A stretch of 47,132 nucleotides of DNA from assembly GCA_022925895.1 (NCBI GenBank), contig JAKSYS010000505.1, positions 1-47,132 on the forward strand, in the 5' to 3' direction. Below the pieces are notes generated by a model that saw only the letters and a program-made list of their open reading frames with translations, had not been told where the DNA came from and made no database searches. The stretch's first letter is position 1. Every line of letters begins with the position of its first letter. This document shows, piece after piece, positions 1-47,132 of the stretch. The position numbers and the translations under genes were made by a program. This DNA is from Fragilaria crotonensis. Lineage: Eukaryota; Bacillariophyta; Fragilariophyceae; Fragilariales; Fragilariaceae.

Positions 1-1400
1 CATCGTTCATGGACGCGTTCGGTTTCTTCATCATGCTCAATCTTCTCAATTTTTTGAAATAGGACATGCGATTTTCTTATTAGCCATATCACATGTTTGT
101 CGTAATTCTTACAGAAATTTGGTGCATCATATGACTAAGTCATAAGACATAAGATACCAGCATAGCATACAGCATATCATAGCTTCTGCCTGTAACGATT
201 TTGATTGCCGGTAAACGTCAGGAAGGGGCAATTCCAAATGCTACTGAAATAGCTTTTGAGCAAGTCCCGGCTCCCGGCTCCGACCGCATTCTGCAACGCA
301 GGGATTGAAGTATACAACCATCCGTCCCGGGAACGAAATACCGACGGTATTTCACCATTGCCCCAAAACTGGCCCACGATTGGTAAAGCACTCACCACTA
401 CTTCACAACCTATCTTTCTGAGTCCCTTTTAAAGATGAAAGTATAGCTTAGAACTTAGAACTGATAACCAGCTACCAGCTATCCAGAAATGTGAGAATGC
501 TTTACATAAGTTTGCAAACCTGCAAAAATGCGAAGAGTTCATCTCATGCACATAGCTACGTGGTATCACATATAGAGTAGTAACAAAGCCTGCTAGTGCA
601 GCTGAGTTGATTGAAACTGAACTGGATATACTTTGTTTGTGAGGATGAGTTCATCCTCTTCCTTTCAGCAGGGTACACTTTTGGTGTGAGATTGTGGGTA
701 GAATGCCACCCACCGATTCCTGCAGAAAAAAGTAGAACTTCCCTCTCTTTTCAATACCTTTCCTTTGCTATTGGCATCATGAGCTGGGTTCATCAATTGG
801 GCCTACTGTAATACTAGAGATGAAGTGGTAATTTTAACTATAAGACAACCTTCAACAGGGTCGTGAAATGAGGTAGCAGCATTGTGAATGGATAGCCTCA
901 ATTCCCTAAATTCTCAATCTACTGTACAGGAAACAATGCATCGATGTCCCTTTCTGTGAGCTACTTGAGCCTTAAGATCTTCTACAGCAAAAGTCTCACA
1001 GCCTTTGTGCATACCAAGCTATGGTGTGTTTGCACATGTATTTATTGCCATATGAGTATACTCAGAGTATCAGGTTGGTTGGATAAAGCAGCTAGTACTT
1101 TCAAAGCTATGATTCAGTAAAAGAATTCTTGATCTACTCATCAAAAGGGGCATTGCACAGGCTCCCAATGCAACTTCCAATGTAACTTGCATCATCTAGA
1201 TAATAATATGCATACTATGGTGCTAGTACCTGGTAGGACTTGGAACAAGCAATCATAGTATAACAATTCCTTTGATCCATCATGACAGCTCCTCAACAGT
1301 ATGCTCCAAACACAAAGCATTTGAAGAGTAGTTTTGAATTTTGGCTACCCATATTTGAAGGTAAAGCAGACGTAGTGATATGCACTTATGAACAATGTAA
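1..1400. other. Non-coding stretch, no gene recognised
   Basis: The open frames here are under 75 codons, overlap on both strands and resemble no protein family I know. The stretch is AT-rich, with scattered AG/CT-rich words. I see no tRNA, no LTR and no inverted repeat that I can defend. It may be intergenic DNA or old repeat sequence. Confidence 0.5.
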
Positions 1401-1408
1401 TGATTGCA

Positions 1409-1975
1409 TGTGATTGCAACCATGTCAACAAGAGGGCCATGCACAGAAGTTGTTTGCAATGCAGGGAATGACGGCAATATTAAATTAATGAATTTGAACT
1501 TATTGGAAGCTTAACAGTATTCCAGTACTTCAATCAAGGGCCAGATTTGTAGATCTCCCTGGCTCATCCACATTGAAGCCAAGAATTTGGATCATGAATT
1601 CATAGCTTTTCAGCTTTTTGGGGGTATCAAACCCTCAACCTCACCACAGAGGCAAACAAAACAATACAGGTGTAGCCAACTAAACAAGAATACATCATGC
1701 CCACAGGCAGTGACTATGTGCAAAAGAAACGGTGAAGATTTTGCTTCATCACCAAGTCCTCGTTTGAGGAACTTGGCAAGAATTACCCAAAAGTTCAACC
1801 TCGAGGAACTACAGATTGGCAAGATTCTTGGGAAAAAGGGCTTCGGAAATGCGTGGTAGCAACTGTGGGCCTTCAATATTGGGACACATCAAATGCGCGA
1901 GAAGGATGCTGTGCCCGATGCTGTTCCTGATGCTGTTCCTGACAATGGCTTGGAGAGAGGCATGTTTTGAGATAT
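1409..1975 (+). pseudogene. Decayed copy of the protein kinase gene at 23785
   Basis: Two blocks match the 5' part of the intact kinase gene further right. Bases 1409-1473 resemble 23773-23840, including the start region (ATGTCAACAAGAGGGCC against ATGACAACAAAAGGGCC). Bases of about 1695-1975 resemble about 23822-24070 and encode LEELQIGKILGKKGFG, the counterpart of LEELQIGKFLGKGGFG with its glycine-rich ATP loop. About 220 unrelated bases separate the blocks, and a similar ggcagtgac-like word sits at both edges, as if something had inserted there. Frameshifts and stop codons follow the glycine loop, and no catalytic loop or DFG motif can be found downstream. This is a dead duplicate; the two copies flank an LRR gene and the copia element. 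Confidence 0.7.
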
Positions 1976-2271
1976 CGTAAGCTGTTTTTCTTCTTTCTGA
2001 AACAGTAGTGATTCCTGGTACTGCATACAAGTACCGGTGCAAGTACAGAGGTCACCTCACAATTCATGCAGTGGGAGGATAAGCGTTGACTCTAGGTTGG
2101 TAGCCATGATGGATGCTGATGGATAATGAATGCGCTACAGCGTATAACTGGAAGATGCATGCATTTGATACACCACCCTGACTGCATTTACAGTTCTGTA
2201 GCATTAATCCGCACGCTAACTGCAGGAATTCGAATTGAAAACATAGTTTGTGCAGCAAGAGCATATCATGC

Positions 2272-3530
2272 CTAGATCCTGGCAGTCAACGAAATACGAA
2301 CTGCTCCCGGTGGAGCAAAGATTCGAGGGAAATTAATGCTTGACATGGAATTGTTGAAGATCCTCAACTCCGTGAGTTTAGCCAAGGATCCAAAAGTAAC
2401 CGGTAGGCTTCCTGTCAATGCATTATTGTCGAGATCCAACCTTACCAGTTGCGCCATGGAACCAAACGATCCTGGAATTTCGTCCACAAGCAAATTCTTG
2501 CTAAAGGACAGTCGCTGGAGTTTGGTGAGGCTCCCAATTGTCGAGAATATACTTCCGGTCAAATTGTTGTCATAAAGGTATAGACAAAGCAGCTTGGTCA
2601 GGCTTGCAATGGACGGAGGTATCGTCCCAGTCAAGCTAGTCTTGGCGAGAGACAAGTTCGTGAATAGCGTCAAACTGCCAAGGGAGGAGGGGATAATCCC
2701 TGTAATTGATTATCTTCGAGAAATAAATCAACAAGCTGTGTCAATGGTCCCAATGGACGAGGGGATGCTACCCCCGAGATCACGGTTCTCAATAACCAAT
2801 TTAGTGAGCTGGGTCAAGAGCGCAATCTCGCTTGGGATGCTCGTCCCGACAACAGCTGAACCGAAAGTGGTCAAAGTTATGCACGTGTTGAGAGACACAT
2901 CAAGGAAATCGCAGGCAACTTGCATCTGCTCGAGGGTGGATGGCTCCGCAGTCGGCCCTTGCGTTGGCGCGGATGAGGTGGCTTGCTGTTGTTTGATGGA
3001 ATTCGTAACAAGTACGACCACGACGATAATCACACCAACAAGAAAGATACTTCCGATGACAATCACACGATAGAATGTCTTCTGATGCCATTTGAGTGGC
3101 CTTTGTGTTTCATTGCTGACGACAACGCTATTGACGCGTTGAGCTTCCACGACGTCATATTCTTGAACAGCTTCAGCTTCAAGAAAGAGAAAACCACTTC
3201 CGGGTGGTGTGGATCTCAAGTTGTCTCCCAACACAACCCGTTCTTCAGATTCGGCTTGATTGTCTGCAGCGATTCCGTAAGGGGTATCCAAGTTCGACGG
3301 ATTGGCTGCTGCAGGCACTAGAAATGCTCCAGGAACAGCACTGATATCTTGATTAGTTCCATCAATGATTGAAGATCTTGGATATGATGCTGAACCTTCA
3401 ACAGGTTGCTGATGTTCGAGACGTGAAAGTTTTCTCTCGCCAAGTTGGTTTTTTTGCCTTCAGGCATGGGTGCCGACGGATGTACGACGACTGGATCATC
3501 TGAGGGAAATTCTTCTGCGAACTCTGGCAT
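2272..3530 (-). CDS. Membrane-anchored leucine-rich-repeat protein, frameshifted
   Basis: Diatom-type LRR membrane protein. Read from 3530 downwards it has an acidic N-terminal cytoplasmic part (MPEFAEEFPSDDP start), a single transmembrane helix at about 3010-3080 (VIVIGSIFLVGVIIVVVVLV), a Ser/Pro/Thr linker (APTQGPTAEPS) and several plant-type LRRs (LTGTIPPSIASLTKL, LTGSLPVTFGSLAKL) ending at 2272. Such proteins may be receptors or adhesion proteins; the ligand is unknown. The frame changes near 3405, where QPVEGSASYP continues in another frame, and twice near 2690-2735, where LTQLVDLFLEDNQLQG lies in a third frame before the first frame resumes. The compensating pair with intact LRR consensus suggests sequence error rather than loss of function. 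There are few repeats for this family, so the C-terminus may be truncated. No kinase domain follows. Confidence 0.7.
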
Positions 3531-4227
3531 CCGATTCGCAGCTGCTTCCTTGCTCTTCTTCTCATCAGTTTAATTTCCTGCGTTCAAATTAATATTAGCC
3601 CTAGTCGGATTCGTTCCGTGAGCAACTTGTCGAGTGTCCTGATCTCCAAAACCGTCTGTTGCGCGACTACTGGTTACGGAGGCACGATCCGGTCTTCGGG
3701 AGGGAACTCTTCAGGAAGGTCATCACTACCAACACTTTTCCCCACGTTCCCATCCTTTTGAGACTCTTCATAGTCTCCATTCGGAGGAGGAAGCCTATTC
3801 ATGAAAAGGTTAGGTTGGTCAAAAGTCACGTGGTATTGACTGACTGGAAGAGAAACGCGCGATGATAATACGTGATGTACGAGTAAAACCTTCATGTTCT
3901 GATTTCTGAGAGAAGTAGGTATGTATGTGTTGATTCATTGCAGATATCAAGCGATGTTTTTAACTTAAAGATTTAGGAAGTCCGCTATGTTTTTATTGAT
4001 GAATGTTAAAATATTCTCTACCTGGCATACTATTTTTTATTTATATGATACAATAAGTATTTTGTAGTGTACTCCGAGTACTATGCACTATGCAAATATC
4101 TCTAGTAGTATGATAGTATGATAAATGAGAGTATGACATAGGTCTAGATGATACTGTAGTAGTAGATTGTTACAGACAGATTCGTCGAACTCCATCGCGA
4201 GAGCATCTGACAATCCACACAAGCATA
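3531..4227. other. Spacer between the LRR gene and the copia element
   Basis: A minus-strand open frame at 3674-3895 ends in an acidic, proline-rich stretch (DLPEEFPPEDRIVPP) that resembles the start of the LRR protein (AEEFPSDDPVVVHP). It may be a relic of an upstream exon or of a duplicated 5' end. The rest (3900-4227) is AT-rich with TACTATG-like words and no gene. The copia target site lies at its right edge. Confidence 0.35.
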
Positions 4228-4232
4228 CAGGT

Positions 4233-4546
4233 AGTTGAAACCTACGCTGCACTGGACTGCGATGCCATCGTTGTACTGTACTACTGTGAGGTCATCCATC
4301 GAAATGTGAAATATGATACGCTGTACTGTCCGGTCTCTAACTAATTTCGTACGAGCTACCCGAAATGTCAAATGCCATTTGACACGTTCGACGAGTTTGT
4401 CGTTCATACGATCGAGTGCCGAATTTTACTGTAGCTTATAAATTCTCAGAACGTACTTTGTGTGAAACCTTCCTACAGTAATTTTCCTACGGTACTACGT
4501 ACTATTTTCTACGATTAGAGTATCATCTCCGGTGATAGTCTCAAGT
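4233..4546 (+). repeat. 5' LTR of the copia element
   Basis: 314 bp, repeated at 23311-23624 with no mismatch that I can see. The repeated unit runs from AGTTGAAACC to GTCTCAAGT. With these limits the flanking CAGGT duplication is exact, so the outer bases are AG...GT, and TTGA...TCAA lies just inside. A TATAAAT box at 4437-4443 is the likely promoter core. The LTR also contains GTAC palindromes (GTACTGTACTACTG) like those in host intergenic DNA. Confidence 0.93.
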
Positions 4547-4562
4547 GGTTATTTTGCCCAAT
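4546..4562 (+). other. Probable primer binding site
   Basis: TGGTTATTTTGCCCA begins at the last base of the 5' LTR. TGG can pair with the CCA end of a tRNA, as expected for priming of minus-strand DNA. I could not match the remaining bases to a particular tRNA. Confidence 0.45.
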
Positions 4563-4871
4563 CTATAGGCTAACCCCCTCACGCTTCCTTCCAGGCAAGC
4601 CAATTCCTCTCTATAGGAATTCATTGTTTCCTTTCCAAGGACACCCAGGCTGATCCTTTCCAAGGATCTGTTTCCCGATTGCTCCGCAATCGCCTACGCT
4701 GCAGCTCTGAGTCAACTCCGTTGACTATTTTCTACTCTACGGTTTCCAACCTACAAGCAAGTCTCTCCGAGCGCCTAAGTTACCAACTAGGCTATTTATT
4801 CTACGTTTAAAAGCACGCCGTGCTAGTCCTACGCAAGACCTTCCCAAGTTCTTCTTCCTGATCTCTCCGAG

Positions 4872-7374
4872 ATGGCGTCTCCGACACCAACTTCTGACCC
4901 CGTCACCGCGTCCCCGACGCCACCTGTCTCCGACCCTATCGTCGCCTCTGATAGGCCCGATAAGCCCATTATGGGCAACATTGTCTCCCTTTCCAGGGAT
5001 GATTGGTCCGCTTGGACTGGCGGTAAGCCAGCTCCTGGTTGGGTCGGCCTCGATCCGAGCACCGCCGACGACATCACGTCACCAAACCAACTCCGACCTG
5101 TCCATGCCTCCGCCTCACAAAAGGGGTACAACTTTCGTCGTACCGGCATGACGACCCTCTTTACCCAAGCGAGCAGTCTCGTCGACTTCCAGAACGCCGT
5201 TTGGGACCATCTCGTCGACTGCGGGATGGACACCATCGCTTACCTCCCCGATCCCGAAAGCTCCTCCATGATGACGAACGTCGTCAGGAGCCACTCTCGC
5301 TACACCGTCGCGACAGCGAAGACTCTCAGCTCCCAGCAGATTCTTCGTTACGACAAGTACGACAAGTCGAACGACCTCGCCGCCACCAAGTTTCTTCTCT
5401 CGTCCCTTGATCCCGCTCTCATGAGCAAGATCAAAGAGAAAATGGACGACGATGACTCGTTTCACGTCGTCTGGCTCCAGCTCATCAAGACGATTCAGTC
5501 GACTTCGATCGAGCGTTTTGAAGACCTGAAGGCCGCGATCAAGGCTCGCCACCCGTCCCAGTACGCCGGCGAAAACCTCGAAGCCCTCGCTGCCGACTAT
5601 CGAAAGGACGCACGTGAGCTCACAACGGCAGGTCAGTATGATCACAACCTGACACTCACCATGCTCAAGACCTTTCTTCTGGCCGGCGGAGCCGGAAACG
5701 AAGACTTCCGCTTTCCTCTTCGTTCGACGAAGCAGCGGCTTGATCAGGCGCTCCTTGACATTGGATACAAGGAAAAGTCAGGCGCCCATGCTCACATGGT
5801 CGCTGAGAAATTGACGTTCCAAGATATTTGTCGCCAAGCTGAAGATGCGTACCGTACGCAATTTGACAGAAAGGAATGGCCTCCAGCGAGTCATGCACCT
5901 GATGTCCGAGCTCCGTCTGCGACGTTTGGCAATGTCGCAACTGCCCCAGCAGGTATCTCCCGAGCCGAGGTACTTACGTTGATTCAGTCCCAGGCATCCG
6001 GGACCGAAAGCGACAACGAAGAGGGCAATTGCCACAAGTGTGGAAAACCCGGTCACTGGGCGAACAAGTGTCGGAACTCAATCGTAAGTCGGATCGTCCT
6101 CCTCCTCTGGGTCCGTCAGGATCGCACCAACAAACATAAATCCTGGCGCACAATTCCACCACTTCCCGGAACTAGCAATTCCAAGAAAGTGAAGGATAAA
6201 ACCTTCAACTGGTGTGAGAAGTGTCGTCGTTGGACTGTCACGCACACGACCGCCACTCACACCGGTGGAGAACGTCGTCCTCCCGCTCCGACACCGTCGC
6301 CAAGGGCAAATCTCAGCATTTGGCGCCGGATCCCTCCGTTTGGTTCCTTGACTTCCCCGTCCAACCAAACGTCGTTCTCTTCTCGTTCGCTTTTAACCCT
6401 CATCCCAGGCGCGAACCCATGGCTACTTTTTGCTCTTTCCCTCGCTATCTGTGCCATTGTTCCTAATTTGGTTACTTTGGCTATCTATCTTGCGTCCGCC
6501 ATTCCATGGTCGACCATTTTGGCTTGGGTTGCCAACAACCTTCACCAACTTGTGCTTCATCAGCCAACGTTGCTGCTCGCCCCCACCGTTTGGATTGCTC
6601 TTCTCTTCATGTCTGTCTGGCCCCCGAAGTCCTTTTTGCAATCTCCTGTCGCTCCGACGGCTCCCTCGTCTCCTCCGTTCACGCGTCATCAACGTCGTCG
6701 CTTCTCGCGACTCCTCAAGAAGTCGTTCGCTCCGCCACGCTTCAATTCGGGTATTCGCGCCAACAAGTTGCATCGTTCCTATCCTCTACGTCTCCGACAA
6801 CAAGGCTATGTCGCATCGCGACCTCCCACGCTCGCTCAGCGCGACGACTTTCGTCACTTTGCGACTCTCAAAGAACGCGCACTCCGTCTTCAACGTCGCG
6901 CAGACAAGCTTCGCACCTCCCGTCGTTCTCCTACGTTGCCGCCTACCACAGGCCAAAAGGGAGAGGGAAACAGCAAATCCAAGCGTTCGTGCCCTCCCTG
7001 GTGTTCCAAACGCTCCCGTCCGTCGCCACGAACCGCAAAGTATTGCCCTGTGGCACCCGCCAACTCTCCCGACCCGTTCGCAATCGCTCCGCTCACGTTC
7101 CACCAACGCGCCGCCGCCAACAAGATCCTCTCTCACGTTCATCTGGCGTGCCATTCAACGCCGCTTCGCATGGCTCTTCAAGCTCCTGCACGCATGCGCG
7201 AAGCTCTCGGCCCCAAAGCAAACACGAGTCCCATCATTTGGGACTCGGGCGCCAGCATTTCCATCACTCCCGACATCTCCGATTTCGAAGGCCCCGTCAC
7301 GTCGCCTGGAACGATCACTCAACTCAAGGGCATCGCTAAGGGTCTCCAAATCAAAGGCCAAGGCGAAGTCACTT
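4872..7374 (+). CDS. Copia gag-protease part of the polyprotein, 3' end cut off by insertion
   Basis: Starts MASPTPTSDP. The gag region holds a CCHC zinc knuckle (CHKCGKPGHWANKC, about 6031-6072) that binds RNA, followed by a Trp/Cys block (FNWCEKCRRWTVTHTTATHT). The aspartic protease motif DSGASISITPDIS lies at about 7242-7280. Between them, about 6414-6625, lies a strongly hydrophobic stretch (roughly residues 515-585) that could form two or three membrane helices, then a basic segment rich in Arg. After the knuckle the frame appears shifted at about 6083 and restored at about 6135, since RPPPLGPSGSHQQ reads in the other frame. The normal reading runs through GQGEVT and stops being copia at 7374; the following stop codon belongs to the inserted transposon. 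Confidence 0.9.
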
Positions 7375-7387
7375 CATCTAAGGGCAC
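7375..7387 (+). repeat. Left terminal inverted repeat of the DNA transposon
   Basis: CATCTAAGGGCAC, the exact reverse complement of 19584-19596. The bases further in (cgatacgtagg against aaggatgagg) are only loosely alike. The flanking TT is at 7373-7374. Confidence 0.9.
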
Positions 7388-7504
7388 CGATACGTAGGAT
7401 AAAAATATATCCGAAATCTTCGTTTTCAGAACGAGGTCTATTTTTTAACGTATATATTTAGCATTTTTGTTGTAAATCGTGTTGAGGTACGCACAGTTTT
7501 GCGT

Positions 7505-7692
7505 ACTCCTGAGTATACAACAACGTAATCCTGATACATGCAATTCATATTCCTGAATACATTCTTCATCTTTATCAAAGAAGGACTCAAGTAAATACGT
7601 TTTATTACTGCATATACATTCACCTTAATAATACGTAAAACCCGATATCTGCTTTTCAGGTTGATGCTATTTATGACAAAGTGTTCCTGAAT
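7505..7692 (+). repeat. Subterminal TCCTGA motifs, left end
   Basis: The hexamer TCCTGA occurs at 7507-7512, 7529-7534, 7551-7556 and 7685-7690, two of them as TTCCTGAAT, and again near the right end at 19273-19278 (ATTCCTGAAC). An octamer CGTAAAAC is present at 7634-7641 and at 19370-19377. Short repeated words beside the TIRs are typical transposase-binding sites in CACTA-like elements; the binding role here is inference. Confidence 0.4.
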
Positions 7693-7858
7693 TGGCGTGA
7701 CGCGTTCTGCGGTGTATTATTATCATCTATCTGCAAAGAACTATGCGTCGTTAATAGTAACGGCTATTCATCTTTCTGAATCATTATAATGCATATTCCT
7801 AAAACCATCACATAACACAACGTTGTATCTCTCTAAAGCCACACAACACGACGCATTG

Positions 7859-9322
7859 TTACAATGGCGTCATTTCGGGTCTACGATCGAACGCCTGACT
7901 CTTTCGAAGATCGTCGCGAGGTTTTCGCTTCTTTGCCCGTTCATTGTTAACCATGGGTGCGTGGGATGATTTATTCTTCTGACGCCGTTTCTGGTGAACC
8001 TTCAACAACTCCTGATTGAAGGCGTTGCCTCGCAACTGACGATCAACTTCCACAAGATCGTAAAGCTCGTTATATTTTGCAATGCCATCGTCAGACCATC
8101 CAATGCCACCATTGGCTTGCTGCTGGCGACTAACGCGCGAATGCGTATACTTCGGAAGCTGTCGCAAAAAGTGGGATGAATTCGTTAGGGTCGGGCGGGT
8201 TGTTCATTGGTCCACATTTACACACGAATAAAATCGTACTTACTGGCAGCTGTATTTCTGCTGCGTTATGCATCAAAGGCATCACCTGCATGTTTGTTCG
8301 TAAGCAGGTTGACTCGAGCAACAGTTGGCAAACCGCAATAATGACTCACCATCTGCTTTTCCATTTGTAATTCTGCTGCCCAACGCGCAGCGTAGTTGAC
8401 CAACACCAACAACATAAACGCTTCGTCACTAATGGTTAGAACATATTCCTGAAAATTGTCTTGATTGTCGCCACAATACTTGGCCATGAGGGCATCGTTG
8501 TTCCACACACTGCTAGAAACAATACAAGGGGCAAAGACATCCATCAACGCAATGTAATGGACCTGATTCTGTCGCATTTGTAGCATGTAGGCAATGTCGT
8601 CATCACTACCGGTAATCCTTTGGTAACCATTGATCTTGCCCGTTTCGCCATCTGTACAATCGGCATTTGTTAGTCACAAAAACAGCATGAGATCTTTTTA
8701 TTTGGATGGCACATACCTCGAAAACGTAAACGCATTGCTTTAATGCAGTTGTTGCGATGATTTCCCAAGAGTGCGTTTAATTTTCTTTCGTGTTTCGTGC
8801 CACCATTGCAAGTTTGTTTCGACAGACGAAACGTTGCAGTAATTACGCACCATACCACACACAGACTCCGGATTGTAATCATAGTCCCCATGCAAGTCAT
8901 CGTCAAAAAAATTTAACTCTCCGAAACAATTGGTGCTTCACGCAGCCTGTCACTAAAACCTGCAACTGTTTTGTCGACACGCTCAATGTCATATCACACG
9001 GGGCATGGCTTACCGTTGGTTGTAACATGTGCCCACCTACCGCATCTGTTTCAAATTGCACACACATCGGCAATGGTGAAACGCGTGCTTGACTTGTTGT
9101 GAGATCCGCCGTAATTGACGAAAAGCATCCATTTGATGCCGATGGTTGTGCACCACGTTGATGATGCTGCTCTGTGTTAGACGCTACTTTTATCGTTTGT
9201 TTTTCAGCAACCGCTGGAAGTTGAGCACTTGTCAACGAGGCAAGCAAAGCATTAGTCGGATCAATCTCCATGGTCCAGGCTTTGTTTGCAGCTGGTTTCC
9301 GATTCTGCGTTTTGCGTGACAT
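7859..9322 (-). CDS. Spliced accessory protein of the DNA transposon, function unknown
   Basis: Four exons on the minus strand: 9322-8717, 8651-8350, 8285-8244 and 8158-7859. The introns are GT-AG, of 65, 64 and 85 nt (GTATGT..TGTACAG, GTGAGT..ATGCAG, GTAAGT..GCGACAG), and all joins keep phase across the Met-Lys-Gln-Met and Leu-Pro borders. Two one-base shifts lie in exon 1, at the T7 run near 8911 (KFF to DDDLHGDYDYNPES) and at an A-run near 8765. A further in-frame GTAAGC..TTGCAG segment of 54 nt in exon 1 may be an optional intron. The C-terminus contains GGIGWSDDGIAKYNELY and a basic tail (RQKNKSS, KKRKPRD) that could direct the protein to the nucleus. No enzymatic motif is visible. It looks like a protein often carried by large diatom transposons, but I cannot name it. 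Confidence 0.65.
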
Positions 9323-9524
9323 TGTGCATTTTTGTGTCTATCCGTTCAAAGCCACCAGGTCTTCTTGCGTGTCATTTCGTATAAATGTGTTGTGGCATGT
9401 AAACCTTTACGTTACCAATGTACGGGCTACACAAGCTTTGAATTGTTATGTTATTTTACATGTCTGAAATCGAGTATTACAGTATTTAAAACTTGCTTCG
9501 TTTACACGTCTGACGTGACCGTTC

Positions 9525-10082
9525 ATGCCACCAAGAAATGGCAGCATCAATTTCAATTCCAGGGCCGCACTCATGCTAAGCCACATGGAACATGCAGACG
9601 TTGCATCTATCGATTCCGCCACACGTCAAGCAATCATGACTTCATCACCCGCTGTTTGCTCATCACCAGTCGGTTCCGTAAGTTTGTGTCAAGAATGCCC
9701 CTCACCGGATGAATTTCACTGTTTTGATCTTCGGTGCTTTGTCCAGCCACTGCCCGTCATTACATCACAGATGTTGGAGGCGTTTGCTGACGATATCGAA
9801 TACGTCAACGAAACCGTATCAAATTCATTCAAAGAAGACAACCAATGTCCACGCCATGCTAGACAAACAGAAATATCATTGATCAGTGGTTCCAAACCGC
9901 AATCAAAGCAAAATGTTTCCAAACCAAAATCGAATGATTCCATCTCTGTGTCTGTATCGCCGCCCAGCATACATTCCGAGAAACAAAACATGCCGTTTTT
10001 TCACTCTAACGAGTCGTATGCTTGTGATCATGGTACTTGTACCGCCCCAACGCCGTTGGCAAAGAAACGCAAGCTTCATTGA
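9525..10082 (+). CDS. Small ORF with C-terminal nuclear localisation signal
   Basis: A 185-residue frame beginning MPPRNGSINFN and ending in PLAKKRKLH, a good monopartite nuclear localisation signal at the very C-terminus. The middle is Ser/Lys-rich and apparently unstructured, with an acidic block (EAFADDIEYVNE). A perfect GTAAGT..GTCCAG stretch of 69 nt inside the frame (starting about 9679) could be an intron; because 69 is a multiple of three the frame stays open either way. It lies head to head with the accessory gene (203 bp between starts), so the two may share a promoter. No family was recognised. It could be a DNA-binding accessory factor of the transposon, which is inference. Confidence 0.45.
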   Translation: MPPRNGSINFNSRAALMLSHMEHADVASIDSATRQAIMTSSPAVCSSPVGSVSLCQECPSPDEFHCFDLRCFVQPLPVITSQMLEAFADDIEYVNETVSNSFKEDNQCPRHARQTEISLISGSKPQSKQNVSKPKSNDSISVSVSPPSIHSEKQNMPFFHSNESYACDHGTCTAPTPLAKKRKLH

Positions 10083-11066
10083 CGCGTGTTTTGTTGCGGG
10101 GTCAACGTTCACTGTTACACGATGATGCTGTACTAAGATGTCGAAGTACGAGGACTCCTCGATTGGTAGTACTGACTACTGACTGGTGGTGTCGCACTTA
10201 GGAGTGTGTACTACAGTACTGGAGTAGTACTCCACTACTCGGCATTAGATATTTTTTAAATCTCGTTAAATAGTCGTTAAAAAGACGTTATTTCGAGCGA
10301 TCTTGTTGTTGTTTGACAGCAAATGCACACAACCTGTCACCTTCAACAGCATACTTCACTCTCTCTTCACACCTTCCCATTGCCACCTCTTTTCTTCTGA
10401 ACACCTCCTCTTGATCACCACCATCTCATTGGTCTTATTTGTGTGAGTTCTGTGTTTGTGTTGTTGTTTTTCCCCGTTTATGAATGGACTTCATCATTTT
10501 GCTGTTGTGTGAAATCGTCTTGTAACCCGGATATACGAAACTGCCCAGTGCACGTGATTTCTCAATGTCGGTACAGTAGGTACCTACAGCAGTACAGTAC
10601 TGTAGCACAGTACCGCATAACTCCGTACGCAGTATTGTTCTACTGTATCAAGGACACAGTGTTTGATCAGCGCAACCACTTTTACCGTCCGGTGTATACA
10701 TTTCACACTCACTTCTCTTGTCCTACTTCACCACCTTTACAGTCCTTTGCTTCAACAAGCAACAAAGCAAGCAACCCTTTTCGAATACCATTGGTCATTC
10801 CTTTCGGAAAGACTTGTACCAAGAGTGGGGGCTTGGCGTTACATCTGTTTCTTGTGTGGACGCTGGTCACCTGGGGAATCTTGCTTTATTCATTTAAAGT
10901 AGTGTGTCCGCACGTCGTGCCTAACCAGCAAAGCACCTGAGACTTAGTGGACGTCCTTGAGGTTGTTGATTCAACAAATCCCGGTCATTCTCTAGTGACC
11001 GTCCCATTCTTGATACTTGTTCTTTGAAGAAAGGAAGATCAGCTACGAGATCCATTCAATTCAATT
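10083..11066. other. Intergenic region upstream of the GNAT-Ulp1 gene, GTAC palindrome cluster
   Basis: About 1 kb without a convincing gene. Bases 10140-10245 and 10560-10645 are packed with short palindromes such as AGTACT, GGTACC and GAGTAGTACTC, able to form small hairpins. The last 300 bases are pyrimidine-rich and probably hold the promoter and leader of the gene starting at 11067. Open frames at 10443-10940 are Cys/Ser/Phe-rich and look like chance. Confidence 0.5.
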
Positions 11067-14000
11067 ATGTCGGTTAATACTGATGATGGATTGACAATAA
11101 TGGCAACTGCTGCATCGCACGCTGATGCAGCAGTTCGTCTTCTTTCAACTGCGGCAAATTCTCAATCAGTCAATGCTGCAGCTGTTGAGACAAGGGATAG
11201 TGCAGCAAGCAATGCTTCACAAGTACATCGAGCGGTGCATGCTCTAACCACGAATTCTCCTACTTTTGAAGGATCTTTACAATTAGAGACAGGCGAAGAG
11301 AAAATGGAATCATACACAGACACAGCTTCATCCAGTCTGGGAGCTAAAGCCCCCCAAAGTTTGTCATGCGACATGCCACTTTCTTCTTGGACATATCGCA
11401 CCGATGCGTACTGCTTCACTGGGCTGTCGGAGCTACAAAAATTGCCAAGTGATGGAAAGCATTCTCTCCGAGGTGTTGTGCAACGCTTTAAAACGATACG
11501 TCGAGTGGGTGTGTTCGAAACGCAATTAGAAAGATTTAAAGGATGGGGCACGGACTTGCGAATGTGGCGCTTTCTTGAACCGAACGAAGGCGATAATTCA
11601 AAGTGGCTCTACAATATCGTTGTTGTCGATCCCAGGGCAACAGTTTTTCATGTTGATAAAATGAAACATGCGGAAGCTTCCTCGGCAAAGCTTGAATTCT
11701 TTACAGGTCTTGCAAGAAAGTTTTATTTAACCATGTTTGAGGCAAATGAGGAGAATACCTACAAAATTGATCTGTCGCTGAATCGGGATACGACAGTTAT
11801 GTTATTGGCATCGAAAGTTGGAAGCAAGGACTTGCCCAAATCAACATTTTATTTACGCAAACACGTTCATGTCGTATCAGCTGCATCGTATCGTTCTGTA
11901 TGTCCTGATGAAAAAGATGATGACTCCAAGCCCTCTGGATCCATATCTCCGGCTACGTCTACGGCTCCAAAATCTGCGTCTTTGGACGACGCTGATAAGG
12001 AGACCAAGGAGACCAATGTCATGCTAACATGGTTGGCAGTTTCTGACAGGACACATCCGATGCCATCTATTGCTGCATCATGGCGTCGACAAGGGATTGG
12101 CCAGTTCATGTTTATACTCATTATCAAGCAATGTGCAGCATTCCAAGATGGAGTCAATATTGAAGTCTTTTTGCAATGCCATGAGCCGGGCGCATTCAGA
12201 TTTTACTGTATGCTGGGCTTCCAACGACTCAATTCTAATCACGACGATGGTTTCACATTGCTTCCACAGAAGTTGCAAGACGTCCTATTTGCAGTTCCAC
12301 CGAATAAGAGAAAGGGAAGTCATCGACAATCTACATTTTCATTCTGGGGTGATGATCCCGAACAAGTTGGGCAATCCGCCACTAAGTTGATGCACCTGGG
12401 CCACCAACAATTACGAACCGTGATTGAAATTGACGACGATGGATCTGTGGTGGTGTTAGAAGCAACGAAGGAAGGCCTGCAACTGGACGAAAATGTTCAC
12501 ATACCCTTGAAAGCTACGTGGTGTGAGTATCCACCACCACGTTTTGGACCGAATGGGATTCGACTGTCGTATTCAATTTCTTTGATTGAAAAGCTTCTCA
12601 AAGGACTTCCACGCATTCAAGAACTATTACCTCCAACCTATGCAAACCCTGTGCCTGCGACATCTCTTCCAGTCAAAGGTCACATATCGATATTGCGAAG
12701 GATCATACATAGCCACTCTGAAGGCACAACTTGGATGTCATCTAGTGAAATGGACTTGATGGTTGCAACTTTGATGCTCGACGGACGTTACGAAGATTCC
12801 GCTTTTGTAGTGCCGTTTAGTATTTGCGAAGGCATATCGATTGCCTTTGGTTCATACGTTAGGTATAAGAAGTTGTTGACGCAAGCCGCAACGCTTCAGG
12901 CAATGCTTGATGACGGAACTCGTTCCTTAGAAGACGTGGACGTGGTCGTTAGAGAGAATCTCGGACGTGAGGTTGCAGATGCATTGTCCGAATACAATAA
13001 TCACATGAGCAACCTTCTTGTCAAAGTTGTCAGTCGGAATCCTGGTTTGCTTCAACGAAGAATAATTGTGTTTCCATTTCGTGAAGGTCGCGACCATTGG
13101 TCTGCCACGTTTGTGTTCAATGCCGATTCCATTTTTGAAAGCAAAGAACAAAGCGACTCTTCGTCGAACACAGGGACAGTCCTGCGACCTTGCTTCTTTC
13201 GGTATTGCTCATTGCGCAATGATGGTACACGCAAGGTTGCATTAAATCAAGGTGTCATTTGGTTTTTGAACTTGTGTGCTTCCTACGAAATGCACATGAA
13301 GTCGAACCTGGGAAGTCAACGAATTACATTTATGGAACCTTTTGGATCAAATACTGAAGGAGACATGTTAGGGACCGATCTTTTCCCCGCACTGCGCGTC
13401 AACGAAGATGGATACTTCCCATTGCAGAGCGATGGCTACAATTGTGGTGTTGGTGTCTGTGCAACAATTGGAATATTGTTCCGTGAATTTCTCCCTCGAA
13501 ACGACGACTTCTTGTTTGATGATCTTTTTTCCAGAGCAAACATGCCTACTTTTTGTTGTGAAAACAGTGGCGAGATTTTTTGTCACATGCCGGTTAGCAT
13601 AATGACCAAGCTTCCAGGTAATGACGATGCAGTTGGAGCGAAGAAGAAAAAGGAGAAAGACTACCTTTCTTCAGTAAGAGAGCAGTGGTTTACTTTGTTT
13701 GATCGAATGGCTGAATTTCAATTTGTTGGAGGTCCATATATGTTGGACAAGAAAATGAACCAAACATTGCGTATGCTTCCACCATGGACTTACTTTCATG
13801 GCCTCGTGGTAAAAACGAATTATCTCAAGAGAGACAAAGGAGAAAGCTGCTCTTGTGCTCCGGCAGGCTAAACAAGCACCTCCAACAAACCCACCTTTCG
13901 TTATGGTAGGAAGTGTTGTGGATTTGACCACACCAACCAAAATGACGCGAGCAGGACATGCAGGAGTTGTCACGGACGTCACAACACCATCTGCTCATGT

Positions 14001-16213
14001 GCAGGGATCTGATACGAATAATGAATCAGACTTTGTGTTGCAAGATACAGACGATGAACAAGAATTTCAAGAAGCAAATTCAAGCAATGTCGACGGGTCC
14101 AGTAACGACTCAGCTTTTCGTTTAAAAAGCGAAGAAAAGAAACCAGAAATCGGGGATGTCAGGTTTGCATTCGTAACTCAAAGCCAAGTCAATGCCAATC
14201 CGTGGCTGAAAATGTTGCTGTTCAAACAGCAACATATTCAGCCATCAATGAATTAGGTGATGATGTCACAGCTGAAATTAGAGATGTCCATGCAGGCAGC
14301 GAAGTCCAAAATGAATTCGGTGATAATGTCATGCGTGAGGACCAAGATGAAAGTCATGATATGGACCAAGATGAAAATCATGATATTCACGAAACGATAG
14401 AAGTCACGAATGGTTTGGGTGAAAAGCAAGATGCTACCAGAGCCAGTGATGAAACTTCTGCCGTGTCCCCGCCATGTCATGAAACTACTGCGGACGATCC
14501 TAACAAGGTGACAGTAAAGTATTTGAAATCTTTCGATCCCAGACGTCTGCGAATACCCAAGCGGCCTTCAGAGGCAAAAGTGGATTGGATCAAAAGATTG
14601 AGACTTGGCTCTGATGATAACGAGGGATTCAAATCTTTAACAGAAAACCAAAAGAAAAGAGCAAGAAATTCCCGCAAAAAGCAAGTTGAGGAAGAGGAAA
14701 AACTTGACGCGATGGAAGCAGAGTACGAGGCTTCGTTGAGAAAGAAGATATGCACCCAATCTTTGAAATCTATTAAAAGCTTCCAAGACAAGTATCGAAC
14801 CGACCATGAGGAAGAAGAGCCTATGGTGAAACGCGATGCCGACTACGAACGTGAGCTCCAGCAATTCATTTCTGATAGTTTTGAGGCTTGGGGATGGGAT
14901 TCCGACGAAAAGCATGAGAACCTAATATCTACATGGGCAGCGCAACTACACAACCCCGACAATACCGAAAAGGAACAACAGTGGATACGCACTCTTATAA
15001 AGGCACTGAAGGATGAACGAGCCACATTCAAGAAGAAGCTTACCAAAGAGTTTATGTTTACCAGGCGTTCCATGGTAAAAGGTCTCAAATACGTGAGCAG
15101 AACCAACACTTTCAAGGCACGTTTGGTATTTTATGATGTTGATCCGGACAACAAAGATAATTTTATAGAACAGGAAGAGGAAATGCAGGTGGATGAAGCT
15201 TGGGTCCGTGATGAATTTTCCGAAGAAGATGTTCAGCATATTATTAATATGCGCCTTGACAATACTTGGATACAAGCTCCGCGGGACATCGAGGTGTGGA
15301 TCGGAAAACAAAAAATTGTTCGTGTGCGTTACACTGGACCTCGACAGATGCGCGTCATTGACAGTGAGGCAATGACAAAGTATTTGAGAGAGAAGCAGAA
15401 TAGACGTTCAAGTAGAGCTAGAGCGATTCGTCTGGCATTTAAGAAAAGACGGGCAAAACCTTTAAAGGAACAATCTTTGACGAAGAAGAAGATGACGAAC
15501 CAGAGCCTCGCAAAACGATCAATATAAAAGAAAAGTGGGTCGGCAGAATGAACAATGGGAAAGAAACAGACCTTGACGAGACTTTTGTCAGGAAAAATTT
15601 CGGTGACGCCTTTGCTAATGAACTTAAGAGTTCGAAGAGAGGTTTCGTGGATGTTCCAGTTGGAGATTTTAAACATTCTCATCTGCATCTGCATCCTCAT
15701 TTGGAGGTTCCTGGTGCCCCGACCGTACGCTTCACACAGAAGGATGGCAAGGATTTGTGCGTGTCGAAATCGTTAGCTTCAGCTCTTCACTCACTTGGAT
15801 TTGAGAAAGAAGCCGCAGAAATAGATTTCTATGGTGAGGAAATCTTGAAAGGTGCTGTCGTTGATGCTCTTGATTGCGTGATGCTGCGTGCAAGGAAAAT
15901 TCTACCTAAGTGGATTGTTATTGACAGGATCCCTAAAAGTTTTGATTGGCAGAAAGATCTATTGGATGAGCGCCATATTTTGGTTGGTGTCTTGTACGCG
16001 TCTGACGGCAATTGTTCTCATGCGGTAACAATTCATGGAGGATTTGTGTATGACGCAAATGAAGTCGTTGCACTCCCGTTGTGCCAAGAGGCACTTGATT
16101 ATTGCACTTCAACAGCAGATGTGAAGAGTTCATTTGTTCGCTTTCGTCGTGGGTATTTCCTAAGGTACAAAGGGACAAAAAAGCACAAACTTGATCTGAT
16201 GACGCTTGCATAA
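11067..16213 (+). CDS. GNAT acetyltransferase - Ulp1-like SUMO peptidase fusion, with a second peptidase-like domain
   Basis: One long coding unit read in four pieces: 11067 to about 13840, then +1 shift to about 14190, back to about 15440, then a third frame to 16213. Piece 1 (934 codons) has a GNAT-like fold at residues 300-400 with the acetyl-CoA loop WRRQGIGQF (339-347) and the motif GAFRFYCMLGF; then a Ulp1/C48 domain starting at WMSSSEMDLM, with His677 (RDHWSATF), Gln787 and Cys793 in QSDGYNCGVGVC. The acidic triad residue is probably Glu757 in FMEPFGS instead of the usual Asp. Piece 2 carries VVDLTTPT (13915-13938), a canonical SUMO-interaction motif. Piece 3 is charged, with helical Lys/Glu stretches. 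The last piece has LCVSKSLASAL and SHAVTIHGGFVYDANE, spaced like Cys and His of a papain/C39-type peptidase. Frame changes are single-base and look like errors or decay. Confidence 0.75.
13915..13929 (+). other. SUMO-interaction motif (VVDLT)
   Basis: The codons read VVDLT followed by TPTK, matching the hydrophobic SUMO-interaction consensus (VIDLT type). A related VVTDVTTP lies about 20 codons further on. It lies just after the Ulp1-like domain in the same coding unit, in the frame used between the first and second frame changes. Together they suggest binding to SUMO chains or SUMO-modified chromatin proteins; this is inference. Confidence 0.55.
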
Positions 16214-16321
16214 GGAACTACAATCTATGTGAATGATTTACATTACGTATGACATTCATTTGATTGCTTTACATTAAGTTGATTGCTTTACATTAAGTTT
16301 GACATTTAATTTCTGATCTTA

Positions 16322-19108
16322 TTAATTTAAGTTGAATTCTGTGATGGATAGTGATAGAGTGGTAAACTGGGCGGGCCACTCGTCATACGGTTTTGTTACC
16401 AAAACTTTTGAATCATCATCCTTAATGGAAACCACAAAACAAGGGGAATCAATTGCGTTGGGTGATATGGTCAGGTAGGTGCTTGACCAACTCCATTCTG
16501 TAAATAAAACGGAATCAATGTGCGACCGTTTCATTGCTGCCTGAACAACCAAAGCAAATCGCTCCGGGTTGTTTGGATCGTCATCCAATACAACAACGGC
16601 AGCTAATCGACAAGGACAAATACTATCATCATTGAACTGGACATTCATCCAATCGTAGACAGCTCCGCCAGATTGGTAGGCAGGATGACATCGAAAAGTA
16701 TAAATGTGCCGCACATATTCAGTTGCAATGCGGACATGAAGACCAAAATGTTCAGTCAGAAACTCGAGCAATGCTGTTGGCAATCGCATCCGTTGAAGGT
16801 CAGTACAGCTATGCCATACCACTCGAGGCACTCAAAGACGCACGTCACGGTTGCAAACGTGGCGTGGCCAGACGTTTGCAAAATGGCAGATTCGGTTGTG
16901 TCGTCATCATCATCGCTGTTTACGTCGGAAACGCTTGAGTTATCGAAAACTTCATTGTCACCCCAGATACGTGTGTGAACCAAATTAATGATATGGGAGT
17001 CTGCAAGTCGTTGTGCAGATTGCAGTTCATACAAAATTCCTGCATGTCGTTTTGTGCCCGACGCCCAGGTCGTTTGGCTGCATAAATCAATAGCGATTCT
17101 GGTCGTTCGGCATTAAAGTTTCGTGGTGCCCCAAATCGTTCGATGTCATCAACAATGTGCAACAATTCATGAAACTTTGGAAATTTCCAACAATTTTCCT
17201 TCATTGCAGGGATATTGTTTTTACACAATTTTAATAACGCTTCGATCGACGAACGTGCCGATTGAATTGCGGTCGTGCTGTTGGAGCTGTCCCAAAATGT
17301 GTCCTGCATAAGCCAGGCATCAAAACAGAGAAGTGCTTCGAACACTTCAACAATGTTTTTCACAGTGGCAATGCTTCGGCGCTCAAACGTGTGGTCCAAA
17401 ATATCCCAGCCTTCATCATATTGAGACAAAATAACAAATAGAAAAACCAATCCGAGGCGTTCGCGCGCTGTTACCTTTGTTAGATTGGTCACTCCACGGC
17501 TAAAATCGGTAGCCGGATATTTTCTGCGATACGTTTGCCGGTGGCGGAGATGAAATTGAATTGCAAGATTGTCCAAAGCTGCTTTGCGAGATACCGGAAC
17601 ATTTTCTAACACCAAAAAGGTAACGTGCTCAATTAAACCTTTGCGAAATGCATGCATGGTTTCCACAGGAGTTGCACCAAAGATACCTCGTACATGATCA
17701 GCAAGCACTTCGTCTTGAAAGGCATTGTGCACTGCATGTTGCGACCACCGTACACGAATTGCCTTGTCGTCACTGGAGGCAATCATTGCCATTGGTGCGG
17801 CATACAAGTACCGACACGTAAAATAAGGAGAATCTAAATCTTCATAACTGACATTGCATGATCGACAGTGGCGTTGCACCTGCGGCGTGTGGGGGCCATA
17901 ACGACCACATAGAGCATCCCTTCTTGCATGTCTTGTATCACAAAAAGAATGCACGTAACAATATCAACATGAATAGATCCGGTTGGTCCTAATGGTAAAT
18001 GGACATTGCGTAGGCGCGAAGACGACGTCCGAAATGAGGATAGCACAACCTGTAACTGCGCATGATAGTTGCGAATGTTGTCACCAAGTTTGAATGTCTG
18101 ATTTTGCGCAGAAGAAGTTTTGGTTTTGGCAAGAATCCATGAAATCCCATGCGGGGATGGTGCGTCGAAATGGCTCAGCAAATATGGCAGGAGTAAACAT
18201 ATACGGTTTGAGTGAAAATCGGTCATTCCCGGTGACAGATGTACGATCAATCCATTGTATGATTGGGACAAAGAGTTGACGTTGAGGATTGGTAACAAGG
18301 CGTTGATACGCATCTTGATACACCTGACCGGACAAAGCTTCGCCTCGAACACCATTGGGACTGGTGTACGGTCGCAATGGGTCCTGCACATCAATAAGGA
18401 GATTTTCCTGGGTCATAATGGTTCGATTTTGTAACAATTGTAACAGTTGAGGAACAAAATCAAATGTTATGACATCACACGGAGGACCGTGTGGCACGTC
18501 AACCCTGCGTACAGATGGCAACAGCTGCGTGGCATTATTCATCATAGCATAAAGTCGATCAACATTCCTGCGATGTGTTTGCCTCCTTCTGGTTGAAAGG
18601 AAAAGCCGTCGGCGATGGCCGCACGTGCCCATGTTAGAATTGCTTCGAAAGCATAGTCCGGTGCATTCATATCATTCAGAAGTTTAAGTAGTGCCACAGT
18701 CCACTTTTGGTTTGTTGAGAATGGAAAAGAGACAGGCGGAGGCGGCACTGCACAAGATTGGTGTGGCACATTTGGTGGACACGGAACATGGTGAAAATTG
18801 CCGTCTTCAATTGGAAAAGCAGTTGATCCTGATGAAGAGAAATTGTCGTTTACAAAATCACAACGTAGCGGCACAGCGCGTTGAGAGCTTGCGTAGACGG
18901 CGTTAGCGTCTTCCGCCGCACGGTTTGTTGGGCAGGGCACCATAACGCAACTAGTGTCTAACGCGGAACCTTTACCTGCAGACATACGGGCACGAAAGAA
19001 ATGCCAACACGAAGTGGATTTTTGTAAATGCATTCCAAACGATTTCTCGCTTACAAACCGCCGACGGCGTCCGCTGCAGTGAGGATTGAGACAGACAAAA
19101 GATGACAT
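16322..19108 (-). CDS. Zinc-finger transposase of the DNA transposon, frameshifted
   Basis: Starts MSSFVCLNPHCSG at 19108 with a C2H2-like zinc finger (C..C, then H..C/H near KSFGMHLQKSTSCWHF). The body reads KWTVALLKLLNDMNAPDYA, then FVPIIQWIDRTSVTGNDRF, FVIQDMQEGDALCGRYG followed by a Cys cluster (CRSCNVSY), GATPVETMHAFRKGL, KFPKFHELLHIVDDIERFG and, near the C-terminus, CHPAYQSGGAVYDWMNV, which resembles the end of TNP2/CACTA-type transposases (HPNY...YDW). Asp in QWIDRT, Asp in FVIQD and a Glu in NAERPES are candidates for the DDE residues. Frame changes occur near 18587 (A-run), 18135, 17918 (GGG where GGGG is expected), 17030 and 16835. The blocks between them stay coherent. It ends 108 bp from the convergent Ulp1 gene. 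Confidence 0.8.
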
Positions 19109-19583
19109 GACAAAAGAAACAAAACAATATCTCAGCAGCAATCGTGCAACCAGAAACGGATGCAAAGTGGCAATTAGTAACAAGGCGAAATACTGGTTGT
19201 GGTGGCTGCTCTATCAGGCAAAGGCAATCAGTGTGATAGAGTGCCATTATAAACCTGATCAGAGATTCAGATTCCTGAACTCACACTCGTAGTAACCGAG
19301 AACAAAAGCACAGATTTCATTAACAAAAATCACGGAATAATGAAATTGTTGCAGAAAATGAACTAAACGCGTAAAACTTGGTATCATTACGTACGTATGA
19401 GAATGATTAACTTCATACCCCGGCATATGTATTGCGTATGTAAGAAAACAATGAATAACGGCTTTTTAATTTACTCGGATTTACGCAAACACATCACCGA
19501 ATAACGAACGGAATACATACATATGTAGTTTAATTCATTTAAATGAAAAAAAACTTAAGTTAATAATGTTGAACCTCATCCTT
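19109..19583. other. Right subterminal region of the DNA transposon
   Basis: About 470 bp of AT-rich non-coding DNA between the transposase start and the right TIR. It contains TTCCTGAAC (19272-19280), CGTAAAAC (19370-19377) and several TACGTA-like words (ATTACGTACGTATG, TTGCGTATGTAAG). It probably holds the transposase promoter and binding sites. Confidence 0.45.
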
Positions 19584-19596
19584 GTGCCCTTAGATG
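19584..19596 (-). repeat. Right terminal inverted repeat of the DNA transposon
   Basis: GTGCCCTTAGATG, the exact reverse complement of the left repeat. The second TT of the target duplication follows at 19597-19598. Confidence 0.9.
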
Positions 19597-22500
19597 TTGG
19601 GCTGTCCACGATCAGCTCGGAAACCTTCGACTTCTCAAAGTTCCCGCGTTCCACGTTCCCAACATCAAAGTCCGACTCCTCTCAACGTCCAGTCTCCTCC
19701 AGACCTACCCTGACGAAACGATCACCATCGAACCGAATCGTCTGACGCTCAGTGGCGTCCCGAACGACGTCAACCGAGGACCCGTCACTGCAAACGTCAA
19801 CCCGCAGAACAATCTCCCAACGTCGGAAGCGTACAACGCAACCGATCCTTTCAAGGCCGCCGACGCTCTCGTTTCGATTGTGAACACCGTCCACGAAAGG
19901 AACCTCAACCTTAACGAAGCAGAGAAAGAATTGCTTCGTTGGCACTATCGTTTGGGCCACATCGGTTTCAAAAAGGTTCAATTTATTCTGCGTTCGGGTG
20001 TGGTGAGCAAGACAGAAGAGAGTCGACGATTGCAAACCGCTGCGTGTCGACTCACCTCGTTTCCGAAATGTGCCGCCTGCCAATACGGCAAACAGCACAG
20101 ACGTCCAATTCCCGGCACGACGCCTTCTTCGATTGTCAAAGACAGAGCATACGCTCTCAAAACGGACAATCTTCTCCCGGGTCAACGCATCTCTGTCGAC
20201 CATTTCATTTGCAGCACTCGCGGACGTCTACTTACCTCCGCCGGAAAGACCAAGCTTGACGATATGTATACCGGTGGATGTATCTTCGTCGACCACGCCT
20301 CCGGCTTCATTTTCGTCGAACATCAAGTCAGTTTGAACTCCCACGAAACTCTCAAGGCAAAAGAGAGCTTTGAGCGAATGTGTCGCAACACAGGAGTCAC
20401 ACCGCAAGAGTATCTCGCTGACAACTCGAAAACGTTTACGTCCTCTGAGTTCTCTCGCAACCTTTCCGACTTCCAGCAAGTCATCCGATTCGCTGGCGTC
20501 GGCGCTCACCAACACAATGGAATCGCCGAACGCAACATCCGTACAATCATGGCCATCGCAAGGACCATGATGTTGCATTCGGCCATTCATTGGCCGGACG
20601 TCGCCGATCCCACACTTTGGCCCCTCGCCGTCAAGCATGCTGTGTTCCTAGTGAACCACATGCCTGACCCACGAACTGGCCTTTCCCCACATGATGTCTT
20701 CACAAAGACTCGCTGGGAACAAAAGAAATTGATGGACGTCCACGTTTGGGGATGTCCAGTTTACGTCCTCGACAAAATGATCTCGGACGGCAAGAAATTG
20801 CCACGCTGGACTCCTCGTTCAACTCGCACCGTCAACCTTGGGTTCTCAGACAAACACGCCAGCTCGGTCCCTCTCGTCTTGAATCCTCAAACGGGGTACA
20901 TCACCCCACAGTTCCACATCGTCTTCGACGATTGGTTCGCCACAGTTCCCGCTTCCGCCGACGACCTTCCGAACTTCAACGATGATTGTTGGCAACGAAT
21001 GTTCCGCGACTCGACGTTCCAATACGTCCTCGACGACGAAGACGAAGAAAGGCTGATTGCTGGTTCCACCGACTACGAGCAAGCAAACGAACTGCTCTCC
21101 CAGATGCAACGCGTCGCAACCGCTCTCGACAACGCGACTCCTCCGCAGGTTCTCCCAGTCGCTCCGCCTCCGCTGTCAACTCCGTTGCCGCCTCCAAGGG
21201 AGCAAATTGCGACGCCACCACCAGTCGTTGTGCCTCCTCCCCTTGCCACTCCGTTGCTGACTCCAAGGGAGGCGACTCCGCAACCGCCTACGCCGATCGT
21301 GCCTCAACTCCCGACTCCAACTCCAGTCAAACTCTTCCCATCATCGCTGACTCCAATTCGTCCTGCGAACGAAAGCGATAAGGAAGTGAGCGAGCAACCA
21401 GTCGCTCCAAAGGCAACAAAAGCAAAGAGCACACCTGTTAAACACGAACCTCGTCGCTCCACTCGCAATCGTTCGGCACCTGTCCGCCTTGGATACGATG
21501 GACAACAAGGACATGGTTACATCGCCGAATTCGATGGAACCTCCCTCGAATGGCTTTACAATGAAGTTGCCGAGTGTCTTTCGCCACCTCCCTCGTCGTA
21601 TAAGGCAAGTGTCAGCGATCCTGACACTTTGAGCTTCAACGAAGCAATGGCCGACCGCGACAACATCGAAAAATGGCTGAAGGCTGCAAACGACGAAATT
21701 CAAAGTTTGCAGAAAAACGGTACATGGATCGAAGTGCCGATCACGGAAGCCAAGACTCGAATTTTGCCCGGTACTTGGGTGTTTCGTCGCAAACGTACTC
21801 CCGATGGTACTATCAGTAAGTACAAGGCACGCTACTGTGTAAGAGGCGATCTCCAAGAAAACGTTCAGGAGACTTTTGCCCCAGTCGTGGCTTGGAGTAC
21901 TGTACGGTTGTTCCTAGTTCTTTCACTAACTTTGAACTGGAAAACTTGCACCATCGACTTCAGCAGCGCGTTCGTTCAAGCCCCGCTTTCGGATCCAGTC
22001 TGGATCCATTTGCCTCGTGGATTCCACTCTCCGAGAGGCCACGCCACGTGCCTGCGACTTTTGAAAAGCCTCTACGGCTTGAGTGTGGCGCCACGACTTT
22101 GGTACCAACACTTGTCGGAGGCCTTGCGCGAGGAAGGCTTTAAAGCCTGCGCGAACGACCCGTGCCTACTCTACAAAGACACAATTATGGTTGTTCTCTA
22201 CGTTGACGACTTAGGTATTGCCTATCGCGACCAAAGCGACCTCGACAAGCTCTTCGCCAACCTGGAAGCGAAGAATTTGAGTTTCACTCGCGAGGGCACG
22301 TTTACTGACTTCCTTGGCATCAATTTCACTCGCGACGCTACGAATGGCACGCTCACGTTGACTCAGAAAGGCCTCATCCAGAAAATTAAGGAAGCGACTG
22401 GCATGTCCAACAGCAATTACAACTGGACTCCAGCCGCTCAGGCCGCACTTTTGGAATTGACCCTGATGGACCTCCCATGACGGAAACGTGGAGCTACCGC

Positions 22501-23202
22501 TCCATCGTCGGCATGCTCCTCTATTTATCCACAAACACTCGCCCCGACATTGCGTTTGCCGTCAGCCAGGTCGCCAGGTTCTGCCACAACCCGAAACGAA
22601 GCCATGCGTCCGCCGTCAAAACTCTCGTTCGATATTTGTTGCATCGCACGAGCGACATGGGCATGATTGTCAAGCCCACCGGCACCTTGAATCTCGACTG
22701 CTACGTCGACGCCGACTTCGCAGGCCTTCATGGCCGCGATCCCGATCGTTCTCCGACCTCCGCGAAGTCTCGAACTGGGTACATTATCACGCTCGGTGGA
22801 TGTCCCATTTTGTGGAAGTCTCACCTCCAAAGTGAAATTTCCTTGTCCACGCTTGAAGCCGAATACTCCGCTCTCAGCTCCGCGATGCGTACGCTCTTGC
22901 CTCTCCGCTCCATGCTTCAGGAAGTCGCCTCCGGCATCAAACTTCCTCGCACGTTCACGTCGACGATAAAGTGTCAAGTCTTCGAAGACAATAACGGCGC
23001 GCTTCTTCTCGCCGTGAACCAACGCATTACCAACCGCACGAAGTACTTCCAAGTGAAGTGGCACTTCTTCTGGCAGCACGTGCGTGATGGCACGGTCGCC
23101 ATCGTGAAGGTTGACACTCAGGAACAGTGGGCAGATTTTCTTACGAAAGGACTAAATCGTGAGAGTTTCGAACGCGTCCGCAAACTTGTCCAAGGATGGT
23201 AA
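19597..23202 (+). CDS. Copia pol continuation: integrase, reverse transcriptase, RNase H
   Basis: Copia sequence resumes at WAVHDQLGNLRLLKVP. GAG-pre-integrase block LLRWHYRLGHIGF with the zinc-binding H and CAACQYGKQHRRP; integrase DDE residues in ISVDHF, YLADNSKTF and GIAERNIR; a Pro/Thr-rich spacer at about 21140-21450; RT with TWVFRRKRTPDG, FSSAFVQAPL, the SLYGL block and catalytic VVLYVDDLG (about 22190-22215); RNase H with CYVDADFAG, LEAEYSAL, FEDNNGALLL and ADFLTKGL. The stop is at 23200-23202. One frame change lies near 22450, where TTTT seems to lack a T: GIDPDGPPMTETWSY is in the other frame. All catalytic residues are present, so the family is probably or recently active, but this copy is split by the DNA transposon. 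Confidence 0.92.
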
Positions 23203-23300
23203 CGGCCACCCAAACCCTTGTGTCTCTTGTTCAAACTGTAACCCTCGTTTGACTCGTATCTATTTTAACTGACGTTTCGTGATTTGTTTCAGCATTTATG

Positions 23301-23310
23301 GATGAAAGGG
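23301..23310 (+). other. Polypurine tract of the copia element
   Basis: GATGAAAGGG directly precedes the 3' LTR, the expected place and composition for the plus-strand primer. Confidence 0.7.
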
Positions 23311-23624
23311 AGTTGAAACCTACGCTGCACTGGACTGCGATGCCATCGTTGTACTGTACTACTGTGAGGTCATCCATCGAAATGTGAAATATGATACGCT
23401 GTACTGTCCGGTCTCTAACTAATTTCGTACGAGCTACCCGAAATGTCAAATGCCATTTGACACGTTCGACGAGTTTGTCGTTCATACGATCGAGTGCCGA
23501 ATTTTACTGTAGCTTATAAATTCTCAGAACGTACTTTGTGTGAAACCTTCCTACAGTAATTTTCCTACGGTACTACGTACTATTTTCTACGATTAGAGTA
23601 TCATCTCCGGTGATAGTCTCAAGT
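23311..23624 (+). repeat. 3' LTR of the copia element
   Basis: 314 bp, apparently identical to 4233-4546, with a TATAAAT at 23515-23521. It is followed by the target duplication CAGGT at 23625-23629. Transcription started in this LTR would run into the kinase gene that begins 160 bp further on. Confidence 0.93.
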
Positions 23625-23784
23625 CAGGTGTACTGGTACTTATGCTGCTACTCGTATGTGCTCCAAAGAAACGGCACATGTTGTCATGTGCGAAGCCAAA
23701 TATGAATCTTGAAACTTGATGTCCCACTGCACACGCATTTTTATGACATCATGAACATCTTATGAATAACAGGTAATTGCAACT

Positions 23785-25127
23785 ATGACAACAAAAGGGC
23801 CATCCAAAGAAGCGCTCCGCAAGGCAGGGAGTGACTATGCACAAAAGAAAACTGTAAAGATGTTCGCTAAGTCCATGTGTAAGGACCTCAGCGACGATTT
23901 CCCCAAGTTCAAACTCGAGGAACTTCAGATCGGAAAGTTCCTCGGTAAAGGAGGCTTCGGAACTGTCAAGGAAGTGCGGGCCTTCCATATTGGGACGCCC
24001 AAAATGCGCAAGAAGGGTGCTGGACCTGATCCTGTCGCTGACGATGACTTGGAGAGCCGCATGTTTATCGCCGAGCACTGCATTCGCAGCGGTGGTAAGG
24101 CTCGCTACGCTGTCAAATTCTTGAGTCCAGAAGTTGTCAATGACCCTGCAATGTACATTATGGGAATTACTGACATGGCTGTCGAAACTCGTTTCTTGTC
24201 GAGCACGGAACATCCAAAGTACGTTCACGCAAATTCATGCTCCATTTTTGATCTCTCGCTCTCAACCTATCAATCTCATTCCCCTTCATGTGACTCAGCA
24301 TTATCAAGATGCGCGCTATAGCTGAGGGCAACCACTTCTGCGAAACCTACTTTATTGTAATGGATCGCTTGTATGAGATTATGGACAAGCGAATTCAAAA
24401 CTGGGGAAGGGCCATCAGTCGCACGACTGGAATGATGGGCAAACTCGCGGACTCAAGGGCACAAAGGCGAAAGAGTTGCTTGAGGAAAGGTTGGTGATTG
24501 CGTTTGATCTATGTTCGGCTTTCAAGTACCTTCATGATCGACACATTCTCTATCGAGACATCAAGGTAAGCGGAAGGGTTGGCGAGTTACAATGACCTTT
24601 TCGCAACAAACCAAAGACTCACCCCACGAAAGCCCGAGAACATTGGTTTCGATGTCCGTGGAGATGTCAAGCTATTTGATTTTGGGCTCGCGAAGGAAAT
24701 CTGCAGCGATACACCTAGGATGAGCAACGGCACCTATAAGCTGACAGGTCAGACAGGAAGCCCCCGTTATATGGCTCCAGAGGTTGCAAATGAGTTGCCT
24801 TATAATGAAAAGTGTGACGTGTATTCCATGTCGATTTTGTTCTGGCAAATGATGACGTGTAAGGTTCCATTTGAAAACAACTCGGCCACATACATGAAGG
24901 AAAAAGTTTACAATGGCGATAAACGTCCCATAATTGAGAGGTCGTGGTCGGCTTCGACCAAGTTGCTGTTGCGACGAGGATGGACAAGTGATCTTTCGAA
25001 TCGATTCTCGATGCAAAACCTCGAGGAGATTTTGAAGAGGGAGATCACTGCTCTGCGCGGTGGTGATGCCACTGGTTTGGAGCATTTACGACGACGCTCC
25101 ACCCATGTTTACCATCGTCATCATTGA
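23785..25127 (+). CDS. Serine/threonine-type protein kinase
   Basis: Three exons: 23785-24218, 24299-24565 and 24633-25127, with GT-AG introns of 80 nt (GTACGT..CTCAG) and 67 nt (GTAAGC..GAAAG). Joined, it reads EHPN-IIKMRAIAEG and YRDIK-PENIGF. Kinase motifs in order: glycine loop FLGKGGFGTVKEV, ATP-binding Lys in ARYAVKFL, catalytic loop ILYRDIKPEN (Tyr in place of the His of HRD), DFGLAKE, the APE block SPRYMAPEVANELPY, and DVYSMSILFWQM. The N-terminal 40 residues are Lys-rich and the C-terminus is His/Arg-rich. A one-base loss at about 24449 (GCGGACTC) shifts the frame; the downstream part (GLKGTKAKELLEERL) is otherwise intact. The family resembles single-domain kinases with many copies in diatoms; its substrate is unknown. 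The decayed copy at 1409 shows local duplication. Confidence 0.85.
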
Positions 25128-26110
25128 CACGGTTTTGTTTTGCCTTCGATTTGGCTTGTTCCTTGCTTGTTTTGTTGGCATTCTTTTTCAATTTTGACAA
25201 AGATTTTTTAGTATTCATCCAATTTCGCGCGATTTGAGCACGTAGGGATTGTTAAGTTCTATTGCATGCACGTGTACATAAAATAATTTTGCCTCAGTTT
25301 ACTACTATTGTTGCCTCCGTGAAAGTGCCTTGAGGAGAAGTGTCGCAGGTAATCGGAACGCAACTTCGTTGTCCTTATCTTACAAGTAGTATTGCTTAAT
25401 GCGCACGCGTCCCTGTGAGCAGCCTGGATTTCCAATGGTTATTCATATGTTTATGGAGTCGCATCCTCGAACCCTGAGGAACATTATTGCACTGGTAGTT
25501 GCACATGAACAGGAGTGTATAGAAAACTACAGGGCTCGGAAGGAAGCCGAGCACTCTAGATAGGGGACGACCGTTGTGCTATTCCAATAAAGCATTTGGT
25601 GACCTCCTGCATTCAACGTAATTTCAAATGAGGAATACAGACACTGAATAGATATTCACGGATTCAACAGATTCAATTGTGTCAACGTGACGAATGGCAG
25701 ATGATGCAAAGGCATTTTCACATCCGAGCTCCAATCCAGTTGATGCGCCAATCTTTTCGAGGCAAAGCTATCCACTTTCAGCACTACATCGTGGGGATGC
25801 AACGTGTTACGAAGCCGAGGGTGAAGGTACCTGGTGGATTGCAAGAAGGAGCTTGTCCGACAGCTGAAGAATATGCAGCACCTCTTCCCTATGAACAGTG
25901 TTTTCGTCGAGAGGAACGTGCGAATTGCAGGCGGCATGAGGGAGCAAGCCGGCGAACCAGCTTTCCTCCTCATTTCACTGGTACTGAATGGAACCCCAGA
26001 GTTAGCTGCCACACTGCGTAGAAATGCGATCGGTCCGACTTTGCCATTCAGAGCAGGGTGAAGTGGTGTCCAATTAAACGACCCTTCCTCCAGCGATCGA
26101 TGCATGATTC
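25128..26110. other. Kinase 3' flank and a possible gene relic
   Basis: Bases 25128-25650 hold no gene. On the plus strand at 25834-26061 a frame encodes LVRQLKNMQHLFPMNSVFVERN and LLISLVLNGTPELAATLRRN, which has the amphipathic look of true coding sequence and no family I know. The minus-strand frame at 25656-26105 covers the same DNA. I leave it as a possible exon or relic. Confidence 0.25.
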
Positions 26111-26124
26111 GATTCTGTCGAACC

Positions 26125-27519
26125 CTATTTCACAAAGATACTTTTGTAGTTCTGCTCAATGGGACTATAGCCCTTCGGTCCTGCGCTACTGCAGAATCCG
26201 AATGATATGTCCTGGATAGTCAAGTTCGGCTTCACTCTGATTCTGGGGACACTGATTTCCTCCCCTCGCCAGTTGGCTTCCACGAGATGGCGTATACGAT
26301 ACCATTCGTAATAGAATTGTGAACAAATGGGCCGCACTGAGATGGGATCAACGCAATGCCAGGGTTTGAAACAGTTTGTCAAGTGAATGGAGTAAATGTC
26401 GTCAATATTCTTCTCACGACAATCCTCACACGTTTCTTGTTGTGTGATGCAAGGATAGGGTTTCGAAAAGGAAGCACCGGGTTTGTCATAGTGTCGTGGA
26501 TACGGAGCATCCGCCATGTTGTTGTAGATGCAGCGATCGAGCTCGACCGCTCCTTCTGGATGCAAGTGACTGTAGAACATGGCCGCCAATCCCTGGATGG
26601 TACCAGCTCCGTAGTAACCACCAAATGCTAACTTCCCACCCCAACCTTGCCTTACGTTGTAGAAACCTTCCAGAATAAGATCAATGTATTCCTGAAAGGC
26701 GGCCACATTGGGTCGCACCACCAGAAACCCACCCTGCACCCCAATTTGAGGCACTTTTCGATATCCAGGTTCGCTGATCATGCCATAGTCACGTGTAAAG
26801 AAGAAATCGATTTGTTTTGGAAGGTCCGTGGCATTGACCCACATGGCAGGAATGCGAGCACGTGCTGAGGCAACTTCCTTTCCATTCGTTGTATTTGCAG
26901 GCATGATCATGGCATCAAACAAATTGTCAAGAGGTTTCAATATAAGGCAGTCTAAATCCAGGTGTACAACCACTGGATATTGTGTCAAGGTGTAGGCGTA
27001 TAGTTTGAGCCATTCCCTTTCTCCACAACAACCGCTTTGATTGATGACATTCCGGTATGGGCCTCGGATCTGAGTAACATCGAATGGTACCTCTTTCATA
27101 AGGACAGTGTAGTTGAGGGTGTCAAGTATTTCTATACACTCGACAGCTTCAGGATGAACAAAGGCCACCATTTCATAGTCGTAGTGGGAGCCGCTATTTG
27201 GTGTTCGAATCGAGTTTAAATGAATCGAATGTTGGAGGACTGATGCTCCATCCATGACGAGCTCTCGTTTCTTGCAAGACGTGATGGAGACGGCATAGGG
27301 AATTGTAATGACACGTTGTTCTTCTGGAAGTTCCTCTTGCTGGGTCTGATTGACTTTCGGGAATTCGGGTGGCAAGAAGATCCAGTCGATCCCTATGGGA
27401 ACGAATGCTGACGCATTTCCAGCAGAAAGGCTCCGGTACGTTAAGAAGAACGGAGGTATCAAGAAGAGCGCCAGAAGGGCCACAAGTGGACCCCGTTGGC
27501 CTGGTCGATGTTTCGTCAT
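26125..27519 (-). CDS. Golgi-type glycosyltransferase, GT8/glycogenin-like
   Basis: 464 residues, uninterrupted. Type II membrane protein: a short basic N-terminus (MTKHRPGQRG), then one hydrophobic anchor (LVALLALFLIPPFFL). The catalytic domain follows: GCCGEREWLKLYAYTL, then the DxD-type metal and nucleotide-sugar site VHLDLDCLILKPLDNLFD at about residues 185-202, and GGFLVVRPNVAAFQEYIDLI, the usual GT8 order. Later Cys pairs (CITQQETCEDC, NCFKPWHC) suggest lumenal disulphides. The likely role is adding a sugar from a nucleotide donor to a protein or glycan in the Golgi; the acceptor is unknown. Upstream DNA is shared with the divergent SEC11 gene. Confidence 0.8.
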   Translation of the reverse strand: MTKHRPGQRGPLVALLALFLIPPFFLTYRSLSAGNASAFVPIGIDWIFLPPEFPKVNQTQQEELPEEQRVITIPYAVSITSCKKRELVMDGASVLQHSIHLNSIRTPNSGSHYDYEMVAFVHPEAVECIEILDTLNYTVLMKEVPFDVTQIRGPYRNVINQSGCCGEREWLKLYAYTLTQYPVVVHLDLDCLILKPLDNLFDAMIMPANTTNGKEVASARARIPAMWVNATDLPKQIDFFFTRDYGMISEPGYRKVPQIGVQGGFLVVRPNVAAFQEYIDLILEGFYNVRQGWGGKLAFGGYYGAGTIQGLAAMFYSHLHPEGAVELDRCIYNNMADAPYPRHYDKPGASFSKPYPCITQQETCEDCREKNIDDIYSIHLTNCFKPWHCVDPISVRPICSQFYYEWYRIRHLVEANWRGEEISVPRIRVKPNLTIQDISFGFCSSAGPKGYSPIEQNYKSIFVK

Positions 27520-28384
27520 TGGAGTGTGTAACAGCGGAAATCTGAAATTCGAATTAATCGTTCGTAGACGACACCATGTACCATGTCATACCTATACTGT
27601 AGATATGTCGGCGTTGTCTATCAACTATCGATACTAGTACTGTACAAGTACTCGATACACACCAAGAAAACTTCCAGTTCACATCTCTTCATATCGGCAG
27701 GTCTGGCAAATGACGGCTTTAAACTGGATCGAAGGCAGCTATACTTTTCTTTCTGGACATTTCTGCGCTAAGAGTACTGTACTACAGTACAAGTACCATG
27801 GTCTTGAAGGCATGGGAGCAGTCGGACGGCAATAGTAATGACATACAGTATGTCGTATGTCGTATGTCGTACTGTAGTATGTCGTACTGTGTGGGTGCTC
27901 GGGAGACAAGTACCCGTAAAACTCTTTCGTTGAAGTACAACACTGTACCGGTACTGTCGGACCTTCGTCAATATTTGAAACCTGTCAAGAAGCTTTTTAC
28001 GATTATGCTATGTACTTTTTCAGAAATATGTCATATATTCAGTATTTTATTATTTTGTTCCCTTTCTAGTTGTAGATTTGGTCTCAATTCTCTCCTCTCG
28101 GAATCTTCACACGTGGAACCTACGACTATTTGTCTCAGCAGAATGAATTAGGCATACGAAGGACAGCACTCCCTGTACATCTGGTACAGTATCATACGTA
28201 CAATACTTGTCATCACGAGATGTGCAATCGCTGGGTCCTCAACTCTTGACATTAACGAAGACTTTTATCAAGAGCAATCCATTGATTCTCCTTCCTATCA
28301 TCTCTCCTTGTCACAGAGTCAACACTCATCACTACTGCAACTTCAGCACATTTCTACAACAATAACAACAAGTTCTTCTACAAA
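27520..28384. promoter_or_regulatory. Divergent intergenic region between glycosyltransferase and SEC11
   Basis: 865 bp between two divergent starts, so it should carry both promoters. Bases 27620-27800 and 27840-27960 are dense in GTAC and GTCGTA words (AGTACTGTAC, TATGTCGTATGTCGTA), including a short imperfect repeat of ATGTCGT. No TATA box that I can defend. Confidence 0.5.
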
Positions 28385-29085
28385 ATGATTAAGGATATGA
28401 TTGACAAGCAAGTGATGGAGCTGAAAAAGCTGTGGGCCAATAAGCGACAGCTGGCGTTTCAAGTCCTGAATTTGGCCATGATTGTCTTTTCGGCACTCAT
28501 GATTTGGAAGGGTCTCATGTTTCTTACCAAGGTATGTGGCAGTATCTGTGTGTTGAAGTATCGTTATGATGCATGGATTTGTTTGTGTGATGGTCTCGCA
28601 CGGGAATATGACTACAGTTGTATTCTCTATATGAAACACACTCACCGAACATTCAACGTTTTGTGAAATGACAACAGTCAGAATCTCCTGTTGTGGTGGT
28701 TCTCTCAGGATCGATGGAACCTGCCTTCCAACGTGGTGATATTCTCTTTTTGGATAATTCTGTACACAAGGTCAATGTCGGTGACGTGGTTGTCTTCAAA
28801 ATCAAAGACCGTGACATTCCCATTGTCCATCGCATCCTCAAAGTCCATGAAAAGCCCGATGGGGTCGTGGAACTCTTGACCAAGGGTGACAACAACCGTG
28901 TCGATGATCGAGGACTGTATGCACCCGGCCAACTATGGTTGCAGCGAGAAGATATTCTGGGCAAGGCGATTGGAACGTTGCGATACGTGGGTATGGTGAC
29001 GATTGCGCTCAATGATTACCCGGTACTGAAATATGTTCTGGTGGGCATGATGGGTTTATTCGTTCTCACGAGTAAAGAGAGCTAG
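28385..29085 (+). CDS. SEC11: Signal peptidase complex catalytic subunit
   Basis: Two exons, 28385-28531 and 28678-29085, with a 146-nt GTATGT..CAACAG intron. The join is in phase ([12 protein letters not shown]) and gives 184 residues, a normal SEC11 length. It cleaves signal peptides in the ER membrane. The N-terminus carries one membrane helix ([19 protein letters not shown]). Catalytic Ser is in [15 protein letters not shown], His in [10 protein letters not shown] and Asp in [16 protein letters not shown], the eukaryotic Ser-His-Asp version rather than the bacterial Ser-Lys. A short hydrophobic C-terminus follows ([12 protein letters not shown]). No frameshift. Confidence 0.93.
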
Positions 29086-29256
29086 TAGTTATGCATATAG
29101 AACATGGGTCTTGGTTGAAACTGCGGTTCATGTACTGCCATCGCGTACTCCAAGGTGGTTGATCGAGGGTCTGGGTCTTATTGTATATCCGAGCACAGTA
29201 TACAGTCCCACTTCGTACTCAAAGTGTAGTATTGGGGTATTCATTGTATCAGCTCG

Positions 29257-30081
29257 TCAGAGAGTGAGCTTGACAGTCAAATCGTAGAGCGCAAGTCGTA
29301 GCATGATTTTGGATGGTGGCGATAGGTTCCGCGACGCTGTATTGGCTTGCACAAAGGATGGCATTTCCTGGACCGGGACAAAGAGAGTCAGTTTGTGGTC
29401 AAGCGCTTCCAACAATTCCTTGACTAGTTGTTTGGGTGGGCTGGCAGCCTCAAGTCGTATGGATAGGAATGCTTCGAGCAAGAGAAGTAGATTAACTACC
29501 AGGGTATCGATATCGCCATTTGGATTCGTGTCCGTGACGGGCACGACGACTCGATCATGATAGATGTTGTCGATTAAACGACCCACGGCTTGGATAAGTC
29601 GTGCTGTCATGTCGTTTGGTGACGTCGACGATGATGACTGTGCCATGCAATGCCACAAGGAGCAAATAGTCTTGGTTTCATATTGCAATGTCCGGTCAGA
29701 AAACCAACTGTGCAGCCAATCTTGATCCGAATGGAGCAAATGGCGCGCAATGTGCGCTGCAATACTGGAGAATCGTGCATTGTCGTTGTAATTGGCATTG
29801 ATATCAATGACTGATGATTTTGTTGCCTTTGTCATTGCCGATAGAGCAATTTTGAGCATTTGATCAACGTGTTCCTTGTCGCAGGTGGATGATAATGGCA
29901 CGGATGCTGTCTGAAGCAGATTTCGACAAAATGGTGGAACAATTGAATCACACGCGGATGCAGAAGGCACAATCTTTTGTCGCTTGCGATGATTCTGACG
30001 GTTTCGCAGTACCACAAACGCAAGAGCTGTCTTGAGTGTGGCTTGTTCTTCGTTGCTGAGGCACGAGGTTGTCGTTGTCAT
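29257..30081 (-). CDS. Hypothetical protein
   Basis: 274 uninterrupted residues, starting MTTTTSCLSNEEQ. Composition and helix pattern are those of a soluble, mostly alpha-helical protein: LKTALAFVVLRNRQNHRKRQK near the N-terminus is basic, and LVVNLLLLLEAFLSIRLEA and MLRLALYDLTVKL near the C-terminus are amphipathic or hydrophobic. No signal peptide, no catalytic motif and no family were recognised. It could be a helical-repeat or complex subunit. It is convergent with SEC11, 171 bp between stops. Confidence 0.6.
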   Translation of the reverse strand: MTTTTSCLSNEEQATLKTALAFVVLRNRQNHRKRQKIVPSASACDSIVPPFCRNLLQTASVPLSSTCDKEHVDQMLKIALSAMTKATKSSVIDINANYNDNARFSSIAAHIARHLLHSDQDWLHSWFSDRTLQYETKTICSLWHCMAQSSSSTSPNDMTARLIQAVGRLIDNIYHDRVVVPVTDTNPNGDIDTLVVNLLLLLEAFLSIRLEAASPPKQLVKELLEALDHKLTLFVPVQEMPSFVQANTASRNLSPPSKIMLRLALYDLTVKLTL

Positions 30082-31270
30082 ACTTCAAGATTACAAACAG
30101 TGCTCAGCCAAAGTGCAGATTGCAGAATGCAGAATGCAACAAGCAATGACTTACGCCATGTACAGTGCAAATTCACGTGGGACTCGGGCATGGCGGCAGC
30201 GATTGGATTGGGCTACTTAGTAGCTTACATGACTTCTACGTGCTGTGACATATTGACCGCCTATGTTCCTATGCGAGTAATTGCGTTGAATATCAGCTCA
30301 GTCCCACTTCGCTGCAGTCCCCCATCCCCCCCCCCCAAACCAAAGCCAGACCGTAACGCAAATCGAGGTATGAGATTGTACTGTTGTTCTACGGCTATAC
30401 TGTACATGTCCTCAATTCATCCAACGAGTGTCCTATTAAATGGAATCCTTCATCTAGTCACAGTACACTAAAGGGCAAAGGGCAACGCTTGTTTTCGGTG
30501 TCAATCACATGTCGTACTATCGTACTCATGTCCATAAGTATATCAAAGAATCGCATGCTCTCAGTTACTTTCCGTCAAAATGTCGTTGGTGTTGATATCT
30601 TTTGAATACACACGCATATTGGCGGTCCAGCTGTATTAAAACGCATTGCTGCGGGCTGCGACCTGCGACCTGCGACCTGCGACCTGCGACTACCAGTAGT
30701 TAACGTCAATCCGAGATGCGACCAGTGGCCAACATCCGGGATTGTCGCGTGGCCTCTTCATCTGGATCAATCCATGTGTTTACCGTTCACTTACCAGTAC
30801 TGCATGAATACACCCGACAGTTACTTGTACTCTACAAGATCAGCCACCCATGTAATCACACACATTCTTGACAATACAGCCAGAATTCCAGCAACACATA
30901 TCATGAAGCCAAGAAGCTCACACTCTCTACCTCAAGCCGCTGTTGGCCCTCGGCCATCTAAACGATACAACCCTCTTCCAACTATACCGACCCTGGAACG
31001 AACTGCTGTCAATCGTGATGCTTCTCGCTTGCCACATCAAGGTGCCGTTGGCCGTGGCAACGATACCACGAACAAACCATACAACCCTGTCCCCAGCAGC
31101 ACATTCCGAACGAACAGCAGGAAAGTTCACGCGGAATGTTGATCGATTTCAATGACTCGGAGTGCTATTGGAACGAAGGAACATTTGATAAGATTGGCAA
31201 TTCGAAAATAAAGCAAAATAGAGTTTGATTCGCTGCTCAGGTATACCTTTGCAGCCACTTAGAGTGCATG
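30082..31270. other. Intergenic region with a 7-bp tandem repeat
   Basis: Holds five copies of CTGCGAC at 30656-30690 and a C-tract at about 30330. Overlapping open frames at 30774-31155 read on both strands, and I cannot choose a coding one. The 3' end of the dihydrouridine synthase gene follows. Confidence 0.4.
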
Positions 31271-33157
31271 TCACTTCTCTAGTATCCGAGTCACTTTCAG
31301 AATGTACAAACAACAGCTTTTGCATAAAAGGTCTTTTACCCCTTCTACTTCGTCAGACTCTACGAAAGAATTTGTTCCAAGCTCCGAATCCACATGTAAG
31401 AAGGCGCATCCCCGGTCACGTTGGCATGTGCTGAGATGATACGCCATACAATGTTGAGAATGATACTTCTTCCATTCTGCCAATTGATCATCCCGTGACA
31501 GTGTCTTCAGCTTGGCAACGACGGCTTTCGACGGTACCAAGGCACCGACACGCAAATAAAAGTCCAAATCTGTCTTCCCCTCCCGTTTGGCCTTGCGAAT
31601 CATGCGTTCTTCGAATCGCTTTCGCTTCCCCTCCTCGTGTTTCTTTTTCGCCAAGGCCTCCTTTTCTCGAATAGCCTTCTCCTTGTCATACTGAAAACTG
31701 CCAGGGTCGCGTTGATACGATTGGACTTGATTGACGATCCGTTGCACATCCTCCAGCGTCGGTGCAGCAACACAGTCGTCCATGAGCTGATATTTCGTCA
31801 ACTCATCACGGAGCATGCGACGAATGTGAAATACTACAGTCCGAATCGCAATGGGGTGCAGACGAACCAAATCCAAATACTCATTTGCCAAATTCACTTT
31901 TTGACTGGCACATGCCACCAGATCCGCCAAGGAGATTTGTGTGGAAGGGGCGAGTGATGGTGAAAGGACGTGATCGAATTCGCGCAACTGCGTCACAACC
32001 TTTTCTTTGCCGTCTAGCTTTTTCTCCTCTTCCTCCGTCAACGACTCTCCCCGAGTCCGTTTGGCTTCTATCAATTTGATGTTACGAAGTTTCTTTTCCA
32101 ATTTGCGCTTCTTTTTCAAGTCTGTACACGGCTCCTTCGATAACAATGACGAGTCGGCGTTTGACGCGCCGAAATTTGGAATTTCAATCATTTTGTCCAT
32201 GTCCGTCCCATATCGCGGCAGAAAAAGAGCAGGATTGTCTAGAATCCCTTCGGCGCTCATGACACCATTGGCCTTGGTAGATTCCAAGTTCTTTTGACAA
32301 TCTTCAAAGGTTTTAACATTTCCATTGGCAATCAATCGAACATGTGGCAGTCGTTCTCGAATTGCTGTAATCTGTTCCAATAGTGCTGGTCCATCCCGAG
32401 CCCCCGGTCCCTTCCGATCCCACGTGGCCCGGTAGCGCGCATGAATGGCAATCCATGACGCACCAGCGTCATGTAACTGTTGTACTAGTTGGATGGTTTC
32501 GTCGAGTGTATCCAACAATCGAATCTTGACGCAAATCGGCGTGTTCGGTACCGCTTGGACAGCGGCGGCAATCATGGCACATATCAACGGTCGATCCTCT
32601 GGTCCCAACAAATAGGATCCGAAATGACCCATATGTGCTGTTCGTTGTGGACATCCCAAATTCAAATCAATGGCATCGCAATATGGCGCGGCCGCCATGG
32701 CAGCCTTGGAAAAGTCCTCGGGAGTATTGGCGCTGAAATGACAAACGAGCGGTCGATCTTGATGAGTATTAATCGTACTGTTATTGTTCGAAGTAACAAG
32801 ACCCAATTCGGATCGCCGGTAAGTTTCATCGTTTGCAAAGCGCGCAGCATCCATCATGGGTGTATAGGCCAGAGTTGCACCATACTTTCGACACAGTAAC
32901 CGAAAGGCAAGTTCAGAGGCACCCACCATGGGAGCAAGAATGTATCTTAAATCAGGGAGATTCTTTGTTTGTGGTTGTTCGTTGGAGTGCAATGTCTTTT
33001 GTCGTTTGCCATGGCCATCATCGGCGTCGTTACTAGTACAATGTTCCTTGGATCGCGATCGTTTCTTCTCCTTCTTCGCCTCTCTCTTTAGTTTCTTCAA
33101 CGCTTTTCGTTGCTTGCGCTGTTCGGGACTTTCATTAGCGTCAGGATGTGATGCCAT
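31271..33157 (-). CDS. tRNA-dihydrouridine synthase, Dus1-like, with C-terminal CCCH zinc finger
   Basis: 628 residues, uninterrupted. Dus enzymes use FMN and NAD(P)H to reduce uridine to dihydrouridine in tRNA. A Lys/Arg-rich leader is followed by the TIM barrel: YILAPMVGASELAFRLLCRKYGA, the catalytic Cys in IDLNLGCPQR at about residue 169, CVKIRLLD, WIAIHARYR and LIANGNVKTFED, which fit the Dus1 (U16/U17) group best. The C-terminal 200 residues are Lys-rich and charged, ending in a C-x7-C-x5-C-x3-H finger (HCMAYHLSTCQRDRGCAFLH). A C-terminal finger is unusual: in Dus3 the CCCH fingers are N-terminal. A Dus3 relative is less likely from the barrel motifs. Confidence 0.88.
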   Translation of the reverse strand: MASHPDANESPEQRKQRKALKKLKREAKKEKKRSRSKEHCTSNDADDGHGKRQKTLHSNEQPQTKNLPDLRYILAPMVGASELAFRLLCRKYGATLAYTPMMDAARFANDETYRRSELGLVTSNNNSTINTHQDRPLVCHFSANTPEDFSKAAMAAAPYCDAIDLNLGCPQRTAHMGHFGSYLLGPEDRPLICAMIAAAVQAVPNTPICVKIRLLDTLDETIQLVQQLHDAGASWIAIHARYRATWDRKGPGARDGPALLEQITAIRERLPHVRLIANGNVKTFEDCQKNLESTKANGVMSAEGILDNPALFLPRYGTDMDKMIEIPNFGASNADSSLLSKEPCTDLKKKRKLEKKLRNIKLIEAKRTRGESLTEEEEKKLDGKEKVVTQLREFDHVLSPSLAPSTQISLADLVACASQKVNLANEYLDLVRLHPIAIRTVVFHIRRMLRDELTKYQLMDDCVAAPTLEDVQRIVNQVQSYQRDPGSFQYDKEKAIREKEALAKKKHEEGKRKRFEERMIRKAKREGKTDLDFYLRVGALVPSKAVVAKLKTLSRDDQLAEWKKYHSQHCMAYHLSTCQRDRGCAFLHVDSELGTNSFVESDEVEGVKDLLCKSCCLYILKVTRILEK

Positions 33158-33766
33158 GCTGTGTGCGTGTTCTTATGCGGCGAAAGATGGGGGTGTAGTG
33201 TGTGGAGTGCTCTTGGTCGAAAACGGTGACATGTGCCTTGGGCATCTGTCTCACCGTCAAGAAATGATCGAACTTCTGCAATCGGTTGGTTCTGCCTTCT
33301 CCATCCCATCGACTCCCGCGAACTCGGGCGCCGAGAATCCCTGTCAAGATGTACAATGTACATGTACTCGTACCGGCATATTGAGTACACCGTCGGGGTA
33401 CGATGTACTCTACTGTATGACTGTTGTTGAATTCTACAGTATGATGAGTCCAGCGGTACAGTACTCTTGTACTGAGTAGAGTATGCAAAGTTACGTATCC
33501 CAGTGTACTGGAGTACAAGTACTTGTAGCCATTTGTACGCCTATGCAGAGGTGATACGGTAGCATAGTGTACTCGGTACTGTTCTGAACACGATTTTTCC
33601 GACTGAAGGTTTGACGATCTGTTTTTGTGTGTGTGTGACACGAAACACGATGTGACACCCTTGCTTATACTTGAATCAAGTCTGTAGTCGCAACTCGTTA
33701 CAGGCATCAGCGTTCCTTTCACACGCACCCAGAACTGCGTACAGGACCAGTACACAGACTACTGAG
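33158..33766. promoter_or_regulatory. Divergent intergenic region with GTAC palindromes
   Basis: Upstream of both the dihydrouridine synthase (minus) and the SDR (plus). Bases 33340-33570 are crowded with GTAC words (GTACAATGTACATGTACTCG, GGTACAGTACTCTTGTACTG). A GT run is at 33624-33637. No gene seen. Confidence 0.45.
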
Positions 33767-34788
33767 ATGATAATCATCATGAAACTCTGTATGCTTTCTT
33801 TGTTGCTTTCAGTAGGCGATCCAGCTCAAAAGCACTGGAAATTGCCGTCATTGGTGCCACTCAGACGACTGATGAAGCAGTCCAACAACTGCATGCTCGC
33901 GGCATCGAGTGTAACATTTTAGTTCGCAAGACCTTGCCTTCTGCGGAGGAACTTCCGAAATCGACAAAAGAGTCTGCAACAACTACTCTCACGAAAAGCC
34001 AAGTAGTGGCACATCTCTCGTTGAAGGGAGTTCACATTGTGGAGGGCGATGTGACCGACCTTGAATCCCTCCACACTCTGTTGGATGGCTGTACGGCTTG
34101 TTTGGCACTCTTTGGGGCAATTCGAAGGAGTCGACTCAGCGACTTGTGGAATCCCACCATTGGTGATACCGATCCGACACATGCCAAGGCTGTCAACTAT
34201 CAAGGTGTCGCCAACATAATACAAGCAGCCAAGGCGAGCAAGACATGCAAACGAATTGTCCGGATTACTGGCAAGGGAGAAACACCAACAAGTTTCTTTT
34301 CCATCCTCATCAATATGTTGGGGAGCATGGCCAAGGCCTGGAATTATGAAGGAGAACGATTGCTACGAGATCAACAAGACGTTGACTATACCATCATTCG
34401 ACCAGGCATCATGTCGGAGAAGGGACCTGAGGGAAGTTATAGCTTGACCTTGGCCGATGACGGAGGTGACTTGCCTGTTTCCAAAATTAGCTACGCTGAT
34501 ATTGCCACTCTCTCGATTGAATGCCTCGCCTATCCCAATGCCGCCCGGAGCACATTGACGGCCATGACCAAGGCGATCACGACAACAACAACAGAGGACA
34601 CCTTAACAACAACGCCTACTGCTGATTCGTATGCGCCCTTGTTGCAAATGGTCCAACCAGACCGTCGAATTTTTCCCACCAACATGCTGGAACAACATTA
34701 TGCGGCAGTCCGCAACACTCTGTACGGATTGGGGGTTGCGGTGTTGGTACTATTGTCTGCTGTTGGCCGAACGATTCTAGGATTATAG
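33767..34788 (+). CDS. Atypical short-chain dehydrogenase (NAD(P)-binding, NmrA/TIC62-like)
   Basis: The start at 33767 (MIIIMKLCMLSLLLS; a second Met lies at 33779) gives a hydrophobic signal-like N-terminus. One base appears lost near 33815; in the other frame the Rossmann fold begins ALEIAVIGATQTTDEAV, with GATGxxG-like spacing altered to GATQTTD. The rest reads HIVEGDVTDLESL, CLALFGAIR, VNYQGVANIIQAAK, RIVRITGKGE, WNYEGERLLRDQQDVDYTIIRPGIM and a C-terminal hydrophobic helix (GLGVAVLVLLSAVGRTILGL) that may anchor it in a membrane. This is an atypical SDR lacking the usual YxxxK; it may be a redox sensor or an oxidoreductase. Substrate unknown. Confidence 0.7.
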
Positions 34789-35071
34789 TAACATTGGGAT
34801 TGTCTGGAGGATGGTGTTTGTTTTATATTATGTAATCATGATGTAGTTACAGGTTACCACCTATTCGGTTTCAACATGAGTAGGCGCTGTGCGTGTTTGG
34901 TTCGTGACTAAGAGGCGGTACAATGAAAGCTAAGGTATATACTGAGTACTCGAGTACGATCACGATGTCATAAATCGATGATCAATGGTCACGAATGGTA
35001 TGACAGTTATCGAGCAGAAGGCGCTTGGGGAGTGAAATACAGAGATGTGTGAAGACAGGCGAAGCATATTT

Positions 35072-36726
35072 TTATGCTTCCGCAGGCTTCGCCTTGTGCT
35101 CACCAAACACAAACTTCCCCACAGCCTTTTTAAATTGTTTGTATCTCATGCGCAACAACCGAAACAGGAACACCGTCCGTGGTTTGCCGTACCCTTCAAA
35201 AGCCCTTGATCTAAAATTTCTCATTGCCTTGGTATATTGCACATTCCTCAAAACCGACGTGGCCGCCTCCCATCCCCATCGTTCAGCTTCCGTACGCGCT
35301 GCCTTGCCGAGCGCCTCGCGGAAGGGCTTGTCTTGTTGCAATTTGGACAAGCGCGAAACAAAGGCGTCGGTATCCCCGGGTGGACATAGGTAGGATGTTT
35401 TGCCGTTATCAATCAAATCGGGAATACCGCCGGCAGCAGCGCCCACAACGGGAACGCCGCTGGCCATGCTTTCCAAAACGACAAAGCCTAATGTTTCACT
35501 GTCCGAGGGCATGACAAAGGCGTCGGCGCTGGCAAAGGCAGCACTCAAATCGTCGCCGCAATTGGCCAGTAAATACAGTCTTGGTACCCTTGAACCATTC
35601 TTTGAGTTCACCTTCCTGCGGACCCTTGCCAACGACGCAGAATCAGGCATTTGGCATTTTCTCAACATAGCCTTAACGTCCTTGAGACGTTTCTCGGCTC
35701 CGAGTCGTCCGACGTAAACCATTAAAAAGTCATCGACGTTTCCATCACTCATGCGACTCCTCATTTCCATCGATTTAAACTTCGGATGGAATCGTTCTGT
35801 ATCAATTCCTTTTCGCCAAACTTCAACATTTTGAATTCCATTTTCAGTCAATTCTTGTTTCATTTGGGGACTGGTACAGAGCGTTAGGTCGGCGCGATTG
35901 TGCGCCAAGCGCAACAATTCCCAACAAATGGATTCAATGGCAGGAATGAAGGAAAGGTAATTCTTGCCGTACGACGGCAAGTGGGTGTGATAGGACATGA
36001 CGAGGGGAATTTTATTAATTCGGGCGTAGAGAATGGCTGCGAATAGCAAAAAGCCACTGCTCGTGTCAAGAGCGGGAAAGAGGGGATGAAGGAGAAGTGA
36101 GTGAAACGTGCGTGACTACGGCGAATTGAATTGAATTGAATTTTGACCTCCAACCGAATACTCGGAGGAATGCAAACTCCTAAAGCGGGTAAACAAGTCG
36201 ACAGTCGATAATCGATAGTGCAGGGTCAATAGAAAATAGTATACGTACGGAGAAGTGACATGAATCAAATCGGGTTTGCGTCGTTCGATGATTGCGGCTC
36301 CCTTGGCTTCAGGTAAATCAAAGGTGAGGGATATTTGATTGTAAAGGGGGAACGTGAAGCCCAATGTGTGCTCGATGGGAAAGCCCATGAAGCTTTTCGG
36401 CAAATCGTGGGCAGGTGTCTTGGAATCGACAGTCAAGACGTCCACATTGTCTCCAGCTTTCTTTAAAATTTCAGCATTTCTTGGAATCGATTGGCGTAAC
36501 CAGAAACGTGTGTAAAGGGAGTGGGTTCGACCATGAGACATATATTTCGAGGAGGTTTGCTCCTGAGAGGAGGAGCATCGGCTTCGCCTTTTCCTTTGGC
36601 GAAGCGCAATGACGAAGCGCTACCGCTAATCGCAGCAGACATCATCAGAGGCGTCGACGACGACGGAGCGGTAAAGGCTTCGACAGAGAACAGCAAAGTG
36701 AACAGGGCAACGACACTCCAATTCAT
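35072..36726 (-). CDS. SQD2: Sulfoquinovosyltransferase (sulfolipid synthase), plastid-targeted
   Basis: Exons 36726-36249 and 36055-35072 with a 193-nt intron (GTACGT..GAGCAG), joined as TSP-GFLLFAAILYARI. It transfers sulfoquinovose from UDP-sulfoquinovose to diacylglycerol to make SQDG of thylakoid membranes. The N-terminus is a signal peptide followed by an ASAFAP-like VEAFTAP, fitting a diatom plastid protein. GT4 motifs: SYHTHLPSYGK, VWRKGIDTERFHP, VYVGRLGAEKRLKD, FVMPSDSETLGFVVLESMASG and AAGGIPDLI. Frame changes occur near 36468 (a T missing in a T-run) and on both sides of about 35565-35650, where KGPQEGELKEWFKGT lies in another frame, along with a TGA that breaks that alternative reading. 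Function is otherwise intact by motif. Confidence 0.82.
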
Positions 36727-37755
36727 GGTTGATGTTGGCGTTAAATGCCTTTAAAGGTTCGATGATTCGATGGTTCTCGGCCAAAGACTCGAGTTTACTA
36801 GTCGTAACTCAATGAGCAGCAATGCGATTTGAACTTAGAATCTCGCCTTCAACTTCGATCCTCACCGAAGATGTAAAAAAAATGCGGTGCAAGGCGATGG
36901 TCCATACTTGACCTGCCGGTGCGCCATAGATAAGAAACCCTCGTTGAGGCGATGACGCGCGGGTTTGTGGATAATCAAGGGCAATAAAAACAGGACATGA
37001 GCTCTAGTCCGTAGACTCGATTATGCGTCACATATGTGTCACCACTCACCACCGAAGGATGTCAGGTTGCCAAGTGGAACTGAGAAGATTCCATGTGTGG
37101 TGAAGATGTGAAAGGAAGATTCGAAGGAACCGTGGTCCATCGCTCCGTATACCTGGTACTACCGGTAGTACCAGGTACCAGATACTGTACTGGTACTCGT
37201 ACCTATGCATTATGCATACTCGTATTTCGTGCTCGATGCAGGTGCCAGGTACCAGTACAACTGGAGTACTTGTACTCCAGTACTAGCACGTTTATAGTTT
37301 ATACTCCAGTACTGGTACTGTAATGTCTATTTCATCCGCTCACATCCCCATGTCTGCACTGCTACCCCGCCAGTGTAATGCGAACCCTGCACCCAGGATC
37401 CAGGATGACTGGATCATACAGTACCTGGTACCTGGTACCTGGTACATGGTACCTGGTACCTGGTACCTGGTACCTGGTACCTGGTACCTGGTACCTGGTA
37501 CTGTACCTGGTCCACAACACTGGTACAGGGAAGCTAAAGGGTACATAAACCATAAACCATCCAACGTCCATCGTATCAGGACGAGCACTCCAGTACTATA
37601 GTACCTCATTGTCGTCATGCAGATGAGGGCTGTGAATAGCTCACATCATCATCATAACTACATATCACCCACGGCTATAGTCAGAGCATTCCAATACATA
37701 ACATAGTTCCATCACCAAGCTCCTAGAACAGTTAGAACTAAGGGTTTGATATCTC
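36727..37755. other. Intergenic region with GTAC palindromes
   Basis: No gene. Bases 37140-37330 hold many GTAC-centred palindromes (GGTACTACCGGTAGTACC, GTACCAGTACAACTGGAGTAC). A tandem array follows at 37421-37510. Confidence 0.5.
37421..37510. repeat. Tandem array of GTACCTG, 11 units
   Basis: Eleven 7-bp units GTACCTG in a row from 37421 to 37497, one of them GTACATG, followed by a partial unit. Each junction makes the palindrome GGTACC, so the array can fold into hairpins. It translates without stop in several frames, giving false open frames of repeated Trp/Tyr/Pro/Gly. Confidence 0.95.
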
Positions 37756-39470
37756 TCACCGACTCATTTCCGCAGCAGCCTCGGGAGATGTCACGGACGA
37801 TGCCCCTCCGGTCAGATCCAGATATTGTTTGACAATCTTGGCTTGGTCATACCCAAACGTGACGCAATCCGGAAATGCAACCCCGGAACGGTAATTCCCA
37901 CACACCCAAAGTCCAGCAAGTTTCGCTTCTGCTGCTTCCAATTCAGAAATCAACTCCAAATGGCCCAATTCGTATTGTGGAATCGCCGTGGGCCAAAGTT
38001 TCAAACCCAACACCTTGGGTGCCAGCGCATCTGGTTTCAACAGCACATCGCGACATCCCTTGTCAACTTGGGCAATAATCTCATCGTGACTTAGTTTCGA
38101 AAGTTCCACATCGCGAGATCCACCAATGTAATTCAACAACAGATTGTAGTCGGATGGACACCGGCCAGGAAAAGCGAGGAACTCCACAGGGTACCAAGTG
38201 TGCGGACACCTTCCGATCGAGGATTGAGACTGCAAAGCCGGGAGGTTTTGGAGATTGCCAAAACCATTGGCGAGTTCAACGTCCTTGAAGGAAGATTTAG
38301 GATACGCTACCGTGACGGCTGCGACGGGAGGTGGTAAATGCCGATGCGGTTGATTTCCGAACGAACTTTTTCGAAAATGGGCTTGGATTCTGGCATGACG
38401 GGGGCAAGCACGTCGGAGAGAATGGGCGGGAACGGTCGAAACAAGTGCCTTGGCTTGGACAGTTTGAATTCCAGAAGGAGTTTCAAACGTGGCTTCGTAG
38501 CCATCACCCGATTTGACGATGCTGGTGACCTTCCATTCCAAATTGACCTTCTCCTTAAGTTCTGCCGCAATTGCATTCGGAAGAGTCGAAAGGCCTTCTC
38601 GGAACGATCCAGGATTACCATATTCAAATTCCACCCACGCTTCATCTGGTGGATCGGCCTTGCGTTCCTTGGTCAGTTCCACTTGTCGCTTGAGTCCACC
38701 ATAAAAGATAGCACCAAATTTGTTCCAATCTAACGAGTATGAAATCTCTTCGATCCTCGCAATTTTGGGAAGTGCTGCTTTCATGGAGAGTGTTTCAGGA
38801 TTCCCAGCGTAGACTCCGGACACGAAAGGGTCAATGCACCGCAGGAAGACTTCCTCGCCGAGAATGCGGGTGACCCATTCTCGTATAGTTTCCTCCTTGG
38901 GGGGAGGAGGTGCGTGTCCGAGAAAGGCACCAATTCCGGCCCGAATGCGACCGGGCCAGGAGAGCAATTCACCGGCCAATGCAAATTTCAAAACTCCATT
39001 CGGACCAAAGACTAATTCCAACTGACCCTGTGCGCCCTTACCGCCTTGTCCCTTTGGGAGAGGATGGAGTTTGCCGTTGTGATTGACCCACGGAGGCAGC
39101 GATTCGTCGGCAAATACAAGTTGATCGTCGATTCCGAGTTCATGTGCGATGCGTACGATACTTGGTTGTGTCGCAAATGAGTTTGGACCTTCTTCCCAAA
39201 TGAATCCGTCGGGTGTTTTGTGAGATTTGACATTGCCTCCGAGGTAATCCCTGGCTTCCGCAAGGATAACGTCGACACCGGCCCGATGAAGATTGTGAGC
39301 AAGTGTCGAACCCGATATACCGCCGCCGATGACGAGGCATTCGACTTGTTTGTCCGCTGCCAAGGATGTGGTCGAACTTGGCGACGATACCAAGTCAATC
39401 GGACTGAGGCGAACGCAGCACCTGAAGGAAGAGCGAGGAGCAGCACGAGCGAGGATTGAATGAAATGCAT
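37756..39470 (-). CDS. PPOX: Protoporphyrinogen oxidase, plastid-type
   Basis: Oxidises protoporphyrinogen IX to protoporphyrin IX, the last common step of haem and chlorophyll synthesis. The ATG at 39470 gives a signal peptide with the diatom ASAFAP-like cleavage site (LALPSGAAFAS). One base seems lost near 39404, after which the mature protein starts. FAD-binding ECLVIGGGISGSTLAHNL at the N-terminus; EARDYLGGNVKSHKTPDGFIWEEGPNSF; IDPFVSGVYAGNPETLSMKAALP; KALVSTVPAHSL; ending GLWVCGNYRSGVAFPDCVTFG. Between about 38342 and 38415 the frame is shifted by a compensating pair of one-base indels: DVLAPVMPESKPIFEKVR reads in the other frame. About 560 residues, normal for the family. Likely functional. 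Confidence 0.9.
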
Positions 39471-40778
39471 TGCAGTGATCTACCGTCTATTGAGCGTCTC
39501 GTTTGCCTCCTACCAAGGGGATGCTAAATGCAGAGTGCACAGGGAAGAGAGACTTCACAAGGTGCATTCACACACATTTTAGCCCACACATCGAGGAAGG
39601 ACAAATCTTCGTCACCCTCGGAGCTTGCGGGCTGAGGACGCGTAATCTGGATTCCACCTGGAGTTCAACAATCGGAATCCGTATCATCTGACATGCTGGT
39701 TTTCCAAGGAACACCGTTAGAATTCAGATGGGCACAAAACGAAAATCCAAACGATATGCAGACAAAATTACGAAAATGTCGAGCCGTTATCGGCTTCGAT
39801 TTATCTTGCATATAGTGTCCCATAGAGAGTCGCATCTTCATGTTCTTCGGACACCTGCACAGCCTGCACCTTCTCATCTTCATCGGTGCAGGTATGCATA
39901 TGACATACTGTCGTACAGGTGTCATGTACATACTAGTAGTCGAGGAGTCGATTTCGTCGTTGGAATTAGTACTAGTGCAGCGCAACTCTACAAAGGCGAG
40001 GTCGGTGGGAGTGGGGTTTTGGGGCTTGTTGAACTTTTTTGAAAAAGCCGAGTTCATCGTTCGCAGCTTGCAGAGTGCAGTACCGGTACAAGTACGCCGT
40101 TCTTCCCCATGATTGCAACCTGCCACCATCCTTTGTGATCGATCCTGTCGTGGAAGCTATCGTTGTCACTTGCCACCCGTTGTTACATATCGCATCTCAT
40201 CAAAATGCATCCGACGGACTCATATCGTAGATCAGAGGTTTATTCTCCCTTGTTGGTCTTGTTTTCATCGTCAATACAAACGAACAGGTGAGCATTGGCT
40301 TTTCCCTGACTGTGCTTAGACTGTGAGAAGCATTATTATGCATAATTGAATCAACCCACACAAAGGTTGGAAATCTCGTATGCTCATTGAATACCTGAAG
40401 CCTACCGGAGTATCGTCAAATTGTGCCGACTCCTAGTAGGTCTACAGTATTTTCGTTTCCAAATCGGAACGCTTTCTCATTCGTTGGAAGAGGACCAACC
40501 CTGACATGAGTCCTGGTTCCTCGTTGGTGACACATTTTCGCTGACACCCAAGTTCGCACGCCCATCGTTTCATCCGTGGGACCCGATTTTGGCACTTCCA
40601 TTTCCAACGTCATTGCGGATAGACGATAGACATCTACGAGTCAGCAGGTCTTATACGTGTATATATGCAGTCACAAGGCTCTCGTTTGGTTTTTTGTCGC
40701 GTTCCCCACCTCGTTTTCGTCCATGAACGCAAATCTCCCCTCCAAAGCACACAATACCTTACCGATTATACATCAAAC
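39471..40778. promoter_or_regulatory. Divergent intergenic region between PPOX and GPI
   Basis: 1.3 kb between two outward-facing plastid-protein genes. Only short overlapping frames are present. GTAC words cluster at 39900-39980 and 40080-40100. A TATA-like GTATATATG at 40659-40667 lies about 115 bp before the GPI start. Shared control of the two genes is possible but not shown. Confidence 0.4.
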
Positions 40779-43163
40779 ATGATACGACGACGACTCACCC
40801 CTCGATACTATCTCTTTTTTGTTTGCTTCAGTTTTACAACGCCTGGAATCTCGGCCTTCTCATCGAGTCCACGGACTGGTACTGGGAGATATAGGAGTGT
40901 TGGTGAAAGAGCGGGTGAAAGGAGTCTGTTACGAATCGCATCGGAAGATGTTGAACAAAATCGAGTGCAAGATGCTCACAAGAATTTGGAGATGCAATTG
41001 TCAGAGGATATGGACCACAGTTCGGATGCTCCAACCTTTGACTCTTACAATGAACTGGAACTCGAATACGAAAACGAAGAATCGCTTGTAGAAATCGATG
41101 AACAGACTCTCAATTTGAGAATCCAACTCCCACAACGACTAGTGAAGCCTGGCGTTGGTTGGAAACACCACCATGAAGCAACCTTGAGATTGTTTCGTGG
41201 CAATGGTGAGGAGGTCGAAACCGAACAGGACGAGCCCGAGCCTGAAAAAACACCATGGTGGCAACCCAGTGTCAAAGTTTTCAAACAGTACATTATGAGA
41301 CCGCACTTGGTCTCATCGACAGCGGAATGGAAACGCTTGCAAAAACACGCCCAGGAGATTAAAAGACACATCTGCGAGATATGCTGCAAGACAAGGAGCG
41401 CTGCGATTCCTTCTTTGTGCAAGAAGATGGTGTATACGTGGACTATTCTCGTCAACGAGCCACTCGGAAACTATGGATTTGCTCTTTCAGCTGGCGGAGA
41501 AACAAGATTTGAAAGGCAAGATTCGGGCCATGGTGCAGGGTGAGAAAATTAATTTTACAGAAGAACGAGCTGTCTTGCACACGGCACTGAGGGCAGACAG
41601 GAGCCAAATTGAACAGTCTTTGTGGACGATATGGATGCAATTCAAGAGTGCACGATGTGCTAGACGACATTAAGTGCTTCACGGATGGTGTTCGATCTGG
41701 TACTATCCTCAGTTGCACTGGTAAGCGACTTCGGAATATTGTGTCGGTGGGAATCGGAGGAAGTTATCTGGGTCCTGAGTTCTTGCACGAGTCATTAAAA
41801 ACGGAACCGGAGGGTATCAACGCGGCACTTGGTACAGCCTGCGGTTTCTGAGCAATGTCGATCCTGTCGACGTCGAACGCACCTGCGCCGACCTGGACCC
41901 AGAAGAGACACTTATCGTGATCGTTTCCAAGACATTTACAACGTCAGAAACCATGTTGAATGCACGAACCATGCGGCAGTGGCTCTGGGACTTTATGGGC
42001 AACGACAAGGAAGTTGTGAGGAAACACGTTGTTGCCTGCGCCTCCATCTCGTCGATAGACAAGGTTGCAGAATTCGGTATCGACACGGAGAATTATTTTT
42101 TCCGGTTCTGGGATTGGGTTGGTGGTCGCTACAGCGTTTGCAGCGCCGCTGGAGCCGTCCCTATTAGCCTGCTCTACGGCTACGATTTGTTTGAGAAATT
42201 TCTTCAGGTTCGTCGAGAAATCAATTGGGGTAGATGCTGTGTACAATGCAAGATGGCTTACATTCTCGTTCCTTTTTCAGGGCGCTCGGTCGATGGATCA
42301 GCACTTTGTGAATGCTCCGTTTGAGACGAACATTCCGGTGATTTTGGGCCTGCTGGGTGTGTGGAACATGTCTTTCCTGGGGTACAATACCCGTGCTACA
42401 CTGCCATATGGCCAGGCTCTCCTGAAACTTCCTGCCCATATTCAGCAGCTGGACATGGAGTCAAATGGAAAATGTATGACCAAACACAATATTGAAGTGG
42501 ACTATCCTGTTGGTGAGGTTGATTTTGGAGAACCTGGTACAAATGGTCAGCACTCGTTTTATCAATTGCTACATATGGGTCAAACAGTTCCTGTGACTTT
42601 ATTGGGTTCGTCCAATCACAACACGACTTATGCCTCGATGGCGAAGAGCTCTCATCGCACGATGAATTGATGGCCAATTTTTTGCACAACCTGATGCCCT
42701 TGCCAATGGCAAGACAGCGGATGAATTGAGCCGAGGGTTGCCCCGAGGATATGATTCCCCATCGGTCCTTCAAAGGAAACCGACCGAGCAGCTCTTTGCT
42801 CCTCCCAAATTGACCGCCTATGCAACTGGACAGATTCTCGCCATCTACGAGCATCGCACCGCTGTGCAAGGATTTATTTGGGACATCAACTCCTTTGACC
42901 AGTACGGAGTCGAATTGGGAAAGAAGTTGGCCATTGAGGTGCGAGACCACCTGAAGGAGGCGAGAAAGGTTGATGGAAAACAAGAAGTGGACGCCGGAAG
43001 TCCCGCGACCAGCCGAATCTTGAATTACTACATTCAGAACAGTAAGAACTCTGTGTTCAATGAGAGCGATTCGGGTGGATTGACGTCGGTAACAAGAAAG
43101 ACTCATCGTGATCTTTGCCCTCCGTCTGACCATAACCTGGGTGGTCACAACGGAAGGTTGTAG
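40779..43163 (+). CDS. GPI: Glucose-6-phosphate isomerase, plastid-type, heavily frameshifted
   Basis: Interconverts glucose-6-phosphate and fructose-6-phosphate. The ATG at 40779 opens a signal peptide ([21 protein letters not shown]) with an ASAFAP-like motif, so plastid import is likely. A 73-nt GT-AG intron at 42208-42280 joins [12 protein letters not shown]. Both family signatures are present: DWVGGRYS (42112-42135) and [11 protein letters not shown] (about 42890-42925); also [21 protein letters not shown] and [17 protein letters not shown]. The frame changes at least six times (near 41380, 41465, 41600, 41640, 41835, 42575 and 42740 by my reading), yet the residues between changes remain conserved. 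Either the locus is a young pseudogene hit only by indels, or the sequence was poorly corrected here. The C-terminus [10 protein letters not shown]... is longer than usual or misread. Confidence 0.85.
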
Positions 43164-43357
43164 TGTTCATAGAAACAAGGCTTAAGTTTCGTGCCTATCT
43201 GTTGCTGAGTAGGGTGTTTATGTAGGAATCTTAAAATGGGGCGGTCTCAGATGCATGATCGGTTGTCAACTCAATAGTTGGGACGGCATACAGCATGTCA
43301 ATTTTTGTGTCGTCCTCAGGAATACCCAACACCACCAAACGCGGAATCAAGGCAACG

Positions 43358-45010
43358 TCAAGATCGTCCTGACATCGCTTGAACCCTTGCTCCCTTCAAC
43401 CATTCATACTTGGCAATGGATCCCCAATCATCACTGTACAACCACATGGCGCGATCAAAACAGGGCCTCGCTTGGTCAAACATGCCGACACCAGCGAGAT
43501 AGAATGCAAGTCGTTCGTTCGCCAGTCCTTCCATATGAAGCCAACTCCTTTCTGCCATGGCGCTGATTGCTCGTTTATACGCAACTATAACGTCATCAGG
43601 TCTTGAGCTTCTTTTCGCCGCCAACTTGTGCGCCTCAAGAAAACTCAGAAATGGTTTGCCATTTGGCGACAGCTTTAGCGTCGCCAAAGCCTTAATGGTA
43701 TTGCGCGCACTCTTCGAGTGACAACGATCACCTGTGATGCGGTATAGTTCATAACCAACACTGGATGCAAAAATACCACTGATACATATTGTTGTGACTA
43801 CGTGAGGAAGTGTCAGCAACAGCCGCAACTTACCCAAAGTGGTAGGCGAGCTGTAACTTGTGTACCAAAATATCCACAGCAATGATGTGTTGTTGGCCTC
43901 ACGAGCATATTCTAGGTATTCAGTCTCATCGATCATCTCGCCATTCAACACCAACAGATCACTCCAGGCCGATGGATGCATTCGAAGGTTGAGAACAAAT
44001 TGAAAGACCGGCGAAACCCAGTGCAACAACGATTGGTGCCCAAATTCGCACGATCGTCGGTACGCAGGCCGCAGAACAGCCTCGACAGCTGCCAGATTTT
44101 CTCCAATAAAGCATCGTTGCGAAACACTATTGAAGCAGGAAATGACTGCATACACCACATCACCAACGTTGAACCCATCCTCTATAGCCCGATCGAATGG
44201 CCCCAACATCTCGATCGGCTCACGCCAGTGCGATGCAAAGCAATTACAGAGGACAGTTGTGGCACATGATACCTCTTTAGATCTGACCTTTCCCAATATT
44301 GCCAAGGCCAATTTCCCGATGCGATAGGCATGTGCGTGGTTCCCCATGGCAACATTCAATGTCGCGTACATTGCGAGCACCGGTGGACTGAAAGGCGACA
44401 ATCCGTGAGATAGGGTTAGCTCAACAGCAACGAGAACATAGAATGTCAGCTCCTTGGTTGCACTCTTTTGTCCACAGTAGCAGCTCCCACAGAATAGTAA
44501 CCGAACGGCAGCCATCTGTAAATCATCGCGGACAGCGGTCTTCAAAAGAATTTCGCGGTCAGTTGTGTTTCGCATCGCCTGCGTCACCTTGAAAAGTTTG
44601 AACAACACATGGCTGATCGATATCTTAGAAGGCACTTTTACCCCAAGGATGTTGAGAGTACGATTGACAGTGGCAATAGTGGAGGCAATATCGCTAGCAG
44701 CCATACGCGCCTCAACTTGAACGAGCAACAGGACGACCTTGTCATTAGGCAGGTTGCAATGCATCAATGCATCCTCCAATATGGTTGTGGAAGCGTCAAA
44801 GTTCCCAACAATCAACTCCACTTTAGCAAGAGACGCGGCTACTTCAAATGCAAGATCATGATGGTCCACCCACTTCGCTTCTGGATCGAGCATTTCGTGA
44901 GCACGGCGTAGAAAATCGGCTGCATCAACAAACCACCGCTTATTAGCTAGTAGAATTCCTTTTTTGAAAGAATTGAATGAACTGAGATGTACACCAATGA
45001 CAAAATGCAT
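43358..45010 (-). CDS. Helical-repeat (TPR-like) protein, related to the ATPase part of large sensor kinases
   Basis: 550 uninterrupted residues starting MHFVIGVHLSS. Sequence is all-helical with TPR-like units: ANKRWFVDAADFLRRAHEMLDPEAKW, HHDLAFEVAASLAKVELIVGNFDASTTILEDAL, FSPPVLAMYATLNVAMGNHAHAYRIGKLALAIL and RPCFDRAMWLYSDDWGSIAKYEWLKGARV. This pattern is that of the region following the NTPase domain in large STAND/AAA-type kinase-histidine-kinase proteins. Here neither the kinase nor the NTPase nor a histidine kinase is found next to it, so it is either a truncated gene (5' and 3' ends missing) or a free repeat protein. It is convergent with GPI, 194 bp apart. Family call by pattern only. 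Confidence 0.6.
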   Translation of the reverse strand: MHFVIGVHLSSFNSFKKGILLANKRWFVDAADFLRRAHEMLDPEAKWVDHHDLAFEVAASLAKVELIVGNFDASTTILEDALMHCNLPNDKVVLLLVQVEARMAASDIASTIATVNRTLNILGVKVPSKISISHVLFKLFKVTQAMRNTTDREILLKTAVRDDLQMAAVRLLFCGSCYCGQKSATKELTFYVLVAVELTLSHGLSPFSPPVLAMYATLNVAMGNHAHAYRIGKLALAILGKVRSKEVSCATTVLCNCFASHWREPIEMLGPFDRAIEDGFNVGDVVYAVISCFNSVSQRCFIGENLAAVEAVLRPAYRRSCEFGHQSLLHWVSPVFQFVLNLRMHPSAWSDLLVLNGEMIDETEYLEYAREANNTSLLWIFWYTSYSSPTTLGKLRLLLTLPHVVTTICISGIFASSVGYELYRITGDRCHSKSARNTIKALATLKLSPNGKPFLSFLEAHKLAAKRSSRPDDVIVAYKRAISAMAERSWLHMEGLANERLAFYLAGVGMFDQARPCFDRAMWLYSDDWGSIAKYEWLKGARVQAMSGRS

Positions 45011-47132
45011 TTAGATGCCTACTGGTAAGTTACTTTATTGAAGCAAAACGCTCATGATTCGAAACACATCATCGTGGAACCTGAACGTTTTCACCCTTTG
45101 CCTCAATGGAAGCGAAAATCTCTGGGCTCGGAAAAACGAACTCGTCCAGCACTCTCCGTTCCAAACGTTAAGATTGCTCCTGACGACGAATTTCAGTACG
45201 AAATACTGGATACTGAATTTTATTCTACTGCAATGATTAGCCCGTACAACAATGCACACCACTCCGGTAAACAGTACAGCCTACATGTTGCGTTTTTACC
45301 ACTGTCGTACAGGAATTGCATCTAACTCCGAAAAAGCAATCATTGGTTTCATGTCATCGTTTTAGATAATGATCATTTACTCACACATGCATTGCTTGGC
45401 ACTTAGCCTCTCCCTTCAGTGTATACCTGTGTTTTTGGGTGTTTGCTACTCACCACGCAGGAGCCTTACGCATTCATGGATTATTCATTTTCATATTAAC
45501 TCACAATTGGTCATCTGTACATCCAACAGACCTTGAAATCCTATTAGTTGCAGTCAAAGGGTTGTCAAACACCGTCATTCAGAATAGCTTTGTACTTAAT
45601 TTGGTGGGTAAAGGAGGGTGGTCGCTTGCCTTGTCACCGAATCAAAGCCTTTCCTTGATGATCACTAGATAGGTCTGCCCAATTCCTTGGCCCATGTATG
45701 ATGCCACCATCAATACCATGGGTAATCGTGATCAGGACTGTTGGCTTTGGCATAGCAAGATGCAACCCTGCTGTGGACAGGTTCTGTGAATTAAAGAGGT
45801 ATGAAATTTGTGCCAAGTGCATTTCTGATGGCATGTGAGTTATACTTGCAACAAGTTGTGCGTTTTCTGGCTAATCATGGATGACAATGTACAGTGCATA
45901 AGCTAATAATGTCGCCCAGTTGATGTGTGCTGGTGCAAGTCAATTGACTTCATACAATTGGTTGCTAATTGTCAATTGGTCTTTGCTCACTCACCAATGC
46001 TCTTCTTGCAACCACCAAATGCATTACCGGCCTTGTTATTGTCATTGGTGTTGAATCCTTGTTGTCAAAACACGCATTCTGGAGTGAACTGATAGTGCCG
46101 TGGTAAATTGCATGCTGGGTGATGTTCTGGAAATTCTCTCTCCTGTCTCATTGCAGTCTTACAGATCTTGCTAGCTCCACTCTCTTCATCAGGAAACTTC
46201 TGCCACTCCTCCGGTGAGAAGAATTGTGTCGCTCCACTGCTGCTTCAGCAATGGTGGCTGATGATGTCCAGTGTTCTCGTTGTAAAGAAATCATGAGGCT
46301 CAACATGAACAAATGCAATAAGATCAATGCTTGCATCATCACTCCCTACTCGTGTTTGTATTTATGTATGCCTGCATGTAGAGAAACTGGGGATCCATGA
46401 AGGCTTCAAACTGTCACTTGGTGAGAGTTAAGTGCCAACATCCCATTAGCGCTTGTTCCAAGATTCATTCCGCTTCATCTTCAGAAGCACATTCAGGACT
46501 TCTTGTCAAGCCCCTCTGAGCAAACGGTCATCGATACCATTGATGGAGATCAAAACCTCTGATGTAAAGGGAACAATGAGATATCTCCATGATCAACTGA
46601 CATGCTCCTGGTTGCTGTTCCTCCCACCAACTAGCACTTCAGAATCATGATTTGATTGTTTTCAACATCTTTGTTGTTGTTTTTATCACGTACTAGGTAG
46701 TTCCTTCATCAAACATGGTATCAATCATGTTGTTCTTGTTGACCTCATTTTCTTGCTGCTCTTTATAATCCATGATGATATTGCTGCGTGCTCTTGTGAC
46801 AAGTTACTAACTGTGAGAAGAATTGGAATGAAATGAGAGTGCAACTCATGAAAGGGCGCTTCATGTTGTGTTTATTTGCCAAAAATTGTCTCAACAACCA
46901 CACCATGATATTGGAATAACACACCAACCCATCAATCAATGTCAAAACTGGATTAAATAAGCCTAAAGTGAAGAGCAATCCTTGGTACGCAGCAACTAAG
47001 CCAGGAAGGTAATCTCATTGTTGTCATCAAAAGATGATCTTCATGTTTTAGTCCATAAACCCGTGATTTTAAGCTTACTACAATGTATTTGCCCTACAAA
47101 TTTTCTGCACCTCAGATTGTTAGAGGACAAAA
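45011..47132. other. AT-rich stretch with no convincing gene
   Basis: A plus frame at 45038-45325 (HIIVEPERFHPLPQWKRKSLG) has a coding-like mix of residues but no family and no strong start. Further right only short overlapping frames occur. Style and composition resemble 1-1400. No LTR, TIR or RNA gene seen. Confidence 0.4.

Follow-up and report, generated by a model that had tools for sequence, protein, structure and literature searches.

Does a diatom DNA transposon encode a protein in which a GNAT acetyltransferase is joined to a Ulp1-like cysteine peptidase, and what might such a protein do for the element? This question is raised by positions 11067-16213 of a 47,132-nucleotide contig of Fragilaria crotonensis, which was analysed over its whole length (the window). 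The original prediction had read these positions as one gene, which was not borne out: the forward strand of the window holds here three open frames of at least 200 amino acids, i.e. 11067-13871, 14202-15527 and 15548-16213. The first frame encodes 934 amino acids and comprises, as judged from its translation and from comparison with relatives, an N-terminal region, the GNAT domain and the Ulp1-like domain; the predicted signatures WRRQGIG (residues 339-345), FYCMLGF (379-385), His677, Glu757, Gln787 and Cys793 are all present in it with exact numbering. The second frame encodes a charged middle region, the homologue of which lies within a single 1414-aa frame of locus L016 alongside the GNAT and Ulp1-like parts, and the third encodes a C-terminal domain with a conserved LCVSKSLASA block and a HAVTIH..YDAN block. 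The C2 copy, near-identical to that of the window, has a 1077-aa open frame, and a near-perfect palindrome with 20-base arms and a 2-base loop (14203-14244) lies within the overlap of two frames of this copy. The window copy is decayed, and relatives with long open frames exist.

The gene resides in a Plavaka-type DNA transposon of 12.2 kb (7375-19596), the limits of which were set by blastn breakpoints shared with the C2, C87 and C589 copies and by termini, flanks and empty sites. The 5' terminal inverted repeat CATCTAAGGGCAC (7375-7387, forward strand) matches the 13-bp 3' repeat (19584-19596, reverse strand) at 13 of 13 bases, and flanks and empty sites reveal a TT target site duplication at 7373-7374 and 19597-19598. 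Using the flanks joined with a single TT as query, 34 empty sites were found elsewhere in the genome (match over positions 1-240); the element sits inside a Copia element. The 18-place start pattern of the termini occurs at nine places in the genome, the reversed control at none, and the duplications at four insertions are TT, TA, CA and CA. The termini CATCT..AGATG represent CA..TG inverted ends and, together with the 2-bp duplication, agree with the definition of Plavaka elements (CA..TG, 2-3 bp). An open frame of 187 amino acids (9519-10079, forward strand) is confined to copies of the subfamily to which the window's element belongs. The diatom origin was borne out by the silicon transporter family PF03842, which has 19 matches (best E 4e-193).

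On the reverse strand, at 16325-19210, the window copy carries a second gene in several broken frames, showing CRSC, HELLH and AERPES in order, which are candidates for the C(2)C and H(3-4)H motifs that Plavaka has between the second D and the last E. Its fragments in the window gave no match to Pfam; its counterpart in the C87 copy of this element reaches 40.6 bits against PF18759 (cut-off 26.3), and all three relatives scanned, i.e. those of C5, C147 and C728, exceed the cut-off (E 4.1e-12, 9.1e-12 and 4.9e-9). HELxH is kept in all five rows of the transposase alignment, and the first Cys is replaced by Ser in L047 and L048 (SRAC). These profile matches identify the gene facing the fusion as a transposase of Plavaka type. 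Accessory gene and transposase gene are arranged tail to tail in most relatives found: a facing gene within 9 kb, which either resembles fragment P0003 of the window's transposase or has a match to PF18759, is present at 36 of 40 GNAT/Ulp1-type loci, with a PF18759 match at 22 of the 40. These counts were derived from 78 GNAT/Ulp1 rows, one row per locus of 138 P0003 rows and 37 of 92 PF18759 rows; inspection of the remaining rows by eye yielded no facing match for the four unpaired loci. The genome holds at least 40 GNAT/Ulp1-type loci (49 of 197 candidates scored) and at least 97 P0003-related loci (117 of 355 candidates scored).

The prediction had named separate genes in other copies as the finding that would speak against a fusion, and we found the parts fused: a single open frame with matches to the GNAT profile as well as to the Ulp1-like one is present at 14 of the 18 loci fetched from other contigs, a non-random sample as the loci were picked from the list of relatives partly for their long open frames. 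Profile rows came from 12 of these 14 loci, L023 and C314 (L045) having contributed none; C314, lying outside the profiles, matches the GNAT profile at 3e-29. The relatives are 31-39% identical to the window protein, and the order GNAT followed by Ulp1-like is common to the subfamilies of the window, L015/L016, L017/L018, L024/L025 and C314. In eight of the 14 fused loci (L015-L019, L024-L026) the joint frame extends beyond the conserved Cys. C361 is a further fusion locus with broken frames. Alignment A1 omits L028 and L029, the GNAT alignment A2 (11 rows) omits L022-L024 and L026-L029, and the Ulp1-like alignment A3 (11 rows) omits L020, L021, L023 and L028-L031; the C87, C589, C664, C733 and C5 copies were kept out because their frames are broken.

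GNAT enzymes are characterised by a Q/R-x-x-G-x-G/A acetyl-CoA loop and a motif B of the FYxxxGF type. Both are recognisable in the GNAT domain of the window protein, which spans approximately residues 205-412 (11679-12302, forward strand) with R340-x-x-G343-x-G345 and F379-Y380...G384-F385, delimited by Pfam and PDB profiles and by conservation, and all 11 rows of A2 retain RxxGxG as well as FYxxxGF. Ten of the 11 rows match Acetyltransf_10 of Pfam at E <= 1, the best value, 8.1e-6, being reached in relatives; the window protein alone scores 13.4 bits as a whole and 16.1 bits as a slice, below the cut-off of 23.6. A PDB profile search with the GNAT alignment retrieved NAA50 at E 3.3e-5, and of its 26 matches 20 are named acetyl- or acyltransferases, four bear non-committal names and two are ribosomal L38. 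Comparison by eye shows C314, which lies outside A2, with SWMRLRFG in the loop instead of SWRRxGxG, so that the motif is not intact there. A single-sequence AlphaFold2 model of residues 200-415 was unusable (pLDDT 39.2). Judged by profiles and motif conservation, the assignment of the GNAT half is well supported.

The Ulp1-like region covers approximately residues 484-880 (12516-13706, forward strand) and was recognised by alignment and weak profile matches. His677, Gln787 and Cys793 are found in this order and invariant in all 11 rows of A3. Glu757, proposed to complete an H...E...Q...C set, had to be given up as a conserved member, the position being Glu in one, Asp in one and Ser in nine of the 11 rows; an alternative position for this residue in the FFRYCS block turned out to be Cys in all 11. 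The Ulp1-like members with listed scores reach 13.2 and 16.8 bits and stay below the cut-off of PF02902 (Peptidase C48, 20.7 bits); E values of 1 or less were obtained for three of the 11 rows, the lowest being 0.0062 (16.8 bits), and the 44 genome matches of the C48 search include none of the 40 GNAT/Ulp1-type loci. Scored against C48, four of the 11 rows (8.7-10.1 bits) surpass all of 2200 shuffles, the highest of which reaches 5.7, whilst the row of the window protein has -0.8; hhalign of the Ulp1-like alignment against the C48 proteins of this genome gave P 0.0053 at a probability of just 6.8%, with P values of 0.28 and 0.71 for the controls. A PDB search with the alignment found no peptidase, a profile search of viral-contig and genome-contig collections found no relative, and the single-sequence AlphaFold2 model of residues 520-838 was unusable (pLDDT 33.5). 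The domain may be inactive or adopt another fold, as its C48 scores lie below the cut-off, no peptidase was matched in the PDB and the acidic residue varies. We therefore regard it as a motif-level and weak-profile match with a putative SUMO peptidase activity. For the joint protein on a transposon, the fusion and the GNAT half have stood, and the identity as SUMO peptidase stays putative, given the weak profile and motif match and the variable acidic residue.

A SUMO-interaction motif, VVDLT, had been read just after the Ulp1-like part. This holds for the C2 copy, in which it lies in frame within the 1077-aa frame, and fails for the window copy, in which the SIM-like sequence (13915-13929, forward strand) is located past the stop and out of frame with the 934-aa protein. 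Scanning ten proteins for the pattern [VI]D[LIV][ST], which stands for a hydrophobic core beside acidic or phospho-acceptor residues and was set after the alignment had been viewed, revealed SIM-like motifs after the Ulp1-like part in C2 (one; shuffle fraction 0.0285), in L017, L022 and L030 (two each) and in L018 (three; shuffle fractions of these four 0 to 0.0035), and none in L015, L016, L024, L025 and L027. SIM-like motifs recur across three subfamilies.

The C-terminal domain of the type encoded at 15548-16213 is present at 72 loci in the genome, and at 63 of these a gene of the P0003 type faces it no more than 3.5 kb away, with gaps of 676-1538 bp. It gave no credible match to Pfam or PDB; a reading of its motifs suggests a possible second cysteine-peptidase-like domain. 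None of the 18 loci has this domain in one open frame together with the GNAT and Ulp1-like parts, and on this ground we gave up our first view that it clearly forms part of one protein with them; that it belongs to this protein is inferred from the overlapping open frames of the close copies L015 and L016.

dN/dS is at or below 0.25 in 12 of 13 calculable pairs, seven GNAT pairs giving 0.12-0.25 and five pairs of the Ulp1-like part 0.10-0.23, with sequences shared between pairs; the exception, L024/L025 (0.99), is frame-broken. Values of 0.29-0.84 within the window subfamily are uninformative, as the alignments run across broken frames. Plant transposons have been described to take up pieces of Ulp1 genes (PMC2528002, PMC13317346), and the GNAT and Ulp1-like sequences might likewise be fragments of host genes that the element has picked up and carries along; the recurrence of the same order in five subfamilies and the low dN/dS largely refute this, leaving it very improbable. 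An error of assembly or annotation in a single copy, for which the split of the window copy into several frames might be cited, is refuted as the source of the fusion by the joint frames that other contigs show at 14 of the 18 loci, and it retains virtually no probability. One or both domains might instead be non-catalytic and serve as binding modules, i.e. as reader of acetyl-CoA or lysine and as binder of SUMO or ubiquitin, the protein acting as a tether or decoy. The predominance of Ser at position 757, the altered loop of C314 and the C48 scores below the cut-off would fit; against this, strict conservation of His/Gln/Cys in A3 and of RxxGxG in A2, which excludes C314, would be unusual in dead enzymes, and we consider this reading quite unlikely.

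A further reading has the protein serving the transposase without any role in silencing, as a second transposition protein binding the transposon ends or modifying, stabilising or activating the transposase. CACTA elements, which use two proteins, provide the model, and the tail-to-tail pairing at 36 of the 40 GNAT/Ulp1-type loci and 63 of the 72 C-terminal-domain loci as well as the large charged middle and C-terminal regions are in line with it. However, all five elements read whose transposase is 35-38% identical to P0003 carry another, unrelated gene in the slot, which argues against a fixed transposition machinery of the wider group, and we judge this reading unlikely. The other gene has no credible match to Pfam or PDB; its HxD...H motif would fit a dioxygenase. 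We had called these elements (L050, L051, L053-L055) sister Plavaka and dropped this name, their transposases being related to P0003 yet absent from the PF18759 matches.

On the best reading, the accessory protein would modify host or transposase proteins, most probably to counteract silencing. Specifically, we favour, tentatively and with somewhat less than even likelihood, an accessory gene of a Plavaka-type diatom transposon whose GNAT and Ulp1-like protein would relieve host silencing or protect the transposase. According to this model, the protein would be made alongside the transposase, the SIM-like motifs of some subfamilies would bring it to SUMO-bearing chromatin or proteins, the Ulp1-like domain would strip a ubiquitin-like modifier and the GNAT domain would acetylate lysines, perhaps those just freed, with the net outcome that silencing of the element by the host is relieved or its transposase is protected. 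A wider and rather doubtful proposal is that in elements of this transposon group in the diatom an exchangeable anti-silencing slot faces the transposase, filled in the Plavaka-type clade of the window by a single large enzyme stripping SUMO or ubiquitin-like modifiers and acetylating lysines (a lysine switch), possibly with a second cysteine-peptidase-like C-terminus, and in a related clade by the dioxygenase-like gene; it is testable because related elements hold another gene in the same slot. If true, the transposon would encode a two-activity chromatin modifier of a previously undescribed kind.

Transposons with genes that act on epigenetic marks of the host offer one of the few direct views of the conflict between element and silencing. 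Such genes include VANC of VANDAL, fungal TET/JBP and oomycete SET domains (PMC12730594, PMC13317346, in their accessible parts); an anti-silencing function would fit these published accessory genes as well as the other gene in the slot of related elements. A fused acetyltransferase and Ulp1-like domain would extend this list, in a diatom, to the acetylation and de-modification of proteins. Among the matches listed in full-text literature searches covering few subscription papers, none described a transposon GNAT and Ulp1-like fusion. NAA50 and other GNAT N-acetyltransferases have their motif A loop and motif B in register with the transposon protein, a likeness spanning 56 profile positions only, to which the latter adds the Ulp1-like part and the transposon linkage. 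Ulp1-carrying DNA transposons are known from plants as CACTA-ULP elements of the same broad CACTA-type clade (Benjak 2008, PMC2528002) and as KIU/VANDAL MULEs (PMC13317346), VANDAL anti-silencing being the nearest functional model; their transposases differ (Tnp2 and MULE, respectively), and the accessible text describes no GNAT domain. Ulp1/C48 or OTU protease domains also occur in Ginger1 (PMC2836005), where the protease is fused to the transposase itself, and in CryptonF/CryptonS (PMC3212892), which use a tyrosine recombinase, neither source mentioning GNAT in its accessible portion. A further close counterpart is PlavakaB of the CMCT clade (Kojima 2025, PMC12730594, as far as available), which shares the PF18759 transposase, CA..TG termini and the 2-bp duplication, and whose CxxC and HxxxH motifs have putative equivalents in the window's transposase; it ends in CATCA..TGATG, the fifth terminal base being A there and T here, and it differs from the diatom element in its host and in carrying a TET/JBP dioxygenase accessory gene in place of the GNAT and Ulp1-like one.

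We show that a conserved and selected protein joining a GNAT domain to an Ulp1-like part travels with a Plavaka-type transposase. The original prediction placed both parts, together with a SUMO-interaction motif (SIM), in one protein at 11067-16213. The residues it named are exact in a 934-aa frame at 11067-13871 (WRRQGIG 339-345, FYCMLGF 379-385, H677, E757, Q787, C793), which contains the GNAT and Ulp1-like parts, whereas the rest of the region consists of further long frames (14202-15527, 15548-16213) and the proposed SIM, VVDLT (13915-13929), lies past the stop in a different frame. A near-perfect palindrome with 20-base arms and a 2-base loop (14203-14244), within the overlap of two open frames of the copy on contig C2, could be a small insertion or frameshift signal. 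Upstream of the fusion gene lies a 187-aa open frame (9519-10079) that was found in no copy outside the window's subfamily.

The covalent link is borne out by a single open frame matching both profiles in 14 of 18 fetched loci, chosen partly for long frames; this frame extends beyond the conserved Cys in eight (L015-L019, L024-L026) and stops earlier in the other six. Rows for the profiles were supplied by 12 of the 14, L023 and the locus on contig C314 not being among the suppliers; the C314 GNAT region matches the GNAT profile at E 3e-29 though C314 supplied no row. Two separate genes in other copies would have refuted the fusion; they were looked for, and the outcome does not refute it, given these 14 loci and the make-up of the apparent exception on contig C253 (L027, C253:13501-17500). 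There, a piece of a second Plavaka transposase, whose preceding frame matches PF18759 at 7.2e-7, continues in frame into the Ulp1-like part. This element seems to have inserted into the first at its GNAT region, and the close relative C314 retains the GNAT.

A protein search of the genome gave 78 matches grouped into 40 loci, a lower bound (at least 40) with 49 of 197 candidates scored. Both parts are visible in 25 of the 40, and in 36 a facing gene within 9 kb is related to P0003, a fragment of the window transposase, or matches PF18759 (the latter in 22); no such gene lies within 9 kb at C253, C314, C589 and C717. The locus on C361 (L052), reached via its transposase, matches the GNAT, Ulp1-like and C-terminal profiles in separate frames. 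Pairwise comparison of copies yields dN/dS values of 0.12-0.25 across 7 pairs in the GNAT part and of 0.10-0.23 across 5 pairs in the Ulp1-like part, the pairs having sequences in common and dS exceeding 1 in three. The pair L024/L025, with an apparent frame break between the two, gives 0.99; two pairs involving the window are saturated, and the values in its own subfamily (0.29-0.84) come from alignments crossing broken frames and are hence of little weight.

An HMM search supports the GNAT assignment, as Acetyltransf_10 is matched at E <= 1 by 10 of 11 rows (best 8.1e-6), the window protein by itself staying under the Pfam cut-off. Searched against the PDB, the 11-row profile picks up NAA50 at 3.3e-5, and both the loop and the FYxxxGF motif align in register; its 26 PDB matches comprise 20 named acetyl-/acyltransferases, four uninformative names and two ribosomal L38 proteins. 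W339, R340, R341, G343, G345, F379, Y380, G384 and F385 are identical in all rows; the acetyl-CoA-type loop of C314 seems degraded by eye.

The second part fits the predicted SUMO peptidase less well. H677, Q787 and C793 are identical in 11/11 rows, but position 757 of the proposed catalytic set is Glu in one, Asp in one and Ser in nine. Peptidase_C48 (PF02902) is matched at E <= 1 by three of 11 rows, its best score (16.8 bits, E 0.0062) failing the cut-off of 20.7, and the PDB profile search with these rows returned no peptidase, whereas genuine C48 proteins of the genome do match SENP1 (5.7e-8). Profile comparison with these C48 proteins gave P 0.0053 around Gln...Cys, at a low probability of 6.8%; two control alignments gave P 0.28 and 0.71. 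By direct search, four of 11 rows score 8.7-10.1 bits, the best of 2200 shuffles reaching 5.7; the other seven, including the window row (-0.8), fall under it. We name this part Ulp1-like and keep it out of C48. A separate repeated C48 family in this genome (C129, C707, C305, C131:35106, others; L032-L043) conserves H-D-Q-C, with SENP1 as best PDB match.

The C-terminal domain (15548-16213), with LCVSKSLASA and HAVTIH...YDAN blocks kept in relatives, has a possible cysteine-peptidase-like arrangement; Pfam and PDB gave nothing credible. It occurs at 72 loci, facing a P0003-type transposase gene at 63, 676-1538 bp distant, and shares an open frame with the GNAT and Ulp1-like parts in none of the 18 loci. 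Because the L015 and L016 frames overlap, we infer that the three parts may stem from one ancestral protein. Distant relatives of the domain (31-35%) lie in long frames lacking a facing P0003-type gene (C687:24327, C317:72596, C312:42351). SIM-like motifs ([VI]D[LIV][ST], a pattern chosen once the alignment had been seen) follow the Ulp1-like part in five of 10 scanned proteins from three subfamilies (shuffle fractions 0.0285 for the C2 copy; 0 to 0.0035 for L017, L022, L018 and L030) and in none of L015, L016, L024, L025 and L027.

The transposase gene (about 19210 to 16325, reverse strand) is broken in the window and its pieces have no Pfam match; in the C87 copy, which is nearly identical, this gene reaches 40.6 bits against PF18759 Plavaka (cut-off 26.3), relatives reach up to 57.4, and three long relatives match Plavaka at E 4.1e-12, 9.1e-12 and 4.9e-9. 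The window's CRSC, HELLH and AERPES follow the order of the C(2)C and H(3-4)H motifs given, with CA..TG ends, for the CMCT clade at large by Kojima (PMC12730594), who lists 2-3 bp duplications and CATCA..TGATG ends for PlavakaB; in L047 and L048, Ser replaces the first Cys of CRSC. Breakpoints at 7375 and 19596/19597 are common to three related contigs (blastn of the window against them), the inverted termini CATCTAAGGGCAC match at 13/13 positions, and 2-bp duplications flank the element (TT in the window, TA on C2, CA on C87 and C589). The element is inserted inside a Copia element (4872-7397 and 19880-23202), splitting its gag-type frame (4872-7397, zinc-knuckle match slightly under cut-off) from its pol-type frame (19880-22480, RVT_2); this follows from the flanks joined with a single TT, which match 34 uninterrupted sites elsewhere in the genome (positions 1-240, 83-99% identity). 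Silicon-transporter matches, 19 in number with a best E of 4e-193, identify the genome as that of a diatom. As the C2 and C87 copies are 99.6-99.7% identical to the window element, it probably moved recently. A further copy (C17:3-6856), whose right side adjoins the same Copia flank (C17:6739-6856, 96%, starting at the duplicated TT), may be the window's insertion as carried by a second haplotype.

The C-terminal-domain partner is absent at 34 of the 97 P0003-type loci found (at least 97 in the genome). At the five read on the partner side (C43, C30, C103, C518, C487; L050, L051, L053-L055), the transposases are 35-38% identical to P0003 and absent from the PF18759 matches, and all five elements carry mutually related opposite-strand frames matching none of the three profiles (C30 and C487 99.5% identical, C518 broken). 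This gene contains SHFDxND..SQGF...WDGRLIRH-type blocks, whose HxD...H arrangement we take to resemble Fe(II)/2-oxoglutarate dioxygenases; Pfam and PDB gave no credible match. Fungal PlavakaB carry TET/JBP dioxygenases and Agaricus has very distant TET-like proteins, according to Kojima (PMC12730594).

The fusion protein would act on host or transposase proteins. By analogy, its purpose is most likely relief of silencing, because related elements have this position occupied by another gene and because enzymes that modify marks, or anti-silencing proteins, are carried by other transposons and are believed or known to counter silencing (PMC12730594, PMC13317346). Possibly, the putative activities of this one protein would remove SUMO and acetylate the same lysine. 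The domain combination is real, its function putative, and its carrier a known kind of transposon; among the literature matches listed, none describes a transposon protein of the GNAT-Ulp1 kind, making it new relative to these. Nearest among them are CACTA-ULP elements (PMC2528002), KIU/VANDAL (PMC13317346), Ginger1 (PMC2836005) and Cryptons with C48 (PMC3212892).
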